Shown here in pieces: positions 1 through 64,000 of a DNA stretch of 64,000 nt. This DNA comes from Desulfoscipio sp. XC116 (GTDB lineage Bacteria > Bacillota > Desulfotomaculia > Desulfotomaculales > Desulfallaceae): the NCBI RefSeq assembly GCF_039851975.1, contig NZ_CP156660.1, forward strand, positions 2,671,035 through 2,735,034, written 5' to 3'. Every line of letters begins with the position of its first letter. Within the stretch, counting starts at the first letter, position 1. Under the pieces are notes generated by a model. That model was not told where the DNA came from, searched no databases, and was given only the letters and a program-made list of their open reading frames with translations. Made by a program: the position numbers and the translations under genes.

Positions 1-914
1 CCGTAGGCGATGGCTTCACGAACTGATTTGTCTGAAAGTATCGGATTGGCCGCATTCAAGACAAGGCTGACAGTTTTTGTGTCAACGGGGGAAACGACAC
101 CTTTAATACCGTCGAAGGATGCCGCCTGCTTGTAATCGTCCCAGGAAATGAGTGTACTGCCATAAATCATGTCGATTTCACCTTTTTGCAAGGCAAGCAG
201 GCGAGCGGAAGCTTCCGGAATATACTTTACGATTATTTCATCGTAATATGGCTCATCTCCCCAGTAGTTTTCATTCTTTATAAAATTGACGTACTCCCCG
301 TCTTTAACTTCACTGTAAATATAAGGACCTGTTCCTACAACCCCCTTCATGGTTTGAAAATTGTCTTCTTCAATAACCTTGGGCGAAACGCAAACCATTA
401 TTTCGCGAAAGGTGAAGTCATTCAGATAACCGAAATATGGGGTGTCATAATGGAAGGTAACGGTATAATCGTCTACAACCTCAATTTCCTTGATATTGAC
501 TACACCCGGCCAGGCCCGGAAATTAGGAGTTTTACTCTTGAAAACAAAATTGTCTTTCACTGCTTGGGCGTTGAATTTCCCGCCATCGTGAAAGGTTACA
601 TTGTCTCTCAGTGTAAAAGTCAGGTCGCGGCCGTCTTGGGAAAAATTCCAGCTCTTTGCAAGCCACGGTTTAACCTCGCCGTCCTCGTAATTTACCAGCC
701 CTTCATAGCAAAGTCTTGTCGCCGAAAGGTTTTGAGCATCCATATTGAGAGGGTAAAGCGTAGTCAGCTCCGCACCGACCGCTAAGGTAAGTGTTTTTTT
801 CTCCTTTTCGCCTGAAGTTTTGCCGGAAGTATTGTCGCAGCCTGCAAATACAGTGCAGAGAAGCATCAGGCAGGTGCAAACAGCCAGCAGTTTTGATAAA
901 AATTTGCTTTTCAT
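1..914 (-). CDS. ABC transporter substrate-binding lipoprotein, peptide/nickel type (SBP_bac_5), 3' end outside window
   Basis: Extracytoplasmic solute receptor for the adjacent importer. The first 304 residues are visible; the gene runs off the left edge. The start MKSKFLSKLL follows AAAGGAGC. A hydrophobic signal ends in a lipobox-like FAGC, so the mature protein should be lipid-anchored at Cys25. The body has the typical family features: LTLAVGAELTTLYPL, then a WNFSQDGRDLTFTLRDNVTFHDG block, then GTGPY. It is the last visible gene of a same-strand run permease-permease-ATPase-ATPase-receptor. Substrate cannot be read from sequence; metal chelates, nickel or peptides are all possible for this family. 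The riboswitch and metal-type operator upstream argue for a metal or cobalamin-related substrate (inference). Confidence 0.9.
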   Translation of the reverse strand, partial: MKSKFLSKLLAVCTCLMLLCTVFAGCDNTSGKTSGEKEKKTLTLAVGAELTTLYPLNMDAQNLSATRLCYEGLVNYEDGEVKPWLAKSWNFSQDGRDLTFTLRDNVTFHDGGKFNAQAVKDNFVFKSKTPNFRAWPGVVNIKEIEVVDDYTVTFHYDTPYFGYLNDFTFREIMVCVSPKVIEEDNFQTMKGVVGTGPYIYSEVKDGEYVNFIKNENYWGDEPYYDEIIVKYIPEASARLLALQKGEIDMIYGSTLISWDDYKQAASFDGIKGVVSPVDTKTVSLVLNAANPILSDKSVREAIAY

Positions 915-952
915 TTCTTTTAGCTCCTTTCATAAAATTGGAATTGCATTTT

Positions 953-1654
953 TTATTGTTTAACGCCCTCACGGGCAATTTTTCCGTTTTTCATAACAAG
1001 GACCTTATCGGACAGCCTATAGGCGCCGGTTTTATGATGCGTGATAAAAAGGCATCCGAATTGGTGCTCTTTATGATAGGCTTCAAGCAGGTCCAAAACT
1101 GAACTTTGAGAGATTAAATCAAGCCCGCTCAATACCTCGTCAAGCACAAGATATTTGGGGTGCACGGATAAGGCGCGAAGCAGCGATAGCCTTTGCTGTT
1201 CCCCGCCTGAAAGTTGTTTTGTCGGTACTTTCAAAAGCTTTTCATTCATTCCTACAAGCGATATAAGCTCAAAAATACGTTTTTGCCTTTCGGATCTGCT
1301 TAGGTCGGTTAAGTTGACAAGGGCTTCTTCAACATTGTGATATACCGAAAGCTTTGGATTCAGCGTTCCGCGGGTATCTTGAAACACAGCCTGTATTTTA
1401 CTGCGAAACTGGCGATATTCAGAAGGCTTTAATTCCGGAACGCTGCGGCCATCCAAGACAACTTTGCCGGAATCGGGTTCTTCAATTCCTAAAACGATTC
1501 TTGCAAGCGTGCTTTTTCCTGTTCCTGAGTCGCCGGTTACGGATATAAATTCGCCGGGCGATATTTTAAAATTTATATCAGACAGCACGCTGAACATCAC
1601 ACCCTTATGATCAGAATATTTTTTATTCAAGCGTTCAATTTGTATTCCGTCCAT
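953..1654 (-). CDS. ABC transporter ATP-binding protein (NikE/DppF/OppF-like)
   Basis: Second ATPase of the importer, 233 residues. Walker A GDSGTGKST lies near residue 41, the signature LSGGEQQR near 148, Walker B VLDEVLSG follows, and the switch histidine is in FITHH. It lacks the C-terminal oligopeptide-transporter extension seen in longer OppF proteins, so it is of the short NikE type. AAAGGAG precedes the start, which lies inside the 3' end of the preceding ATPase gene (28-nt overlap), indicating translational coupling. Confidence 0.9.
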   Translation of the reverse strand: MDGIQIERLNKKYSDHKGVMFSVLSDINFKISPGEFISVTGDSGTGKSTLARIVLGIEEPDSGKVVLDGRSVPELKPSEYRQFRSKIQAVFQDTRGTLNPKLSVYHNVEEALVNLTDLSRSERQKRIFELISLVGMNEKLLKVPTKQLSGGEQQRLSLLRALSVHPKYLVLDEVLSGLDLISQSSVLDLLEAYHKEHQFGCLFITHHKTGAYRLSDKVLVMKNGKIAREGVKQ

Positions 1655-2430
1655 ATGAAACTCCTTTCCTCCATTTTTTTATGGGCTGCCGCAAATGCGC
1701 TTGTCCACTTCTGTTCCGGTGCTGAAAGCAGCTTTTCTGTCGTTCCTGTTTCAGTTATTTTGCCATGCTCCATAACAAACACGTTTTCACATAGTACACT
1801 TAAAGCTTCAACATCATGCGAAATGAAAAGAATGCCCGTCTCTTTTTTCTGCTTTTTCAAAATCCGTGTCAATATTTCCCGGTTATCCTCATCCAGCGCA
1901 CTTGTAGGTTCATCTGCAAGAATATATTTAGGTCGGAGGGCAAGCATCAGAGCCACGGCGATACGCTGCAACATACCTCCCGATAGTTGTCCGGGATAAC
2001 TTCGGAGAATTCTGTTACAGTCTTTTAGATTAAACGTTGTCAGCTTTTCTGTGCTTAAGTCATCGGCATCACTTTTTGAAATTCCGAGACGGATACAAAG
2101 AGTTTCCCGCATCTGGGTACCGATTTTTACTCTCGGATCAAAGGCGGTCATCGGATTTTGGGGAATGAACCCGATTGTTTTTCCGCATAATTCCCTGCGT
2201 TCCCTTGTGTCCAATTTGCTTATATCCTTGTTATCCACGAAAATATTCCCTTTAATGACGGCACAGCTTTTGTCAAGTATCCCCGCAATGCTTTTCAGCA
2301 GAGTTGTTTTCCCTGAACCGGAGGCTCCCGTCAAACCTATGATGTGGCCTGAACCAACAGCAAGAGAAGCGCCGTCAAGCAACAGCGTACCATTCCTTGC
2401 TTTAACTGATAAACCGTCGATTCTAAGCAT
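1627..2430 (-). CDS. ABC transporter ATP-binding protein (NikD/DppD/OppD-like)
   Basis: First ATPase of the importer, 267 residues from the chosen start. An ATG at 2430 preceded by GGAGGTGATT is preferred over an in-frame ATG at 2457, which has no such site. Walker A GASGSGKTT, signature LSGGMLQR and Walker B ILADEPTSAL are present, with FISHD as the switch region. The start overlaps the end of the upstream permease gene by 8 nt. It should form a heterodimeric nucleotide-binding module with the next gene product. Confidence 0.9.
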   Translation of the reverse strand: MLRIDGLSVKARNGTLLLDGASLAVGSGHIIGLTGASGSGKTTLLKSIAGILDKSCAVIKGNIFVDNKDISKLDTRERRELCGKTIGFIPQNPMTAFDPRVKIGTQMRETLCIRLGISKSDADDLSTEKLTTFNLKDCNRILRSYPGQLSGGMLQRIAVALMLALRPKYILADEPTSALDEDNREILTRILKKQKKETGILFISHDVEALSVLCENVFVMEHGKITETGTTEKLLSAPEQKWTSAFAAAHKKMEERSFIWTEYKLNA

Positions 2431-3220
2431 AATAATCACCTCCTTTAGAAGCCGCACGTCCCAACAAATGGAAGGACAGTGTACTCAAAAAAATGAATAC
2501 CACAGGATAAAAGGTCAGTCCCGGATGAGACAGCATCATCTGGTTGGAATCGGCAACCATTGACCCCCATTCAATGACATTATCACCGAGCCCAAGGCCA
2601 ATAAATGAAAATCCGACAATCGCCAGCACCATGTCTGCACAGGATAAACAAATAAACCTCACCACATCGGAAACCAGATTCGGCAGTATATGCCAAAATA
2701 AAACCCTCAGCTTTCCCGCCCCCGAGGTAACAGCGCACATGACATAAGCACGGCTCATTTCAATTTCAGCTCTTGTTTTGACCAACTTTATCAGTCGTAA
2801 AAAGAGCGATAGAGTGATTGCAACAAGCATTGTTAAAACGCCGTTGCCCCAGGCGGCAATAAAAATAATTAAATAGGCTATGGGCGGAATTGCCGTTACA
2901 GCATTCAAAATGCTTTCAAACAATACGCCCTCTTTGTCTTTCGGTCTGCTGATCAGCAATCCGGTAACCATTCCTAAAACGGCGACACAAAAGCAACCGA
3001 GCGCAACAATTCCGATGGTTGTTCTGCCTCCGTACAAAAGACGAGAAAGTGTACATCTTCCAAGAGTATCGGTTCCGAGGGGATATCTTAAGCAAGGCTG
3101 TGCAAGCCTGTTGGACATATCAACACATTGCGGGTCGTTAGGAGCAAATAAATATCCAAAACAGCACAAAACTAAAATAAATATTGGGAAACTTATCTGG
3201 AATATTTTTTTCTGTTTCAT
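2423..3220 (-). CDS. ABC transporter permease (NikC/DppC/OppC-like)
   Basis: Inner-membrane permease of 265 residues. The start MKQKKIFQISF at 3220 is preceded by GGAGGCAAAAGA, and it overlaps the stop of the previous permease in an ATGA arrangement. One N-terminal membrane segment is followed by the conserved PLGTDTLGRCTLSRLLYGGR region typical of DppC/NikC, then about five further hydrophobic segments. The coupling loop for the ATPases lies around the VMCAVTSGAGKLRVLFWHILPN stretch (EAA-like motif). Confidence 0.88.
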   Translation of the reverse strand: MKQKKIFQISFPIFILVLCCFGYLFAPNDPQCVDMSNRLAQPCLRYPLGTDTLGRCTLSRLLYGGRTTIGIVALGCFCVAVLGMVTGLLISRPKDKEGVLFESILNAVTAIPPIAYLIIFIAAWGNGVLTMLVAITLSLFLRLIKLVKTRAEIEMSRAYVMCAVTSGAGKLRVLFWHILPNLVSDVVRFICLSCADMVLAIVGFSFIGLGLGDNVIEWGSMVADSNQMMLSHPGLTFYPVVFIFLSTLSFHLLGRAASKGGDYYA

Positions 3221-4170
3221 TCTTTTGCCTCCTTGGTACGAATATCCCGCCTGAGATGCCATTGAAGAATTGTTGCGGCAAAATCAAGCAGCACAAGCAT
3301 TATGGCAAGAAACAACACGGAGGCGTGAATAAGGGGAGCATCCCGATTAATTACGCTGTCTATAATCAAATATCCGAGACCCGGAAGTGAAAACACACGC
3401 TCAACAATCGCAGCTGCCGCAAGACAAAGACCTATCATCTGGGCGAAGTTCGGTACCAAATCTATGACAGAATGAGATAGAGCATGAAAAAGCAATATCC
3501 GTCCTTCCTTCAAACCTCTGCATCGCGCGAAAAAAGCATAATCCTCATTCATTTCTCTTTCCAAACTTCCAGCAAGCATTTGTGAGTAAAAAGCAATACC
3601 ACCGACCGACAGGCAAAGCGCGGCCGGCAGATACTTCATCAATCCGGTATTACCCGTAACTGAAATAAAGTCGGACTGAAAAGCAAAATACTGGATAAAG
3701 AGCAGCGCAAGATAGAAGGCAGGAATAGAAATCCCAATGATACTGAGTACGGTAAGGAACTTTCCCACAAGGCTTTCTCTTATCAAGTATTGCAGACACC
3801 CAAACAGCAGCACACCAATCATCATTAAAACAGCTGAAAGGCCAACCACACAAAGACTAACGGGAATTGATTTGGAAAGCTCCGCTAAAACAGGTTTACC
3901 GCTTGCAAGGGAAATGCCGAATTCGCCGCCAAGGGCATCCCTTACCCATGTGAAATATTGAATCGCCAAAGGCTTATCGAGCCCTAATTCTATGCGGGCT
4001 TCAGCAATTTGTTCCGTAGTAACAATTGGCGAATTGCGCATTACATATGCCGCCGCGGGATCTACCGGCGACAAACGCATAAGCGTAAAGGAAAGCAACG
4101 TAACAAAGAGCAAAGAAAATATCATAACTGCGATTCTCCTTGCTATGTAACGCCATTGTTTTGCTCTCAA
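3217..4170 (-). CDS. ABC transporter permease (NikB/DppB/OppB-like)
   Basis: Partner permease of 317 residues, first gene of the transporter block. It begins with TTG at 4170 after GGAGG with nine bases between. It shows the typical N-terminal anchor, RLSPVDPAAAYV and the LGLDKPLAIQYFTWVRDALGGEFG block conserved in DppB/NikB proteins, then five more membrane segments and the C-terminal DAPLIHASVLFLAIMLVLLD. About 115 bases separate it from the methyltransferase remnant. That spacer contains a palindromic operator-like site, so the transporter may have its own promoter. Confidence 0.88.
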   Translation of the reverse strand: MRAKQWRYIARRIAVMIFSLLFVTLLSFTLMRLSPVDPAAAYVMRNSPIVTTEQIAEARIELGLDKPLAIQYFTWVRDALGGEFGISLASGKPVLAELSKSIPVSLCVVGLSAVLMMIGVLLFGCLQYLIRESLVGKFLTVLSIIGISIPAFYLALLFIQYFAFQSDFISVTGNTGLMKYLPAALCLSVGGIAFYSQMLAGSLEREMNEDYAFFARCRGLKEGRILLFHALSHSVIDLVPNFAQMIGLCLAAAAIVERVFSLPGLGYLIIDSVINRDAPLIHASVLFLAIMLVLLDFAATILQWHLRRDIRTKEAKE

Positions 4171-4200
4171 TATTTGCTACCTCCAAATAGGCCTTATTTG

Positions 4201-4218
4201 AGTTAGTAATGCCTAACT
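4201..4218. promoter_or_regulatory. Palindromic operator AGTTAG-N6-CTAACT upstream of the transporter genes
   Basis: Perfect 6+6 inverted repeat with a 6-nt centre, extending to 7+7 (GAGTTAG/CTAACTC). On the minus strand it lies just downstream of a TTGACG -35-like hexamer and an AT-rich -10 region, where a repressor would block initiation. The layout resembles DtxR/IdeR/MntR-type boxes (TTAG...CTAA arms). A near copy sits before feoB at 60010-60027. Regulator identity is inferred. Confidence 0.5.
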
Positions 4219-4284
4219 CCATAATAATAAAAATGCCCCGACTGGGCCCGTCAAGCTGAGACAACACATACCATATACAATAAA

Positions 4285-4665
4285 CTAGCATGAAATGAAA
4301 AGAAACGTTAATCCGCCAAGTCGGATTTTTTCCTTTAAAGACAAAATTTTTTTCTGCAGTCGGAACATAAAGCTGATTTCATCTTTCAATGCGGATTCTG
4401 ATTTTAGAGAATAATCGGAGTTGAAGTAGGTTACATTTTCTTTCGTCAGCCATTTACACACGCAAAGGCCATCCAGAAAATATTCTGTATTAATTGGATG
4501 AAGACCTAACGTCTCCGCCACTTCGACAGAAGTTTGGAGTTCCTGCAAATTGGCAAATAGGCAAAATTCAACAGCCGTCAACAGCAATTTTGCTTTAAAC
4601 ATAGGTTCCGTAATAATATCCAAAAAATCACGAAAACCATCAGGCGGATGTGGAAATTGCTCCAA
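4285..4665 (-). pseudogene. Truncated SAM-dependent methyltransferase, N-terminal dimerisation part only
   Basis: About 127 codons from a TTG start spaced 8 nt from AAAGGGG; an upstream in-frame TTG at 4683 is possible. The residues (EPMFKAKLLLTAVEFCLF, VEVAETLGLHPINTEYFLDG, CVCKWLTKENVTYFNSD) resemble the winged-helix dimerisation domain that precedes the catalytic domain in O-methyltransferase-like enzymes. The SAM-binding Rossmann domain is absent. The last 65-70 bases (4303-4368) are a diverged copy of the 3' end of the AraC gene at 5112-5175, read in another frame. The reading frame therefore looks like the product of a deletion that joined a methyltransferase 5' half to a regulator 3' end. 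Confidence 0.6.
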
Positions 4666-4794
4666 TTTCCATTCCCCTTTCAAATTTCATATCCCGAAAA
4701 CTACCTTTCGGCAAAGAAATCCCCGCCTCTTGAAATAGTTTTTCCGGCAGCTACTATTTCCATTTTGGGTATTGAGTTCCTTGCTAAACCAGCT

Positions 4795-4828
4795 AAAAAG
4801 CTCTTTAGCAATCGCTAAAGAGCTTTTT
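4795..4828 (-). terminator. Intrinsic terminator, expression platform of the cobalamin riboswitch
   Basis: A perfect 15-bp inverted repeat (AAAAAGCTCTTTAGC and its complement) with a 4-nt loop and T-run on either strand. It sits between the riboswitch and the methyltransferase remnant, where ligand binding could favour termination. Confidence 0.8.
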
Positions 4829-4879
4829 GTTCAATAATAATCAAACGTACTCCCACCATCACTCGTGGTGTTGTCCGTA

Positions 4880-5075
4880 TCCCAAAGAATAGGCAGGTCT
4901 TCTGGCTCAAGTCTCATTGCTTCCCCTGCCTTCCCGGTTTCCCAGTGGCATTCCGGAGAATCTCCACTCTCACAGCGACGGGACCGCGCGGGCTTTTACC
5001 CGACTTCCCCTTTCACCAGAGCATGCATCAATTTTTCATATATATCCCCGGCACCTGTTCCGCATATTCATTTGC
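4880..5075 (-). promoter_or_regulatory. Cobalamin (AdoCbl-type) riboswitch
   Basis: Read on the minus strand, the stretch has the ordered conserved blocks of the cobalamin aptamer: ACAGGTGCC near 5057, CTCTGGTGAAAGGGGAAG, a hairpin with CGGGTAAAAGCCCG, GCGGTCCCGTCGCTGTGA, ATGCCACTGGG, GGGAAGGC and the B12-box-like GCCAGAAGACCTGCC near 4905-4891. A strong terminator follows 50 nt downstream, so the likely logic is transcription off when cobalamin is plentiful. The genes under it are the methyltransferase remnant and, by read-through, the ABC importer. Confidence 0.88.
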
Positions 5076-5119
5076 CAAATCTTTTAATTCAATATATAAC
5101 ATAAAGTAAAATAAAAACG

Positions 5120-6313
5120 TTAATCTTCCAAGTCGGATTCAACCCCTTGAAGACAAATTTTTTTTCTGTAGTTGGAAGGGGACAATTTCATTGCCTTTTG
5201 AAAAACCGACGAAAACTTGGCAGGGTTTTTATAGCCCACCTTTTCGGATATTTCGGCGATACTTAATGAAGAACTTCTGAGCATTTCGGCAGCTGCCTGC
5301 AATCTGTACTCACGCATATAGGTAAGCATCGGAACGCCATATATCCCCTTAAAGCATAATTTCATAGAAGTTATCGGGATAGCATATTTTTCAGATAATT
5401 CAACTAGTGTATAGCGGTTTTCAAGATGTTCAATTAAGAATTTTCGTATTTTTTTTATGGTGTCAACCTGTGGCTTATAAAAATACGGTCTTTTTTCACT
5501 TGCTTTTGTTTCATCGACGGAGCTTAAAAAAAGAAAAAGCTCCATAATCTTTAACTTAATATATCCTTCGCGCATTTCGTCCGGAGCATTATATAGTTCT
5601 GAAAAAACATGTTGTACTGAATCTGTCGCCCGCAGGATAAAGCAACCGATATCTGATGCGGTTTTCTTCCTGATTTGTTCAAAATCTATTTTGATATTTC
5701 CTAACGTTTCAAACAGCTTTTTTAAGGTTATTGAGGCCTTGGGTATGTCTATAACAATCGAAATTCCATGATAATGCGAAAGAGGGAAACATAAGAAATC
5801 ACCAGGGTGCGCCACCAAATTTATTGTTAAATCTCCCTCGCCTAAATATTCGCAACCTCCAGATTTGAACTCGCATTCAGCTCGCCCCTCGCGGCAGTGA
5901 TTTATTTCGATAATATCCGAATTCGATATATTTCGGCGTTTAAAACCGTCAGACATATGAAAGTCATTGTAATATACCTCAACACCGGGAAAGATGTTAT
6001 AATTCGTAATAACTCCGTTTCCTGTTTTATTTTCAATGTAGTATACAGTACAAGTCTCGTTCTGCGACAATACGCATACTCCATTACCGCATAGTTCTAT
6101 TTTTATACGCTTATCCGAACAATAATTGACTGACTCGTTTTTATACATCTTCAATCGTGCATCTTGGGGTTTTTCCGCATCCGCAGGTATTGTCCAGGAC
6201 CGTCCAGAGCAAGCAATGCCATAAATACGATTTTTCTCGCACAATCTTTGGATACGGCGCTCAGAAATGCCCCAATTTTCTGTTGCTTCTTTAATCGAAA
6301 CATAATTAAACAT
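5120..6313 (-). CDS. AraC-family regulator with N-terminal excisionase-like HTH
   Basis: A 397-residue transcription factor; start ATG at 6313 follows GGAGG (an ATG at 6328 would overlap that site). Residues 1-50 (YVSIKEATENWGISERRIQRL, SWTIPADAEKP) look like a MerR/excisionase-type winged helix, an unusual addition. The middle is a cupin-like sensor as in other AraC activators, and the last 100 residues hold the double HTH (SIAEISEKVGYKNPAKFSSVFQKAMKLSPSNYRKK). Gene order suggests it governs the importer downstream. A Fur-box-like site precedes it, as for iron-regulated AraC activators of siderophore systems. Confidence 0.85.
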   Translation of the reverse strand: MFNYVSIKEATENWGISERRIQRLCEKNRIYGIACSGRSWTIPADAEKPQDARLKMYKNESVNYCSDKRIKIELCGNGVCVLSQNETCTVYYIENKTGNGVITNYNIFPGVEVYYNDFHMSDGFKRRNISNSDIIEINHCREGRAECEFKSGGCEYLGEGDLTINLVAHPGDFLCFPLSHYHGISIVIDIPKASITLKKLFETLGNIKIDFEQIRKKTASDIGCFILRATDSVQHVFSELYNAPDEMREGYIKLKIMELFLFLSSVDETKASEKRPYFYKPQVDTIKKIRKFLIEHLENRYTLVELSEKYAIPITSMKLCFKGIYGVPMLTYMREYRLQAAAEMLRSSSLSIAEISEKVGYKNPAKFSSVFQKAMKLSPSNYRKKICLQGVESDLED

Positions 6314-6463
6314 TATTTTCCTCCGCATAAGTAAATGTCACAGTTATACTTCTTCACCGAAGAATTTATGATTTTATCTTAATAACATCTCTTTTCAATC
6401 CCGGTCAAAAAACGCATCATCTGAGAAAAAAAACGTGGTATAAAAGATATTTTTAAACGGTAA

Positions 6464-6478
6464 TGATAACCATTCTCA
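6464..6478. promoter_or_regulatory. Fur-box-like site upstream of the AraC gene
   Basis: TGATAACCATTCTCA matches 13 of 15 positions of the 7-1-7 Fur consensus TGATAAT-N-ATTATCA, inside a longer TAATGATAAC/ATTCTCATTATTA palindromic context. It lies 150 nt upstream of the AraC start. Suggests iron repression of the regulator (inference). Confidence 0.55.
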
Positions 6479-6614
6479 TTATTATAATATATTACAATAA
6501 TTCGTTAGTCAAGTAAAATTTGCAAATTATAGAATAACAAAGTAGATATTTTGGTTTGCTGTTGTTCGATTAAGCTTGGCTTTATCGTGGTATGAGTATA
6601 AGCACGACAATCAG

Positions 6615-6948
6615 CAACGGGTTTTTGACAGTTGAAGACCTAAGTTTAGGTACAGCCAGTTTCTACTCCACCTGTCCTAACCAAAGCCTTTACAGTTGCG
6701 GGCTCGCATTAGATGTCGCCGTACTTTCTTCTTTAGCCAGTCCCTTACATAGCCAAAACATCGGCTAGAGTTTATAATCCACTAATAATTCACCCAGCCA
6801 TATAGAACAGGGGTAATAACTCTTTCCACTGGTTGTGATTGAAAACGGCGGAAGGTTTCTTTAAATTGGGCCAATATTTTAGTATGTGCCTTCATTCGGT
6901 TCCAAATCTTGTAGAGGTTGTTCTTGAAGCTTTCTTCAAATGCTTCCG
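6615..6948 (-). pseudogene. Decayed group II intron reverse transcriptase/maturase
   Basis: In a single minus-strand frame one reads ESFKNNLYKIWNRM, typical of the RT N-terminal region, then directly VERVITPVLYGWVNY, stop, SSRCFGYVRDWLKKKVRRHL, MRARNCKGFG, stop, DRWSRNWLYLNLGL, typical of the maturase C-terminus. About 300 codons between are missing and two in-frame stops are present. It is therefore an internally deleted and inactive remnant. The intron RNA itself was not identified. Confidence 0.65.
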
Positions 6949-6950
6949 TA

Positions 6951-6988
6951 AACCCCCACTTATAGAAGTGGGAGTCTTGAAATTTGAT
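6951..6988 (+). repeat. IS200/IS605-type terminal hairpin fragment
   Basis: Hairpin CCCCCACTTATAGAAGTGGG followed by AGTCTTGAAATTTGAT. The same hairpin-plus-tail recurs at 7311-7346 and, inverted, at 43917-43950. It abuts the maturase remnant with no transposase gene nearby. Confidence 0.5.
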
Positions 6989-7233
6989 TAAAACTAAACA
7001 TACTTAACTACCACTATTGTTTACACACACCAAGCCAACTGTCTACGATACATACAAAGTTAATTTCCGCCTCCACATTATTTGCCCTGTAAGATATCCG
7101 ACAGGCCCATATTTTCATAGCTGTTCGCCAAAACTCGGTACACAGAAACGATACCTGGCACATTTTTTGCGATTATAATTTATCGTAATTATGTCGTAAA
7201 GCTATACACAAAAGCATACACCAAATATTTAGT

Positions 7234-7346
7234 CAGTGAACTCGTTCAGCTAAAGCTGAATATCGATGGCTTCAGATGGGGAATCTACCCCACCTGAAGT
7301 AAAAATAAACATTCCCATTTATAGAAGTGGGCGTCTTGGAAATTTA
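7234..7346 (+). repeat. Solo right end of an IS200/IS605 (TnpB) element, omega-RNA-like
   Basis: A 110-bp segment with three consecutive hairpin-forming blocks: GTTCAGCTAAAGCTGAA, CTTCAGATGGGG...CCCCACCTGAAG and CCCATTTATAGAAGTGGG, ending GTCTTGGAAATT. A clearly homologous copy lies inverted at 43917-44032. In IS605-family elements this position encodes the 3' scaffold of the TnpB guide RNA. No tnpA or tnpB is present, so this is a solo end. It lies directly upstream of the thiolase gene. Confidence 0.5.
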
Positions 7347-7367
7347 ATTTAAGAAGGGAGTTTAAGG

Positions 7368-8549
7368 ATGCGACAGACTGTAATTGTCAGTGCGGCCAGA
7401 ACCCCGTTCGGTAGACTCGGCGGCGCACTTAAACCATTAAAGGCAACCAAACTGGGCGCTATTACCATTGCCGAATCCCTACGTCGAGCCGGCATAGAAG
7501 GCGCTTCCGTAGATAATGTAATATTCGGTCAGGTCCTCCAGGGCGGCTGCGGGCAAATTCCCTCCCGCCAGGCCACACGAGAAGCCGGCCTGCCCTGGGA
7601 AGTCCCCTCGGAGACTATTAACAAGGTATGTGCGTCCGGACTGCGGGCCGTCACCATGGGCGACCAGATGATCCGGGTCGGCGACGCCGATATTATTGTA
7701 GCCGGCGGCATGGAGAGCATGAGCAACGCCCCTTATTTTGTTCCAAACGCCCGGTGGGGCCTGCGCATGTTCGATACCAAATTTATTGATTTAATGGTAA
7801 ACGATGGTTTATGGTGTTCTTTCTACGACAGGCATATGGCTATTCACGGCGGCGAAGTGGCCATTGAGTATGGATTCAGCCGTGAAGAACAAGACGAGTG
7901 GGCTTTGCGCAGCCACCAGCTGGCCATTGCCGCCATAGATAGCGGTCGGCTTAAAGATGAAATAGTGCCCGTGGCCATACCTCAAAAAAAAGGTGATGCT
8001 AAAACGGTGGACACTGACGAAGGCCCACGGCGCGACACCAACATGGAAGCGCTGCGTAAGCTGCCGCCGGTGTTTGACCCTAAAAATACCGTCACAGCCG
8101 GCAATGCCCCCAGTGTAAATGACGGTGCCGGAGCGCTGGTCATCATGTCCGATGCAAAGGCCAGAGAACTGGGTAAGCAACCCATGGCCACTATCCTGGG
8201 CCACGCCTCGGTTTCCCAGGATGCCAAATATATTGCCACTGTGCCCGGGCTCTCTATCAATAAACTTCTCAAAAAGAAAGATATGACCATAGATCAGGTG
8301 GATCTACTGGAAGTTAATGAGGCTTTCGCCGCCGTGACCCTGGTCAGCGGCAAAATTGCAGGCTGGAATCCCGACCGGGTTAATGTCAACGGCGGAGCCA
8401 TTGCCTTCGGTCACCCCATTGGCGCCAGCGGCGCCCGCATTTTAATGACTCTGATTTACGAACTGCACCGCCGGGGCGGCGGAATCGGTGTGGCCGCTAT
8501 CTGCAGCGGTGCTGCCCAGGGCGATGCGATAATGATTAAGGTTGAATAA
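7368..8549 (+). CDS. Acetyl-CoA C-acetyltransferase (thiolase)
   Basis: A 393-residue cytosolic thiolase condensing two acetyl-CoA or cleaving 3-ketoacyl-CoA. The nucleophile Cys88 is in NKVCASGL, His349 in [16 protein letters not shown] and the second catalytic Cys379 in [11 protein letters not shown]. Length and motifs match the ThlA/AtoB group. GAAGGGAG precedes the start. It is the first gene of a run with an acyl-CoA dehydrogenase and a MaoC-type hydratase, together covering short-chain beta-oxidation or butyrate-type chemistry except the hydroxyacyl-CoA dehydrogenase. Confidence 0.95.
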
Positions 8550-8610
8550 AGGTGTTCAACTTTAAGCACCCGGTACCGGCAGCAGGCGAGAAGAAAGGAG
8601 TGACCCTTAG

Positions 8611-9753
8611 ATGCCTTATATGCTCACGGACGAGCAGCAAATGATGCGTGACATGGTCAGAAAACTGGCTCAAAGCGAATTAGCCCCCCGGGCTGCGGAA
8701 ATAGATCGCACTCACCGCTTCCCAAGGGAAAATATCGACAAGATGGCCGAACTGGGCCTGATGGGAGTGCCTATACCAGAAGAATACGGCGGCGCGGGCT
8801 GTGATTTTCTTTCTTATATTATCACTATTGAAGAGATATCACGTGCTTGCGCCTCTACCGGTGTGATACTGGCAGTGCATACCTCGGTGGGCACTTTCCC
8901 CATTCTTTATTTTGGCACTGAGGAACAAAAGCAAAAATATATTCCTAAACTAGCTGCGGGACAATATATCGGAGCCTTTGCCCTAACCGAACCCAACGCC
9001 GGCTCGGATCCGGCCAGCCTCTCCACCACAGCCAAACCGGAAGGAGATCACTACATTGTCAACGGCAACAAAGTTTTTATCTCCAACGGCGGCGAGGCCA
9101 GCGTATATGTTACCTTTGTAGCAACCGACAAGAACAAGGGACACAAGGGTATAACCTGTTTATTGGTTGACAAGGACACCCCCGGTTTCTCCATTGGCAA
9201 AACAGAAGAAAAAATGGGCCTGCACGGTGACATAACCACCGAATTAATTTTCGACAACGCCCGGGTACCTAAAGAAAACCTATTGGGCCATGAAGGCGAA
9301 GGTTTTAAGGTAGCCATGGCTCTGCTGGACGGAGGACGCATCGGCATTGGCGCCCAGGGTCTGGGCATTGCTCAGGCCGCCTTTGACGTAGCCAGACAAT
9401 ACGCCAAGGAGCGTGTACAGTTTGGTAAATCCATAGCCAGCTTCCAGGCCATCCAGTTTATGCTGGCGGATATGGCCACCCGCATCGACTGTGCACGCCT
9501 TCTGGTGTACCGGGCCGCCCGCATGCGCGACATGGGATTGCCCTATAGCAAAGAGTCCTCCATGGCCAAAATGTATGCCACCGACACCGCCATGGAGGTA
9601 ACCACTAACGCAGTGCAAATATTAGGCGGTTACGGTTATTGCAAAGACTACCCGGTGGAGCGCTACATGCGGGACGCCAAAATAACCCAGATTTATGAAG
9701 GCACCAACCAAATCCAGCGCATAGTAATCGCTAAGCGATTGCTCAATGAATGA
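8611..9753 (+). CDS. Short-chain acyl-CoA dehydrogenase (butyryl-CoA dehydrogenase-like)
   Basis: FAD flavoenzyme of 380 residues that introduces the 2,3 double bond in acyl-CoA or reduces crotonyl-CoA. Signatures: FALTEPNAGSDPASL (FAD/substrate), FGKSIASFQAIQFMLADM, QILGGYGYCKDYPVER and the catalytic base Glu363 in QIYEGTNQIQR. GAAAGGAGTGAC precedes the start. No etfAB genes lie in the window, so its electron partner must be encoded elsewhere. Located 60 nt after the thiolase, probably the same transcript. Confidence 0.93.
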   Translation: MPYMLTDEQQMMRDMVRKLAQSELAPRAAEIDRTHRFPRENIDKMAELGLMGVPIPEEYGGAGCDFLSYIITIEEISRACASTGVILAVHTSVGTFPILYFGTEEQKQKYIPKLAAGQYIGAFALTEPNAGSDPASLSTTAKPEGDHYIVNGNKVFISNGGEASVYVTFVATDKNKGHKGITCLLVDKDTPGFSIGKTEEKMGLHGDITTELIFDNARVPKENLLGHEGEGFKVAMALLDGGRIGIGAQGLGIAQAAFDVARQYAKERVQFGKSIASFQAIQFMLADMATRIDCARLLVYRAARMRDMGLPYSKESSMAKMYATDTAMEVTTNAVQILGGYGYCKDYPVERYMRDAKITQIYEGTNQIQRIVIAKRLLNE

Positions 9754-9765
9754 GGGTTTTAAATA

Positions 9766-10209
9766 ATGCGTTTTTTCCTTTCCTGGCAAGATATGAAGGT
9801 CGGTGATAGCGTTACCTTTTACCGTACGTTTACGGAGGGCGACGTAAGCAACTTTATTGGTGTGACCGGAGATTTCAATCCCATACACTTGGACCCGGGC
9901 ATAGCATCTCTCTGTGGCTTTAAAAGCAGAGTTTTGCCCGGACTGCTTACAGGCAGCATGCTTACTCATGCCGGAGGCACTTTATTACCTGAACCATACC
10001 CGGCGACTAAAATGTCCTTTAATTTTCTGGCACCCGTCTATATTGGCGAGACTATTTGCGCCAAAGTCACTGTGACGGAAAAAGATGCCCAAAGGAATAA
10101 ATTAACGCTTCATTTAACCTGTACCAACCAGAAGAATGAAGTGGTCCTGGAAGGAGAAGTTTCAGGGAAAGTTATGCCGGTGACAAATAAAAGGGAAAAC
10201 CAATACTAA
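9766..10209 (+). CDS. MaoC-like (R)-specific enoyl-CoA hydratase
   Basis: Single hot-dog domain of 147 residues. The hydratase-2 motif is visible as GDFNPIHLDPGIA, with the catalytic Asp and His, followed by FKSRVLPGLLTGSML. It begins 12 nt after the dehydrogenase stop, with AGGG as a weak ribosome site, and is followed by a terminator, so it closes the fatty-acid operon. It hydrates crotonyl-type enoyl-CoA to (R)-3-hydroxyacyl-CoA; a dehydrogenase for that stereoisomer is not visible here. Confidence 0.85.
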   Translation: MRFFLSWQDMKVGDSVTFYRTFTEGDVSNFIGVTGDFNPIHLDPGIASLCGFKSRVLPGLLTGSMLTHAGGTLLPEPYPATKMSFNFLAPVYIGETICAKVTVTEKDAQRNKLTLHLTCTNQKNEVVLEGEVSGKVMPVTNKRENQY

Positions 10210-10220
10210 CAAAAGCTAAC

Positions 10221-10261
10221 AAAAAATCAGGACCCGGCTGATAGACGGAGCCTGATTTTTT
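10221..10261 (+). terminator. Intrinsic terminator after the acyl-CoA operon
   Basis: 11-bp perfect stem AAAAAATCAGG/CCTGATTTTTT with a 19-nt loop; the T-run serves both strands, so it can also stop the convergent DUF2512 gene. Confidence 0.8.
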
Positions 10262-10280
10262 GTTCCATGGTTTTCTTATT

Positions 10281-10634
10281 TTATGGCTCTACTTTTTCCG
10301 AACGAAGTAGGTATTGGTGGAAAAAGTATTCTCCTACCGCAATTAATACCGCCAATATAGCCAGTGCGGTAAAACTGGTTCGGAAAGCCGGGGCTAGCAG
10401 ACTTATAATGTACGCCGTCAATGAAGCCATCACACCGTCACCAACTGATGCGACAATGTTACCATACTTAGGCAGGACAAGCAGATCCCCCACAAAATAA
10501 TTCAGCGCTGTACCCACAACAGCCACCACAAAAATCCAACCCCATGTGTTATGGTCAATAAAGGCCAGAGCAATACCGGCAAAAACAAAGGTCATAATAA
10601 ATTTAATTATAAGTGCGGTCGCAGTTTTACTCAT
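10281..10634 (-). CDS. DUF2512 (YndM-like) membrane protein
   Basis: 117 residues with four hydrophobic segments. The middle holds NYFVGDLLVLPKYGN and VGDGVMASL, which fit the YndM/DUF2512 family of small Firmicute membrane proteins of unknown role, often found in spore-formers. Start ATG at 10634 follows GGAGGTGAGATA. Ends near the shared terminator. Confidence 0.8.
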   Translation of the reverse strand: MSKTATALIIKFIMTFVFAGIALAFIDHNTWGWIFVVAVVGTALNYFVGDLLVLPKYGNIVASVGDGVMASLTAYIISLLAPAFRTSFTALAILAVLIAVGEYFFHQYLLRSEKVEP

Positions 10635-10711
10635 ATTATCTCACCTCCAATCATTTTTCATCTGATAGTTTTTCCACGTTTGACTTATTTATACTACAAA
10701 CCCCTGAAAAC

Positions 10712-10741
10712 AAAAAAGCCCGCCGGCAATAAATCGGCGGG
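10712..10741 (-). terminator. Intrinsic terminator of the thioesterase gene
   Basis: Minus-strand stem CCCGCCG/CGGCGGG (10741-10735 with 10725-10719) followed by T6. Confidence 0.8.
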
Positions 10742-10760
10742 GACAGAAAGTTTGTTCACA

Positions 10761-11168
10761 TCATTTGCTCTCTCTAAATACCAACCCTTGTGCTATGGCA
10801 ATCAGTTTTCCCCCATCAGTTTCTATAGTTATTCTGTAATTTGCCGTGCGCCGGCCAAGATGTACTTCTTCCGCGGTAGCCACCAAAACATCACCGGGTT
10901 TGCTGGCCCTGATAAAATTTATATTAGCATTTACGGCCACCGCGTCCTGCCCCCGGGCATTACTGGCCATACCCAGAGCTATATCAGCCAAGGTGAAAAC
11001 CACACCGCCATGCGTAATCCGGTGTATATTGGTCATATGCTCTTGCACCTTCAGGGATACCCTGGCAAAGCCCGGCGAAAGCTTGATAATTTCCGCCCCC
11101 AGGTGATTGGGAAAAGGGTCGTTCTTTATCTTTACAGCCAATTCATCACTAATATTAATATCCGCCAT
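10761..11168 (-). CDS. PaaI-family hot-dog thioesterase
   Basis: 135 residues, one hot-dog fold. The characteristic helix motif is HRITHGGVVFTLADIALGMAS, with the Asp of the PaaI active site, followed by NANINFIRASKPGDVLVATAE. Likely hydrolyses acyl- or aryl-CoA thioesters; the nearby acyl-CoA genes fit such a housekeeping role. Single-gene unit with its own terminator. Confidence 0.85.
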   Translation of the reverse strand: MADINISDELAVKIKNDPFPNHLGAEIIKLSPGFARVSLKVQEHMTNIHRITHGGVVFTLADIALGMASNARGQDAVAVNANINFIRASKPGDVLVATAEEVHLGRRTANYRITIETDGGKLIAIAQGLVFRESK

Positions 11169-11517
11169 TAATTTTAGCGCCCCCCAGTGTGTTCACTTAT
11201 TGCTATATTTTACACCTAAGTTTGGCGAATTACTATAAATATAGTTGTAAACAATAAAATGTGTTGTAAACTGTTAAGAAAAAAAGTTAAATCTTAAATT
11301 TTTGTGAAATATTTAGCGAAACCCTTTAAAGACAACTGCATATAAATTATACTTATAATTAAAAATCAAGACAAATTCACTAACATCATTGGCATCATTA
11401 GGATACTGCGGAATTGCCCGCTTAAGTGAGAACACATTGACATTCATACCCTTTACTTCGGTGGTAAAACTAACTTTAAGTCAAATATTTGTTCAATAGA
11501 AAGGGGTGGCCGTATTT
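11169..11517. other. AT-rich intergenic region between thioesterase and GAPDH genes
   Basis: About 350 bp between divergent genes. Contains repeated TTGTAAAC motifs around 11244-11272 and no open frame of note. Presumably holds both promoters and any regulator site for the glycolytic gene; none identified with confidence. Confidence 0.4.
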
Positions 11518-12606
11518 ATGACCATCAAAATAGGCATTAACGGTTTCGGCCGCATCGGACGCAATGTTTTCCGGGCGGCGCTCGACAACCCGGAAGTGGA
11601 TGTGGTAGCGGTTAATGATCTTACCGACGCCAAAACACTGGCCCACCTGTTAAAATATGATTCCGTACATGGTGTCCTGCATGCCGATATAAAAGTGGCA
11701 GAGGACGGTTTTACCGTTAACGGGAAAAAAGTTCAAGTTATGGCTGAAAAGGATCCCGGAGCACTGCCCTGGAGTGAGTTAAACGTAGGTATGGTAATTG
11801 AGTCCACCGGACGTTTTACCAAAGGAGAGGCCGCCGCCGGCCATCTGCGGGCCGGAGCCCGAAAGGTAATTATCAGCGCGCCGGGTAAAAATGTAGACGC
11901 TACCATAGTAATGGGGGTCAACCATAATGATTATGACCCGGAGAAACATAACATAGTCTCCAATGCATCTTGCACCACAAACTGTCTGGCCCCTATAGTT
12001 AAAGTATTGCACCAGCAATTTAATATTAAAAACGGTATGATGACTACGGTGCATTCCTATACCAATGACCAGCAGATATTGGACTTACCGCACAAAGATT
12101 TGCGGCGGGCGAGGGCCGCCGGTGTATCCATCATACCCACCACTACCGGAGCCGCTAAAGCCGTTGGGCTGGTCATCCCCGACCTCCGGGGCAAACTGAA
12201 TGGAATGGCTATGCGAGTGCCCACTCCCAATGTGTCTGTGGTTGATTTTGTAGCTGTGGTGGAACAACCCGCTACAGTTGATGAAGTCAACGATGCGCTG
12301 CGGCGTGCCGCCGATGGTGAGTTAAAAGGAATTATGGCATACAGTGACGCGCCGTTGGTATCCAAGGATTATTACGGAGATTACCATTCTTCAATTGTTG
12401 ACGCCCTTTCCACCATTGTTATGGAAGGCTACCTGATTAAAGTGCTCGCCTGGTATGACAACGAATGGGGTTACTCCTGCCGGGTACTGGATTTGGCGCT
12501 TTACATGGCCAAGCGGGAAACCGGAAGTGTGCCTAAAATAACCTGGACCGGTATAAACCGGGAAAATATGTACCGCAGTGTTTCCGCGGCTTACGCGGCG
12601 GAGTGA
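11518..12606 (+). CDS. gap: Type I glyceraldehyde-3-phosphate dehydrogenase
   Basis: Phosphorylating GAPDH, 362 residues from the ATG at 11518, preceded by AAGGGGTGG; an upstream in-frame GTG at 11506 lies inside that site. NAD-binding GINGFGRIGRN, Asp34 in AVNDLTD (NAD preference), catalytic Cys152 in SNASCTTNC and His179 in TTVHSYTNDQ, then WYDNEWGYS. The chain is about 25 residues longer than usual, because of a C-terminal tail. Solitary: no pgk or tpi beside it. Confidence 0.95.
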   Translation: MTIKIGINGFGRIGRNVFRAALDNPEVDVVAVNDLTDAKTLAHLLKYDSVHGVLHADIKVAEDGFTVNGKKVQVMAEKDPGALPWSELNVGMVIESTGRFTKGEAAAGHLRAGARKVIISAPGKNVDATIVMGVNHNDYDPEKHNIVSNASCTTNCLAPIVKVLHQQFNIKNGMMTTVHSYTNDQQILDLPHKDLRRARAAGVSIIPTTTGAAKAVGLVIPDLRGKLNGMAMRVPTPNVSVVDFVAVVEQPATVDEVNDALRRAADGELKGIMAYSDAPLVSKDYYGDYHSSIVDALSTIVMEGYLIKVLAWYDNEWGYSCRVLDLALYMAKRETGSVPKITWTGINRENMYRSVSAAYAAE

Positions 12607-12642
12607 CCGCCTATCATCCAAACATATGACTTAAATTATCTA

Positions 12643-12668
12643 AAGTCGCGGATTTTTCCGCGGCTTTT
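12643..12668 (+). terminator. Intrinsic terminator after gap
   Basis: AAGTCGCGG / CCGCGGCTT stem with one T-G pair and a 5-nt T-rich loop, followed by TTTT. Confidence 0.7.
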
Positions 12669-12815
12669 ACATATTGACATATACAGCCAGGCATCGTTCA
12701 ATAATTTCAGCAAAAATCATATTATCTTTTACAACCATCTATCCTTCTTTTGGTTTTATACTAAATGTGTTAAAATTTGATAAACAATCAGGGCATATGG
12801 ATGTGATGAAATACT

Positions 12816-13778
12816 ATGCAAACAAATAAGAACAGGTACAATATATATTCCCGGCACTTAATCAATAAATTCGGGCAAAAGGTGTATAAACTGCCGGTTA
12901 ATTTACCCGGCAGCTGTCCCAACCGGGACGGCACTCTGGGATACGGAGGATGTATTTTCTGCGATGAACAGGGTTCCGGATTTGACGCTTTGCCAAATAC
13001 TTTGTCGGTAACAGAACAGCTCCGGCAGAATAAGGAATATTTCCAGCGACGATTTAACGCCCAAAAATACATAGCTTATTTTCAGGCATTTACCAATACA
13101 TACCTGCCTGCCGAACAATTTGCCGCCAACATCAAGTGCGCGGCAGCCGAAGAAGACATAGTAGGCATTTCCGTTTCCACCAGGCCCGATTGTATCAGTG
13201 AGGAATGTCTGGATATATTATCAAGAACCCAGATCGAAAAAGAAATCGATATCAACATAGAGCTAGGTTTGCAAACCGTTAACTACCATACATTAAAAAA
13301 AATAAACCGGGGGCATACCCTGGCTGAATTTATTGATGCCGTAATCCGTATTCACCGCCGGCAATTTGAAATTTGTACTCACTTAATTTTAAATTTACCA
13401 TGGGATAATATGCACGATGTAATTGAAAACGCCAAACTTATTTCCGCCCTGGGCATTCGTTATGTCAAACTACATTCATTGTACATAGTCCGCAATACCG
13501 AACTGGGGAATATGTACGAGCGCGGTGAGTTCGAGTTAATATCAATGGATCAATATATCAGGCGTATGATTACTTTTCTGGAGCATCTCGACCCGGATAT
13601 TGTTATTCAGCGCCTGGTAGGTAAAGGTCCCCAAAACGAAGTTATTTTTTGCAATTGGGACACCAGTTGGTGGAAAATCAAAACAGAACTTGAACGGCTT
13701 CTGGAAGCTGAAAATACCTGGCAGGGCAAAAGGTTTGATTACTTAAACGGTAAAGCACTAAGAGCGGCAAAATATTAA
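12816..13778 (+). CDS. Radical SAM protein, YhcC family (TIGR01212)
   Basis: 320 residues. The radical-SAM cluster cysteines are Cys34, Cys46 and Cys49 in CPNRDGTLGYGGCIFC, the extended spacing typical of the YhcC/Elp3-like group rather than CxxxCxxC. Further blocks are VGISVSTRPDCIS, INIELGLQT and THLILNLPWD. Function of the family is not settled (tRNA-related roles have been suggested). Single gene, upstream of a dispersed repeat. Confidence 0.9.
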   Translation: MQTNKNRYNIYSRHLINKFGQKVYKLPVNLPGSCPNRDGTLGYGGCIFCDEQGSGFDALPNTLSVTEQLRQNKEYFQRRFNAQKYIAYFQAFTNTYLPAEQFAANIKCAAAEEDIVGISVSTRPDCISEECLDILSRTQIEKEIDINIELGLQTVNYHTLKKINRGHTLAEFIDAVIRIHRRQFEICTHLILNLPWDNMHDVIENAKLISALGIRYVKLHSLYIVRNTELGNMYERGEFELISMDQYIRRMITFLEHLDPDIVIQRLVGKGPQNEVIFCNWDTSWWKIKTELERLLEAENTWQGKRFDYLNGKALRAAKY

Positions 13779-13896
13779 GCCGGGCCCGGCAAAATGTTTA
13801 TAATCGCTACCACCCATACCTCTTGCGCAGCGCCATCAGAAGCTGAAAATATAGTTAGTCCGCCATTGCTATAATTACAACCTGCGGCGCTTGAAT

Positions 13897-14006
13897 CCCG
13901 TTATTGCGGGAAGCGAAGCGACGAAGCAGTCTCCGTTTTACAGTCCGCATTTCTTTGGGGACCTGCTTCGGAGTCCGAGACTGCCTCGCTTGCGCTCGCG
14001 ATAGCA
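13897..14006 (+). repeat. Dispersed repeat, copy 1 (GCGAAGCGA family)
   Basis: About 110 bp containing TTATTGCGGGAAGCGAAGCG, then TTTGGGGACCTGCTTCGGAG and CGCTTGCGCTCGCGATAG. Homologous copies at 42315-42422 and, inverted and shorter, at 45104-45165. The outer parts are mutually complementary, so it can fold on itself. Non-coding. Confidence 0.7.
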
Positions 14007-14082
14007 ATTAAAAGCATATCGGAATAAAAACGCCCCGAGTTTTTCAGGTTAGAAAAGTACTAATACTGAAGCCGGCTTAGTT

Positions 14083-14376
14083 TTACTTAAAAACAATGTC
14101 ATCATCATCTAAAAGCACTTTGACTAATTCCTTAACTTTATCATTCGCAATTTTATAAAAAACCTCGGTACCGTGACGCACACCGTCCACAATACCCTGG
14201 GCCCGCAATATGGCCAATTGTTGGGATACCGTCGATTGCGGCAGACTTAAGCACTCTTTCATTTTGTTGACATTACAGCTGTCATTCATTAACCCGGCTA
14301 CAATACACAAGCGTGTGGGATGTGCAAGCGCCTTTAATAACCTGGCGGGTTCTTCGTATTTAGATGCTTTTTTCAA
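14083..14376 (-). CDS. ArsR/SmtB-family winged-helix regulator
   Basis: 97 residues: LLKALAHPTRLCIVAGL at the N-terminus, recognition helix LSLPQSTVSQQLAILRAQGIV, wing DGVRHGTEVFYKI. Cysteines 24, 34 and 42 lie where several ArsR sensors place metal or redox ligands, though the classic ELCVCDL motif is absent. Neighbours (murJ downstream on the same strand) do not reveal a target; it may control itself. Confidence 0.85.
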   Translation of the reverse strand: MKKASKYEEPARLLKALAHPTRLCIVAGLMNDSCNVNKMKECLSLPQSTVSQQLAILRAQGIVDGVRHGTEVFYKIANDKVKELVKVLLDDDDIVFK

Positions 14377-14439
14377 TTTATATATCCCCCAAGGCTTTTT
14401 TATAAACTAATATATTATAATATTATGCTTAGCACAATA

Positions 14440-15969
14440 CTATTTTTTTATAATCCTGTGCCTGATAGCGGCAGTTTCTTCAATATCTAATAGAACCAAA
14501 GCCAGCAAGTAGACTATTCCCGCCGCACCAACCGTCAGCGTCATACCCAACAGCTGGCCCCAAAGAGATATGTTCTCATTAAATAAGCCGGTATACTTGC
14601 CCAGAAGCCGCAATATAACAGAAAAAATTAGTGTGGCGGTTATTATTTTTAACTGGTCGACACATTGCCCGCGCCAATCAAAACCATTTAAACGATTGGA
14701 CAAAAAGGCTACAAAAAACACAGCAGTGACAAAAAAACCCATTGTATTGCCCAGCGCCAGTCCGGCATGGCCCATAGGATTCACTAGCAGGTAATCCAAC
14801 AATATATTGACAGCAAGCCCGGCCAGCCCCGCCCAGAGAGGCAGCAGAGCATCCCGCAAGCTTAAGAATGTATAAGTCAACACAGAGCTTGCCGACATGG
14901 CAACCACTGAAGCAGCATAGAAGCTCAGTGCTGTTGCAGTAGCCATAGTAGCATTCGCATCAAAAGCGCCCCTTTCAAAGAGCAGTCGCACTACCGGTAC
15001 AGCCAGCACCAGCATCAATGCGGCACTGGGATAGCTCACCAGAGCCACGAGACGCATCCCCATGGCCGTCCTGTCACGCAGCAACTGCATATCCCGGCGC
15101 TCGGAAGCCGCGGCCAGGACCGGAAACAAAACTGAAGATATAACCGCAACAAATAGACCATAAGGTAATTCACGTACCCGGTTGGCAAAGTTCAGGGCGG
15201 CAATACTCCCTTCCGCCAGATGAGAGCCAAACCAGCGATCCACAAAAACAAACCCCCGACCAGCCAAAGTGGTCAGAACAACAGGTATAGAAATCAGCAA
15301 TGCGCGACGCACATCCGGATCAGCGGTATTCATAAGCGGGCGCCAGGGGATGCCAAACCGTCCCAGGGCGGGCAGGTTATACAAGTAGAACACCAGTGCC
15401 CCGGCCAGGGTGCACCAGGCCAAGCCCGGTCCCATAAGCCCGCCCAGAGGAAGAATCAATATTATAAAAATCACATTCTGCAACACCGGCGCCATAGCCG
15501 GAACGGTAAATTCCCTATGGGCATTGAGCACTGCCTTGGCTAAAAAACCCATCGTGAGAAAAACCATTGACGGAAGCATAATCCGGGTACAAAGCAACGC
15601 TATATGCCTGGCCTCACCGGTAAATCCGGGCGCAAGCATATCCACCACCTGTGGTGTAAATAGCATGCCCAGCACCGTTAATAATGTCACCAGGGCGCCA
15701 ACTACATATAAAACAGTTGATGCTAAATAACTCCGGCCGGCATCCTGCAACCGCCCCGTATATAACGGCAGCAAAGCATTACCCGCTGAAGTGCCGATAA
15801 TAGTAGATAAAGTAAAGGGGATAGTCGCCGCCACCACAAAGGCATCGGACTGCAGCGTTGTACCCAATAAAGCGGCAATTACCTGTTCCCGTATAAAGCC
15901 CAGCACCCGGCTGGCTACAAACAAAACCAGCAAAATAGAGGAAGCCTTGAAAATATTATGCTTTGACAT
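14440..15969 (-). CDS. murJ: Lipid II flippase MurJ (MviN)
   Basis: 509-residue polytopic protein with about 14 membrane helices. It begins with GFIREQVIAALLGTTLQSDAF, typical of the MVF family, and has NFANRVRELPYGLFVAVISSVLFPVLA in the middle. Flips undecaprenyl-pyrophosphoryl-muropeptide for wall synthesis. The gene stands alone between arsR and a hypothetical gene on the other strand. A second MurJ-like function elsewhere in the genome cannot be excluded. Confidence 0.92.
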   Translation of the reverse strand: MSKHNIFKASSILLVLFVASRVLGFIREQVIAALLGTTLQSDAFVVAATIPFTLSTIIGTSAGNALLPLYTGRLQDAGRSYLASTVLYVVGALVTLLTVLGMLFTPQVVDMLAPGFTGEARHIALLCTRIMLPSMVFLTMGFLAKAVLNAHREFTVPAMAPVLQNVIFIILILPLGGLMGPGLAWCTLAGALVFYLYNLPALGRFGIPWRPLMNTADPDVRRALLISIPVVLTTLAGRGFVFVDRWFGSHLAEGSIAALNFANRVRELPYGLFVAVISSVLFPVLAAASERRDMQLLRDRTAMGMRLVALVSYPSAALMLVLAVPVVRLLFERGAFDANATMATATALSFYAASVVAMSASSVLTYTFLSLRDALLPLWAGLAGLAVNILLDYLLVNPMGHAGLALGNTMGFFVTAVFFVAFLSNRLNGFDWRGQCVDQLKIITATLIFSVILRLLGKYTGLFNENISLWGQLLGMTLTVGAAGIVYLLALVLLDIEETAAIRHRIIKK

Positions 15970-16113
15970 GTGCCAGTGCCTCCGTAAAAATAATAAACAT
16001 ATAGTTCCTTAGTCTTTGAATAACCATTAACAACAATTACTATATTAGCATATTTTATCACAAGGGGGGAGATCAGTATTTTTCCGCAAACTCATGTTTT
16101 TTTTGCCGAAACT

Positions 16114-16815
16114 GTGCTTGGACGCAAATCCGACGCCATTACACTAGGCAGCATTTTTCCCGATATGGTCATCAGCGCCCAGGTTAATCATACCATGGCC
16201 CACAGCATGGGCGCCAAACTTCTGCATATAGTAAAAGCAAATCATGCCCTGGCAGATTTCGCCCGCGGTATAATAACTCACGGCATATCCCCACAAGGTC
16301 TTGATTATTTCGGTGATGAAAAATATCCGGGCTGCGAACGCGGTTATTGCTTTGAAAAAGGCCGCCCACTGGTGAAGCAGACCATTGAAGCATGTAATAT
16401 ACCACCCGAAATGGGCTGGTGGAAAGCTCACAATATTGTGGAAATGGGCATCGAATTACGCATCAGCAACCGCGGTGCGTACGGCCGTACTATTCGCCAG
16501 GCCTTTAATAACCAGGAAATTATTAATCAAATCACTGACCTATTGGCCGGTTTAACCGGCTATGACCCACAGAGACTGAAAGCGCAAATCGCCGGTTTTC
16601 CCGGGTATATTGAAGCTTATAAGGCCACCGCCCAATCTCTGGCCGACAAATACCGATTACAAATGTTCACCCGGCACCGTATTAATATTAACACTGCCAA
16701 GGTAGCACGGCTTATTGAAATTGCCGCCGAGCAGGTTGAAGATGACCTGGCCGATTTTTTCCGCTATACTCATGACAGTGTGCTCCGGGAACTTAATAAG
16801 ATTGATAGTTTTTGA
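16114..16815 (+). CDS. Putative metal-dependent phospholipase C-like (S1/P1 fold) protein, start uncertain
   Basis: 233 residues from the first standard start (GTG 16114), but that start has no ribosome site. The same frame is open back to 16048 and translates as FFPQTHVFFAETVLG just after GGGGGGAG at 16063-16070, without any ATG, GTG or TTG. Either a non-standard start or a one-base error in the T6 run (16078-16083) hides the true start. Histidines and aspartates spaced as GSIFPD, HTMAH, THG, DYFGD resemble the Zn-dependent PLC-like family, but the match is loose. No signal peptide. Confidence 0.5.
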   Translation: MLGRKSDAITLGSIFPDMVISAQVNHTMAHSMGAKLLHIVKANHALADFARGIITHGISPQGLDYFGDEKYPGCERGYCFEKGRPLVKQTIEACNIPPEMGWWKAHNIVEMGIELRISNRGAYGRTIRQAFNNQEIINQITDLLAGLTGYDPQRLKAQIAGFPGYIEAYKATAQSLADKYRLQMFTRHRININTAKVARLIEIAAEQVEDDLADFFRYTHDSVLRELNKIDSF

Positions 16816-16974
16816 TATATAATTATCAGATTGGCTTATATCAATTAGACAACTTTTACATATTTGAGTGGATCTCTAGAACTTAACATTTGCTGCTCGA
16901 TATGATACCTTTATTATCATGCATCATGTACAATAGGCAAGCCAAACATCAGTAATCAAGAAGGTGATTTTAAT

Positions 16975-17946
16975 TTGAATTCAACCGGGCCATATACGCA
17001 AACTAAGGATGGACAGGTTATATCGCTTAACGCTCCCGCTTATTCAATAGAGGATGTAGAAAAGGCAGCCGCCTCAACAGCAGATGGCATTGGGTTGTTA
17101 AGCACGGATTTCATGTATCTAGGCCGCAACGACCTGCCGGGAGAGGAAGAACAACTCGAAATACTGCTTCATATCAGCAGCTTAATGGATAACCGGCCCG
17201 TTACAGTACGCACACTGCAGGCCCCTTCAAGCACAATACCGGCCCTTAGCCGCGCCGGTTTATCGGATAATTGCCGGGGTGTACGCCTTGGACTGGCTCA
17301 ACCCGGCATAATGCAAACCCAACTACGGGCTATAGTCAGAGCTGCCGCATCAGGTAATTTCCGTCTGCTTTTGCCTATGATTGCCGATGTGTCTGAGATA
17401 ATTAAAGTAAAGGAAATAATAAACACCATACACCACGAACTCAACAAACAAAACACCCATGTCAGTTCCCTTTTAGATCTGGGCATTGAGCTGGAGGTGC
17501 CGGGAGCAGTGGTAATGGCGCCGGTACTATCCTTTGAAGTATCCTTTTTCAGTATAAGTGAAAAGCTGCAACATCACTCTTTAGCCATAGACGGCCGGTA
17601 CGAAAATAACGAACTGCTTCACGAATATGCCCCGTCTTTTTTATTTCAAATCAGCGGTCTGGCGGAGGAGGCACACAAAAGACGCAAGTCGGTAGCCGTA
17701 ACAGCACCTCTGGCCGGGCGATTGCCGGCGATACCGCTGTTGGTCGCCATGGGAGTAAATGAACTGGTCATGTCACCGGAACATATGGAGCAGGCAAGAG
17801 ACATTATATCTCGCCTGACCATAACCAAGGCCAAACTAGTTACTTCCAAAGCTATGTCTTTTTGGTCTCCGGATGAGATACAGCATTACGCGGAAGAATC
17901 CCTGTCCCGCCTCGCACCCGGTGCGGCACAACGGGCCGGGTGTTGA
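16975..17946 (+). CDS. Orphan PEP-utilizing-enzyme C-terminal barrel, active site degenerate
   Basis: 323 residues aligning with the TIM-barrel PEP-binding half of Enzyme I/PpsA (GIGLLSTDFMYLGRNDLPGEEEQ, PVTVRTL, RGVRLGLAQP, QLRAIVRAAASGNFRLLLPMI). The phosphohistidine and HPr-binding domains are missing. Key residues have changed: RTEF is STDF, the Mg-ligand loop GTNDLxQY is SEKLQHH, and the catalytic Cys of MCGEMA is replaced in VTAPLAG. So PEP chemistry is unlikely; a regulatory or CoA/organic acid-binding role is possible. TTG start after GAAGGTGATTTTAA. Confidence 0.75.
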   Translation: MNSTGPYTQTKDGQVISLNAPAYSIEDVEKAAASTADGIGLLSTDFMYLGRNDLPGEEEQLEILLHISSLMDNRPVTVRTLQAPSSTIPALSRAGLSDNCRGVRLGLAQPGIMQTQLRAIVRAAASGNFRLLLPMIADVSEIIKVKEIINTIHHELNKQNTHVSSLLDLGIELEVPGAVVMAPVLSFEVSFFSISEKLQHHSLAIDGRYENNELLHEYAPSFLFQISGLAEEAHKRRKSVAVTAPLAGRLPAIPLLVAMGVNELVMSPEHMEQARDIISRLTITKAKLVTSKAMSFWSPDEIQHYAEESLSRLAPGAAQRAGC

Positions 17947-18000
17947 AAGGTTAAAAGGTTGGGAAAACCGCTCCGGCGGCATAAATGTCTAAAACAAAAC

Positions 18001-18126
18001 GCTTTGGATAAACTACCCCGGGTGTTGGCCGAAGTGCCCAAGGTCAGGAAAGATTTCGGTTACCCTCCGCCGGTGACTCCATCCAGCCAGACTGTGGGCA
18101 CCCAAGCGGTAATCACCACCAGTTAA
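18001..18126 (+). pseudogene. 3' remnant of pyruvate carboxylase B / oxaloacetate decarboxylase alpha
   Basis: Only about 41 codons remain. The residues [19 protein letters not shown] followed by [11 protein letters not shown] and a stop match the conserved carboxyltransferase-domain segment VPxVRxDxGYPPLVTPTSQxVGTQAV of PycB/OadA. No start and no catalytic core are present upstream. The fragment sits between the degenerate PEP-enzyme barrel and an MFS gene, hinting at a deletion in a former pyruvate/PEP metabolism cluster. Confidence 0.6.
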
Positions 18127-18220
18127 AAGCTTTCCCGACATTAAAATACCTTTGAATATACTTTGAAAATATTATATATTAAAATGTATGGCTAAAATCA
18201 AAAAGTGCAACGGAGGAAAA

Positions 18221-19477
18221 ATGCAAGCGGCAGACACGGCAACTGCAAAGAGCGGCAGAAAGCAGAAATATCTCGGTGAAAAAGGCATGATTGTATTTAT
18301 AGCATTCCTCAGCGCCTTTATACCATTGTCCACCGACCTTTATCTTCCCGCTTTACCCGGCATGGCGGAGTATTTTAACGCTCCTGTAAATATGGTCAAT
18401 CTTACTTTAATATTATTCTTTGTTTTTTTCAGCATCGGAACATTAATCTGGGGACCGTTAAGCGACAAGTATGGACGCAAACCGGTATTAATGGCCGGAC
18501 TGATTATTTATACTATAGCAAGCGTTTTGTGCGCCTATGCCGGAGACATTTATCAACTCATCACCTTCCGCGTATTTCAGGCCGCCGGAGGCAGTGCGGC
18601 CGGCGCTGTGGCAATGGCCATGGTTAAAGATGTTTATGATGGCAGGAAGCGGGAGGTAGTCCTGTCGGTTGTGCACTCGATGGTGGTGTTGGCTCCGGCG
18701 GTGGCCCCGGTTGTGGGCGCTTTTCTGTTGAGTTTTACTTCCTGGCGGGGATCGTTTTGGTTTCTGGCCGGCGCCGGAATCTTGGCCCTGGCGGGCTGTG
18801 TCGCCCTGGAGGAAACAATAGGCAAACGTTATACGGGCACAATATGGAAGACCATGGGACGACTTGGAGTGGTACTTAAAAACCCTGGTTTTACAGCTTT
18901 ACTGGTATTGTTTTCTTTGCTAAGTATACCTTTTATGGCCTTCATAGCCGCATCGTCCTACATTTATATCAATGGATTCGGGCTCAGCGAACAAGTGTAC
19001 AGCTACTACTTTGCTCTAAACGCGTTGTTTTTACTCCTTGGCCCGATACTGTACATCCATTTATCCGGACGGTTTAAGCGCGGGTCGATTATAACGGTCT
19101 TTTTTGCCATTATAATCGCAAGCGGAGTACTAATTTGCGGCCTGGGCAGTATGAACCCGTGGCTGTTCGCCCTCTCTCTGCTGCCGTCTACCATAGCCAG
19201 CAGCGGTATCCGTCCTCCCAGCACCGTTTTGATGCTGGAGCAGCAGCAGGAAAATACCGGTTCGGCTTCATCCCTGATCGCTTGCTTCGGCATTTTAATG
19301 GGCAGTGTCGGCATGATTTTAATCTCCTTTGACTGGAGCAATGTCATTTGGGCTTTGGGAGCCTTAAACCTTGCCGCCGGGGTTATCTGTGGAGCCGGCT
19401 GGCTGCTGGTTACCAAGAAAACGTTCATCAAGCAAGTTCCGGATATGCATACTGCGGCAACAGTTAACGAGGGCTAA
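18221..19477 (+). CDS. MFS drug-resistance transporter, Bcr/CflA family
   Basis: 418 residues from the ATG at 18221, preceded by GGAGG (an upstream ATG at 18188 lacks one). Twelve membrane segments. MFS motif A between helices 2 and 3 is GPLSDKYGRKPVL, and the Bcr-type opening STDLYLPALPGMA is present, as is RVFQAAGGSAAGAVAMAMVKD. Probably exports drugs or small metabolites. Its stop overlaps by a few bases the convergent gene. Confidence 0.88.
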   Translation: MQAADTATAKSGRKQKYLGEKGMIVFIAFLSAFIPLSTDLYLPALPGMAEYFNAPVNMVNLTLILFFVFFSIGTLIWGPLSDKYGRKPVLMAGLIIYTIASVLCAYAGDIYQLITFRVFQAAGGSAAGAVAMAMVKDVYDGRKREVVLSVVHSMVVLAPAVAPVVGAFLLSFTSWRGSFWFLAGAGILALAGCVALEETIGKRYTGTIWKTMGRLGVVLKNPGFTALLVLFSLLSIPFMAFIAASSYIYINGFGLSEQVYSYYFALNALFLLLGPILYIHLSGRFKRGSIITVFFAIIIASGVLICGLGSMNPWLFALSLLPSTIASSGIRPPSTVLMLEQQQENTGSASSLIACFGILMGSVGMILISFDWSNVIWALGALNLAAGVICGAGWLLVTKKTFIKQVPDMHTAATVNEG

Positions 19478-20028
19478 AAAATATCAAAAGTGCCAACTCT
19501 GCTTATAACAAAAATAATCTTAACATCTTTTAAAGTAATCATGTTTGCATCCGTTATCTCAAATATTTGGTTATCATTTATTTTAAATCGGTGACGTGTT
19601 GTTCTGCTATTAGGTTCAGATCCCCATCCCCCCTCTTTATATATATATAAAGGGTATAAATCCTCCCGGAATTCTGGAATATCATGACCAGATATATTTT
19701 TTGCTGTAATTTGTAATGCAGATAATGCAGATTCGTTTTCTACTGTGGAAAATTTATATGATAGAGGAATAAGTTCATTATATGTATAATTATCAGCAAT
19801 ATCAGACCACTCAAATGCTTGTATATAACTATTTTTTATTATTCTAGAATCATTGATAATTAACAAACGGTTTTCCTTATCCCATGTATTATGGATATGA
19901 AAATAATTTATAATACAACCAATCGGTATCAAAACCGAATTGCTCATAAGGATCGGAACAGAGGATATTTTTTTCGGTTTCCCATCGAAAAAAGCAATGT
20001 CAGAATCTATAATAAATTTAACTTTTTG
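19474..20028 (-). pseudogene. 3' part of a copper-amine-oxidase-like stalk-domain protein, cut by an IS4 element
   Basis: The visible frame reads KVKFIIDSDIAFFDGKPKKI, then VPILMSNSVLIPIGCIINYF and HIHNTWDKENRLLIIND. This has the Pxxxxgxx(LI)P...WD pattern of copper amine oxidase N-terminal (stalk) repeats used by secreted Firmicute proteins. About 100 residues without recognised domain follow, with an ATG at 19947 allowing a 157-residue product. The frame is open up to the transposase stop at 20031, so the 5' part was lost at the IS junction. More AT-rich than its neighbours. Confidence 0.5.
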
Positions 20029-20030
20029 TT

Positions 20031-21270
20031 CTAAAAAATGTATTTCCGCAGAACAGCTTTTTTTATCATAAACGACTCAGCCCAGCGTAAATGAGTAAGT
20101 CGGGCACTTTTCCCGGGAGCTATAATCCTCATGTGGTTAAGCAACCGGTGACTTACCACCAGGGTCAGCATAGCCACCAGCACCAGCGACTCCACTACGG
20201 CGGGCGCCCCGCTGGATATTACATCCAACTGGTAGAGGCTCTTCAGTTCCTTGAAAAGCAGTTCCACACTCCAGCGTGCCCTGTAAAGAAGCGCCACATC
20301 TTCCGCCGTAAGCTGCTGGGGGCTGATGTTGGTGAGGTAGAGGTGATACTTATTGGTTTCCTTATTCAGCACCCCTACCAGCCGGAAGGTCTCTTTAACT
20401 TTAGGTGTGCCGTTTTGGGGATGATATATTTCGAACGTCCCGTCTTTCTCGGCCTTCTTGCTCTTAGGTGTACGGCCTTTGAAGGAGACCTCAATCTCGA
20501 CATCAAGCACTTCCTGCTTCAGTTGGGAGAGTATATCCTTAAGCTTTTTGCCGGCAATGTCGATCGTATTATCCCGGTGGGTATGCAGCACCGAAACTAT
20601 GGTAGGGTTGGCTGATTGCTTAAGCCTGCTTACGAAGTAGCCACCATTGCCTCTAATCCTGCTAAATAGCTCATACTTGAAATATCCGAGATCAAACAAA
20701 AGGACGTTGTCTTCCACCCAGGTTCAAATGCGCATGGTTTTGATTTCAGCGGTTTTTCCGGAATAGAGGGCAATGCTCTTTGTATTGCCGGTGATCCCTG
20801 TGGCGAGATGTAGCTTGAGTTCGGCCTTGCCCTTGCCCCCGGAAATATTTTAGCTAATTTATCATGCAGTCTGATGACGGTTCCGTCTGACACTATCAGA
20901 TCCTTGAACCCTTTTAGCTTATCTGAAACCGTAAGACTGTTGTGGCTGGAAAGCTCCGCTATCCCGTGGGCCAGACACTCTTTGAGAAAGGCAATCAATC
21001 CATTATTGAAACGGTCATAAAAAGAGGATGGGACAAGTGTTTCAGCTGATGCCGTCTCGTAAGCCCTTCTTAATGAAGCGAGGGTGCGCTGCATACCAAC
21101 TCCGAAGCCAAGCACGACAACCCAGAAAAAGGTGACCGGGTCGATCTACGGTTACGCTGGACGTAACCGGTTTTAGCTGCTGTATCTCTCAGCCACTCTG
21201 GTGGGAACATCTTGTTTAGGACGCTTTCTATCTCGTAAGGATTCATTTTTTCGGGTATTGGAGCCAATGT
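20031..21270 (-). pseudogene. IS4-family transposase, frameshifted
   Basis: Three overlapping frames together give one IS4-type DDE transposase: N-terminus MNPYEIESVLNKMFPPEWL; first Asp in LIVSDGTVIRLHDKL; second Asp in VLLFDLGYFKYE; Glu in YRARWSVELLFKELKSLYQL. Frameshifts near 21145 and 20830, and a TGA in place of a Trp codon near 20720, inactivate it. It separates the stalk-domain fragment from small membrane ORFs. Clear terminal repeats were not found. Confidence 0.8.
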
Positions 21271-21416
21271 GAAACCTCCTCGTGAATAGTATTTGGAGAA
21301 GAATTCCACAAAGAAAAGGGTGTATTCCTTCTTTTCATAGAACAATACAACAATTTTCGCTATCTATTTTCCAGGGACAAAATGCCATCGCTCACTTACA
21401 CTGGAATATGCAGAAC

Positions 21417-21653
21417 TTAACCGAACACGAATGCTTGTTGGCTATTCAACTTTTCTTTCAGATCTCTAATGCTCCATAATAAAAATATAGTAGAGATGGT
21501 TATTATACCATTTAGCAAACATATTGCCACGTAAATTGTTAAGTATTCACTATCAGTAATCAACACTATGAATGTTCCGACAACAAAGAGTGAAAAGACA
21601 AAAACCGCTATGCCATAAAATAATAATACTATAAAATCAATGATTCCTTGCAA
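21417..21653 (-). CDS. Small two-helix membrane protein, unknown
   Basis: 78 residues from a TTG start after GGGGGGTG. Two hydrophobic segments (IVLLFYGIAVFVFSLFVVGTF and YVAICLLNGIITISTIFLLW) are followed by a charged LKEKLN tail. No family recognised. It ends close to the IS4 remnant and may be truncated there. AT-rich like the surrounding island. Confidence 0.4.
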   Translation of the reverse strand: MQGIIDFIVLLFYGIAVFVFSLFVVGTFIVLITDSEYLTIYVAICLLNGIITISTIFLLWSIRDLKEKLNSQQAFVFG

Positions 21654-21941
21654 ATAAACACACCCCCCTTAATAATTGATGTAAATCACTCTCATTTTAC
21701 TCGCTTATTATTAGATTTTCATAATTTCCTGAGCCATATTGACAAATATGGCATTGCTGGGTTTTTATGAATGAATTCGTGTATGCTAACTAAAGTGCAC
21801 CCTTTCTCTGTTATTACGGCCGCTGGTTTCCACATAACTCCGACAACAAACCTCCTATGTATCGGGATCATAGCCATATTCTTTCGTCTATTTGCCCAAA
21901 GTATGTATGTCGGTCAAGCTCCTATACAGGGTCTTTGCCCT

Positions 21942-22142
21942 TTAGCGCGAGGTAATAATCCGCCGTAATATAGTTAGATAAAACAATATGATTCCAATAA
22001 AGGGTAAAAAAATGATAATTGCTGCCCATACGAGAAAGTTATAATGATACTTATCTCTATAGCGGTAACAAATAAGTAAAGTTACTAGGTATAAAATGCT
22101 CATAATGTTGTTAAAAGTAACAGCCATTTCAGTAGAAAACAC
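21942..22142 (-). CDS. Small membrane protein, PLDc_N-like
   Basis: 66 residues with a GTG start after AAAGGAG. Two membrane helices; the second block VWAAIIIFLPFIGIILFYL resembles the W...LPFiG...Y motif of the phospholipase D N-terminal-like (PLDc_N) family, here as a free-standing domain. Role unknown. Confidence 0.45.
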   Translation of the reverse strand: MFSTEMAVTFNNIMSILYLVTLLICYRYRDKYHYNFLVWAAIIIFLPFIGIILFYLTILRRIITSR

Positions 22143-22325
22143 TTAATATTTCTCCTTTCTACTCTATTTTCTAAGAACTATTTAAATAAAAATATTCATA
22201 ACTAATATATAGTAGTTATGTGGTTGCAGGATAACACCCAAATTCCATAACTTAAAGTCTAAAGAATTTGGCCACAATTTATCAATCAGACTTGAAAAAT
22301 GGTGGGTAGTCGTGTCAAAATAGAC
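22143..22325. other. AT-rich spacer without recognised feature
   Basis: No open frame, repeat or RNA motif recognised between the small membrane gene and the transposase remnants. Confidence 0.3.
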
Positions 22326-22800
22326 TTAGATTTGTTGGTTGCAACAGCGGATTCGACAACCGTCGTTGAAAAGTACCCGATCACTTCGTAGGGATAGAGC
22401 TTGTTCAGCACCTTCTTTATTGCATTCCCAGGCAGCATAACAAAGATGGGTTTTTGCTGTGAACACTAACTCCACATGTGCGAAATGAGCTAATTCAGAC
22501 TGTGCATAACATGATGATGTTAAACCAAGACTCTGCTTGGCTGCCCGGTAAAAAGCTTCTATCCTCCACTGTTTTGTATATGTTCTTGCTACATAATCTG
22601 GTGTATCAAAACCATCACTGATGAGAAGATACGCATCCTTGGAAATTGCCGGAACTTCTACTTCCGGCAGAATGATATTTGTTTCTGATGCCTGCTTATT
22701 ATAGGTTGCTGCAATAGGCACGAAGCGTTGCCGGGTTATAGGTTTTCCCTTACTGGTAAAAGTTTCAACAGGCAGTTTGATGTAAATGCTCGGAGTGATA
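22326..22800 (-). pseudogene. C-terminal fragment of a DDE transposase (IS4/IS701-like)
   Basis: The frame contains DAYLLISDGFDTPDYVARTY, TKQWRIEAFYRAAKQSLGL and SELAHFAHVELVFTAKTHL, the pattern of the third catalytic region of IS701/IS4-superfamily enzymes. The catalytic Glu is in WRIEAFYRAAKQ. The N-terminal two thirds are gone: the frame passes directly into IS3-family sequence at about 22800, so the two elements were fused by a deletion or insertion. Confidence 0.6.
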
Positions 22801-23533
22801 ATTACACAATGACAAACAGATACATGAACCCCTTTTTCATGCGAATGTAGGTAATATCCACACCCCAGACTTGGTTCGGCCTTTGATTTCAAAATTCCGC
22901 AACAGGTAGGGGCGGATATACTGGGAATGATATCGTTTACTCAGATTCGGCTTCGGGTGTATCGTATAAATTCTCATATCCCTCATGATCCGGCGCACCC
23001 GTTCCTTGTTGATAACCAGATCGTGGTCTCTCCTGAGAATGGTCGTAATGGTCCTATACCCCAGGTCGGTTCATTTGTATGGATCTCGTCGATCAAGCGC
23101 ATCATAAATAACTCCTCATTACTAATCATCTTGACAGGAGGTTTCCTATATGTACTGCTCTGATTGATTCCTAGCAGTTTAGCCTGGCACTTTACGGTGA
23201 TGCGTTCATTGCCAAACTCGATGAATTTTTTACGGTCGCTTGCGTCTATTGATTTCTTCAGATTTTTTTAAGCCAGTCAACTTCATATGCCAACTGTCCG
23301 ATTCTACGCTCTAGTTTTTCTACATATGCCGCTCTTTTTCAAGCTCCTGTTCGGCCTCAGGGACCTTTCTTAAATACCTCTGAGGCTCGCTCTAGGAATT
23401 CCTTCTGCCAGCGATTGATCATACCTGGATGAACGCTATACTTAGCTGCGATCTCGATGACAGTCGCTTCTTCCCAAAGAACTTCTAGGACTACCTGGGC
23501 TTTAAAATCGGCTGAATAATGATTACGTTTGTT
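22801..23533 (-). pseudogene. IS3-family orfA-orfB remnant
   Basis: OrfA begins at 23533 (MNKRNHYSADFKAQVVLEVL, with the HTH segment YSVHPGMINRWQKEF). Frameshifts follow near 23360-23270. OrfB parts are then readable: the ITVKCQAKLLGINQSSTYRK block, MMRLIDEIHTNEP and finally VWGVDITYIRMKKGFMYL, the start of the rve/DDE domain. The rest of the catalytic domain is missing. Confidence 0.7.
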
Positions 23534-23774
23534 CATGCTCCCATTGTAACTTATTTTTCTTATCCTGTGTCTCACTCTTTGGGAGCATTATATCCTGGGC
23601 CACTTCATTGACAGACTGATCCACGCTTTGGCGTGCTTTACCGCTACCATTTTGAACTGTTTGTCATAGACTAATCTCTTCATAATAATCTGACCACCTT
23701 TTCTTTTGCTCTTAACTTGATGTCCAGATTATTATACCATTTCCAAAAAGTTGTTAAGTTGGTGTCCAATTAAC

Positions 23775-23925
23775 CGGGGGAAGTCCAGCCCTTTCAAGGG
23801 CTTGCAAAAGCGACAATAGCAATAGAGGCTTGAATGAAGTAAAAGTAGCCGGTAACCCAAGGCTTATAGCCCTAGTGCAAACCACCCCTTTGGAGGGGTG
23901 GTTATGATTAAGGTAATACCGAATT
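23775..23925 (+). repeat. Possible second-type IS605/TnpB right-end remnant
   Basis: A segment rich in short hairpins: GCTTGAATGAAGTAAAAGTA, GCCGGTAACCCAAGGCTTAT and the strong hairpin AACCACCCCTTTGGAGGGGTGGTT followed by ATGATTAAGG. This order is reminiscent of 3' ends of TnpB elements. No coding part remains. It lies between IS3 debris and the 3' end of the secreted-protein gene. Confidence 0.35.
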
Positions 23926-24100
23926 AGATTGGTTTTAAGATTTCTCTCCAAGACTGATGAAAGCCATAAAGTAAAATTTTGAGAACTTGGTGTAGGTTGA
24001 GTTATACTAGATGAAATCAATCTTTATAGATGAATACTGAATTCTATGGTAAGCGTCAAACCAATTGACGCCTTGACCAATGCCGACTCGTATTAAGCGG

Positions 24101-24382
24101 TTACAGGAACCCTTCATCACTGATGTCAACGACATCCAGAAACTGCTTCCGAATGTGTCTTCGGAATGCTTCATCGCTGAGGCGCTCGCCTTTATAAACA
24201 CCGTCTTCCACCAGGCGATCGTCAATCAATCTTGCAAATTCCTCGTCTTCACGGGCCATTTTTTGGTAGCGCTGTTGTACTTCATGGGGGAAATCCAGTT
24301 GGAAATCCAGACGACTTATGTTGCCTTTGAGGAACGCTTCGACCATATCGAGAACCATGTCAATGTTACTTCGTTTTTTCAT
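24101..24382 (-). CDS. IS66 passenger protein, unknown
   Basis: 93 residues, highly charged and helical (KRSNIDMVLDMVEAFLKGN, QQRYQKMAREDEEFARLIDD). Preceded by GAGAGGAGTTACC and overlapping the end of tnpC by 17 nt. Lies inside the element, so it moves with it. No enzymatic motif; a small accessory or regulator role is possible. Confidence 0.65.
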   Translation of the reverse strand: MKKRSNIDMVLDMVEAFLKGNISRLDFQLDFPHEVQQRYQKMAREDEEFARLIDDRLVEDGVYKGERLSDEAFRRHIRKQFLDVVDISDEGFL

Positions 24383-25991
24383 GGTAACTCCTCTCGTTTA
24401 AGCCTGGCGGGACTTTGCACGTCTCCGGCGCGTTCCAGGGCAGCAGCAGCTCTAACTGTTTCGGGTCGCCGAGATCCATGTTAGGTGCCGCGTCAAAAAC
24501 ATAGCTCAGAAAGCGGTGGGGATCCAATCCGTTTTCCTTCGCCGTCTCAATGAGGCTGAACATGACGGCGCTGCCTTGCGCCCCTTTCGGTGTATTGGCA
24601 AACAAAAAGTTCTTCCGGTCAATGACAAACGGTTTGATGCTGCGTTCCGCTCGGTTGTTGCTGAACTCCAGCCGCCCGTCCAGGAGATAATTTGTTAGCC
24701 AGGACCACTGCTCCTGCAGGTAATAGATGGCTTTGCCAATCGCGGATTTCGGTGCGGTTTTATGGGCTCTCAGCCACGCCGAAAAGGCTTCAAGCATTGG
24801 TTTTGCCAGTTCCTGACGTTTCTCATAGCGTCTTTCCGTCGGGCAGGCCGCCAATTGTTTTTCAAGGTCAAACAGTGCGTCGCAATAGCGTTTTCCGCGC
24901 AGGGCTAAAGACCCCCCCCGGTCTTTTTCCGGGAGAGCTTTCAGGGCTTCATTAAATTTTCGTCGGGCATGAGCCCAGCAGCCTACCACAGTGATCGAAC
25001 CCGGCAGATTGTGATAGCCGCTGTACCCGTCCGTATGCAAATATCCGGAGAAACCTTTTAGAAACTCGGCCGGGCGGCGGGCTTTTCGATCCGGTTGGTA
25101 TTCATACAGGATAATCGGCTGTCCGGTATCTCCGCTGGTCCGGTATAGCCACATGTAGCTCTTGGACTGAGCGGATTTCCCCGGCTCCCGCAGCACTTGC
25201 AGAGTGGTTTCATCACCATGCAGCACTTGCCGGGCGCAAAGCCTGCGATGCAGTTCATGGTAGATGGGCTCCAGCCAATCTGCAGTGCTTTTCAGCACCC
25301 AGTTGGATAACGTTTGGCGCGACAGTGTTATCCCCTGGCGCTGAAAAGATTTCTCTTGCCGGTATAGCGGGGCTCCCATGACAAATTTCTGCGTGATGAT
25401 GTGCGCTACCGCCTCCGGTGAGGCAAAGCTCCCTTTGATGACGTTGTTTCTTTGGGGCGTTCTGAGCACGGGGACTTCTGTGCCGGTTTTTTCGCAGGTT
25501 CGGCAGGCGTAGGTATAATAGATATCTTCCAGGATCACCGCGCTGGCCGGAATGATTTTTAGCCTCCGCTGCACGGTCTTTCCAATAATTTGCAGTTCGT
25601 CGTTGCAGACCGGGCAGGTGCGCTCTTGATCCGGCAGAAAATGCTCGGTGGTTTCGACGGGCAGGTTCTCAGGCAGGCTGTCCTTCGTTTCCCGTCGCTT
25701 CTTGCGAACGTGGGGTTTTACATCGGTTAACTCCGGTTCCGGCACAGCTTCGTCCGCGAAGAGTTCCGCTTCATTAAATAGGTTCGGCTGCTCCCAGCCG
25801 TCATATTGGCTCTGTTCGGACGAAGACCCAAAACGTTTTTGCCGGGCCAGGCGCAGTTGCTCCAGAAACCATTCTACTTGACGTGACAATTCGGCGTTTT
25901 GGGTCTTTAGTGCAAGATATTCATTGTATTCTGTGCGCGAAATCGTCACGATTTCGGCGCTGTCTTTAACGGTTTCAGGCACGTTTTTCAT
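24366..25991 (-). CDS. tnpC: IS66 transposase TnpC
   Basis: 541 residues. N-terminal leucine-zipper coiled coil (ALKTQNAELSRQVEWFLEQL), zinc ribbon with CPVC and CRTC, then the DDE core: HGDETTLQVL, HTDGYSGYHNL and SNNRAERSIKPFVI. The C-terminal IS66 extension (LLPWN) is present. Apparently full length and functional. Confidence 0.95.
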   Translation of the reverse strand: MKNVPETVKDSAEIVTISRTEYNEYLALKTQNAELSRQVEWFLEQLRLARQKRFGSSSEQSQYDGWEQPNLFNEAELFADEAVPEPELTDVKPHVRKKRRETKDSLPENLPVETTEHFLPDQERTCPVCNDELQIIGKTVQRRLKIIPASAVILEDIYYTYACRTCEKTGTEVPVLRTPQRNNVIKGSFASPEAVAHIITQKFVMGAPLYRQEKSFQRQGITLSRQTLSNWVLKSTADWLEPIYHELHRRLCARQVLHGDETTLQVLREPGKSAQSKSYMWLYRTSGDTGQPIILYEYQPDRKARRPAEFLKGFSGYLHTDGYSGYHNLPGSITVVGCWAHARRKFNEALKALPEKDRGGSLALRGKRYCDALFDLEKQLAACPTERRYEKRQELAKPMLEAFSAWLRAHKTAPKSAIGKAIYYLQEQWSWLTNYLLDGRLEFSNNRAERSIKPFVIDRKNFLFANTPKGAQGSAVMFSLIETAKENGLDPHRFLSYVFDAAPNMDLGDPKQLELLLPWNAPETCKVPPGLNERSYHEKTK

Positions 25992-26059
25992 GCTTGAATT
26001 ATACCATATTTTGCTGCGAAAAACAATGAAAAACCCCGTATTTTCAAGGCTTCCCGGCT

Positions 26060-26413
26060 TTAAACAATACTTAAATTATTCACCGGACGCAGGGCTTTAG
26101 GTTGGTCAATGGAGAGCCCTTCCATGAGCCAGCGGAATTGCTGTTCCGTGAGTGCCCGGACGTCTTCCGGGGTTCTCGGCCATTGGAAACGCCCGCTTTC
26201 CAACCGCTTATACAGAAGTACGAATCCGTTTCTCTCCCAGTAGAGCGCTTTAATCCGATCAGTTCGCCGGCCGCAGAACAGAAACAGACTGTCGGAGAAG
26301 GGGTCAAGCTGAAAGCGCTGCTGAACCATAGCGGCCAGCCCGTCAATACCCCGGCGCAGGTCTGTGTAGCCGCAGGCCAGATACACGTGCGCAGCGCGTG
26401 TGACATCTAACAC
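26060..26413 (-). CDS. tnpB: IS66 accessory protein TnpB
   Basis: 117 residues with the family opening VYLACGYTDLRRGIDGLAAM, then LFLFCGRRTDRIKALYWERNG. Required with TnpA for IS66 transposition. Overlaps tnpA by 7 nt. Not related to the RNA-guided TnpB of IS605. Confidence 0.95.
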   Translation of the reverse strand: MLDVTRAAHVYLACGYTDLRRGIDGLAAMVQQRFQLDPFSDSLFLFCGRRTDRIKALYWERNGFVLLYKRLESGRFQWPRTPEDVRALTEQQFRWLMEGLSIDQPKALRPVNNLSIV

Positions 26414-26781
26414 AGCGCCTTCACCGCTCTGAGGATCGTTTCCACGGTTTCTGAGTGCACACCGTTTTGAAATTCCAGTGTGACGTTACCAAAATGAAGG
26501 GTGACGACCGCCGCTGGCACGCTCTGAACCGGGGCCGGTATCCGGCACTCGGTAAATACAGCTGTTTCAGCCCGCGTCATGATCGGTTGCTGATTTGACT
26601 CTGCAAGAAGGTTTTGTGTCCCTGCGTCCCAAACCGCACGCTGCCATCGGTAATAGGTCTGCGGGGAGATATGGCGCTCTTTGCACCAGGTGCAAATTGT
26701 TTGGCCGCTGGTCCGACATTCATAGATAAGCCTGCGCCATTCCTCCACTTTAAGCTCATGTTTTACTTTTTGCAGTTCCAT
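26407..26781 (-). CDS. tnpA: IS66 accessory protein TnpA
   Basis: 124 residues; HTH segment WRRLIYECRTSGQTICTWCK then ISPQTYYRWQRAVW. First gene of the IS66 operon, preceded by GGAGGATTACA. Followed upstream by a stretch rich in CTCTC repeats before the element end. Confidence 0.9.
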   Translation of the reverse strand: MELQKVKHELKVEEWRRLIYECRTSGQTICTWCKERHISPQTYYRWQRAVWDAGTQNLLAESNQQPIMTRAETAVFTECRIPAPVQSVPAAVVTLHFGNVTLEFQNGVHSETVETILRAVKALC

Positions 26782-26914
26782 TGTAATCCTCCTGCGAGGC
26801 AGTATTAAAAACTATTGAGAGCTCTCGCAATATCTCGCGTTCTCTCAGGATACTCTCGCTACTATACTCTCTCACAGAAAGGGCGGGGAAGGTAGGTGTC
26901 GTTAGATTTGACGC

Positions 26915-27712
26915 TTACATTCTATGGGTTGAGTCTCCATAAAAATCACTGTTAGATATATGCGCACCATACTCAGATGCCGCAGTGCTAACATGAATAT
27001 AAGGGAAATAAACATGATTTGGTTCCAAGGTTGCAGTTATAGCATGATTGATGTTGCCATTTAAGGTTTTGCTCAAATTATTGCTAGATGATGCGCTGGC
27101 TACCGTTTGGGTACCAAGCCAAACACTATCCGTAGAATCCCACAATTTAACTTTAATTTCGGCATAAGCATTTCCGTTAATACCTCCGACCATATCACCC
27201 CTATATGTGCCGGAAAATATAATTTTGGCCGATTTAGATGTTGTTCCGGTTGTTTTAAATGTTTGACCAACGTAAGCATAAGCATCAGCCGCACCCCAAA
27301 TTGATGCCCATGAATTGGCTTCAGCACTTCTACTTGAAATGGTATATCTGTGATATGAAGCTGATGTGCCACTCTTTGATGTATCGCTATCACCATCATT
27401 GGCCGTGGTTAATGTCTTATCTGTCCCAATAGCAACAGTTACTGGTGTTGCCATGATAGTAGAACTGACTTCATTAATATTGAATAATTCTCTAAGTTTG
27501 TTTTCTTCTAATGCTTCCATGTTTTTTATACTTTTTACGTTTTGCATTTCAGCTTTCATCGTTAATTCCGGATCAGAAGTTTCATGTATAGTTGAATTAT
27601 ATTTTACTATTTCATTAGTGGTTGTGGGTAAGTTATCAACGCTTGCATAAGCAAATGAGCCCAAAGTTAAGCAAAGAACAAATACTAAGCTAATCAAAGA
27701 AACTTTCTTCAT
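26915..27712 (-). CDS. Secreted protein of unknown function, C-terminus clipped by IS66
   Basis: 265 residues with a signal peptide (MKKVSLISLVFVLCLTLGSF then AYAS) and a Ser/Thr/Ala-rich beta-type body without recognised domain. The stop TAA is made by the first bases of the IS66 end. If IS66 and one copy of ATTCTATG are removed, the frame continues to HRIQYSSIKIDFI and stops at 24007. The insertion therefore replaced only about the last eleven residues, and the product may still work. Lies next to another secreted protein and an ECF sigma/anti-sigma pair. Confidence 0.7.
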   Translation of the reverse strand: MKKVSLISLVFVLCLTLGSFAYASVDNLPTTTNEIVKYNSTIHETSDPELTMKAEMQNVKSIKNMEALEENKLRELFNINEVSSTIMATPVTVAIGTDKTLTTANDGDSDTSKSGTSASYHRYTISSRSAEANSWASIWGAADAYAYVGQTFKTTGTTSKSAKIIFSGTYRGDMVGGINGNAYAEIKVKLWDSTDSVWLGTQTVASASSSNNLSKTLNGNINHAITATLEPNHVYFPYIHVSTAASEYGAHISNSDFYGDSTHRM

Positions 27713-27867
27713 TTTTTCTCCCCCTTAAATAATCTAATTTAAAATACTACATACTTGTTCTATTGCTCCTAAGCACCACCTCCTAGGAACCTGGTCTAAA
27801 AGAAATATCTCTGAGAGGTAGATAAATAAATTTTTGTTATTGGATAAATATATATTCACATTAATAT

Positions 27868-28314
27868 TTATCGAACCGAAACTGCAGTAGAAGTTGATGA
27901 ACCGGATTCTTTGATGCCTGACTCAGTAATCTTGTGCAATGCATACGCCCGGTAATCGCCGCTATCAACAGCTAATACTTTATTGCCGGATATTTTTTTT
28001 GTACCATAATCCTCATAAATCCAGGAACCCTGACTGATCCAATTGCCGTCGACCTTCTTCTGTAAATAAAGAGTTAACGAAATAATATCGACGTCTGAGT
28101 ATGCTGTAGTTTTACCGCTGATTTTTACTGTTCCGTCCATATTGTTGGTGATACTGCATGTCCCATCTGCTAACCATTGCAGTGCTTCTGGTCCAATAGC
28201 CGTGAAAACACTGCTTTCACTCTCGATCTCTAATAGCTCACCAGCCAGGGCGGAAGATGCAAACAGAATGCAAGACACTAAAACAATAATAATTAAAATT
28301 ACCCTCTTTGCCAA
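27868..28314 (-). CDS. Secreted DUF6147-like protein
   Basis: 148 residues from a TTG start with AAAGGAGGTG upstream. Signal peptide VILIIIVLVSCILFASSALA. The mature part (DGTCSITNNMDGTVKISGKT, TAYSDVDIISLTLYLQKKVD, NWISQGSW) matches the small secreted beta-sandwich proteins annotated DUF6147 in clostridia. Divergent from the sigma-factor gene, so it is a candidate target of it. Confidence 0.65.
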   Translation of the reverse strand: MAKRVILIIIVLVSCILFASSALAGELLEIESESSVFTAIGPEALQWLADGTCSITNNMDGTVKISGKTTAYSDVDIISLTLYLQKKVDGNWISQGSWIYEDYGTKKISGNKVLAVDSGDYRAYALHKITESGIKESGSSTSTAVSVR

Positions 28315-28447
28315 TCGTTCACCTCCTTTCTACTAATAAGACTTTTGAGGGACATAAAATGATTCTCCTGCTCAGTTAAAATATAACAGGTTTTTTTTGT
28401 AATAATGTCGAATGGCTACATACAATTAAATTGCAAGGTTGTGCTGT

Positions 28448-28932
28448 ATGAGCAAATTAAAAGCAGAAGATTTATTAAAATATTATGAGAAAACTTTTCA
28501 CGCCGCACTTTTCATATCAGGGAATAAAGAAATTGCCGAAGACGCTACCCAGGAGGCTTTTTTAAAAGCTTATAATAAACTTAAGAGATTACATGATCCA
28601 AATAAAATAGGTCCCTGGTTAGCGGTCATCGCCATGAACTGCGCCAGGGACCTTTAAAAAAAAAGAAATTGTTTCAACAGGTTGATAATATGGAGACAGT
28701 TGTTTCCCATACCGATGAATTCTTAAATTTAGATTTAAAAATAGATATACAAAAAATATTAAGCATGATGACTATTGAGCACAGACAGGTATTAGTATTG
28801 CGTTATTATTACGATCTACCTGTAAAGGATATGGCAGACCACCTGGGTATCTCGGAAGTTGCAGTACGGTCCAGGCTGCATAGGGCAAAGTCCGAGGTAA
28901 AAGATGCTTTAAAGTTACTAATGTGGACTTAG
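28448..28932 (+). pseudogene. ECF-type RNA polymerase sigma factor, frameshifted
   Basis: Region 2 is encoded by 28448-28657 (ISGNKEIAEDATQEAFLKAY, GPWLAVIAMNCARDL) and region 4 by 28669-28932 (TIEHRQVLVLRYYYDLPVKD, ISEVAVRSRLHRAKSEV). The halves are in different frames, separated at CTTTAAAAAAAAAG, where TAA ends the first part. One extra T in the T3 run, or a -1 shift, would restore a standard sigma-70 family protein of about 160 residues. Extra As would not remove the stop. Followed by a DUF4367 anti-sigma-like gene. Confidence 0.75.
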
Positions 28933-28944
28933 GAGGTGTTATAC

Positions 28945-29685
28945 ATGGAACAAGACAAGGTTGATGAAGTAATTAAAACTGCGATGGAGGATATGAAAGT
29001 GCCGCCGCCGCCTCCTAAAGAGTTTATGCAACGCCTTAATAAAACATATCATGAAAGACGAAAGAAACTGATATTGATAAGAATAAGAACTTTTTTGGCT
29101 GCCGCTGCTGTAATTTTTTTGCTTATAATTGTCATTGGTTCATTTATTCCTAAAGATGCAACGGCGGTTGGTAACGTTATTTCGAGATTATTTAATGTAG
29201 AAGGTAACGGCAGTATAAATAACATTATTTTTGAATTTTTCCATGGACCTGAGAAGGAACAAGATGAAATACGTGAAATTACCACACTTCAGCCTGTGAC
29301 AATGTCGCTTGAAGAAGCCCAGGAAAAAGTGCCCTTTAAAATACTGCTGCCTCTTTATTTGCCTGTCGGCTTTTCTCTGGATGAGGTAACGTTGGAGGAA
29401 GTCCATGACCCCAGTTATATAGTTACCTTGTATTACAAAAACTCAAAAGGTGAATCATTATCAATTTACGAGGAAAATATCATTGGAGAAGCCGGACGTG
29501 GTTATATGTATGATAAAGATGATACAATGATAGAAGAAGTGTCCATAAATGGCTCCACAGCTACTCTGGCCAACCTGAAAGATAAATACGTGCGCTTATT
29601 TTGGCTTAAGCAGAGCATATCTATAGAAATTTTCGGTCAAACAACCAAAGAGAAGGCAATTAAAGTTGCGGAAAGCCTAAAATAA
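28945..29685 (+). CDS. DUF4367 membrane protein, probable anti-sigma factor
   Basis: 246 residues from ATG 28945 after AGGAGGTG. A cytosolic N-terminus with PPPPPKEF, one membrane helix (FLAAAAVIFLLIIVIGSF), then an extracytoplasmic DUF4367-like domain (FKILLPLYLPVGFSLDEVTL ... LYYKNSKGESLSIYE). Begins 12 nt after the sigma gene; this pairing is typical of sigma/anti-sigma operons in Firmicutes. Confidence 0.75.
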   Translation: MEQDKVDEVIKTAMEDMKVPPPPPKEFMQRLNKTYHERRKKLILIRIRTFLAAAAVIFLLIIVIGSFIPKDATAVGNVISRLFNVEGNGSINNIIFEFFHGPEKEQDEIREITTLQPVTMSLEEAQEKVPFKILLPLYLPVGFSLDEVTLEEVHDPSYIVTLYYKNSKGESLSIYEENIIGEAGRGYMYDKDDTMIEEVSINGSTATLANLKDKYVRLFWLKQSISIEIFGQTTKEKAIKVAESLK

Positions 29686-29865
29686 TGTTGAGAGAATGTG
29701 GGAAAATATAAAGATATAGCGGTCATAATGTCAAAAATGGTGCGGAATATTTGCTTAATTTCTATTTGTGGTAAGTATATACTTTGCAGCTATGGACCTT
29801 GGTATTGTGGACGGGGTTTATTTTTTACGGGGCATTTTTAAAACATAATAGAAAAATCAAAGCTT

Positions 29866-30250
29866 TTTATTTTTCTGGGGCAGGTTCCGGTTCCTGAACT
29901 GGTGTCGATACTGCCTGCGGATGCGATGTGGAAGTACCAGCTGAGACTATTGTAATGTGGTTTCGTTCCAGTCCACATTTGCCCCTAATGCTTCGGATAC
30001 AAACCGCAGCGGTACCATAGTTCTCCAGTTCTCATCCATTATACCCGGTACCTCTAATGTTATTGGCTGGTCATTGCGATATGCTGTTTCGGAACCAATT
30101 CGCAGTTTGACGGTGGTCCCATTTTTTGTAGCGGTTACAGTCTCTCTGTAGGCTTGATCCCAATCAACACTGGCCCCCAGAGCTTCAAAGATGGCCCGCA
30201 AAGGGAATAAGGTGGTGCCGCTCTCCTCCCTAATAGATGAGACGTTTAAC
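29866..30250 (-). pseudogene. Copper-amine-oxidase-like stalk domains, frameshifted remnant
   Basis: Readable pieces on the minus strand: SGTTLFPLRAIFEALGASVD, then RNDQPITLEVPGIMDENWRT and MVPLRFVSEALGANVDWNET, two consecutive stalk domains, then, one frame over, a Pro-rich tail ending EPEPAPEK. At least one frameshift (near 29955) and loss of the N-terminus. A second remnant of this family lies at 19474-20028. Confidence 0.65.
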
Positions 30251-30575
30251 TGGTTGCCGTTTTTTTAATTTTTCAACGTGATCTGTTACAACCGAGTTAA
30301 TTTTATTGTCATTATAAAGTTGATCAACTTCATTTATGGTTTCAGATAGAGTGTTTGAGAAATCAATTACATATCCTGCCTCTCCAACTTCATTCGAAAT
30401 ACTGTCTTTTTTTATTTCATCAAATTCCTCTTCTTTGAAGATATTCTTGAGGTGAAGTCCGATATTGCCAGATGATGTATCGAACAAAAGCCCATTTGCT
30501 TTTGGTTCGACCATATAGTACCGTCCTGAACGCGTACCTCAACGCCGTCGCCGCCAGATTGATACGAATATCAAA
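30251..30575 (-). pseudogene. RhuM-family (virulence/Fic-associated) N-terminal fragment
   Basis: Two frames give GDGVEVRVQDGTIW then, after a one-base shift, LFDTSSGNIGLHLKNIFKEE, the typical N-terminal DNA-binding-like part of RhuM proteins (consensus DGTIWLTQxQMAELF, NIxxHLKNIFxEGELDE). Downstream the frame continues for about 60 unrelated residues (VIDFSNTLSETINEVDQLYN) into the stalk-domain debris. Not functional as RhuM. Confidence 0.5.
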
Positions 30576-30727
30576 AATTCAGCGGTGCTATTGCGGCTTT
30601 GAAGGCTTTGGGCCGGTTTTTTTATGTGTCATAATTGCATCTTGCAAGTAATATATTCCCAAAGAGGGGCTGAACATTTCTTTCAAGACAGTAATATTTC
30701 CCGATATTTTTCTCAGGAGAGATGATT

Positions 30728-33520
30728 ATGCAAACCCAACCAAGTATTGCACATTTTTTCTCACAGGTCGATGAATTAACTGAAATCCACCTAACCCAGG
30801 AAGAAATACCTGATCTAATAGTCATGGGTCCATACAACTCCGGCAAATCAACATTGATTAATAACCTTTTGGGGCAGCGTCTTTCACCCGTGGACATCAT
30901 ACCTGCCACCCCGGCCCCAATCCGCTTCAGTTACGGCGAACGTTTTCTGGCCCAAATAAATTTTACCGACAGACAGGTGCATGCTTTAACTGCAGATGAA
31001 CTAGCCGGCTTTCTAACCCGCAAAAAGCTGTCCGGGCTTGAAATTACCGGTGTCGAAGTGCAGCTCAGGCACAACCTGCTTAAAAAAATGCATCTACTTG
31101 ACACACCGGGCATAGATGCAATACATGAATCCTCTCCACTGCCCGGCCGTCTGCCCCAATCAGACCTTGTCGTGTATTTATTGCAACAACGGGGGCTTAA
31201 CGATTTAGAGCGGCGGCAGATACAACAGCTGGTTCACAGAAACGGTCCGGGCAACATTTCTTTCTGGATAAACTGCAACCTGGGCAACAACCATGACGGC
31301 ACATCATTAGAAGAATCACGCCGGATATTGCGGCAAATATGCGGTATTGAAGTAACCGTACATTTAATCAACACCATGGATATTGAGGATATTAGAAAAT
31401 TTCAGCTGTTTATCGAAAACCAGGCGGCGGTTTTCAAGCTGCAAGAGATTACCGATAAACTTAAAAAACGGGACCTCCAGATACCGGAGATGATCGCAGA
31501 ATCAATGCGTGAATATGATGATGCAAAATTCCTGGTACAGTTCTGGCCGGCCATTGAACAGGCCCGTTTAATCGTGCAAAGTCAAAATACATTAAAAACA
31601 ATGCCCCCTGTAACACAGCAAATAGCATCATTACTGAAAAAACCAACTCACTCGATAATTGACCCCGACGGCGTAACGATTGTATACAACGCTACCGGCC
31701 CGCGGCAAGATCCGGTGGTCATACGGGAAAAAATAATATCTTTGCTGGAGCAGGCCATCGCTGATCCTTCTCTGAGACCATACAAAAAATCTATTGGGCA
31801 ACTGGAGTCATTGCACAGCCAAATAACAAAAGAAAACTACCTGGTTACCGCCGCCGGTGGATTTTCCAGCGGCAAATCCACATTTTTTAACGCATTAATG
31901 GGTGAAGCAATGCTGCCCGCGGAAAACCGTCCGACCACTTTTGCCATTACACGGCTCAAATACGGCAGTCATAAGAAAGCTACTATTAATTATGCCCGAC
32001 AAGTGACCATCCCCACCCACTATATAGAAAACCAGCAAGCCGCTCTTTGCCAGCGCGAGATGTTCACGCTGGAACACTGGATCACCGACCCTGAACTGCT
32101 GGGACAAATATATGCTATGGAGAAAAGTAAAAATGGCAGATTAACCAGAATTACCGCGGCTGAACTATTAAAAGAGATAGAGCTGTTAAAAAAGTCATTC
32201 GCCCGGGTTAAACGTAATTTCCCCAATAACAAGCGCCCCTGGAAATCACTGTTTAAGAAAATATCCGCACAAAAATTTTCAACAGGCGCGTTGGCTGATA
32301 ATATCATTGTACACTTTAAAGACACTGCCCATCAGACATTGGAACTGGACAGCCCGGCCGGCCGTGCCGCACTGGCGAAAATAGCCGGCTCGCACCTGGC
32401 CCTACGCGTATCGGACATGGTTATAGAACACCCGGCAAAATCGCTGCGCCTGGCCACGTTTGTGGATACACCGGGGCTGGACTCGGTTTATCGCCACCAC
32501 CGGGAAATAACCACCCGCTACCTGCCATCATCGGATTGTTTTCTCTTTTTTTTAAATGGCAAGCACATTTTAACGCAGCCCGATATGGGTATTTTACAAA
32601 TGCTTCACCGGGCTATGCAAAACAAGCTGCAAGCAGATCGCAGATTATTTATCGTAGTTAATTTTGCCGATACTCTGACGGCCCGGGAACAAGATAAGAT
32701 ATACAATTATCTACAGGAATATTTGGTTAAACCTTCGTCCAGAACAATCAACCCCAAGAATATTTATTTTATATCCGCTCTGGACGCATTGACGGGCCGT
32801 AATAAAACAACCTTTACCCGGTTTATAAGATATTTGCAAGAAAGCATCTGGGAATTGCGCTGTGCCGCAAACTACCGTCAGGCTATACAAAATTTTAAAT
32901 CAGCATTGCCCGGTGTCTCTCAGGAAACTGAAAATTCGCTTTTCACCGAAGATAAACAGCTGGTGTCTTTAAAAAGTGAAGTTGAAGCACTATTGAAAGA
33001 AATTAGACAAAGAACGGCCAACTGGCAAGAACAAATAGCTTCCTTCAACAGCCGGGAGGACTTGCGTGGCTTCCGCGACGGGCAAAAATTAATTAAGCAG
33101 GGTTTTCTGAATCTATCCCGTAAGACAGTGACAGTACCCTCCTGCCGGGATATGTCCGCAAGTATAAACTCGCTGTTGAGCGGCTTTCACAGTAAATGGA
33201 GCAATCATATCAACAGCCCGACCATCTCCGGACTAAACGTAACGGACCTGCAAAGAACCATCGACGAGCTGCTGGAAGCAAATTTTGAGCTAACCCGGGC
33301 CCGGGGCATATTGATTCAATATGTCAATACAAAGGCAAACCTTATTTACTCGTCCGTCGAAACAATGCAGAACACCATTGAAAGCAAGCTCAATTCAAAT
33401 TTGCCGGCGCCGGAAGGCCCTAACATATCCCCCGAGACACTGGCAGCCGCACATCGCTATACTGCGGAAATCAATAAACTTGAAGAAGCCACTTACGGAA
33501 TCAGACGGGATAGCATGTAA
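30728..33520 (+). CDS. Tandem dynamin-like GTPase (DynA-type bacterial dynamin-like protein)
   Basis: 930 residues with two GTPase units. Unit 1: P-loop GPYNSGKST near residue 33-41 and G3 DTPGID near 125. Unit 2: P-loop GGFSSGKST near 376 and G3 DTPGLD near 578, G4-like VVNFADT near 643. Each is followed by helical stalk-like sequence. The double layout is that of Bacillus DynA, but shorter (DynA is about 1190), and I see no clear membrane helix. Start ATG 30728 is seven bases from AGGAGAG; ATG 30722 is too close. Likely membrane remodelling or stress/phage protection (known for other bacterial dynamins; not shown here). Heads an operon of three small proteins. Confidence 0.85.
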   Translation: MQTQPSIAHFFSQVDELTEIHLTQEEIPDLIVMGPYNSGKSTLINNLLGQRLSPVDIIPATPAPIRFSYGERFLAQINFTDRQVHALTADELAGFLTRKKLSGLEITGVEVQLRHNLLKKMHLLDTPGIDAIHESSPLPGRLPQSDLVVYLLQQRGLNDLERRQIQQLVHRNGPGNISFWINCNLGNNHDGTSLEESRRILRQICGIEVTVHLINTMDIEDIRKFQLFIENQAAVFKLQEITDKLKKRDLQIPEMIAESMREYDDAKFLVQFWPAIEQARLIVQSQNTLKTMPPVTQQIASLLKKPTHSIIDPDGVTIVYNATGPRQDPVVIREKIISLLEQAIADPSLRPYKKSIGQLESLHSQITKENYLVTAAGGFSSGKSTFFNALMGEAMLPAENRPTTFAITRLKYGSHKKATINYARQVTIPTHYIENQQAALCQREMFTLEHWITDPELLGQIYAMEKSKNGRLTRITAAELLKEIELLKKSFARVKRNFPNNKRPWKSLFKKISAQKFSTGALADNIIVHFKDTAHQTLELDSPAGRAALAKIAGSHLALRVSDMVIEHPAKSLRLATFVDTPGLDSVYRHHREITTRYLPSSDCFLFFLNGKHILTQPDMGILQMLHRAMQNKLQADRRLFIVVNFADTLTAREQDKIYNYLQEYLVKPSSRTINPKNIYFISALDALTGRNKTTFTRFIRYLQESIWELRCAANYRQAIQNFKSALPGVSQETENSLFTEDKQLVSLKSEVEALLKEIRQRTANWQEQIASFNSREDLRGFRDGQKLIKQGFLNLSRKTVTVPSCRDMSASINSLLSGFHSKWSNHINSPTISGLNVTDLQRTIDELLEANFELTRARGILIQYVNTKANLIYSSVETMQNTIESKLNSNLPAPEGPNISPETLAAAHRYTAEINKLEEATYGIRRDSM

Positions 33521-33570
33521 ACAGCAGCGGCACCCAGCGGAATTCAACGAATACCCGGGAGGGATAAACA

Positions 33571-33753
33571 ATGCAGAACGCTAGAACACTGGACGAAAGA
33601 TTGCGCAAAATAATTAAGGAAGTCAGCAGTAATACCGGTCAAGAAATAAAACAGGATTTAATTGAAGAGCTGGCCCGCGTGGTTAATGAATATCGGACCA
33701 AAGAAATAAGCGGTTTCCTGGAGTCATTTAATCGGGCCATAAAAAAAATATAA
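33571..33753 (+). CDS. Small helical protein in dynamin operon
   Basis: 60 residues, ATG after GGGAGGGATAAACA, 50 nt behind the dynamin gene. Wholly amphipathic helix (LDERLRKIIKEVSSNTGQEI, KQDLIEELARVVNEYRTKEI); no family recognised. Probably binds the GTPase or the next small proteins (inference from operon). Confidence 0.6.
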   Translation: MQNARTLDERLRKIIKEVSSNTGQEIKQDLIEELARVVNEYRTKEISGFLESFNRAIKKI

Positions 33754-33768
33754 AAGGAGGAAGGATTT

Positions 33769-34029
33769 ATGTTTAAAGGTCAAGACAGCGAAATGCAAGC
33801 TATTTTAACAGATATTTTAACGGGTTTGAAAGGAAAATTTGTTCAGCCCGTACTGGAGGAAAACGGCCGATTGCTGAACATGCTGGAGGATATTAAAAAA
33901 CAGGACCGGGAAGGTATTGATGATTTAAAGGAACGGCTTGCCAGCCTCGAACAAAAGATTGAAGAAATTCCCCTGCTGGTTCTTGCCGCCATCAGGGACG
34001 CCATTAACCAGGCCACCGAGGAGGCGTAA
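33769..34029 (+). CDS. Small coiled-coil protein in dynamin operon
   Basis: 86 residues, ATG after AAAAGGAGGAAGGATTT, the best ribosome site in this operon. Strong coiled coil in the centre (REGIDDLKERLASLEQKIEE) and a hydrophobic C-terminal helix LLVLAAIRDAINQA. Unknown family; likely oligomeric adaptor. Confidence 0.65.
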   Translation: MFKGQDSEMQAILTDILTGLKGKFVQPVLEENGRLLNMLEDIKKQDREGIDDLKERLASLEQKIEEIPLLVLAAIRDAINQATEEA

Positions 34030-34035
34030 TAAAAA

Positions 34036-34350
34036 ATGGTCAAGTTTTATGAACTTAACAAAGAGCCCGCTCCCGGGGAACTAACTCATTCACTTGCTCA
34101 GTCCCTTAAGAAGGGGCTTTTTATACCAACGGAAAAAAGATTTAACGCTTTGGAAAATGATATTATTAATCTTAGACAACATATTGAGCTGGACACAGAA
34201 AAAATTACTATGGAAACAAATGAAAAGTTTAGTCGGTTAGAAAAAGAATTTAAGCTGCTGAAAAGAATGTTAAGCGTCAGTGCAATATTGTCTGTTATCA
34301 GCCTGGTAGGTGTTGTAACCGCTTTAATTCTTTTATTTAACTGGTATTAA
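34036..34350 (+). CDS. Coiled-coil protein with C-terminal membrane anchor, dynamin operon
   Basis: 104 residues. N-terminal soluble part, coiled coil (LENDIINLRQHIELDTEKIT, FSRLEKEFKLLKRML), then one C-terminal helix (VSAILSVISLVGVVTALILL) and FNWY. This is a tail-anchored layout, so it could recruit the dynamin complex to the membrane (inference). Begins 6 nt after the previous gene. Confidence 0.65.
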   Translation: MVKFYELNKEPAPGELTHSLAQSLKKGLFIPTEKRFNALENDIINLRQHIELDTEKITMETNEKFSRLEKEFKLLKRMLSVSAILSVISLVGVVTALILLFNWY

Positions 34351-34515
34351 CCGTCACCCGAAGCAAACACCCTGCCCCTCTTTTTTTATAGCCTATAGCG
34401 AATAAATATCAATGATTGTGACAAAAGCTGATCATTAGTTATAAAATTTCTCTTGAGCCCTTGACAGAAATACTTATAATAATAATTAAGTATGTGTGTT
34501 AGAAGGGGAATACAA

Positions 34516-34908
34516 ATGATTCAGGTAGGCACCGTTTGGACTTACATATTTGCGCCTGACGTAAACAATAAAGTTGCCGGTAAATGGATTTACGAAGGGA
34601 GCGCCGATCTTTTTCGGCAGCTTTCCCCCATGTTAAATAAATTAGCTGACGACGGAAAAATTAATATGGCTAAATTCGCCAACAAAAACCCCCGTCATGA
34701 TCCCTGCCCGTATATAAAGCATTCGGTGCTCTGCGTGTATACCCATGTGCCCCGGGATGAAAAAATACAGCAAATTATTAAAAACGAACTTGGGTTGTGG
34801 AGTGAAACATATAAAACCGAGGAGCAGACCAACCAGGAATGGCGCCCGGGAGGTATACTTTTTGACCAATACGCTCAATACTGGAAAAGTAAAAGAGGTT
34901 TTCTCTGA
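34516..34908 (+). CDS. DUF1917/Bles03-like (eIF4E-fold) protein
   Basis: 130 residues from ATG 34516 after GAAGGGGAATACA. The blocks NKVAGKWIYEG, GKINMAKFANKNPRHDPCPY, HSVLCVYTHVPRDEKIQQII and YKTEEQT fit the DUF1917 pattern (KW.. then aK.. then hvicVYt.d..D then yKtd..T). Biochemical role unknown. It has its own 165-nt upstream spacer and precedes the AAA ATPase gene by 43 nt. Confidence 0.55.
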   Translation: MIQVGTVWTYIFAPDVNNKVAGKWIYEGSADLFRQLSPMLNKLADDGKINMAKFANKNPRHDPCPYIKHSVLCVYTHVPRDEKIQQIIKNELGLWSETYKTEEQTNQEWRPGGILFDQYAQYWKSKRGFL

Positions 34909-34951
34909 AACAGTTATCTAATCCGCGGCGCGGAGTGAAAAGAGGTTAATT

Positions 34952-36289
34952 GTGTCAAAATATCTTTCAATTATCAATGATTTATCCGGCCTAACCATTT
35001 ACCGCAATATATTAGAAGACCCCGTCGTTAAAGCGCTTACTAAACACCTGCAGGCGCTTTCCGACCCAACCGGTCCGATCCACCCGGTCCATAGTTACAG
35101 CGAGGCATATCACTTACTGGCTATGACCGGCAACCCGTTATCCACCATTGATGCCTGGCAAAATCACCTGTTGGATCTTATTTTAAACGATACCAACCCG
35201 TTCAGTTTAGCCGCGCATGCGCCAAAAGCCGATTATACCTTCTTTGCCGCGGCCATTAATTGGGATTTATCAATTTTGCACCGTTTATTTGACTTAAGCG
35301 CACTGAGTATATATAACGCCACCGTGCAGGTACTGCAAAGTATCCCACAGCCCACCGGCCCGGCATTACCAATGTGGACGGCTCCCCAACCGCCGGAGCA
35401 GGACCGTTTTGTTTTATATAATGAATACTTGCGAATTAAGCAAGAATTGGCGGCCGCACCACAATGGGACAAGCTGGCTGAAAAACTGGCCCGCCATTAT
35501 AATATCTATGGCTGCGGCATCTTTGGCCGATATATCGCCTTTAAGTGGCAAAACGGTGCTCTGCACGGCATTGGCAAACCGGACACTATAAAGCTAAGCG
35601 GATTAATTGCCTATGCGGATGTTCGAGAACAAATCATTGATAATACATTGCAGTTTTTACAAGGCTATCCCGCCAACAACCTGCTGCTTTACGGCGACCG
35701 GGGCACCGGCAAATCCTCTACCGTCAAAGCACTGCTTAACGAATACTGGCCGCGGGGCCTACGCCTGGTGGAAGTGCCTAAAAAACAGCTGGCGGATTAC
35801 CAGTTCATTATCGACGAGTTGCGCCACAGCAGACACCGGTTTATCCTGTTTGTGGACGATTTATCATTTGAGGAAAATGAGACCGAGTTTAAAAATCTTA
35901 AGGCACTATTGGAAGGCGGTATTGAAGAAAGACCTGCTAATGTACTGATTTACGCCACATCCAACCGCCGGCATTTGATTAAAGAAACATTTGCCGATCG
36001 AACTAAAAATGATGTAGGCAGGGAAATTCACGCCATGGACTCGCTGCAGGAAAAGCTGTCCCTGGCCGACCGATTCGGTATTACCGTCATCTTCCCCACC
36101 CCGGACCAGGAAACCTTTTTAAAGATTGCCATTGGCCTGGCCGAACAGCGTCAACTGCCATTGTCCCAACAGGAGCTGCGCCAGCGCGCGCTCAAATGGT
36201 CTCTCTGGCACAACGGCCGCTCACCCCGGTCCGCCCGCCAGTTTATCGACCATCTGGAGGGACAGTTAGCCATTGAAAAATTAGCTTAA
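34952..36289 (+). CDS. AAA ATPase, DUF815 family
   Basis: 445 residues, GTG start after AAAAGAGGTTAATT. About 200 residues of N-terminal helical region with no known domain; then the AAA core: Walker A LLYGDRGTGKSSTVKAL near 243, Walker B FILFVDDLSFEE near 294, and sensor IYATSNRRHL. The block DVGREIHAMDSLQEKLSLAD is characteristic of DUF815. Bacterial DUF815 proteins are uncharacterised; a chaperone or remodelling role is likely. Overlaps the convergent HAD gene by 9 nt. Confidence 0.85.
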   Translation: MSKYLSIINDLSGLTIYRNILEDPVVKALTKHLQALSDPTGPIHPVHSYSEAYHLLAMTGNPLSTIDAWQNHLLDLILNDTNPFSLAAHAPKADYTFFAAAINWDLSILHRLFDLSALSIYNATVQVLQSIPQPTGPALPMWTAPQPPEQDRFVLYNEYLRIKQELAAAPQWDKLAEKLARHYNIYGCGIFGRYIAFKWQNGALHGIGKPDTIKLSGLIAYADVREQIIDNTLQFLQGYPANNLLLYGDRGTGKSSTVKALLNEYWPRGLRLVEVPKKQLADYQFIIDELRHSRHRFILFVDDLSFEENETEFKNLKALLEGGIEERPANVLIYATSNRRHLIKETFADRTKNDVGREIHAMDSLQEKLSLADRFGITVIFPTPDQETFLKIAIGLAEQRQLPLSQQELRQRALKWSLWHNGRSPRSARQFIDHLEGQLAIEKLA

Positions 36290-37024
36290 TGCCGTCACCG
36301 CGTCGATGACGGCATCAGCGCCGGCTGCGTTTAGCTGCTCCCGCACACAAACTCCGGACAGCACCCCGACACTGCCCGAACCCGCATCCTTAGCCATGAA
36401 TATATCCCGGGGTGTATCCCCGATAACCACGGCCCGTCCCGGCTTTACGTTCAGCAAGCGGCAGCTTAAAAAGACCATATCCGGGGCGGGCTTGCTTTTT
36501 TCCACCAGATCCGCGCCTATTACGGCATCAAAATAATTAATCAGTCCCAAGGAAACCAGCGAAATTTTGGCCCTTTCGGTCATATCGGCGGTCACCACGG
36601 CCAGCCTGAAATTATTGTCACGCAACCGTTTAAGCTGCTCCCGCAGCCCGGGCAACGGTTTGGTAAGCGACTCCCAATCCATGTTCGTTTCAGAACGCAA
36701 ATAAACTTGGGTCACCAAATCATGTGCGTTGTCCTCGGCTATCCCACTCGCCCGCAGTACTTGCACCAGAGCTTCGCGTAAGCTGGACATGGCGCCCCCG
36801 GCCAAAGGACCCTGCGGATCCACATGCCAAGCGTTTAAATCTATCCCCATCGCCTGCTCCAAAATCTCCCGCTTTACACTATCATGCATGGCCGTCATAA
36901 TATCTTCAATTACATACCTGGACCATTCCAGCCACATGCTTTTAAAATCAAGCAAAGTACCGTCTTTATCAAGCAGTATGGCATCACATTCAAATTCCCT
37001 GTCACCAGCCCGCAATAAAGGCAA
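36281..37024 (-). CDS. HAD-superfamily phosphatase (Gph/PGP-like)
   Basis: About 247 residues from TTG 37024, five bases after GGGGGAG; an in-frame ATG exists at 37135 but would add a non-homologous leader. Nucleophile/general acid DKDGT (Asp19, Asp21), cap domain, motif II VVTADMT, Lys in EKSKPAPDM, motif IV VIGDTPRDI. Resembles phosphoglycolate phosphatase-type enzymes; substrate unknown. Confidence 0.85.
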   Translation of the reverse strand: MPLLRAGDREFECDAILLDKDGTLLDFKSMWLEWSRYVIEDIMTAMHDSVKREILEQAMGIDLNAWHVDPQGPLAGGAMSSLREALVQVLRASGIAEDNAHDLVTQVYLRSETNMDWESLTKPLPGLREQLKRLRDNNFRLAVVTADMTERAKISLVSLGLINYFDAVIGADLVEKSKPAPDMVFLSCRLLNVKPGRAVVIGDTPRDIFMAKDAGSGSVGVLSGVCVREQLNAAGADAVIDAVTALS

Positions 37025-37179
37025 ACTATCTCCCCCTTTACATATATCAAGTTTAGACCAAATATTATTTTCTATAAGACTCTCGTCATTCCTTTTGTAT
37101 AATGACCTGTTTATTTTATCGCATAATATTCCCAAACGAAAGCGCGGAAAAAAACGGAAATAAAATATTGTTTTTCATA

Positions 37180-37214
37180 AAAAGGTATATGCCAAGGATG
37201 GGCATATACCTTTT
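37180..37214. terminator. Perfect 14-bp inverted repeat between divergent genes
   Basis: AAAAGGTATATGCC/GGCATATACCTTTT with a 7-nt loop. It looks like a bidirectional terminator, yet it lies upstream of both neighbours. It may insulate the two promoters, end a short leader, or act as an operator. Confidence 0.5.
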
Positions 37215-37283
37215 TGTGAAGTAAACTTCGTATTTATGCTTGACAATTTTCTATCCTTATAGTAATGTGAAGCAGGCTTCACA
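37215..37283 (+). promoter_or_regulatory. SigmaA promoter with two palindromic operators for the XRE gene
   Basis: -35 TTGACA (37240-37245), 17-nt spacer, -10 TAATGT (37263-37268). A perfect palindrome TGTGAAGC-AG-GCTTCACA at 37266-37283 overlaps the -10. A second, weaker one, TGTGAAGT-AA-ACTTCGTA, at 37215-37232, lies just upstream of the -35. Two sites bracketing a promoter suggest autorepression by the XRE protein. Confidence 0.7.
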
Positions 37284-37299
37284 TTGGGAAAGGGGAGTT

Positions 37300-37530
37300 A
37301 TGAAAACAAGAGTGAAAGAATTACGGAGCAAGGCTAATTTGACCCAGCAACAGTTAGCGAACTTAGTTTACGTTTCGTCAAGAACCATCATTTCTATCGA
37401 AAAAGAACAGTACAGCCCTTCCCTTATGCTGGCGTATCGAATGGCAGAAGTATTCGGAACAACAGTGGAGGATTTATGCTGTCTGAAAGAAAATAGAGAA
37501 TTGGAGGATCAGCAACGTGAAGATTTATAA
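37300..37530 (+). CDS. XRE/Cro-type transcriptional regulator (YozG-like)
   Basis: 76 residues, almost only an HTH domain (LRSKANLTQQQLANLVYVSS, RTIISIEKEQYSPSLMLAYR). ATG 37300 follows AAAGGGGAG. The gene overlaps by 14 nt the next one, a membrane protein, a common pairing in Firmicutes. Probably autoregulated through the operators upstream. Confidence 0.88.
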   Translation: MKTRVKELRSKANLTQQQLANLVYVSSRTIISIEKEQYSPSLMLAYRMAEVFGTTVEDLCCLKENRELEDQQREDL

Positions 37531-37948
37531 TAAAAAAGGTTTGATTTTTGGAAGCTTATGGACAGCATTGGGTGTCTGTAGCTTAATCATTAATATTTTT
37601 TCACCCGATAACTTTTTACCGGAACGAATCAAAGATATTGTCGTTGCTGTCCTGGTTATCCTGATAGGCATTAGCGGATTCTTCCGCGCTTTTTCCAAAG
37701 AAGCGACCAGAGAGGATAAAATCGAAGAGCAGGATGAAAGAAACAGCCTTTTAAAACTGAAAACCAAGTCACTGACATTAAAGATTCTTTATGGCTGTCT
37801 GGCGTTCGTTACAATAGGAGGACTGGCAAGGTACGAACTAACTGCAGATACGGCGTGGATCTCTACTTTCACTGTTAGCGGAGTTTTACTTGGCTTCATG
37901 CTATTAGTGGAAATGGTTGTCGGTATCTATTATGAAAAACATCTGTAG
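37517..37948 (+). CDS. Four-helix membrane protein (DUF2178/DUF3796-like)
   Basis: 143 residues. Two helices near the N-terminus, a charged cytosolic loop (REDKIEEQDERNSLLKLKTK) with the DERN motif typical of these XRE-linked membrane proteins, then two more helices. Role unknown; perhaps modulates the regulator. Confidence 0.65.
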   Translation: MKIYNKKGLIFGSLWTALGVCSLIINIFSPDNFLPERIKDIVVAVLVILIGISGFFRAFSKEATREDKIEEQDERNSLLKLKTKSLTLKILYGCLAFVTIGGLARYELTADTAWISTFTVSGVLLGFMLLVEMVVGIYYEKHL

Positions 37949-38050
37949 GGATGGTATCATGGCCTTGCCAAAAACGAGGCACAGGAGGGGAAATCCGGTG
38001 GAACTTCGGGCCAATTTAGCCCTAAATGAGTTGTGCTTGTGAAGTTTAAA

Positions 38051-38086
38051 ACGGGCTATCAGCTTTACGCCGGTAGCCCGTCTTTT
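38051..38086 (+). terminator. Intrinsic terminator of the XRE operon
   Basis: ACGGGCTA/TAGCCCGT stem, 15-nt loop, then CTTTT. Confidence 0.75.
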
Positions 38087-38198
38087 GCTGTCAAATTCCA
38101 CTTGCCGAATGGCCAATCTAAATGTTCCTTGGTATTTCCTTTATTGGGTGTCGCTAAGAGGAGTCCTTTCACTTTAACCAATGTTTCTACAACACTTT

Positions 38199-39254
38199 CT
38201 ACAACACATCCAGGATATGCTGCCAATCACAATACTGGTTTATGTTATCCAGAGATATGGCTATTCCCTCCTGATCGGTGGGTTTGAGGTGCCTGGATAC
38301 TTGACCGATCATCTCAATTACCGTATAGGTATCCTGGTAAGACAGTATCACAGGTACGCCTTTTTCACCCGCCCGGGCCAGCACTCCGACGTCGGGATAA
38401 AGACCGCCGGTTAATATGAGCGCCGAGGTATGAGTTTCCAACGCGGCCAGAGCCAAATCCGCGCGGTCCCCACCCATAACTACAGCTTTATTAGCTGACC
38501 GTCTGAGGTAAGTCAGCGCACTGTCCATGGTCATTGCCCCCACCACTACATCTTCCACCAGCCGGTTCATATTTTCATGCCCCACCAACACTTCACCGCC
38601 CAGTCTTTCCCGGAACTCATTGACTGTGGGAGAAGCAATTTCCGGACGGCTGGGTATAACACCCAGAGTTTTAAAGCCCGCTTCTTCCATGGCGGGACGG
38701 AAAACCCCTTCGGTTTTAGCCAGCAGCGAGCGGGGTACGTTACTGAAAACCGTGCCCAGCAATGCCACCTGCCGGCCGGTAATATACCGGTTATAGAAAA
38801 TAGCCATGTCCAGGCTATAGTCATCGTCTACCTTTTGCACGGTAACCACATGAGCATTTAATTCACCGGCTAAAGCTACAGAATCCAGTCCCACCGCAGA
38901 TAAAGCATAGGGCTGAACTGCTCCTTCCATTAGCACAATGTCACAATCCCTGGCGATTTCCGCATAGGCTGTCTGAATATCCCGCATACTATATGCATTT
39001 TCCCCAACCCTGGTTAGATAGGAAGGTCCCGCTTTAACCGGGCTTATTTCCCCCAGAGGTGCTTCCATACCCAAAACATGCTTCATTAAGACGGCATCCC
39101 CGCCGGGAACTTTTCCGGTAGCTGTTTTTCTTCCATTGTCTATTGGCTTAAAGTAACCTACCCGGCGGCCCAGTTCTTTAAATTTCTGAGCCAGACCCAG
39201 GATAACCGCCGTTTTACCACTGTCGGGATTACCCATCACAAACAGGTTTTTCAT
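38199..39254 (-). CDS. BioD-like P-loop plus DRTGG-domain protein (phosphotransacetylase N-terminal-like)
   Basis: 351 residues from ATG 39254 after GAGGTG. The N-terminal dethiobiotin-synthetase-like P-loop GNPDSGKTAVILGLAQ lies at residues 8-23; the C-terminal half is a DRTGG domain (VGAMTMDSALTYLRRSANKA, VMGGDRADLALAALE). This is the architecture of the regulatory N-terminal part of long phosphotransacetylases, without the catalytic domain. It follows the ADP-forming acetate-CoA ligase gene by 10 nt, so the two form an operon; it may sense CoA or adenylate status (inference). Confidence 0.85.
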   Translation of the reverse strand: MKNLFVMGNPDSGKTAVILGLAQKFKELGRRVGYFKPIDNGRKTATGKVPGGDAVLMKHVLGMEAPLGEISPVKAGPSYLTRVGENAYSMRDIQTAYAEIARDCDIVLMEGAVQPYALSAVGLDSVALAGELNAHVVTVQKVDDDYSLDMAIFYNRYITGRQVALLGTVFSNVPRSLLAKTEGVFRPAMEEAGFKTLGVIPSRPEIASPTVNEFRERLGGEVLVGHENMNRLVEDVVVGAMTMDSALTYLRRSANKAVVMGGDRADLALAALETHTSALILTGGLYPDVGVLARAGEKGVPVILSYQDTYTVIEMIGQVSRHLKPTDQEGIAISLDNINQYCDWQHILDVL

Positions 39255-39264
39255 TATAAACACC

Positions 39265-41367
39265 TCACGATATGGTGATTTTTATATCCAGGGCAGAAAG
39301 CCCGTTTTCATAAGCAAATACCGGGTTAATGTCCATCTCCGCGATTTCAGGGAAATCATTGACCAGCGCAGCCACCCGCCTGATAGTTTCCACCAGAGCT
39401 TTCATATCCCGGGGTTTTTCACCGCGATAGCCGCGCAGCAAGGTATAGGCCTTGGTTTCCCGCAGCATATATTCTATCTCCCGGTCGGTAAGCCCCCGAG
39501 CCAAGCGAAAACTAACGTCTTTAAGCAGATTAACATAGATACCGCCCAGCCCGAAAGCAATCAGCGGACCAAACTGAACATCACGGGTCATGCCAATAAT
39601 CAGCTCTGTACCCCGCGGCATCATCTTCTGCACCTCTATACCGTATATAACCACCTGGGGCATATAGCCATGCACATTCTCCATTATTTCCACAAAAGCC
39701 CGGCGTACCTCTTCCGCCGTGTTCAGGCCTATTTGCACCCCGCCCACGTCAGTCTTATGCATTATTTTAGGAGACGCCACTTTCAGCACCACCGGGTAGC
39801 CCATTTTATCGGCTTCCGCCGCAGCCTCCTCCGGAGATGTGGCCAGCACCACCGGTGCGGCCGGTATACCGTAACATTTGGCTACTTCTGTCGCTTCGCT
39901 GCCTAAAAGCACCAGCCGGTTATCCTTAAGCACATCATAAAATATAGCCTTTACACCTTTGCAATCGATATTCGACAAATCATTGGCGCTATCCTCTCCG
40001 GGAACGTCCAATATTTCGCTATAATGCACCAGGCCGCTGATCGAAGCAATAGCCGGTTCCGGGAATGTAAAGCAGGGCACACCTGCTTTGGCCAGCATAG
40101 AAGCACCGGCAGCCAAACTTTCCCCACCCATATAGGCGGCAAAAATAGGCTTATCGGGAAAGGTCCGGCGCATTTCCAGTATGGCCTCGGTAGTTTCAAC
40201 GGGCTCAGTAACCCCCACCGGGCACATTAATACAACGACACTGTCCACATTGGGGTCGGCACATACTTTTTGCAAAGCAAACCTGTACCGATCCGCCTTG
40301 GCGTCACCCAACACGTCCACCGGGTTATAAATATTAGCCTCCGCCGGCAGGTTAGCCCGCATCTCTTCAATGGTCGCCTTGTCGAAGCGGGCCATTTGCA
40401 GTCCCCTGGACTCCACATTATCCGTAGCGATAATCCCCGGGCCGCCGGAATTAGTAACAATAGCCACCCGGTTGCCTTTGGGTACAGGTGCTTTGGCAAA
40501 GGCCACAGCCAAGTCAAATAGCTCCGTCATAGTGCGGGCTCTAATTATGCCACACTGCCTAAAAGCCACATCATAAGCCAGGTCACTGCCCGCCAGCGCA
40601 CCGGTGTGAGATGAAGCAGCCTGAGCACCGGCCTGGCTGGTTCCCGATTTAATTACAATAACCGGTTTTTGACGCGCTGCCCGGGAGGCCACATCTAAAA
40701 ACCTCGGCCCGTCCACTATGTCCTCTATGTAGCATAGTATTACTTTGGTATGGGGATCGGCAGCGGCATCTTCAATAAACTCAATTTCGGATAAATCAGC
40801 CTTGTTGCCCAAACTGACTACTTTACTGAAACCAAGTCCCGCCGAGGCGCTCCAGTCCAGAATAGCTACCAGCATAGCACCGCTCTGCGATAAAAAGGCT
40901 ATTTCACCTTGATGGGGAAAGGTTGCGGAAAAAGACGCATTTATCGGTGTATGCGTGTCAATAATCCCTACCACATTGGGTCCCAGCAAACGCATGCCGT
41001 ATTCACGACAAGATTCCACCAGTTGTTTCTCTAATCCTAAACCTTCGGCACCCACTTCCTTAAAACCGGCTGTAATAACCACCAAGCTTTTTACCCCGGC
41101 CCGCCCACAGTCACGGGCCACGTCCAGCACACGGGCCGCCGGTACGGCAACTACTGCCAGATCCACAGGTTCAGGCACCTCGGAAACAGCCGCATAGGCT
41201 TTAAAACCGGCTATTTCCTTTTCTTTGGGATTGATGGGAAATATTTTCCCCTCGTAGCCGCTATTAATGACATTCCCTAAAATGGTATGGCCTATTTTCC
41301 CCGGTTTGGGGCTGGCTCCCACTACTGCCACTGATTGCGGCTTACTCATACTCGTGAGATCTATCAC
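39265..41367 (-). CDS. Acetate-CoA ligase (ADP-forming), fused alpha-beta
   Basis: About 700 residues. Order: CoA-binding Rossmann domain (VVGASPKPGKIGHTILGN), succinyl-CoA-ligase-like domains with the phosphorylated His in SSHTGALAGSD near 253, then an ATP-grasp domain from about 480 (GYPVVLKVASPKIMHKTDVG, IYGIEVQKMMPRGTELIIGM). Converts acetyl- or acyl-CoA, ADP and Pi to acid, CoA and ATP. GTG 41367 chosen, six bases from GAGGTG; a GTG at 41376 lies within that site and ATG 41349 is another option. Operon with the DRTGG protein. Confidence 0.93.
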   Translation of the reverse strand: MIDLTSMSKPQSVAVVGASPKPGKIGHTILGNVINSGYEGKIFPINPKEKEIAGFKAYAAVSEVPEPVDLAVVAVPAARVLDVARDCGRAGVKSLVVITAGFKEVGAEGLGLEKQLVESCREYGMRLLGPNVVGIIDTHTPINASFSATFPHQGEIAFLSQSGAMLVAILDWSASAGLGFSKVVSLGNKADLSEIEFIEDAAADPHTKVILCYIEDIVDGPRFLDVASRAARQKPVIVIKSGTSQAGAQAASSHTGALAGSDLAYDVAFRQCGIIRARTMTELFDLAVAFAKAPVPKGNRVAIVTNSGGPGIIATDNVESRGLQMARFDKATIEEMRANLPAEANIYNPVDVLGDAKADRYRFALQKVCADPNVDSVVVLMCPVGVTEPVETTEAILEMRRTFPDKPIFAAYMGGESLAAGASMLAKAGVPCFTFPEPAIASISGLVHYSEILDVPGEDSANDLSNIDCKGVKAIFYDVLKDNRLVLLGSEATEVAKCYGIPAAPVVLATSPEEAAAEADKMGYPVVLKVASPKIMHKTDVGGVQIGLNTAEEVRRAFVEIMENVHGYMPQVVIYGIEVQKMMPRGTELIIGMTRDVQFGPLIAFGLGGIYVNLLKDVSFRLARGLTDREIEYMLRETKAYTLLRGYRGEKPRDMKALVETIRRVAALVNDFPEIAEMDINPVFAYENGLSALDIKITIS

Positions 41368-41577
41368 TATCCTCACCTCGCCAATATGTCTAATGCTTAC
41401 TAGTCTTGATACACTCGCTGTTCCAAAACTATTATTCCTAGAAATTACTAATTCACTTGTTAGGTAACATTATACATATTGCAATTAAGCTAGTAAACCA
41501 ATAATAACAAAGTAATTCTTTTAAAATTATTCTAAACTTTAATATTGCCTATATACGGAATATTATATAATTATCTG

Positions 41578-41742
41578 TTATTTTTTATTTTTTACATTGC
41601 TGTAACAATTAATCATTTCTAAAAACTGATTAACTTTTTCTTGTTCCTCATCGCACATTTTATTACTATTTTTATCAGTTACTTGTTTGCTATTATGTTT
41701 TGTTTTCTTAAACAATTTGGAAATAAAAGATTGACTACCCAT
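41578..41742 (-). CDS. Small basic/acidic helical protein, unknown (54 aa)
   Basis: ATG 41742 after AGGGGTGCATGAT. Sequence starts MGSQSFISKLFKKTKHNSKQ, then a helical DEEQEKVNQFLEMINCYSN. No family recognised. Two Cys. Lies in a 490-bp AT-rich gap and is bounded by a terminator upstream, so it could be a free small gene. Confidence 0.45.
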   Translation of the reverse strand: MGSQSFISKLFKKTKHNSKQVTDKNSNKMCDEEQEKVNQFLEMINCYSNVKNKK

Positions 41743-41790
41743 ATCATGCACCCCTAAACCATATAATTATTCATGCAGATCTATTATATA

Positions 41791-41824
41791 AAACAAGCCG
41801 CCATTTTGATAAGGCGGCTTGTTT
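41791..41824 (-). terminator. Intrinsic terminator after the DUF5320 gene
   Basis: Perfect 12-bp stem AAACAAGCCGCC/GGCGGCTTGTTT, 10-nt loop. Confidence 0.85.
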
Positions 41825-41860
41825 ACAAAAAGACTAAGTTATTCATATAATACACCACAT

Positions 41861-42184
41861 TTAAATAGCTTTATCATTGTCATTCTTTTCTAGCTGATTC
41901 AGACGTTTTTCAATTTCTCCCAGTTGAGCCTTTAAAAATTGGGCCTGACTTTGAAGATACTCGTTTTCTTGCGGTAAGCCCGCTGCAACCGGTAACGGCA
42001 TGTTATTTTGCACACTGTTGTATGCCCACCAGCGCCGCGGCAACCACGGGTAAAAACGGCAATTGGCACTATAGCTGCCCCTCATACCTCGGCCAAAACC
42101 AAATCCCGGTGCGTTGCCCGCGCCGTATCCGTAACCATATCCACAGCCATAGCCATAGCCATAGCCATAGCCACCTCTTGGCAT
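41861..42184 (-). CDS. DUF5320 family protein
   Basis: 107 residues from ATG 42184 after AAAGGAGGTG. Gly/Tyr-rich N-terminus (MPRGGYGYGYGYG repeats; encoded by a CATAGC tandem, 42136-42172), central PWLPRRWWAY, and C-terminal coiled coil (QFLKAQLGEIEKRLNQLEK). This layout is typical of DUF5320 proteins, which accompany NifX-like and DUF134 genes in anaerobes, as here. Function unknown; perhaps metal-cluster handling. Confidence 0.8.
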   Translation of the reverse strand: MPRGGYGYGYGYGCGYGYGYGAGNAPGFGFGRGMRGSYSANCRFYPWLPRRWWAYNSVQNNMPLPVAAGLPQENEYLQSQAQFLKAQLGEIEKRLNQLEKNDNDKAI

Positions 42185-42314
42185 ATGTTTCACCTCCTTT
42201 CAAAGCAAGGGTAGTTCGGAAACGCAGAAAGGTTGTCATTGCCATGAATATAACCTGAGTGCAACACTTTGAAGCCCATCATTGTTATGAATACAACCTG
42301 CGATGTTTAAAAAT

Positions 42315-42422
42315 CCGTCATTGCGGGAGCGAAGCGAAGAAGCAATCTCCGTTCTACAGCCCGCATTTATTTGGGGACCTGCTTCGGAATCCGGGATTGC
42401 TTCGCTGCGCTCGCAACGACAT
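42315..42422 (+). repeat. Dispersed repeat, copy 2 (GCGAAGCGA family)
   Basis: Contains CGTCATTGCGGGAGCGAAGC, TTTGGGGACCTGCTTCGGAA and GATTGCTTCGCTGCGCTCGC. Closest to copy 1 at 13897-14006. Fills most of the 390-bp gap 42185-42570, which holds no gene. Confidence 0.7.
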
Positions 42423-42570
42423 TACCTGGCCCAATGAAATATATTCACTTATCGTGGTGCATGCAACGCATAATAATGGCAAGCGTTAGCAAAGCAATCT
42501 TCGGTTGTTGCCCACACTTTATCATGTAAGAATCGCCACGCCGCTAACACGTTTCGCATTGCAAGAGCTA

Positions 42571-42936
42571 CTAACAGTGACCGTCACACTCATGGTGCTG
42601 GCCATCCGGATGCGTACATAAACTTGCGCCGGATGTCAGCTTGCCGTTTACATAATCATCTATAACCTGTTTTACTTCACCGGAAATACCTACAATGGGT
42701 TGGATATTATTTTCCGCAAACAAACTTAACGCCTTTTGCCCCATACCTCCCGCAATAATGCAATTTACCTGCAAACCGCTCAAATACTTGGGCAAAAACC
42801 CCGGCTGGTGCCCGGGATTGGGAATTTGGGAAATATTTTCCGCTTTTCCGCCCACCACGTCAAAAAGTGTATACTCCTGACATTTACCAAAATGCTGGGC
42901 TACATAACCCCCGTCTACAGCGATAGCTACCTTCAT
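42571..42936 (-). CDS. NifX/NafY-type dinitrogenase iron-molybdenum cofactor domain protein
   Basis: 121 residues. Opening MKVAIAVDGGYVAQHFGKCQ and IIAGGMGQKALSLF are diagnostic of the family; the His/Cys-rich end CTHPDGQHHECDGHC could hold metal. Such proteins bind Fe-S/Mo clusters and are common outside nitrogen fixation. Adjacent DUF134 and DUF5320 genes make the usual trio. Confidence 0.9.
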   Translation of the reverse strand: MKVAIAVDGGYVAQHFGKCQEYTLFDVVGGKAENISQIPNPGHQPGFLPKYLSGLQVNCIIAGGMGQKALSLFAENNIQPIVGISGEVKQVIDDYVNGKLTSGASLCTHPDGQHHECDGHC

Positions 42937-43013
42937 TTTTTTACCTCCTAAGTGTTTTGTTTTTTATAATATTAGATGTTATCTTGATACAACAATTATC
43001 ATATAAGCAATTT

Positions 43014-43430
43014 CTAATCGTTATAACGGCCATGCCACCCTTTTCCTTTTCCACACCGGGGACACTCAATCGTATCATCCGGGGATGACCAACTGGTTTT
43101 CATCCAGTCATGCCCGCAATAGTCGCATTCTAATTTATACGGCGCTAATTTATAATCCCCGCCCTCTATGCGTATGGCTTTGCCTTCTAAAATAGCCGTA
43201 CTTAATTTTTTTCTGGCCGATGTTAAAATTCTTTGAAAAGTGCTTTGAGCAACGCCCATGTGTTCGGCGCAGTTTTCCTGATCCATTCCTTCCACGTCTT
43301 TCAACCGCAGGGCTTCAATTTCATCCACGCTAATCAGCTCTTCCCGAAACTGCTCATCCGCCCCTACCGGTTGAAAGTACGTAACCTTGGGCAAAAAACC
43401 TACCCGCCGTCTTTTACGCGGACGTGGCAC
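43014..43430 (-). CDS. DUF134 family DNA-binding protein with zinc ribbon
   Basis: 138 residues. Opening MPRPRKRRRVGFLPKVTYFQ, sigma-70 region 4-like HTH (EIEALRLKDVEGMDQENCAE, GVAQSTFQRILTSARKKL), then a zinc ribbon CDYC...CPRC. Thought to be a transcription regulator; likely target is the NifX/DUF5320 group downstream on the same strand. Confidence 0.9.
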   Translation of the reverse strand: MPRPRKRRRVGFLPKVTYFQPVGADEQFREELISVDEIEALRLKDVEGMDQENCAEHMGVAQSTFQRILTSARKKLSTAILEGKAIRIEGGDYKLAPYKLECDYCGHDWMKTSWSSPDDTIECPRCGKGKGWHGRYND

Positions 43431-43657
43431 AATTCTATCACCTCCTATGCCGCATTTCTATTATGAATATATACCCTTATGGCTTATATTTTAATCTGGT
43501 TATAGACATATGTCAAGTATAATTTTAAGCGATTGTTCATTAATATTGGGACGGGAAATAAGAATTGTTGGCGGGGATAGCCGGGAAATGGCCTGGGACG
43601 GCAAACAAATGGATGAATTAGATACCTAAAACCAGCGTGAGTAAATTCAATAAAAAT

Positions 43658-43858
43658 TTAGAAATCCCTGGGCATAACCAGCCAGGCAATTATATAAATA
43701 AGAATGCCCGGAAACGCCGCGGAAGCTACGGACAGCAATATATAACCCAACCGTACCAAGCTGGGGTCGACCCCCAGATATTCCGCCAAACCACCACAAA
43801 CACCACCCAGCATGTAATTGCGGCTGGAGCGATATAATCGTTTTATCTGTTTGGCCAT
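43658..43858 (-). CDS. PspC-domain membrane protein
   Basis: 66 residues, one PspC domain: LYRSSRNYMLGGVCGGLAEY, LGVDPSLVRLGYILLS and a second helix ending YIIAWLVMPRDF. Stress-related in other bacteria. Monocistronic. Confidence 0.88.
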   Translation of the reverse strand: MAKQIKRLYRSSRNYMLGGVCGGLAEYLGVDPSLVRLGYILLSVASAAFPGILIYIIAWLVMPRDF

Positions 43859-43916
43859 AAAGATAATCTCCTTTACTTCCCTAATTAAGCCGCGGTATAA
43901 AAATCCGCAGTTTTAT

Positions 43917-44032
43917 CAAATTCCAAGACTCCCGCTTCTATAAGTGGAAGCTCCTATTTTTATTTCATATGGGCTGGAATCCCCATCTGAAGCCCCGATG
44001 TTCAGCTTTAGCCGAACGAGTTCACTTTGCTC
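43917..44032 (-). repeat. Solo IS200/IS605 right end, second copy
   Basis: Minus strand reads GTGAACTCGTTCGGCTAAAG, then CTGAACATCGGGGCTTCAGA, TGGGGATTCCAGCCCATATG and TTCCACTTATAGAAGCGGGA, ending GTCTTGGAA. High similarity to 7234-7346 with no tnpA/tnpB. Placed between pspC and the rhomboid gene. Confidence 0.55.
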
Positions 44033-44090
44033 ATATTTCAAGGTGCAATTTTTCCGCATGAGCCTTCCCAACTCCATTAGTTTAAAAAAC

Positions 44091-44777
44091 TTAAGGACGA
44101 TAGTAACCTTTTACTATTCTTGGAGCCATTGTTTTAATCAATATAGCCCCCATGACAAAACCACCTATGTGGGCCCAGTAAGCCACAGTATTGGCGGCTC
44201 CACCCAAAGAGGCTACGCCGTTAAACAGCTGCAAAACGAACCAAAGGGCAATGAAAACCACCGCAGGTATTTCCATTAAAGTAAAAATAATCAAAATAGG
44301 CACCAGGGCCAGTATGCGCGAGCGAGGAAAAGCAATAATATATGCGCCCAGCACTCCGGCTACCGCACCACTGGCTCCGACCACGGGAACAGTGGAGACA
44401 GGATTGCTGATAATATGTGCCAAACCGCCTACAACCCCGACTGCTAAATAGAACAAAAGATATTTTAAGTGTCCTAAACGATCCTCAATATTATCGCCAA
44501 ATACCCAAAGGAATAACATATTACCGATAACATGCAGCCACCCGCCATGAATAAACATGGAAGTTACAAAGCTAACCAACACCGGTGTCAGGGGGGCTCC
44601 GGTGAAAACGGTATTCAGTACTTCGGCAGGTACCAGACCAAACGCATAGAAAGCTTGATTCAACCGGTACGGCTCAATAGTTACCTCCCGAAGATAAACA
44701 AGCAAGTTTAAAACTATAATAGTTATGTTTACTATAGGAAATGTCCTAGACTTGACGCTGTCCCTGAGCGGAATCAA
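44091..44777 (-). CDS. Rhomboid-family intramembrane serine protease
   Basis: 228 residues, six helices. Loop 1 and helix 2 show SMFIHGGWLHVIGNMLFLWV, nucleophile Ser in VVGASGAVAGVLG, and catalytic His in AYWAHIGGFVMG. Complete Ser-His dyad, so probably active. Cleaves membrane proteins within the bilayer; substrate unknown. Confidence 0.92.
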   Translation of the reverse strand: MIPLRDSVKSRTFPIVNITIIVLNLLVYLREVTIEPYRLNQAFYAFGLVPAEVLNTVFTGAPLTPVLVSFVTSMFIHGGWLHVIGNMLFLWVFGDNIEDRLGHLKYLLFYLAVGVVGGLAHIISNPVSTVPVVGASGAVAGVLGAYIIAFPRSRILALVPILIIFTLMEIPAVVFIALWFVLQLFNGVASLGGAANTVAYWAHIGGFVMGAILIKTMAPRIVKGYYRP

Positions 44778-45018
44778 TTACCCCTCTCCTCTCTGCAAGA
44801 GCAAATCATCTTTATTATAGAATAATATACTATTTAGCCACATTTTGCGCACTATTTTAAATATGTTTTTTACAGCCAACTAAAATTTGCGACCCAATTA
44901 ATGACCACCGAAATTAATATTTATAACCTTGTTTTTTCATGAGCATTGTTATTGTTTACATTAGTTGTCTATTTTCATGTATCTTTTATAAATCATAGGT
45001 CTGTCAAATAAAAAACAA
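44778..45018. other. AT-rich intergenic region upstream of rhomboid gene
   Basis: Part of a 400-bp gap between rhomboid and hisG. This half has no recognised gene or RNA motif; the other half holds the hisG terminator and repeat copy 3. Confidence 0.3.
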
Positions 45019-45044
45019 AAAAGGAGGTATTTTACCCTCCTTTT
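45019..45044 (-). terminator. Intrinsic terminator downstream of hisG
   Basis: AAAAGGAGG/CCTCCTTTT stem with 8-nt loop; minus-strand T-rich tail TTTTTTGTTTTTT. Confidence 0.75.
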
Positions 45045-45103
45045 CAATAGTCAAAACGTCTGTCCCCAAAACTCGGTTAACTTACTTTCATATGTTCCGC
45101 AGC

Positions 45104-45165
45104 TCCCATCGCAAGCGCAGCGAAGCAATACCAGACTCCGAAGCAGGTCCCCAAAGAAGCATTTC
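45104..45165 (-). repeat. Dispersed repeat, partial copy 3 (GCGAAGCGA family)
   Basis: Minus strand reads CTTTGGGGACCTGCTTCGGA then TTGCTTCGCTGCGCTTGCGA, the right half of copies 1 and 2. Lies in the 3' spacer of hisG. Confidence 0.6.
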
Positions 45166-45181
45166 AGCTTAAGGGTTCAGC

Positions 45182-46057
45182 TTACGGGATTACTTTGTTC
45201 AGCGGATACTCAATGATATCCTGGGCGCCTCCCCGGCGCAGCGCCGGAATAAGATCGCGCACCTGCTGCTCATCCAACACGGCCTCCAAGGCGACCCAAT
45301 CACTGTTAATCAACTGCGATACCGTGGGGTGTTTCATGGCCGGCAATATATCCAGTATATCGTCCAGCTTATCCTTGGGCAGGTTCATTTTTAAGCCTAC
45401 TTTGGAGTCGGCACGTAACGCACCCAACAACAGCACAGCCAGGTTTTGCAGTTTTTCCCTTTTAAAGGGGTCGTCCCAAGCCTTATGGTTGGCATGCAGC
45501 CGGGTTGTAGACACCAAAATAGTATCTATCACCGTAAGCTTATTGGCCCGCAATGAACTGCCCGTTTCGGTAATATCAACAATGGCGTCCACCAGATGCG
45601 GTACCTTGACCTCCGTGGCTCCATAACTAAATTCAACAGAGGCGCTGACACCGTTTTTCACCAGGTAATTGCGGGTCAACCGCACCAACTCGGTGGCTAC
45701 GCGCTTGCCTTCAAGATCTTTCACCGTCTTTATGCCGCTGTTTTCCGCCACGGCCATCACCACCCGGATAGGGTTGGTAGTCTGTTTGGAATAAGCCAGA
45801 TCAGCCACTTCCACCACATCGGCCTCGTTTTCTAAAATCCAGTCCAGTCCGCTTAATCCGGCATCTAATACCCCCTCATTCACATAGCGGGGTATTTCTT
45901 GAGCACGCATTAAAATAACTTCAATTTCAGGATCATCTATAGATGGGTAATAAGAGCGGCTGCGCACAGAAATATGAAACCCCGCCCTCTTAAACAGCTG
46001 AAATGTGGACTCCTGCAAGCTTCCTTTAGGCAGTCCCAGACGCAATTTGGCGCTCAT
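45182..46057 (-). CDS. hisG: ATP phosphoribosyltransferase, long form
   Basis: 291 residues, first enzyme of histidine synthesis. Opening [24 protein letters not shown]-binding region [17 protein letters not shown], and a C-terminal regulatory domain ([20 protein letters not shown]), so it is the HisG-long type that works without HisZ. Unusually it stands alone, away from other his genes. Confidence 0.93.
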
Positions 46058-46362
46058 AACAGTTCAAACCTCCTACTTTATCTCGTTATCTATTTAGCAT
46101 ATTAAAGCAACTTAAGATAGTATATACCTGGCTGAAAAAACTGTCAAGACGTTTAAAAAGCTATTTTATTTTAAATAATTACAGACATCCGTGCCGCTTG
46201 CAGGGACATCATCAGAGGACGAAAATCGGCTTAGCCCGTCATGCGAAAAACAAAGCGACGCGACAATCCCATGTTGGGATAGACTAATTGGTTGTTATGA
46301 ACTAAAATAAAACAAAGAATACGAACATTATTCCGTTATATAATTTAAAGGGAGTGGATAAA
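46058..46362. other. Intergenic region with dispersed repeat type 2
   Basis: Divergent spacer between hisG and a small plus-strand gene. It contains a 62-bp sequence (46181-46242: AGACATCCGTGCCGCTTGCA ... GGCTTAGCCCGTCAT) with a clear copy at 57231-57294. Nothing else recognised. Confidence 0.55.
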
Positions 46363-46578
46363 ATGCCCTCAAACGAATACCAGCTTTCCATTGTCACCCA
46401 AACTAAAAACCATATATTTTTCAATTTTTTTGTCAATGGTTCCTTGGCTAATACGGAGGGCTATATATGCATGTCAATCAATGACTTTGACCGTTTATTC
46501 AAGGATTTGTTCCGTTCTTCCAAAGGCCGTTGCACTAAAAACTACAGCACCAACCCACCGGTACAGTTTTTTAGCTGA
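46363..46578 (+). CDS. Small hypothetical protein
   Basis: 71 residues, ATG after AAAGGGAGTGGATAAA. MPSNEYQLSIVTQTKNHIFF, NFFVNGSLANTEGYICMSIN. Compact beta-rich sequence without transmembrane or signal segment; family not recognised. Precedes the LCP-like gene by 80 nt. Confidence 0.55.
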   Translation: MPSNEYQLSIVTQTKNHIFFNFFVNGSLANTEGYICMSINDFDRLFKDLFRSSKGRCTKNYSTNPPVQFFS

Positions 46579-46657
46579 TTCATATAAGCATAAAATACGT
46601 AAACGATGAGCATATATATCTCAACAGCCATTATTTTACGGCAAAGGAGATTATTAT

Positions 46658-47383
46658 TTGCGGCTCATCAAAACCTTAATAATGATGCTGTTTGTGCTGC
46701 TGAGCCTTAATATAAGCAAGCCGACCAGTGCCCTGGCCATACATAACGATACCAATACGCCGGAAAGTACGATTATTTTTTGGACCGACGCTGCCAGGCT
46801 TAAGGCGGTAAACCTAACTTTTACGCCCAACCGGAACGGTCCCATCGGCATTGTTTCCGTACCGGTATATACGTGGCTGCTCGGCGAGCAACAGGCAATA
46901 ACAGTTAGTGAGTATTACTTAAAACACGGGCCGGTAAAGCTTATTCAGCAGCTGGAAGCACTGTTTGGCAACACCATCGGTACTTATATAATTATCGACC
47001 AAAAAGCACTGGTTAATGTCAGCCGGGTTATCGGTCCCATTAATATGGCCGATCAACATACAACTTTAATGGACGTGTTCGAGGGTAAATATGTGGATGG
47101 CCCGGTCAACCTGCAGATTGAAATCAGGCAGTTGGCCGATGCCATGTTGACACCGGCCGTGTTAATTAGAATACCAAAAGCTATTTGGGTGTTCAGTAAG
47201 GAAGTTGACAGCAACATCAGCCCTCGGCATCTAGCTTCATTTTACCGGGTAATTCGCAACCGCGGGTCTGATGTATTAAGAAAGAAAGCCGTCCCGGGTC
47301 AGGACTATATGATCGGTAACCGCAAGTATCGCCGGGTAGCCCCGGATATGTGGCAGCAGACGATTAGGGAAGTAACTTCATAA
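46658..47383 (+). CDS. Secreted LytR-CpsA-Psr-like protein
   Basis: 241 residues, TTG start eight bases after AAAGGAG. Signal peptide (LIMMLFVLLSLNISKPTSAL). The body follows the LCP plan: LKAVNLTFTPNRNGPIGIVS, VPVYTWL, LIQQLEALFGNTIGTYIIID and ALVNVSRVIGPINM. The usual arginines that bind polyprenyl phosphate are not obvious, so it may be a divergent or inactive member. Role in cell envelope is inference. Confidence 0.55.
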   Translation: MRLIKTLIMMLFVLLSLNISKPTSALAIHNDTNTPESTIIFWTDAARLKAVNLTFTPNRNGPIGIVSVPVYTWLLGEQQAITVSEYYLKHGPVKLIQQLEALFGNTIGTYIIIDQKALVNVSRVIGPINMADQHTTLMDVFEGKYVDGPVNLQIEIRQLADAMLTPAVLIRIPKAIWVFSKEVDSNISPRHLASFYRVIRNRGSDVLRKKAVPGQDYMIGNRKYRRVAPDMWQQTIREVTS

Positions 47384-47417
47384 CTTCATAACTTCATGAT
47401 AAATCGCAAATACCAAA

Positions 47418-47456
47418 GGGGTAGATCCAGCCCTTCTATAATAGCTAATCTACCCC
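47418..47456 (+). terminator. Probable terminator of LCP-like gene
   Basis: GGGGTAGAT/ATCTACCCC stem with 21-nt loop, followed by CTTATTAAATT (weak T-run). Confidence 0.55.
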
Positions 47457-47564
47457 CTTATTAAATTACATGCAGATAATTAATTCTACAACGCAAATCG
47501 TTTTCAGTACATCCACTTCGCTTGCCCACTTAACTCCAAAATAGTTAAGAGAACCGGAAAAATA

Positions 47565-50051
47565 TTATTTAACCACAATATTCACCAATTTACCGGGCAC
47601 CGGTATCACTTTAACCACCTTTTTATCACCGATCAGTTCCCGTACTTTTTCCTGCTGCATAACCATTTCACGCATAGCGTCGGGCTTAATACCGGCAGGC
47701 ACCAGCATGCGTTCACGCACCTTGCCGTTAATCTGCACCACAATAGTAATTTCATCTTCTATAACAGCTTCAGGATCATATTGTGGCCAGGGCCGGGCAT
47801 GAATACTGCCTTCATGTCCGGTTAAGCTCCATAACTCCTCAGTGATATGGGGAGCAAAGGGAGCCAGTAGCAACAGCAAAGTTTCCACCGCCTCGCGCAA
47901 AACCCCGGTATCACGATCGCATTCGGACACCTCCCGGTACTGGTACATGGCGTTTACCAGTTCCATGATGGCACTCACCGCGGTATTAAAATTAAACCGG
48001 TTACCCACATCCTCCGATACCTTTTTAATAGCCAGATGCGTCATCCGGAGCATGTCTTTGTTAACTCCCACAAGATTAGTACCCTTGTCCCGGGCTGCGC
48101 CTTTAGCCAGCACATCGCTTAAGGGTGCAACCAAACGCCACACCCGATTTAAGAAACGGTAACAGCCCTCAACTCCCTGGTCGCTCCACTCTAAATCACG
48201 CTCGGGGGGAGAAGCAAACAAAATAAACAGCCGGGCCGTGTCGGCGCCATATGCGGCCACGATATCCTCCGGACTTACCACGTTGCCCTTGGACTTGCTC
48301 ATCTTGGTCCCGTCTTTGAGTACCATGCCCTGAGTAAGCAGATTGGTAAACGGTTCATCATTATCAACCAATTTCAGGTCATAAAGCACCTTGGTGAAAA
48401 ATCGGCTGTACAACAAATGCAAAATAGCATGCTCCACACCACCGATGTACTGATCCACCGGCAGCCACCGCCTTACATTGTCAGGATCCCAGGCATTGGC
48501 ATCATCCCGGGGACTGGTGTAGCGGTAATAATACCAGGAAGAACACATAAAAGTATCCATGGTGTCGGTTTCCCGGCGAGCCGGGCCGCCGCAAGCAGGA
48601 CATGTGGTATTAACAAAGTCCGCATGCTCCTCCAGCGGAGAACGGCCGGTAGGCTTAAAGGCCACATCCATGGGCAGCATGACAGGCAAATCCTTATCGG
48701 GTACCGGCACCACACCGCACTTAGCGCAATAAATAATAGGAATAGGCGCACCCCAGTAACGCTGACGGGAAATAAGCCAGTCCCGCAGCCGATAGTTAAT
48801 TCGGCCGTCACCCAGTCCTTGTTCCTGCAAATATTTTATCACAGCGGTGATGCCCCGCCGGTTCGGTGTACCGTTAAACGGCCCGGAATTGACCATTAAC
48901 CCTTCGCCGTCGTAAGCTTCTGTCATCACGGCAGCATCCAGCGTAACTCCTTCGGGCTGGATGACCACCCGGATGGGCAGGTTATACTTGCGGGCAAACT
49001 CAAAGTCCCGCTGGTCGTGGGCCGGCACCCCCATAACAGCACCGGTGCCGTATTCCAACAGCACGTAATTGGCCACCAAAACAGGCACTTTTTCTCCGTT
49101 TGCCGGATTAATGCAGTAAGCACCGGTCAGCAAGCCGATTTTTTCAGCATCGGTGGAAGTACGGGCCAGTTCACTTAAATTACGCACGTTTTGTACGAAT
49201 TCTCTGATTTTCCCGGCCTGGGGTTTACCTTCAATTAATTTTTCCACCAATGGATGCTCCGGTGCCAGTACCATATAAGTAACACCATAGATAGTATCCG
49301 GACGGGTAGTGAAAACAGTAATGGTTTCATCGGCGCCATCGATTTGAAATTTAATCTCGGCCCCTTCACTGCGCCCAATCCAATTTTCCTGCATAATTTT
49401 AACTTTATCCGGCCAGCCGCCCAATTTTTTCAGATCAGCCAGCAAACGGTCGGCATAGCTGGTAATCTTAAAAAACCACTGCTCCAGTTCCCTTTTCTCC
49501 ACAACGCTGGAACAACGCTCGCAAGCACCTTCTTTAACCTGCTCGTTGGCCAGCACCGTAGCGCAGGAGGGACACCAGTTCACGGCGGATTTCTTTTTAT
49601 AGGCCAGCCCATGGTGATAAAGCTGCAAAAACAGCCATTGTGTCCACTTATAATAACCGGGATGGCAAGTAGCCACCTCCCGGTTCCAGTCGTAACTGAT
49701 ACCCAACTGCTTAAGCTGGGCCCGCATGGAGTCAATATTATCCTTGGTCCACTGGGCCGGGTGCAGTGCTCCATGCTTTATGGCCGCGTTCTCCGCCGGC
49801 AAACCGAAAGCGTCCCACCCCATGGGGTGCAGCACATTAAAGCCTTGCATCGTTTTAAACCTGGCCACCACGTCACCAATGGAATAATTACGCACATGGC
49901 CCATGTGCAGTTTTCCCGAAGGGTAGGGAAACATCTCCAGACAGTAGTACTGGGGTTTATCGCCAAAGTCGGGCACGGCATACATATTCTGCTCCGCCCA
50001 TTTTTGCTGCCACTTTGTTTCTATTTCCTTAAATTCATAGCGGTCCTTCAT
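47565..50051 (-). CDS. leuS: Leucyl-tRNA synthetase
   Basis: 828 residues from ATG 50051 (GGGAGG six bases upstream; a further in-frame start at 50084 is unlikely). HIGH motif [15 protein letters not shown], zinc site CPSC...CERC, CP1 editing domain with [14 protein letters not shown] in [12 protein letters not shown]-terminal domain ending VNIVVK. A weak promoter (TTGAGT-N17-TTATAT) exists just upstream, but the leucine-type T-box leader is placed before the acyl-CoA ligase gene, 1.8 kb upstream. Confidence 0.97.
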
Positions 50052-50162
50052 TGGTTCCTCCCGTATGTTGTAACTGTTTCGCAACGTGCAGATATAATTC
50101 TATAGCACAACCCAACTCAAATATTATCATATTATGTCTTTTTATAAAAGTTAGGTCTGATA

Positions 50163-51827
50163 TTAAGCCGGATTAGCCGCATTTTCGTAGCGAGACAGCT
50201 CCTTGATGCCTATTTCCCTCAATTTAAACTTCTGCACCTTACCGTTGGCGGTAGTTGGGTAACCGTTAACAAAGTGAATATGGGACGGTATCTTATAACG
50301 GGCAATCTTGCCGGAACAATACTTTTTAATGTCTTCAGCGCTCATAGTGACCTCTTCCTTTAACTGAATAAAGGCCATAACCTCTTCCCCGTATTTTTCA
50401 CTGGGCACACCCACCACTTGCACATCTTTAATCTGCGGGTGGGTGTATAAAAATTCCTCAATTTCACGGGGATAAATATTTTCGCCGCCCCGAATGATCA
50501 TGTCTTTAATCCTGCCGGTTATTCTAAGATAACCGTTTTCATCCATAATACCCAGGTCACCGGTATGCAGCCACCCCTTGTTATCAATGGCCGCGGCCGT
50601 GGCCTCGGGCATTTTGTAATATCCCTTCATAACATTGTAACCACGGGCGCAGATTTCACCCTGAGCCCCGAACGGCATTTCATCGCCGCTTTCCGGGTCG
50701 ACAATCTTTACTTCGACCCCTTCCAGCGCTTTACCCACCGTGGATACTCTTATTTCAAGCGGATCGTCGGTATGAGTCATGGTAATGCCGGGTGCCGCCT
50801 CGGTTTGGCCATAGGTAATTACTATTTCCCGCATCCCCATTTTCTCCACAACGGCCTTCATCACTTCAATAGGGCAGGGAGCCCCCGCCATAATACCGGT
50901 ACGTAAGGAAGACGTATTGTAAGGCTGTCTCTCGAGCACTTCCAACTCGGTAATAAACATGGTGGGCACCCCATGCAGCGCCGTACACCGCTCCTTTTCC
51001 ACCGCTTCCAGGACTTTCACGGGGTTGAATGCTTCTATCATGACCATAGTGGTCGCATGGGAAACACAGGCCAAAGTGCCCAACACACAACCAAAGCAGT
51101 GGAACAAAGGCACAGGAATGCACAGGCGGTCATCAGGACCAAAACTCATGCATTCACCAACACTATAGCCATTCCCTACCAGGTTATTATGAGTCAGCAT
51201 AACTCCCTTGGGAAAACCGGTAGTTCCCGAAGTATACTGCATATTAATAACATCGTCAGGGTCCAGAGATGATTGCCTGGCCATCAGTTCCTCGTCAGTA
51301 ATCCCCTCGCCCATGGCCAGCACATCCTGCCAGTCAAAAATGCCGGGCTGGCTTTCGTTACCAATGTATACCAGGTTTTTCAACTTCGGCAATCTTTTGC
51401 AATTCAAACGGCCAGGCATACTGTCCCGCAATTCCGGGCACAGTTCATATACCATATCAACGTAATTTGAATCTTTGATACCGCTGGAAAAAATTAAAGT
51501 GGTGGCATCGGATTGCCGGAGCAAGTATTCCAATTCAAACACTTTATAATTAGTATTTACCGACGTTAATATCGCTCCCATTTTGCCGCAGGCAAATTGA
51601 AGCACGACCCATTCCGGTATGTTGGCCGCCAAAAGAGCAACATGCTCACCCCTTTTGATACCCAGAGCCATCAATGATTTAGCCACCCGGTTGCATTGCT
51701 GCTGAAACTGCCGATATGTGTATCTGATACTGCTGTCCGGATAAACCACCGCTTCATTATGGGGGAACCTGCCCGCGGATAAATCCAGCAGTTCCCCAAT
51801 GGTAATTTGATTGTCAAGTTTCTTCAT
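50163..51827 (-). CDS. Acyl-CoA synthetase (AMP-forming), fatty-acid/medium-chain type
   Basis: 554 residues from ATG 51827 after AGAGGTGACGGC. AMP-binding P-loop MQYTSGTTGFPKGVMLTHNN, VITYGQTEAAPG, TGDLGIMDENGYLRITGR and catalytic Lys in TANGKVQKFKLRE. Activates a carboxylic acid to acyl-CoA; close to FadD/AcsA-like enzymes with unknown chain length. Its position between a T-box leader and leuS is unusual: rsfS-leuS is the usual order, so this gene appears to have been inserted under leucine control. Confidence 0.92.
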   Translation of the reverse strand: MKKLDNQITIGELLDLSAGRFPHNEAVVYPDSSIRYTYRQFQQQCNRVAKSLMALGIKRGEHVALLAANIPEWVVLQFACGKMGAILTSVNTNYKVFELEYLLRQSDATTLIFSSGIKDSNYVDMVYELCPELRDSMPGRLNCKRLPKLKNLVYIGNESQPGIFDWQDVLAMGEGITDEELMARQSSLDPDDVINMQYTSGTTGFPKGVMLTHNNLVGNGYSVGECMSFGPDDRLCIPVPLFHCFGCVLGTLACVSHATTMVMIEAFNPVKVLEAVEKERCTALHGVPTMFITELEVLERQPYNTSSLRTGIMAGAPCPIEVMKAVVEKMGMREIVITYGQTEAAPGITMTHTDDPLEIRVSTVGKALEGVEVKIVDPESGDEMPFGAQGEICARGYNVMKGYYKMPEATAAAIDNKGWLHTGDLGIMDENGYLRITGRIKDMIIRGGENIYPREIEEFLYTHPQIKDVQVVGVPSEKYGEEVMAFIQLKEEVTMSAEDIKKYCSGKIARYKIPSHIHFVNGYPTTANGKVQKFKLREIGIKELSRYENAANPA

Positions 51828-51870
51828 GCCGTCACCTCTAATCCTTTGTCTAGTTAACATGTTAAAGAGA

Positions 51871-52208
51871 AAAAATAAAATAAAAAACCCCTCTTCCCCA
51901 AAGGGACGAGAGGTTGATCTCGCGGTACCACCCTAATTGATAAAGTCTTTGGTGGAGATGAGGGGGATCGAACCCCTGACCTCCTGAATGCCATTCAGGC
52001 GCTCTCCCATCTGAGCTACATCCCCGTGACTTTAACCGCTTGGTATGTTAACGGCACATGCCGTCCCGGTATACTTATTTTTTCCACCGGGCAACTCCGG
52101 GGCGAGTTCATTCGCCTTACCCACCGCCTCACACCAACCGGCGGCTCTCTGCGGGATAAAACAGCGATATTACTATTCCCCTTCATTGTTATTTGCCATA
52201 TTAAACTG
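51871..52208 (-). promoter_or_regulatory. T-box leader (leucine-type specifier) interrupted by a tRNA gene
   Basis: Read on the minus strand: stem I region with GAAGGGGAATAGTAATATCG, CAGAGAGCCGCCGGTTGGTG, then the specifier loop GAACTCGCCCCGGAGTTG (52109-52092), where CTC follows GAA as in other T-boxes, i.e. leucine. At the other end is the T-box sequence AGGGTGGTACCGCG (51934-51921) and the terminator CCTCTCGTCCC...AAGAGGGG plus T-run (51916-51871). Between them lies a complete tRNA-Ala. TAAAGTC (52034-52028) and GACTTTA (51947-51941) pair perfectly around it. Confidence 0.9.
51950..52025 (-). tRNA. tRNA-Ala (anticodon GGC), inside the T-box leader
   Basis: 76 nt with encoded CCA. Acceptor GGGGATG/CATCTCC including the alanine identity pair G3-U70 and discriminator A. 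D arm GCTC/GAGC, anticodon stem CCTGA/TCAGG with loop ATGGCAT (anticodon GGC), T arm AGGGG-TTCGATC-CCCCT. All arms pair. Only two bases (AC and AA) separate each end from the 7-bp flanking helix. Confidence 0.97.
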
Positions 52209-52214
52209 AGCATA

Positions 52215-52243
52215 ATTATAAAAGAATTAACATATAAAGTCAA
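52215..52243 (-). promoter_or_regulatory. SigmaA promoter of the T-box/tRNA transcript
   Basis: TTGACT (52243-52238), 17-nt spacer, TATAAT (52220-52215): near-consensus. Starts just after the rsfS stop and predicts a 5' end near 52208, a few bases before stem I. Confidence 0.85.
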
Positions 52244-52254
52244 CGATAAAAATA

Positions 52255-52614
52255 TTACATACTTAACGGGGATTTTATTATCCGAGCGTCCCCCCATAAG
52301 TGCTCCAGATTATAAAAACGGCGTTGTTCCTCCTGAAAAACGTGTATTACCACTGAGCCGTAATCCAACAAAACCCATTGCGCCGTCTTGAACCCTTCCC
52401 TGCGTGGTTGACCGGCGCCGTGCTGCCGCAAGTGTTCTTCAACTGCATCGGCAATGGCCCGGGCATGCACCGGTGACCTGCTGCTGCAAATAATAAAGTA
52501 TTCAGCCACTACGGAAACACCGCCAATGTTTAACACGGTAATATCCATGGCCCTTTTCCCTTCCGCCGCTTCAACAGCCAACCGCACAAGAACATCAGGT
52601 TCATTTATCAACAA
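52255..52614 (-). CDS. rsfS: Ribosomal silencing factor RsfS
   Basis: 119 residues, TTG start after AGGGGGATTGC. Typical blocks: AVEAAEGKRAMDITVLNIGG, VAEYFIICSSRSPVHARAIA, WVLLDYGSVVIHVFQEEQRR, FYNLEHLWGDA. Binds L14 and blocks subunit joining under starvation. Preceded by yqeK as in most Firmicutes. Confidence 0.95.
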   Translation of the reverse strand: MLINEPDVLVRLAVEAAEGKRAMDITVLNIGGVSVVAEYFIICSSRSPVHARAIADAVEEHLRQHGAGQPRREGFKTAQWVLLDYGSVVIHVFQEEQRRFYNLEHLWGDARIIKSPLSM

Positions 52615-52781
52615 GCAATCCCCCTATAAGTTATTATATATTTAATTGATATTCGCCCGAGGTTTAAAAGTTCCTGCCTGGCGGCAAAACAATCATAACC
52701 GTATCTATTGTTCCGTATCGTTGCATGCTATTGCCAACCGTTTTGCAGTTGATCTACAGCTGATTTAATTGAATTTAAGTC

Positions 52782-53348
52782 TTACCCCATTTTAAGTCTT
52801 ATCCCATTGCGGGCCCGCACAGCCCTGGGATGAATTAAGTCACCATTGCGCACGGATAACATAATAGCAGCGTCAAAACAGCACAGTAAAGCCCGGTCCA
52901 GATTCCGCCGCGCGATTTCACGCAGTTCCCCCACCCCCGGAAAGCTACGGTCCGGTTCCACTTTATCCGCAACAAATACTATCTTATCCAGTAAAGTCAT
53001 CGTTTCATCACCCAATGTATGTAAAGCAATAGCTTGGAGCACAGCTTCGTCCCGCACGCTAAATTGGCGTTTAGCCAACAGTGCTCCCACTGAAGCGTGC
53101 AAAAGCACCGGCCTGGCCTCATCAATACTATCGACAGGCACACGGTTGTGGCGGGCTAAAGTCAGTAGTTCATCATTTGGCAGATCCCTCGCGCAATCAT
53201 GCAGCAAACCCGCCAATGCGGCCTTTTCACAGTCGGCACCGTACAGCTCGGCCAACCTGACCGCGGTATTGCTAACCTTCAATGAATGCCGAAGTCTTTT
53301 ATCACTAAGCATGCCCTTTAAACACTTCAAATAATACTTATATTGCAT
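52782..53348 (-). CDS. yqeK: HD-domain hydrolase YqeK (probable Ap4A hydrolase)
   Basis: 188 residues. HD motif HSLKVSNTAVRLAELYG, then AALAGLLHDCARDLP, IALHTLGDETMTLLDKIVFV and ADKVEPDR. Symmetric bis(5'-nucleosyl)-tetraphosphatase family. Upstream nadD, its usual partner, is not beside it: an oppositely oriented mscS gene follows instead. Confidence 0.93.
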   Translation of the reverse strand: MQYKYYLKCLKGMLSDKRLRHSLKVSNTAVRLAELYGADCEKAALAGLLHDCARDLPNDELLTLARHNRVPVDSIDEARPVLLHASVGALLAKRQFSVRDEAVLQAIALHTLGDETMTLLDKIVFVADKVEPDRSFPGVGELREIARRNLDRALLCCFDAAIMLSVRNGDLIHPRAVRARNGIRLKMG

Positions 53349-53518
53349 TTTTTTCCTCCATAAGATTTGCCGCAGCCTGATTTAAAACAAGATAACCGGG
53401 ATATGTACAGAAAGTCGAAGATAGCCATCAATAATATCATCTAACCAATGGGAAAGAGTCAAGCAATATGTTATAATAACCCGCAGCAAATAAAATAGCA
53501 ATATTGCGGGGGATTACT

Positions 53519-54721
53519 GTGTTAAAAGAGCAATGGCAGTTAATCATAAGCGGTATATGGGACCGGTTCACACCCGAGAGGATACAAACACTCCTGACGG
53601 ACCTGATAGCCTCGGCTGTGGTATTGGCCGCCACATATTTAATAATTAAGATTCTATCACATATACTGGACCGCACTTTAAAGGAAACAAATCACCAGCC
53701 CGACATAGTCAGCCGGCCCGGGGGGACTGCCCCGCCCGAAGACGAATCGGACGGCCAGCAGCGCCCCATTTCCGATAACTTTATTCGCTCGGCGCGCGCT
53801 TTTCTTAAAACACTGCTTTTCTACGGGGGATATTTTATCGCCGGCATTATTATCCTGGAAATATTCAATTTTAAAATAATCTCCGCCGATGATTTAAAAT
53901 CACTGGGGGCCAGGTTATTAAAAATTATTGGCGTGTTTTTGGGAGCCAAGTTAACAATTAACCTGGGACAGCTGGCTATAAAACAAATTTTTGCCAATCG
54001 CATTAAAGACAATTTTATGGAAAACCGCCGGGCCCAGACATTGGAAGTATTGTTGCGCAGCGTACTAACTTATATTATATTTTTCCTGGCCGGTTTAATG
54101 ATCCTGGAGATATTTAGCGTCAACACCAGTGCCATACTGGCCAGCGCGGGGATACTGGGACTGGCCATAGGCTTTGGCGCCCAGAACCTGGTAAAAGATA
54201 TTATCAGCGGCTTTTTTATTCTATTCGAGGATCAGTTCAACGTGGGAGATTTTGTGGAAACTGCCGGAGTGGTGGGCACAGTGGAGGAAATTGGGCTGCG
54301 CACCTGTAAAATTCGGGAGTGGACGGGACAACTGCATGTCATCCCCAACGGTGAGATTACCCGGGTAACCAATTACAACCGGGGACAAATGATGGCTGTG
54401 GTGACGGTAGGCATCGCATACGAAGAAGATATCGACCAGGCCCTTGAAGTATTGCGGCAGGAATGCGCGTCTGCCGCAAGCGATATGGATGCTATTTTAG
54501 ACATGCCCCAGGTTCAAGGGGTTACCGATCTGGCTGAGTCATCGGTAAACATTCGCACCATTGCCCCCACTGTAGCGGGTGAGCAATGGGCAGTGGAAAG
54601 GGAACTGCGCCGCCGCTTTAAGTACGCCCTGGAGCGGGCGGGCATAGAAATCCCCTATCCCAAACGGGTACTTTACCAGAGGAATGCAGAGGGGCACCAG
54701 CTTACGATTACGCAGGATTAA
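53519..54721 (+). CDS. MscS-family mechanosensitive channel
   Basis: 400 residues from GTG 53519, five bases after GGGGGA. Membrane helices near 35, 100, 140 and 185; pore-helix block ASAGILGLAIGFGAQNLVKD and the beta domain FILFEDQFNVGDFVETAGVV, then HVIPNGEITRVTNYNRGQM. Typical YkuT/YggB-like osmotic safety valve. Confidence 0.92.
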   Translation: MLKEQWQLIISGIWDRFTPERIQTLLTDLIASAVVLAATYLIIKILSHILDRTLKETNHQPDIVSRPGGTAPPEDESDGQQRPISDNFIRSARAFLKTLLFYGGYFIAGIIILEIFNFKIISADDLKSLGARLLKIIGVFLGAKLTINLGQLAIKQIFANRIKDNFMENRRAQTLEVLLRSVLTYIIFFLAGLMILEIFSVNTSAILASAGILGLAIGFGAQNLVKDIISGFFILFEDQFNVGDFVETAGVVGTVEEIGLRTCKIREWTGQLHVIPNGEITRVTNYNRGQMMAVVTVGIAYEEDIDQALEVLRQECASAASDMDAILDMPQVQGVTDLAESSVNIRTIAPTVAGEQWAVERELRRRFKYALERAGIEIPYPKRVLYQRNAEGHQLTITQD

Positions 54722-54834
54722 GGCTGTATGGCTACCTGCCGGCGGGTACTGCCGGGACAATGAGCATAATGAGACCGGCGGACACTTTTGAAAATCGGGG
54801 TTTAGGTGTTTAGGAGTTTAGTGATTTAAAATTT

Positions 54835-54872
54835 AAAACCGGGGGCGGTTTTGTTTTTCAACCGACCCCCGG
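54835..54872 (-). terminator. Intrinsic terminator downstream of the small gene
   Basis: CCGGGGGTCGGTT/AACCGCCCCCGG stem (one mismatch) and TTTT on the minus strand; plus-strand reading can also stop mscS. Confidence 0.75.
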
Positions 54873-54894
54873 CTATTGATCCCCGGTTAACACA

Positions 54895-55023
54895 TTAATT
54901 CCTCCTATTCTTTTTACCGTCCCCGTTTTCGGACAGCGCTTCCCGCTTAATTTCCTCGGGCTCCGGTTCAATCTTCTCCAGACCGATATCCCGCAGGATT
55001 TGATCAATTAAGTCTTTTGTCAT
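54895..55023 (-). CDS. Small acidic/basic protein, unknown (42 aa)
   Basis: ATG 55023 after AAGGAGGTGAAGTGAAT, one of the strongest ribosome sites in the window. Begins MTKDLIDQILRDIGLEKIEP and ends GDGKKNRRN. Has its own terminator. About 115 bp downstream of the sensor-kinase gene on the same strand, so it might be co-transcribed. No family recognised. Confidence 0.55.
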   Translation of the reverse strand: MTKDLIDQILRDIGLEKIEPEPEEIKREALSENGDGKKNRRN

Positions 55024-55138
55024 ATTCACTTCACCTCCTTGTTTATTGTAACTCTATAAACATATGATACAACGTTTATTATATGCTAATTATATATGCT
55101 GCGTGTAAAAATTCAAACAGCCTATTGTTAAAAAATGA

Positions 55139-56527
55139 TTAATTATTGGTGAGCGGCAGCACAACTACTATTTCCGCACCGCCGGATGCGGCATTGTCGG
55201 CCCGGATAGCGCCCCCGTGCTCTTCAACAATAGCCCTGGCAATAGGCAATCCCAGCCCGCTGCCGCCCCGGGGGCCTTTATAAAATCGTTCCCACAGGCG
55301 GCGCAAGTCCTCATCGGTAAATCCCGGTCCGTCATCCCGCACCGTCACCCGCAGCGTTTCACCTTGCACCGCGGCTTGTACAGAGACTCGGGAGAAGGCA
55401 TGGCGTACCGCATTGGCTATTAGATTAATAAAAACCCGTACCAGTTTTTCACCATCCGCCCACAAGTGTACGTCAGGACAATCACCCAGCTCCAGTTTGA
55501 TGTCTTTATCCAGGGCCAGTACCTGCTGTACTTGGATCGTCTGCTCCAACACCTCACTTATCTCGGTATCTTCGAAATTATATACCTCCGAGGCGCTTTC
55601 CAGCTTGCCAAGATAAACTAATTCCTCTACTATTTTTTTTAACCGCCCGGTTTCCCGCACGATAACCTCCAAAGCATGCTCGGCCTCCACACCCTTGAAA
55701 ACGCCGTCACGCACCCCTTCGGCATACCCCTGGATGGACATCAGCGGACTTTTTAGCTCATGAGAAGCATTTTGAAAAAATTGTCTCTGTACCCGATCGT
55801 ATTCCGCCAGCTGTTCGTCCATAGCGTTAATAGCCTGACCCAGTTCGCCAATTTCATCGCCTGTGTCCACCGGAACACGCCAGCCAAAATTACGCCTGGC
55901 CACACGCTGTGCTTTTTCCTTAAGCAAATCCAGCGGTCGTGAAATACGCCGGGCCAATAGCCAAGTAATACCCAAAGCCGCCAGTAAAGGCAAGGCCAGA
56001 CTAATTAAAGCGATAATAAGCAATTCTTGTTTAATTTCCTCCAGACCTTCCACCCGGGTAAGCAGCACAACCGCGCCGCCCCGCTCGGCTGTTCCGCCCA
56101 GATAACGAGCCGCCGCCACATAACGTTCCTGCCCCAAGGTAATCCGGCCTTCTTGAGCACCTGCAGCCAGCTTCGCCAACAACCCCGGCTCCAATACGTT
56201 GCCTGCGGCCTCATCGCCGATACTGCTTTCCAGCACCACCCCCCGGTGGTTTACCAGCAGATATTCCCCCTGAATAACCCGGCCCAGCATATGATAGGTC
56301 ATAAACCGGCGCATCATCTTACCATTTTGTCCGAATCCCTTTTCCGGATGATCATTTAACATTTCAACCAGGTTTTGCGCATCCCGCCATAAATTTTCCC
56401 GGGCTGCCTGTTCAAGATGCCGGCTGAGCAATAACCAGAAAGAAAAACTCATTAGCAGACCGGTTAGCACTATTACTGCCAGATATCCCACAGCAATGCG
56501 CAAGGCAATACCTTTGCGTCTAAACAT
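55139..56527 (-). CDS. Sensor histidine kinase
   Basis: 462 residues from ATG 56527, which overlaps the response-regulator stop by 8 nt. TM1 (IAVGYLAVIVLTGLLMSF), an extracytoplasmic sensor of about 130 residues, TM2 (IISLALPLLAALGITWLLAR), HAMP (SRPLDLLKEKAQRVARRNFG), HisKA with NASHELKSPLMSIQGYAEG, and HATPase boxes NLIANAVRH, VRDDGPGF and GGSGLGLPIAR. Stimulus unknown. Confidence 0.92.
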   Translation of the reverse strand: MFRRKGIALRIAVGYLAVIVLTGLLMSFSFWLLLSRHLEQAARENLWRDAQNLVEMLNDHPEKGFGQNGKMMRRFMTYHMLGRVIQGEYLLVNHRGVVLESSIGDEAAGNVLEPGLLAKLAAGAQEGRITLGQERYVAAARYLGGTAERGGAVVLLTRVEGLEEIKQELLIIALISLALPLLAALGITWLLARRISRPLDLLKEKAQRVARRNFGWRVPVDTGDEIGELGQAINAMDEQLAEYDRVQRQFFQNASHELKSPLMSIQGYAEGVRDGVFKGVEAEHALEVIVRETGRLKKIVEELVYLGKLESASEVYNFEDTEISEVLEQTIQVQQVLALDKDIKLELGDCPDVHLWADGEKLVRVFINLIANAVRHAFSRVSVQAAVQGETLRVTVRDDGPGFTDEDLRRLWERFYKGPRGGSGLGLPIARAIVEEHGGAIRADNAASGGAEIVVVLPLTNN

Positions 56528-57200
56528 TAATTTTATACCCGTAACCCCAGACCGTGCTAATCCTGATCCGTGCCCCATTATTTTTCATTTTGCGACGCAG
56601 ACGTTTAACCACGTCATCCACTGCACGATTATCTCCCACATAATCATAGCCCCATACCCGGTCCAGAATCTGCTCGCGGCTTAACGCCTGACCTGCGTTT
56701 TTTGCCAGCAACAGCAGTAAATCAAGCTCCTTGACTGTTAATTCCAATGACTCCGTCCCGGCAACAGCTTCCCGGCGACCCGGGTAAACCACCAAATCAC
56801 CCACCCGCACTTCCTGTTCCTCAACCACCGTCCGGGCAATGCCAGCCCGGCGCAGTACAGTGCGTACCCGGGCCACCAATTCCCGGGGAGAAAACGGTTT
56901 GGTCAGGTAGTCGTCCCCACCCAGCTCCAATCCCAGTACACGGTCCACCTCCTCGCCACGGGCCGAAACAAATATCACAGGCACATCTCCCCGACGGCGG
57001 ATTTCCTTGCATAGCTCAAAGCCATCCATCCCCGGCATCATAATGTCCAGTATAAACATGTCGGGCAACCCATGCTCCAGTGCCGTCAGCAGACTGCCGG
57101 CGTCGTAAAAAACACTGACGGAAAAACCTTCGCGATCCAGGTACTTATTTATTATTTTCGCTATATTGGCATCATCGTCCACGACATAAATTCTTTTCAA
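56520..57200 (-). CDS. OmpR/PhoB-family response regulator
   Basis: 226 residues from TTG 57200, close behind GGGGGCACTGGA. Receiver: VVDDDANI, phospho-Asp in MFILDIMMPGMDGFEL, Lys in DDYLTKPFSPRELVARV. C-terminal winged helix: LTVKELDLLLLLAKNAGQAL, WGYDYVGDNRAVDDVVKRLR. Pairs with the kinase downstream. Confidence 0.92.
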   Translation of the reverse strand: MKRIYVVDDDANIAKIINKYLDREGFSVSVFYDAGSLLTALEHGLPDMFILDIMMPGMDGFELCKEIRRRGDVPVIFVSARGEEVDRVLGLELGGDDYLTKPFSPRELVARVRTVLRRAGIARTVVEEQEVRVGDLVVYPGRREAVAGTESLELTVKELDLLLLLAKNAGQALSREQILDRVWGYDYVGDNRAVDDVVKRLRRKMKNNGARIRISTVWGYGYKINV

Positions 57201-57230
57201 TCCAGTGCCCCCTGAAACTTTTAATTTTAA

Positions 57231-57294
57231 TAGACATCCATGCCGCCGCTTGCACGGCATCATCAGCGGATGAAAATTAACTTAGTCCGTCATT
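57231..57294 (+). repeat. Dispersed repeat type 2, second copy
   Basis: AGACATCCATGCCGCCGCTT ... GCATCATCAGCGGATGAAAA ... CTTAGTCCGTCATTG. Matches 46181-46242 over about 62 bp. In copies of the GCGAAGCGA family the CCGTCATTGC end is shared, so the two may be parts of one mosaic repeat. Confidence 0.6.
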
Positions 57295-57468
57295 GCCCGG
57301 AAATAGATAGTGACCAGGAAAAAAATATCGTATTTTTCGTATATTTTACTGCAAAATTACATGAATTTCAAAATCTTGCTTCGGAGTTATAAAAAACACC
57401 GCAGGCATATTGGGTTTGGTTATAGTTGCTCAATTTAATAATTGTACGTATAATATGTATAATATTAC

Positions 57469-59376
57469 TTATTTCACCGGACCTTTGTATAACAAATTAA
57501 ATATCTCCGGCCGAACACCGGCTTTTAAGGTGATGCGGCCATCGGGCGATAGATATCCTTTAAGCAGGGGTATCTCCAGGGTTACCACCGCAGGACTCGC
57601 CTGAATATCATATGCGACCACCCGTGCCCCGGAGGAAATTTCCTCCAGTCTGCCACTACTTTCCAAACGCTGGATGCGCTCGGCCAACTCCCCCGCCCCG
57701 AATAAAAAATCGTAAATTTCGTGGACTTTCCCCGACAGCACCGCGGAAGCTTCATGCGGTATACCGTTATTCATACGCATAATAAACCGCTTTCTAATCA
57801 GCGGCTCAATTAATTCCGGGTAATCCTTGTCCACCTGTTCCAGCCTGCCCCGGTAATAGCTGCGTATATCCGCCGCCTCACGCAGCGACTTTTCTGTTTT
57901 AGACCAATCCAAGCGTCCGCTATGCCGGTAAATATCCTCCAGGCGGCCGGAACGTAAAATTAGAATATCCAGGCGGTCAGCCTGTTTTTCCAACTGATCG
58001 TAAGCCTCCCGCAATTGATCGAAAATATCCGCCGCCGGTGAATACAACCAATCCGCATGACTTAATGCCACAGTCAACATCAGGTGGTAAGCCCTATATT
58101 CACGATAATCCCCCTCCAAGGCGTATTTTTTTTGCAGTTCGTCCAACAAACCACCCATTGACGCCACCGACAACAGTTCATCTTTAAACTCGTCCACCCG
58201 CTCCAGTGCTTTTTTCATCAAACGCCGCACGGCCCCGGCCAGGCGGTCCAAAGTATCAAATTCGGCCGGCTGTAAATTGGGCCTGTCAGCGGAGTTCGCA
58301 ACCGCCAAACCTCGGGCGTGGGCTTTCGCCTTGGATAGGCTGAGCCATCCCCGCCAGTCAAAACTATTTCCTTCCATGCGCCCACAGTGCCAGCGAATGG
58401 CCGACGTGGGGTATACTACATCCCGATCGCAAATTACAAACGGTTTGACGCCTATCTCTTTAAAAAAGGCAGTGTACCTGGCCATATAACCAACCCCGCC
58501 CAAAGGCAGCACGCCGGTGCGCGCCAGAGAAACCCTGAAACCGCCTGATTCAATCAGCGCCGTTAATACATCACGATCGTGCTGCCCTTCCACTAAAATT
58601 ACTTTGTCGGCAAACAGCACTTCCCGCTTATAAGTGGTTAAACTGGGCAGCAAATCAGTATATTGCACCGCATCTTCATAGCTTATCTGAAAAACTTTGC
58701 GCTCCGCCAAATAGTTTTTGGGACGCCGAAAAAACAATACCCTGGCCAGATCCTCGGCACTGCGCAAATCCACCATGGAAGGCGAGTGGGTGATTAAAAT
58801 AAAGTGTTTTTCCTGCAGCCGGGCCACCTCACGCAAAACCTGCACAAAAATGTGCTGCGCCTGGGGGTGCAGGGACTGTTCAGGCTCATCAATAATCACC
58901 AGCTTACGTTCGGGATCATAAACCGCAATGCCCAGCACAGGCAGGTTGATCAACCCCGGGGCTTCATGAGCAGCCAACTGACAGCCATCTTCAGCGGACA
59001 TACAGAACTTAACTCCACCGTCTTCCACGCTAACCGATACCCGCTGCGGCACGCCCAACCTTTCCAAAAAAGAAAAAGCCAGAGCCAAAAGGCCGGGCTG
59101 TTTAACCGCCCGGCTCCAATACCGGCAAATCTGATCATAAGCCAGCCATTCCCGGAAAAACTCATCTTCCTCCTGCCGCACCACCGGCGTTAAATTACGC
59201 CGGACATCGTCCCGGGTGGGCAGTATGTACAGCGCTTCTTCAAGATTTTGCCGGGCAAATCTTTTTAAGGCATAAGACTTGCCGGTGCCGTTGGGCCCAA
59301 TGATATAAGTAAGGCCCGGCTTATTGTCTATTTGGTATGTACTGCCGTCGGGCAATAATAAATCAATTTTATCCAA
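57469..59376 (-). CDS. OLD-family ATPase with TOPRIM domain
   Basis: 635 residues. ABC-type ATPase first: Walker A IIGPNGTGKSYAL (residues 27-34), Walker B LVIIDEPEQSLHP near 158, ILITHSPSMVD. Then TOPRIM: VILVEGQHDRDVLTALIESG with Glu near 262 and FVICDRDVVYP near 316. A C-terminal helical region of about 270 residues has no known domain. This is the overcoming-lysogenization-defect architecture, found in phage defence (for example GajA with its helicase partner); here no helicase gene is adjacent. Single gene between the two-component system and feo. Confidence 0.85.
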   Translation of the reverse strand: MDKIDLLLPDGSTYQIDNKPGLTYIIGPNGTGKSYALKRFARQNLEEALYILPTRDDVRRNLTPVVRQEEDEFFREWLAYDQICRYWSRAVKQPGLLALAFSFLERLGVPQRVSVSVEDGGVKFCMSAEDGCQLAAHEAPGLINLPVLGIAVYDPERKLVIIDEPEQSLHPQAQHIFVQVLREVARLQEKHFILITHSPSMVDLRSAEDLARVLFFRRPKNYLAERKVFQISYEDAVQYTDLLPSLTTYKREVLFADKVILVEGQHDRDVLTALIESGGFRVSLARTGVLPLGGVGYMARYTAFFKEIGVKPFVICDRDVVYPTSAIRWHCGRMEGNSFDWRGWLSLSKAKAHARGLAVANSADRPNLQPAEFDTLDRLAGAVRRLMKKALERVDEFKDELLSVASMGGLLDELQKKYALEGDYREYRAYHLMLTVALSHADWLYSPAADIFDQLREAYDQLEKQADRLDILILRSGRLEDIYRHSGRLDWSKTEKSLREAADIRSYYRGRLEQVDKDYPELIEPLIRKRFIMRMNNGIPHEASAVLSGKVHEIYDFLFGAGELAERIQRLESSGRLEEISSGARVVAYDIQASPAVVTLEIPLLKGYLSPDGRITLKAGVRPEIFNLLYKGPVK

Positions 59377-59749
59377 ATATAACCGCCTCCCCGCCCAACT
59401 TTAAAAACCGCTGCAGTTCGATAACGCAGTATATTTATAACTTAACCTAAGCTACGTTTGTCTCCCAATTCCACATACCTTTTTATCAATCCTGCAAACG
59501 CGGGGTTATTGAATCAATAAGTTTTCCGATAATAATTTCGCCCAAAAATAAGATAGCCGAGAAAGTCAAGGAAGGACATGAATTTGTCGTATAACGCAAT
59601 GAAATGATATTGACTTTCATTATCAGCAACGGTACAATATAAGAGATAAATTGCTGAGAAAAAAATTAGAACCTTAACGGGCAGGAAAACCGGCATCAGT
59701 AAACTTTTTACTGATTAGCACACATTCTAAATTAAGTAAGGGGATGTTA
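59377..59749. other. Intergenic region between OLD and feoA
   Basis: About 370 bp between divergent genes. A 60-codon minus-strand frame (59514-59696) starts without a ribosome site and is not called. The feo promoter should lie at its right end; TTAGCACACATTCTAA near 59716 is a loose palindrome. Confidence 0.3.
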
Positions 59750-59965
59750 ATGATGTCATTAGCAAAAGGAATGTTAAATACACCCTATACAGTAAATTAT
59801 GTCAACACCGAGCATGAAGATATTCGCGATTTTTTATTTACGCTTGGTTGTTATCCCGGTGAAAAAGTAACTATTATTTCAAAATTAGCATCCAACTATA
59901 TAATTAACATCAAAAACGCAAGGTACAGTATAGATGAGGATTTAGCAAAAGCCATTATGATCTAA
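59750..59965 (+). CDS. feoA: Ferrous iron transport protein A
   Basis: About 71 residues, SH3-like FeoA fold. AAGGGG precedes the ATG at 59750 (59753 is also possible). Blocks: LFTLGCYPGEKVTIISKLAS and NYIINIKNARYSIDEDLAKA, where FeoA proteins usually end with a hydrophobic-IM tail. Small cytosolic partner of FeoB encoded 80 nt downstream. Confidence 0.9.
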   Translation: MMSLAKGMLNTPYTVNYVNTEHEDIRDFLFTLGCYPGEKVTIISKLASNYIINIKNARYSIDEDLAKAIMI

Positions 59966-60009
59966 ATTATTTACCGCAATTAACATCAGCGGTATGTTTT
60001 CAGCTTAGG

Positions 60010-60027
60010 AGTTAGCCAGGCCTAACA
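60010..60027. promoter_or_regulatory. Palindromic operator AGTTAG-N6-CTAACA before feoB
   Basis: Matches the site at 4201-4218 in both arms (11 of 12 arm positions) and in GAGTTAG-N4-GCCTAAC overall. Located between feoA and feoB, 21 nt upstream of the feoB start. Probably a DtxR/IdeR/MntR-type metal regulator box (inference). Confidence 0.5.
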
Positions 60028-60047
60028 ATTTACAAAGGAGGGGACTC

Positions 60048-62060
60048 ATGAAAATCGCTTTAGCAGGAAACCCCAATAGCGGAAAAACAACGCTGTTTAA
60101 CGCTATTACGGGTAAAATTGAGCATGTGGGAAACTGGCCCGGGGTTACCGTGGAGAAGAAGGAAGGTGATATTAAACAGAGCCTTAACCCAAGGAATGAA
60201 GACTTGGTTGTAGTGGACCTGCCCGGTGCATACTCCATGTCGCCATATACAAGTGAAGAGTCGATAACCAGAGACTTTGTCCAGAATGAAAATCCCGATG
60301 TGATCATTAACATTGTCGACTCAACAAATTTAAACAGAAGTTTGTTTTTTACCACTCAATTACTAGAGCTGGGCATACCCGTCGTAGTTGCCCTCAATAA
60401 AAGTGATATGACGGAAAAAAAGGGCAATACGATAGATGTTCCGGCCTTGAGTGATGCCCTGAAATGCCCCGTTATTCAAACTGTATCGACAAGATCTGCC
60501 AATAACGGTTTACCTGAACTGATAAATGCTGTAATAACAGTTGGCAAGTCGGACCAAAAGCAAATAGCGCCAAATATTAAAGGTGCTAAAAAAGCTTCCA
60601 CCAAAGAAGAATTTGAAAAAGTCGATCATAGACGTTATGCGTTTGTCAATGAAATTGTTGCCGAAGTTGAGCGAAGAAAAATAAGCTCTGAAAAACAAAC
60701 CGTACAAGACAATATTGATCGGTTAGTGGCACACAAATGGCTGGGCATTCCGATCTTTGCGGTAATAATGTGGCTGGTGTTTTCGATTTCCCAGTCCTGG
60801 GTCGGTCCATGGTTTGCAGATATCTTTGTCGGCTGGATAGACTTGTTGTATGCAGGTGTGGCAACATTGCTGGGCGAAAACGTGAACCCTGTTGTCGGCG
60901 CCTTGCTGCTTGACGGTATCATTGGCGGTGTCGGTGCGGTAATTGGATTCCTGCCGTTAATTATGGTGTTGTTCTTCTGCCTGGCACTCCTGGAAGACGG
61001 CGGGTATATGGCCCGTGTAGCGGTTGTCTTGGACAGGTTCTTTAAAAAAGTCGGTTTATCCGGCAAATCCATCATACCGATGATTGTCGGTACCGGTTGC
61101 GGCATACCTGGCGTTATGGCCACCAGAACTATTAAAAACCAAAGGCAAAGACGCACCACCGCAATGCTGACCACGTTTATGCCTTGCGGAGCCAAGCTCC
61201 CGATTATTGCCCTTTTCGCCGGTGTGTTCTTTGGCGATAACAGATGGATCGGCACTTCAATGTATTTTCTCGGCATTTTTGTAATTATTCTGGGTGCGTT
61301 GATTATTAGAAAAATTACAGGTGATTACTCCAGGTCATACTTTATCATGGAGCTTCCCGAATACAGGTTGCCCAGTTTAAAGAGAGCAACCATATCCATG
61401 TTAATGAGAGCAAAAGCATTTATTATCAAAGCAGGTACAATAATTTTGGTTTGCAACGCCGCGGTACAAATCTTACAAACCTTCGACTGGCAATTCCGGG
61501 TTGTCGCCGAGTCCGCGCCGGAGACAAGCATATTGGCCAGCATTGCGACACCGTTGGCGATATTATTTATACCGCTTGGCTTTGGCCTGTGGCAATTCGC
61601 AGCCGCGGCGGTAACGGGATTTATCGCCAAGGAAAATGTAGTCGGCACCTTGGCTGTTTGTTTTAGCATAACGAATTTTATCGACACTGAAGAACTGGCA
61701 CTGGTAGGCGGCAGCGCCGAAGTAAGTTCGGTATTCGGCATTACCGCGATAGCCGCGCTTTCCTATCTGGTCTTCAACCTCTTTACACCACCTTGCTTCG
61801 CGGCAATAGGCGCCATGAACGCAGAGCTGGAATCGTCCAAGTGGCTTTTGGGCGCTGTCGGATTCCAACTGGGCATGGGCTATGTACTGGCTTTTATCGT
61901 GTATCAAATAGGCACTTTAATGACTGCCGGTACTTTGGGTCAAGGATTTATCCCGGGCCTGATTGCTGTGGCTGCTATCGTAGGATTTGTTGTTTACTTG
62001 ATGAAAAAAGGCGGCGGTTCACAAGTATCCACCGCAATGCATTCATCGGTGAAATTATGA
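60048..62060 (+). CDS. feoB: Ferrous iron transport protein B
   Basis: 670 residues. N-terminal G domain: GNPNSGKTTLFNAITG, G2 GNWPGVTVEKKEG, G3 DLPGAYSMSPYT, G4 NKSD; GDI helix region; then about ten membrane helices with the gate motifs GCGIPGVMATRT and CGAKLPIIALFAG. Imports Fe2+. Start after AAAGGAGGGG. Its stop overlaps the next gene in an ATGA arrangement. Confidence 0.97.
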   Translation: MKIALAGNPNSGKTTLFNAITGKIEHVGNWPGVTVEKKEGDIKQSLNPRNEDLVVVDLPGAYSMSPYTSEESITRDFVQNENPDVIINIVDSTNLNRSLFFTTQLLELGIPVVVALNKSDMTEKKGNTIDVPALSDALKCPVIQTVSTRSANNGLPELINAVITVGKSDQKQIAPNIKGAKKASTKEEFEKVDHRRYAFVNEIVAEVERRKISSEKQTVQDNIDRLVAHKWLGIPIFAVIMWLVFSISQSWVGPWFADIFVGWIDLLYAGVATLLGENVNPVVGALLLDGIIGGVGAVIGFLPLIMVLFFCLALLEDGGYMARVAVVLDRFFKKVGLSGKSIIPMIVGTGCGIPGVMATRTIKNQRQRRTTAMLTTFMPCGAKLPIIALFAGVFFGDNRWIGTSMYFLGIFVIILGALIIRKITGDYSRSYFIMELPEYRLPSLKRATISMLMRAKAFIIKAGTIILVCNAAVQILQTFDWQFRVVAESAPETSILASIATPLAILFIPLGFGLWQFAAAAVTGFIAKENVVGTLAVCFSITNFIDTEELALVGGSAEVSSVFGITAIAALSYLVFNLFTPPCFAAIGAMNAELESSKWLLGAVGFQLGMGYVLAFIVYQIGTLMTAGTLGQGFIPGLIAVAAIVGFVVYLMKKGGGSQVSTAMHSSVKL

Positions 62061-62215
62061 GCATAGTTGATTATCTGGTTCTTGCTGTAGTAGCTTTAAT
62101 GGTGGCACTTGCTGTTTTTAAAATGGCAAGGGATAAAAAAAGAGGTGTAAAGTGTTCCGGATGCAGTGGCTGCAGCGAATGCAGCGAATGCCACGGGCGT
62201 TCCGATAAGTCATAA
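62057..62215 (+). CDS. FeoB-associated Cys-rich membrane protein
   Basis: 52 residues. One helix (IVDYLVLAVVALMVALAVF) and a cytosolic tail with CSGCSGCSECSECHG, typical of the small Cys-rich proteins linked to FeoB in Firmicutes. It overlaps feoB by 4 nt. The cysteines might bind iron or sense redox state. Confidence 0.88.
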   Translation: MSIVDYLVLAVVALMVALAVFKMARDKKRGVKCSGCSGCSECSECHGRSDKS

Positions 62216-62306
62216 CACAAGTAACAGCAAAGGGGGTGTCGCAAAACTACTTTATTAAGCAGTGAGCGATGCTCCCTTTCTGTTATATAAAAATAATATA
62301 AAAATA

Positions 62307-62358
62307 AAATCAGCCAATCCGATAATTACCTGAACTTATTATCGGATTGGCTGATTTT
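62307..62358 (+). terminator. Strong intrinsic terminator of feo operon
   Basis: About 20-bp perfect stem AAAATCAGCCAATCCGATAA and complement with a short loop; works on both strands and may also stop galE. Confidence 0.85.
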
Positions 62359-62455
62359 AGGCACAACTTAACTAGCTTTTGCTTCAAAGCCTTCTTTTAC
62401 AAGGAGTTTAGGCAATTGTTGCAACAGCCCCTTTATCGACAACGCCCAATAACCG

Positions 62456-63448
62456 TTATTGGGAACCATAACCGTCCGGGTGACTGCTGTGCCATTTCCA
62501 GGCCGTGCGTACAATGTCCTCCAATTCACCATAGCGCGGCTGCCAATTTAAACACTTTTTTATCTTGTGCGGACTGGCTACCAGCACCGCCGGGTCACCC
62601 TCCCGGGGCGGACCTTCTTCAACAATAAAATTTCGGCCCGTTACCCGACGCACGGCATCCACCACCTCGCGCACCGAATAGCCCTGCCCATTGCCCAAAT
62701 TGTATACTGCGGACGGTTCGCCCGCCTGCAGCGCCTCCAGCGCCAGAATGTGCGCCACAGCCAGATCGGAAACATGGATATAATCTCTCAGACAGGTGCC
62801 GTCAGGGGTAGGGTAATCCGTACCGTAAATTGCAACCTTGTCGCGTTTACCCATGGCAGCCTGTATAACCAGGGGAATCAAATGTGTCTCCGGGTTATGG
62901 TCTTCGCCGATATTTCCGTTCAGATCAGCGCCGGCAGCGTTAAAATAACGCAGGGAAACATATCGCAACCCATAGGCTCGCTCATACCAGCTTAAAATTT
63001 GCTCCAACATCAGTTTAGTACCGCCATAGACATTAACCGGGCAAGCAGGGTGCGCCTCATCAATAGGGGTATACTCCGGTTCGCCATAAACCGCCGCGGT
63101 GGATGAGAGTATAAACTGCCGCACCCCCGCCTCCACCAGCGCCGTCAAAAATTCCACACCGTTACCCAGATTATTTCGACAGTATTTATCCGGCCTGGTC
63201 ATCGATTCTCCCACCAAACTGTCCGCAGCTAAATGCACCACAGCGTTAATCTGATTCTTCTTTACCAGTTCGCTCACCAGCGCCCTGTTGCCGCAATCTC
63301 CCTGCACGAACATCCCACCGGCCACAGCGTCCCGGTGACCTTTGCTCAAATTATCCAGCGTCACTACTTTGTAATCCCGCTGCAACAATTCCTTTACCAC
63401 GTGGCTGCCGATGTACCCGGCACCACCGGTTACTAATATATTCAACAT
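62456..63448 (-). CDS. galE: UDP-glucose 4-epimerase
   Basis: 330 residues. NAD-binding ILVTGGAGYIGSHVVKEL at the N-terminus, STAAVYGEP, catalytic YxxxK in YGGTKLMLEQ, RYFNAAGAD and CLRDYIHVSDLA. Interconverts UDP-glucose and UDP-galactose for envelope sugars. The start MLNILVTGG is certain, but there is only a weak AGG close to it; a strong GGGGGAGGTG lies about 75 nt upstream, beyond a hairpin. Confidence 0.95.
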   Translation of the reverse strand: MLNILVTGGAGYIGSHVVKELLQRDYKVVTLDNLSKGHRDAVAGGMFVQGDCGNRALVSELVKKNQINAVVHLAADSLVGESMTRPDKYCRNNLGNGVEFLTALVEAGVRQFILSSTAAVYGEPEYTPIDEAHPACPVNVYGGTKLMLEQILSWYERAYGLRYVSLRYFNAAGADLNGNIGEDHNPETHLIPLVIQAAMGKRDKVAIYGTDYPTPDGTCLRDYIHVSDLAVAHILALEALQAGEPSAVYNLGNGQGYSVREVVDAVRRVTGRNFIVEEGPPREGDPAVLVASPHKIKKCLNWQPRYGELEDIVRTAWKWHSSHPDGYGSQ

Positions 63449-63534
63449 ATAGAGCCTGGTTCTTTAAACATGCTCGTCTTACCCGTCCGAGTCCACGGGT
63501 AATTATATAAAGACCAGGTTTCACCTCCCCCATT
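63449..63534 (-). promoter_or_regulatory. Structured galE leader with distant Shine-Dalgarno
   Basis: Minus strand: GGGGGAGGTG-AAA, then CCTGGTCTTTA pairing with TAAAGAACCAGG (one bulge), enclosing TTACCCGT/ACGGGTAA, then CTCTAT-ATG. If folded, the SD comes to about nine bases from the galE ATG. A short reading frame from ATG 63533 or the GTG in the SD also exists. Confidence 0.5.
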
Positions 63535-63638
63535 TCTTCTATCGGATGAGCTTAGTCAGTAATCGCCGCCATACCTATTATTAATACAATTAATGACGTT
63601 TGATACAAACACATCTTGTTATATGAATACTTTTAAGA

Positions 63639-63965
63639 TCATCTTGGCATCCATATTATAATTGCCGCACCTGTCAGTGCAATCACTGCACCAACCCAGT
63701 CATAACGGTCAGGTTTCTTTTTATCTATTCCCCAGCCCCAAAATAGCGATAAGACGATAAATATGCCGCCATAAGCAGCATAAACTCTACCAAAATTCGG
63801 GTAATCCTGAAGCGTAGGAATAACCCCGTATAAAACAAGGATAATAGCTCCGACAATACCAACAATAAGATGCTTCTTCTCCCGCAGCCATAACCAAACC
63901 AAATATCCTCCGCCAATTTCAGCTAAACCCGCCAAGACAAATAGTATTGCCGACTTTATTATCAT
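63639..63965 (-). CDS. YnfA/UPF0060 family membrane protein
   Basis: 108 residues, four helices of SMR-like type: ILFVLAGLAEIGGGYLVWLW, LYGVIPTLQDYPNFGRVYAA, YGGIFIVLSLFWGWGIDKKK and PDRYDWVGAVIALTGAAIIIW. Family conserved in bacteria, function unknown, perhaps efflux. Start ATG 63965 near the window end after GGAGGGAAGGGAAGT. Confidence 0.92.
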   Translation of the reverse strand: MIIKSAILFVLAGLAEIGGGYLVWLWLREKKHLIVGIVGAIILVLYGVIPTLQDYPNFGRVYAAYGGIFIVLSLFWGWGIDKKKPDRYDWVGAVIALTGAAIIIWMPR

Positions 63966-64000
63966 TGTCTTTCGACTTCCCTTCCCTCCTCTTTTCTGGG

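Follow-up and report, generated by a model that had tools for sequence, protein, structure and literature searches.

We found that the leader between rsfS and the acyl-CoA ligase and leuS genes of Desulfoscipio sp. XC116 contains, on the minus strand, a promoter, a full-length leucine T-box and, within the T-box, a complete tRNA-Ala(GGC) gene. The same nesting recurs in Bacillota and Chloroflexota. It is old and widespread, beyond what the window (the whole stretch of 64,000 nucleotides analyzed) could show by itself. We suggest that the leader is probably an old dual-output RNA, in which one promoter serves both a tRNA-Ala precursor and a leucine T-box.

All features described for the window are on the minus strand. 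A sigma-70-type promoter (TTGACT, 17 nt, TATAAT; 11/12 matches; 52215..52243) lies 5' of the whole composite. The T-box leader (51899..52195) matches the leucine-type RF00230 from end to end (model positions 1-219) with 144.7 bits and an E-value of 2.2e-32; the curated Rfam cut-off for this model is 93 bits. From the alignment and the sequence we located the conserved segment of stem I (AGAGAG...CCGG, 52138..52151), the specifier codon CTC for leucine (52104..52106) and the stem IIA/B region (52049..52070) with CCGTTA, which we take to be the F-box. Next come the purine motif RRRxG (AAGCG, 52037..52041; motif as given in the available parts of PMC7583486) and the 5' arm of stem III, GTTAAAGTC (52028..52036). 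The tRNA-Ala(GGC) gene (51950..52025) replaces the stem III loop. It was found by ARAGORN and by RF00005 (65.2 bits), has an encoded CCA and the G3-U70 pair, and is aligned by cmscan as an insertion that splits the stem III helix into its two halves. The 3' arm, GACTTTATC (51939..51947), is followed by the AA (51937..51938) that completes the RRRxG-stem III-AA discriminator motif, by the T-box sequence AGGGTGGTACCGCG with the antiterminator bulge UGGU (51921..51934), and by the intrinsic terminator of the T-box (51882..51913), which would also end a short tRNA transcript. The arms form one U-U mismatch and then a helix of 7 bp, TAAAGTC/GACTTTA, that closes around the tRNA with a spacer of 2 nt on either side.

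The earlier note had recognized most of this anatomy from the letters. The complete tRNA at the position of the stem III loop of a leucine-type T-box, the near-consensus promoter beginning at 52243, the CTC specifier in stem I, and the T-box sequence and terminator 3' of the tRNA were all found where it had placed them, and its description of the enclosing helix was exact.

The gene context fits a leucine T-box. The first gene downstream encodes an AMP-dependent acyl-CoA ligase (50163..51860) and the second is leuS, for leucyl-tRNA synthetase (47565..50084; TIGR00396, 1133.6 bits); rsfS, for ribosome silencing factor, is the upstream neighbor (52255..52614). A gene for the cognate tRNA-Leu(GAG) is present in the genome, which fits the CTC specifier and the downstream leuS. 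In model score, specifier, stem III with RRRxG and AA, UGGN bulge and terminator, the T-box is as expected for RF00230. We found no second match in the window at gathering score that could represent another aptamer or antiterminator unit of a tandem T-box. The promoter scan found no promoter-like site between stem I and the tRNA on the same strand; the earlier note had held that an independent promoter there, together with the lack of any transcript across both parts, would speak against its reading. The other 14 T-box matches of this genome had no tRNA within their stretches and 1.5-kb flanks. Elsewhere in the window there is a cobalamin riboswitch (4875-5073, minus strand, 91.7 bits).

The earlier note had proposed a comparison with related genomes. 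By DNA search, the whole composite was present in 22 of 41 genomes of the window's order (its own genome included), both within the window's genus and family and in further families. We then used a neutral pattern that specifies neither an amino acid nor a gene: a tRNA T-arm, 20-50 bases, and the T-box core. It matched 47 of 113 genomes of the order (reversed control, 0), 91 of 398 genomes of the phylum Bacillota (reversed control, 1 genome), and 34 of 301 genomes of Chloroflexota (reversed control, 7), the phylum of a Ktedonobacteraceae genome that has the nesting. The order and phylum sets have 15 genomes in common. Two further draws within the window's phylum, which consisted of identical genomes and gave 46/199 each, were left out of the counts. 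Because the matches were far above the reversed control (47 versus 0 and 91 versus 1), we rejected chance overlap of tRNA and T-box as an explanation. Matches that did not look like chance came from 33 families of Bacillota; in 31 of these ARAGORN confirmed a tRNA at at least one locus, and f79 (masked) and f104 were counted from the matched string only. Among the matches listed, the nesting was present in a Thermosyntropha sp., Peptococcaceae BRH_c4a and BRH_c4b, a Thermoanaerobacteraceae metagenome-assembled genome (MAG), Firmicutes ADurb.Bin153, a MAG labelled Actinobacteria, and a Ktedonobacteraceae MAG.

The tRNA in the slot was nearly always the same. There were 146 distinct pattern loci, and ARAGORN found a tRNA across the pattern in 132 of them. 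This tRNA was Ala(GGC) in 128 (98 outside and 30 within the Chloroflexota set). Ser, Leu, Tyr and Arg tRNAs were found once each (L061, L065, L094 and L256); we took these, by eye, as chance neighbors since the sequence 3' of them lacks the full T-box consensus. ARAGORN found no tRNA at the remaining 14 of the 146 loci, of which at least two (L254 and L257) resemble nests that were cut or masked by assembly. From the 34 matching Chloroflexota genomes, 32 loci were read: 30 were nested and two were due to chance.

The setting of the 128 Ala(GGC) loci was also nearly constant. The gene downstream was leuS at 105 loci and an acyl-CoA ligase at 20; neither was within the available stretch at three. 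A CTC context was present at 124 of 128 loci, a rough count made with a pattern not anchored to stem I. CTC was visible at three of the other four, and the stretch printed for the fourth missed the specifier region. In one set of loci, most nested cases had an rsfS match upstream (exceptions, L058, L062 and L125). The pairing of Ala(GGC) with leuS is best explained, from these sequences, by common descent, with selection for coupling as a possible alternative.

We scored the T-boxes around the tRNA against the Rfam model. Among 20 sources, 14 of the 17 nested loci exceeded the RF00230 cut-off with the tRNA left inside. The three that did not were L054 (86.7 bits), L062 (85.5 bits) and L039 (76.7 bits, with L209 standing for L039). 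Four of seven further Bacillota loci and two of 13 Chloroflexota loci were above the cut-off; the rest of these two groups scored 49 to 91 bits, with E-values of 1e-7 or less.

Stem III is part of the T-box discriminator and is framed by RRRxG and AA, according to the available parts of PMC7583486 and PMC7778990. The AA was present 2-4 nt 5' of the T-box GGG at 127 of 128 nested loci. The stem III arms covary between lineages (GGTAAAG/CTTTACC, GGCAGC/GCTGCC, GACAAA/TTTGTC and AGCAGA/TCTGCT). With a strict test for an outer-anchored helix of at least 5 bp plus the motif, 79 of 127 loci were positive (shuffles: mean 23.9, maximum 33). The window and much of its family fail this test because of the one U-U mismatch. 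A tolerant test, which asks for at least six of the first seven stem III pairs beside RRRxG, was added after the misses of the strict test had been seen. It was applied to 126 of the 128 loci (two with no AA or a very short arm were left out) and was positive at 94; when the arms were re-paired 500 times, the mean was 35.3 and the highest count 49. The result was similar within Bacillota (77/96; shuffled maximum, 49) and within Chloroflexota (17/30; shuffled maximum, 7). The window itself forms six of the seven pairs, flanked by AAGCG and AA. Our results are best read as indicating that the tRNA may take the place of the stem III loop and leave the switch intact.

Our case for stem III and the cloverleaf does not draw on free-energy folding. 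In the lowest-energy ViennaRNA fold of the leader, both the enclosing stem III and the cloverleaf were absent. In local folds, a marker pair of the acceptor stem formed at 81 of 113 loci and was absent from the printed fold of the window segment.

Two variations of the nested tRNA were seen along the way. At L295-L299 (family f26 and two others) the tRNA has no encoded CCA, and at L296 the 3' arm of stem III begins immediately after the end of the tRNA as called by ARAGORN.

We found that the nested tRNA has the sequence of a working gene. G3-U70 is the alanine identity pair. It is kept in the 128 loci, as TCC stands opposite GGG in all 128 acceptor stems when these are read by eye in register (the ARAGORN register is off by one at L315). 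Among seven genomes of the genus, mean identity was 96.7% for the tRNA, 84.0% for the aptamer, 85.3% for the flank through the T-box, and 64.1% for the DNA past the terminator. Of the 41 genomes, 22 have the nesting, and in 20 of these the nested copy was the sole tRNA-Ala(GGC) gene detected with an anticodon-loop pattern; G015 and G022 had a second, free copy. GCC accounts for 40.7% of the alanine codons in 21 mechanically called open reading frames of at least 300 amino acids in the window. These sequence comparisons indicate that the nested tRNA-Ala(GGC) is likely under selection as a tRNA.

Two tRNA-Ala(GGC) bodies, GGGGATG... and GGGGCTG..., share the slot across L016-L045, even within one family, and the nested tRNA may have been swapped in place. 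The free copies in G015 and G022 are of the first type (GGGGATG...).

The position of promoter-like sites (at least 9/12 matches) differed between the two phyla. Scanning was possible for 84 of the 98 Bacillota loci and for 29 Chloroflexota loci. In Bacillota, a site 5' of stem I was present at 84 of 84 loci (shuffled, 16%), and a site between the specifier and the tRNA at three of 84 (shuffled, 1%). Given these counts, the tRNA in Bacillota appears to rely on the promoter of the T-box. In Chloroflexota, an upstream site was present at only 12 of 29 loci and an internal site at eight of 29 (shuffled, 6% and 3%, respectively), and the tRNA may therefore be driven separately from the T-box promoter there. 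All eight internal sites overlap stem II and consist of TTGYCG and a TANAAT-like hexamer with a spacer of 17 nt; this arrangement was noted at L325-L332. At another locus, L289 (192-558), a full T-box of 137.6 bits has a repeat-like insert (by eye) and a TATAAT directly 5' of the nested tRNA, which may be an intermediate on the way to a separate promoter for the tRNA.

Either part of the composite has been lost without the other, so the two functions are separable. In G011 and G013 the T-box is kept around a decayed tRNA (105.8 bits in G011; G013 judged by eye), and we found no other Ala(GGC) gene in either genome with the anticodon-loop pattern. At L045 (about 1620-1665) and L205, stem III holds the remnant of a decayed tRNA within a T-box that otherwise looks intact; the pattern detected no further Ala(GGC) gene in these genomes. 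Conversely, eight loci from six other families of the order have a promoter-like sequence, tRNA-Ala(GGC) and leuS downstream, with no T-box match up to an E-value of 0.5. leuS is 0.6 and 1.2 kb away at two of these loci, and a terminator-like hairpin follows the tRNA at most of them, by eye. In three genomes of f12 and f13, the T-box has a CTC context, an ordinary short stem III and, by eye, an rsfS-like end upstream, and the tRNA is elsewhere.

A LeuS tree of 110 rows placed the eight derived rows, which include seven of the eight loci without a T-box, among nested rows of the same order. They require four changes, at least three of which are forced by well-supported branches. The simplest reading of this tree is that the nesting preceded the losses. 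LeuS of Chloroflexota formed one group (96/82), and the simplest reading here is that the Chloroflexota cases probably do not stem from recent acquisition of leuS from Bacillota. Gains are beyond the reach of this tree, since its rows come only from nested loci and from the eight derived loci of the window's order, with no non-nested outgroup.

The expression, timing, processing and regulation that we infer for the composite are as follows. One promoter would give a transcript that folds into a working leucine T-box whose stem III loop is the complete tRNA-Ala(GGC). RNA polymerase would always transcribe the tRNA, ahead of the decision point. With charged tRNA-Leu(GAG), transcription would stop at the T-box terminator and give a tRNA precursor of ~330 nt, the terminator thereby doubling as that of the tRNA gene. 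When leucine is short, the same RNA would read through into the acyl-CoA ligase gene and leuS. The T-box would thus decide on the downstream genes only, and tRNA-Ala would be made in both states. The earlier note had likewise argued that the tRNA is made even upon termination, as expected from a promoter 5' of both parts. The supply of tRNA-Ala should be roughly constant because polymerase passes the tRNA before the decision point. After the decision, RNase P and 3' nucleases would release the tRNA and sever the spent aptamer from the mRNA.

As far as is known, T-box switching leaves stem III unremodelled, and what matters are the closing helix, RRRxG and AA. A tRNA could therefore be tolerated in stem III as long as the closing helix and the flanking purines are kept. 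T-boxes respond to a tRNA that carries extra 3' nucleotides as they do to a charged one, so the unprocessed nested tRNA should not trigger its own switch. The earlier note had also considered that processing, unless outpaced by regulation, would inactivate the switch, or that the T-box start has been reduced to a tRNA promoter with an attenuator. Neither view agrees well with the retention, in many families, of the specifier, stem I, the discriminator motif, the T-box bulge and the terminator, which is what use of both functions would leave.

Several other readings of the composite deserve consideration. The nested tRNA might mainly recruit RNase P to cut the aptamer off the leuS mRNA, tRNA-Ala being a by-product. 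The position between aptamer and antiterminator suits this, and the thrS and thrZ leaders of B. subtilis are indeed cut 5' of the terminator (available parts of PMC3997798). However, any tRNA would serve for such cleavage, yet Ala(GGC) alone was found, with G3-U70 (by eye) and the GGC anticodon kept and usually as the only Ala(GGC) gene found; moreover, several lineages without the T-box keep the tRNA before leuS. We consider this reading rather unlikely. Another case, in which tRNA-Leu sensing has been lost and what is left is a tRNA-Ala gene plus an attenuator ahead of leuS, is what the eight relatives with promoter, tRNA and leuS and no T-box match might suggest, as might the leader of G018 (L209) and 11 of the 13 Chloroflexota loci, all below the cut-off. 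The window and most relatives, however, retain the specifier, stem I, discriminator motif and T-box bulge, and the window's genome has the tRNA-Leu(GAG) gene, making such a relic very unlikely. It also seems highly improbable that the nesting is a by-product of overlapping neighbors, the tRNA having its own promoter inside the leader. Well-spaced internal sites at some Chloroflexota loci, one at L062 by eye, and the TATAAT of L289 are in its favor, but internal sites are rare in the scanned Bacillota, the window has none on this strand, and the arms of stem III pair across the tRNA.

The two outputs might instead be coupled. Binding of tRNA-Leu or the antiterminated fold could alter release by RNase P, such that leucine status affects how tRNA-Ala(GGC) leaves stem III, or the ACCA of the nested tRNA could compete for UGGU and tune the switch in cis. 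The exclusive presence of Ala(GGC) in the nested slot, before leuS or an acyl-CoA ligase at 125 of 128 loci, fits selection for coupling as well as descent; the tRNA is joined to the discriminator by a closed helix; and its ACCA end complements the UGGU bulge in sequence. Against this, lineages drop either half and retain the other. Stem III is also thought to be present in both folds, in which case its loop should not sense the decision, and the extra 3' nucleotides of the unprocessed tRNA should keep it from triggering its own switch. We regard coupling as unlikely. If it were true, availability of the tRNA that reads GCC, the most frequent alanine codon in the long reading frames of the window, would be tied to leucine supply. 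The preferred, dual-output reading has points against it as well. If the tRNA were a passenger, other tRNAs in the slot or other tRNA-hosting T-boxes might be expected, and in Chloroflexota the internal sites (8/29) and the scarcity of upstream ones (12/29) count against a single promoter for both outputs. The energy-based folds, and the strict helix test in which the window and much of its family fail, also speak against it.

Judged by sequence, each part looks like an ordinary member of its family, and the novelty appears to lie in the composite. Like other leucine T-boxes (RF00230) before leuS, the leader has all parts in order, a CTC specifier, a transcriptional terminator and leuS downstream. 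Unlike them, it has a whole tRNA gene as its stem III loop, a feature unmentioned in the available parts of PMC7778990, PMC7583486 and PMC2494555. The tRNA gene resembles other bacterial tRNA-Ala(GGC) genes in its cloverleaf, GGC anticodon, G3-U70 and usually encoded CCA, and differs from them in that a riboswitch supplies its promoter, leader and terminator and a helix of another RNA closes it. The B. subtilis thrS and thrZ T-box leaders are processed by RNase J1/J2 or RNase Y (PMC3997798, available parts), and there too a cut 5' of the leader terminator parts the leader from the mRNA; in the composite, tRNA processing enzymes would make the cut, at the embedded tRNA. The pseudo-tRNA linked to T-box control, as far as the available accounts describe it, is also a tRNA-like element in a longer RNA with a T-box connection. 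In contrast to the nested tRNA, which appears to be a true tRNA inside the switch itself, it has a Trp anticodon and acts outside translation.

The earlier note knew of no described case. Our search agrees: a tRNA nested in a T-box was not described in the open literature searched, which did not extend to the T-box surveys Gutierrez-Preciado 2009 and Vitreschak 2008, and no such nesting appeared in the available parts of PMC7778990, PMC7583486, PMC2494555, PMC3399842 and PMC3997798.

The composite would be a case of one RNA serving as precursor of one tRNA and sensor of another, recurrent in two phyla. If the switch works, T-box stem III tolerates a structured insert of 75 nt, which bears on the discriminator that senses aminoacylation. 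The natural sets (nested, tRNA decayed, T-box absent) allow regulation, tRNA maturation and RNase P access to be compared. The arrangement further suggests that some tRNA genes lack a dedicated promoter and terminator, and that separate annotation of tRNA and riboswitch divides a single unit.

The surroundings of the composite vary in ways that were noted in passing. Within the window's genus, the acyl-CoA ligase gene directly follows the leucine T-box at L001, L017 and L018, and leuS does so at L019-L022. Where present after the T-box, the acyl-CoA ligase would be under leucine control. At L258 (1696-1994), parts of a group II intron lie shortly 3' of the T-box. A tRNA-Ala(CGC) gene lies directly 5' of the T-box at L325-L331, L344, L345 and L062, where the order is tRNA-Ala(CGC), T-box with tRNA-Ala(GGC), and leuS.
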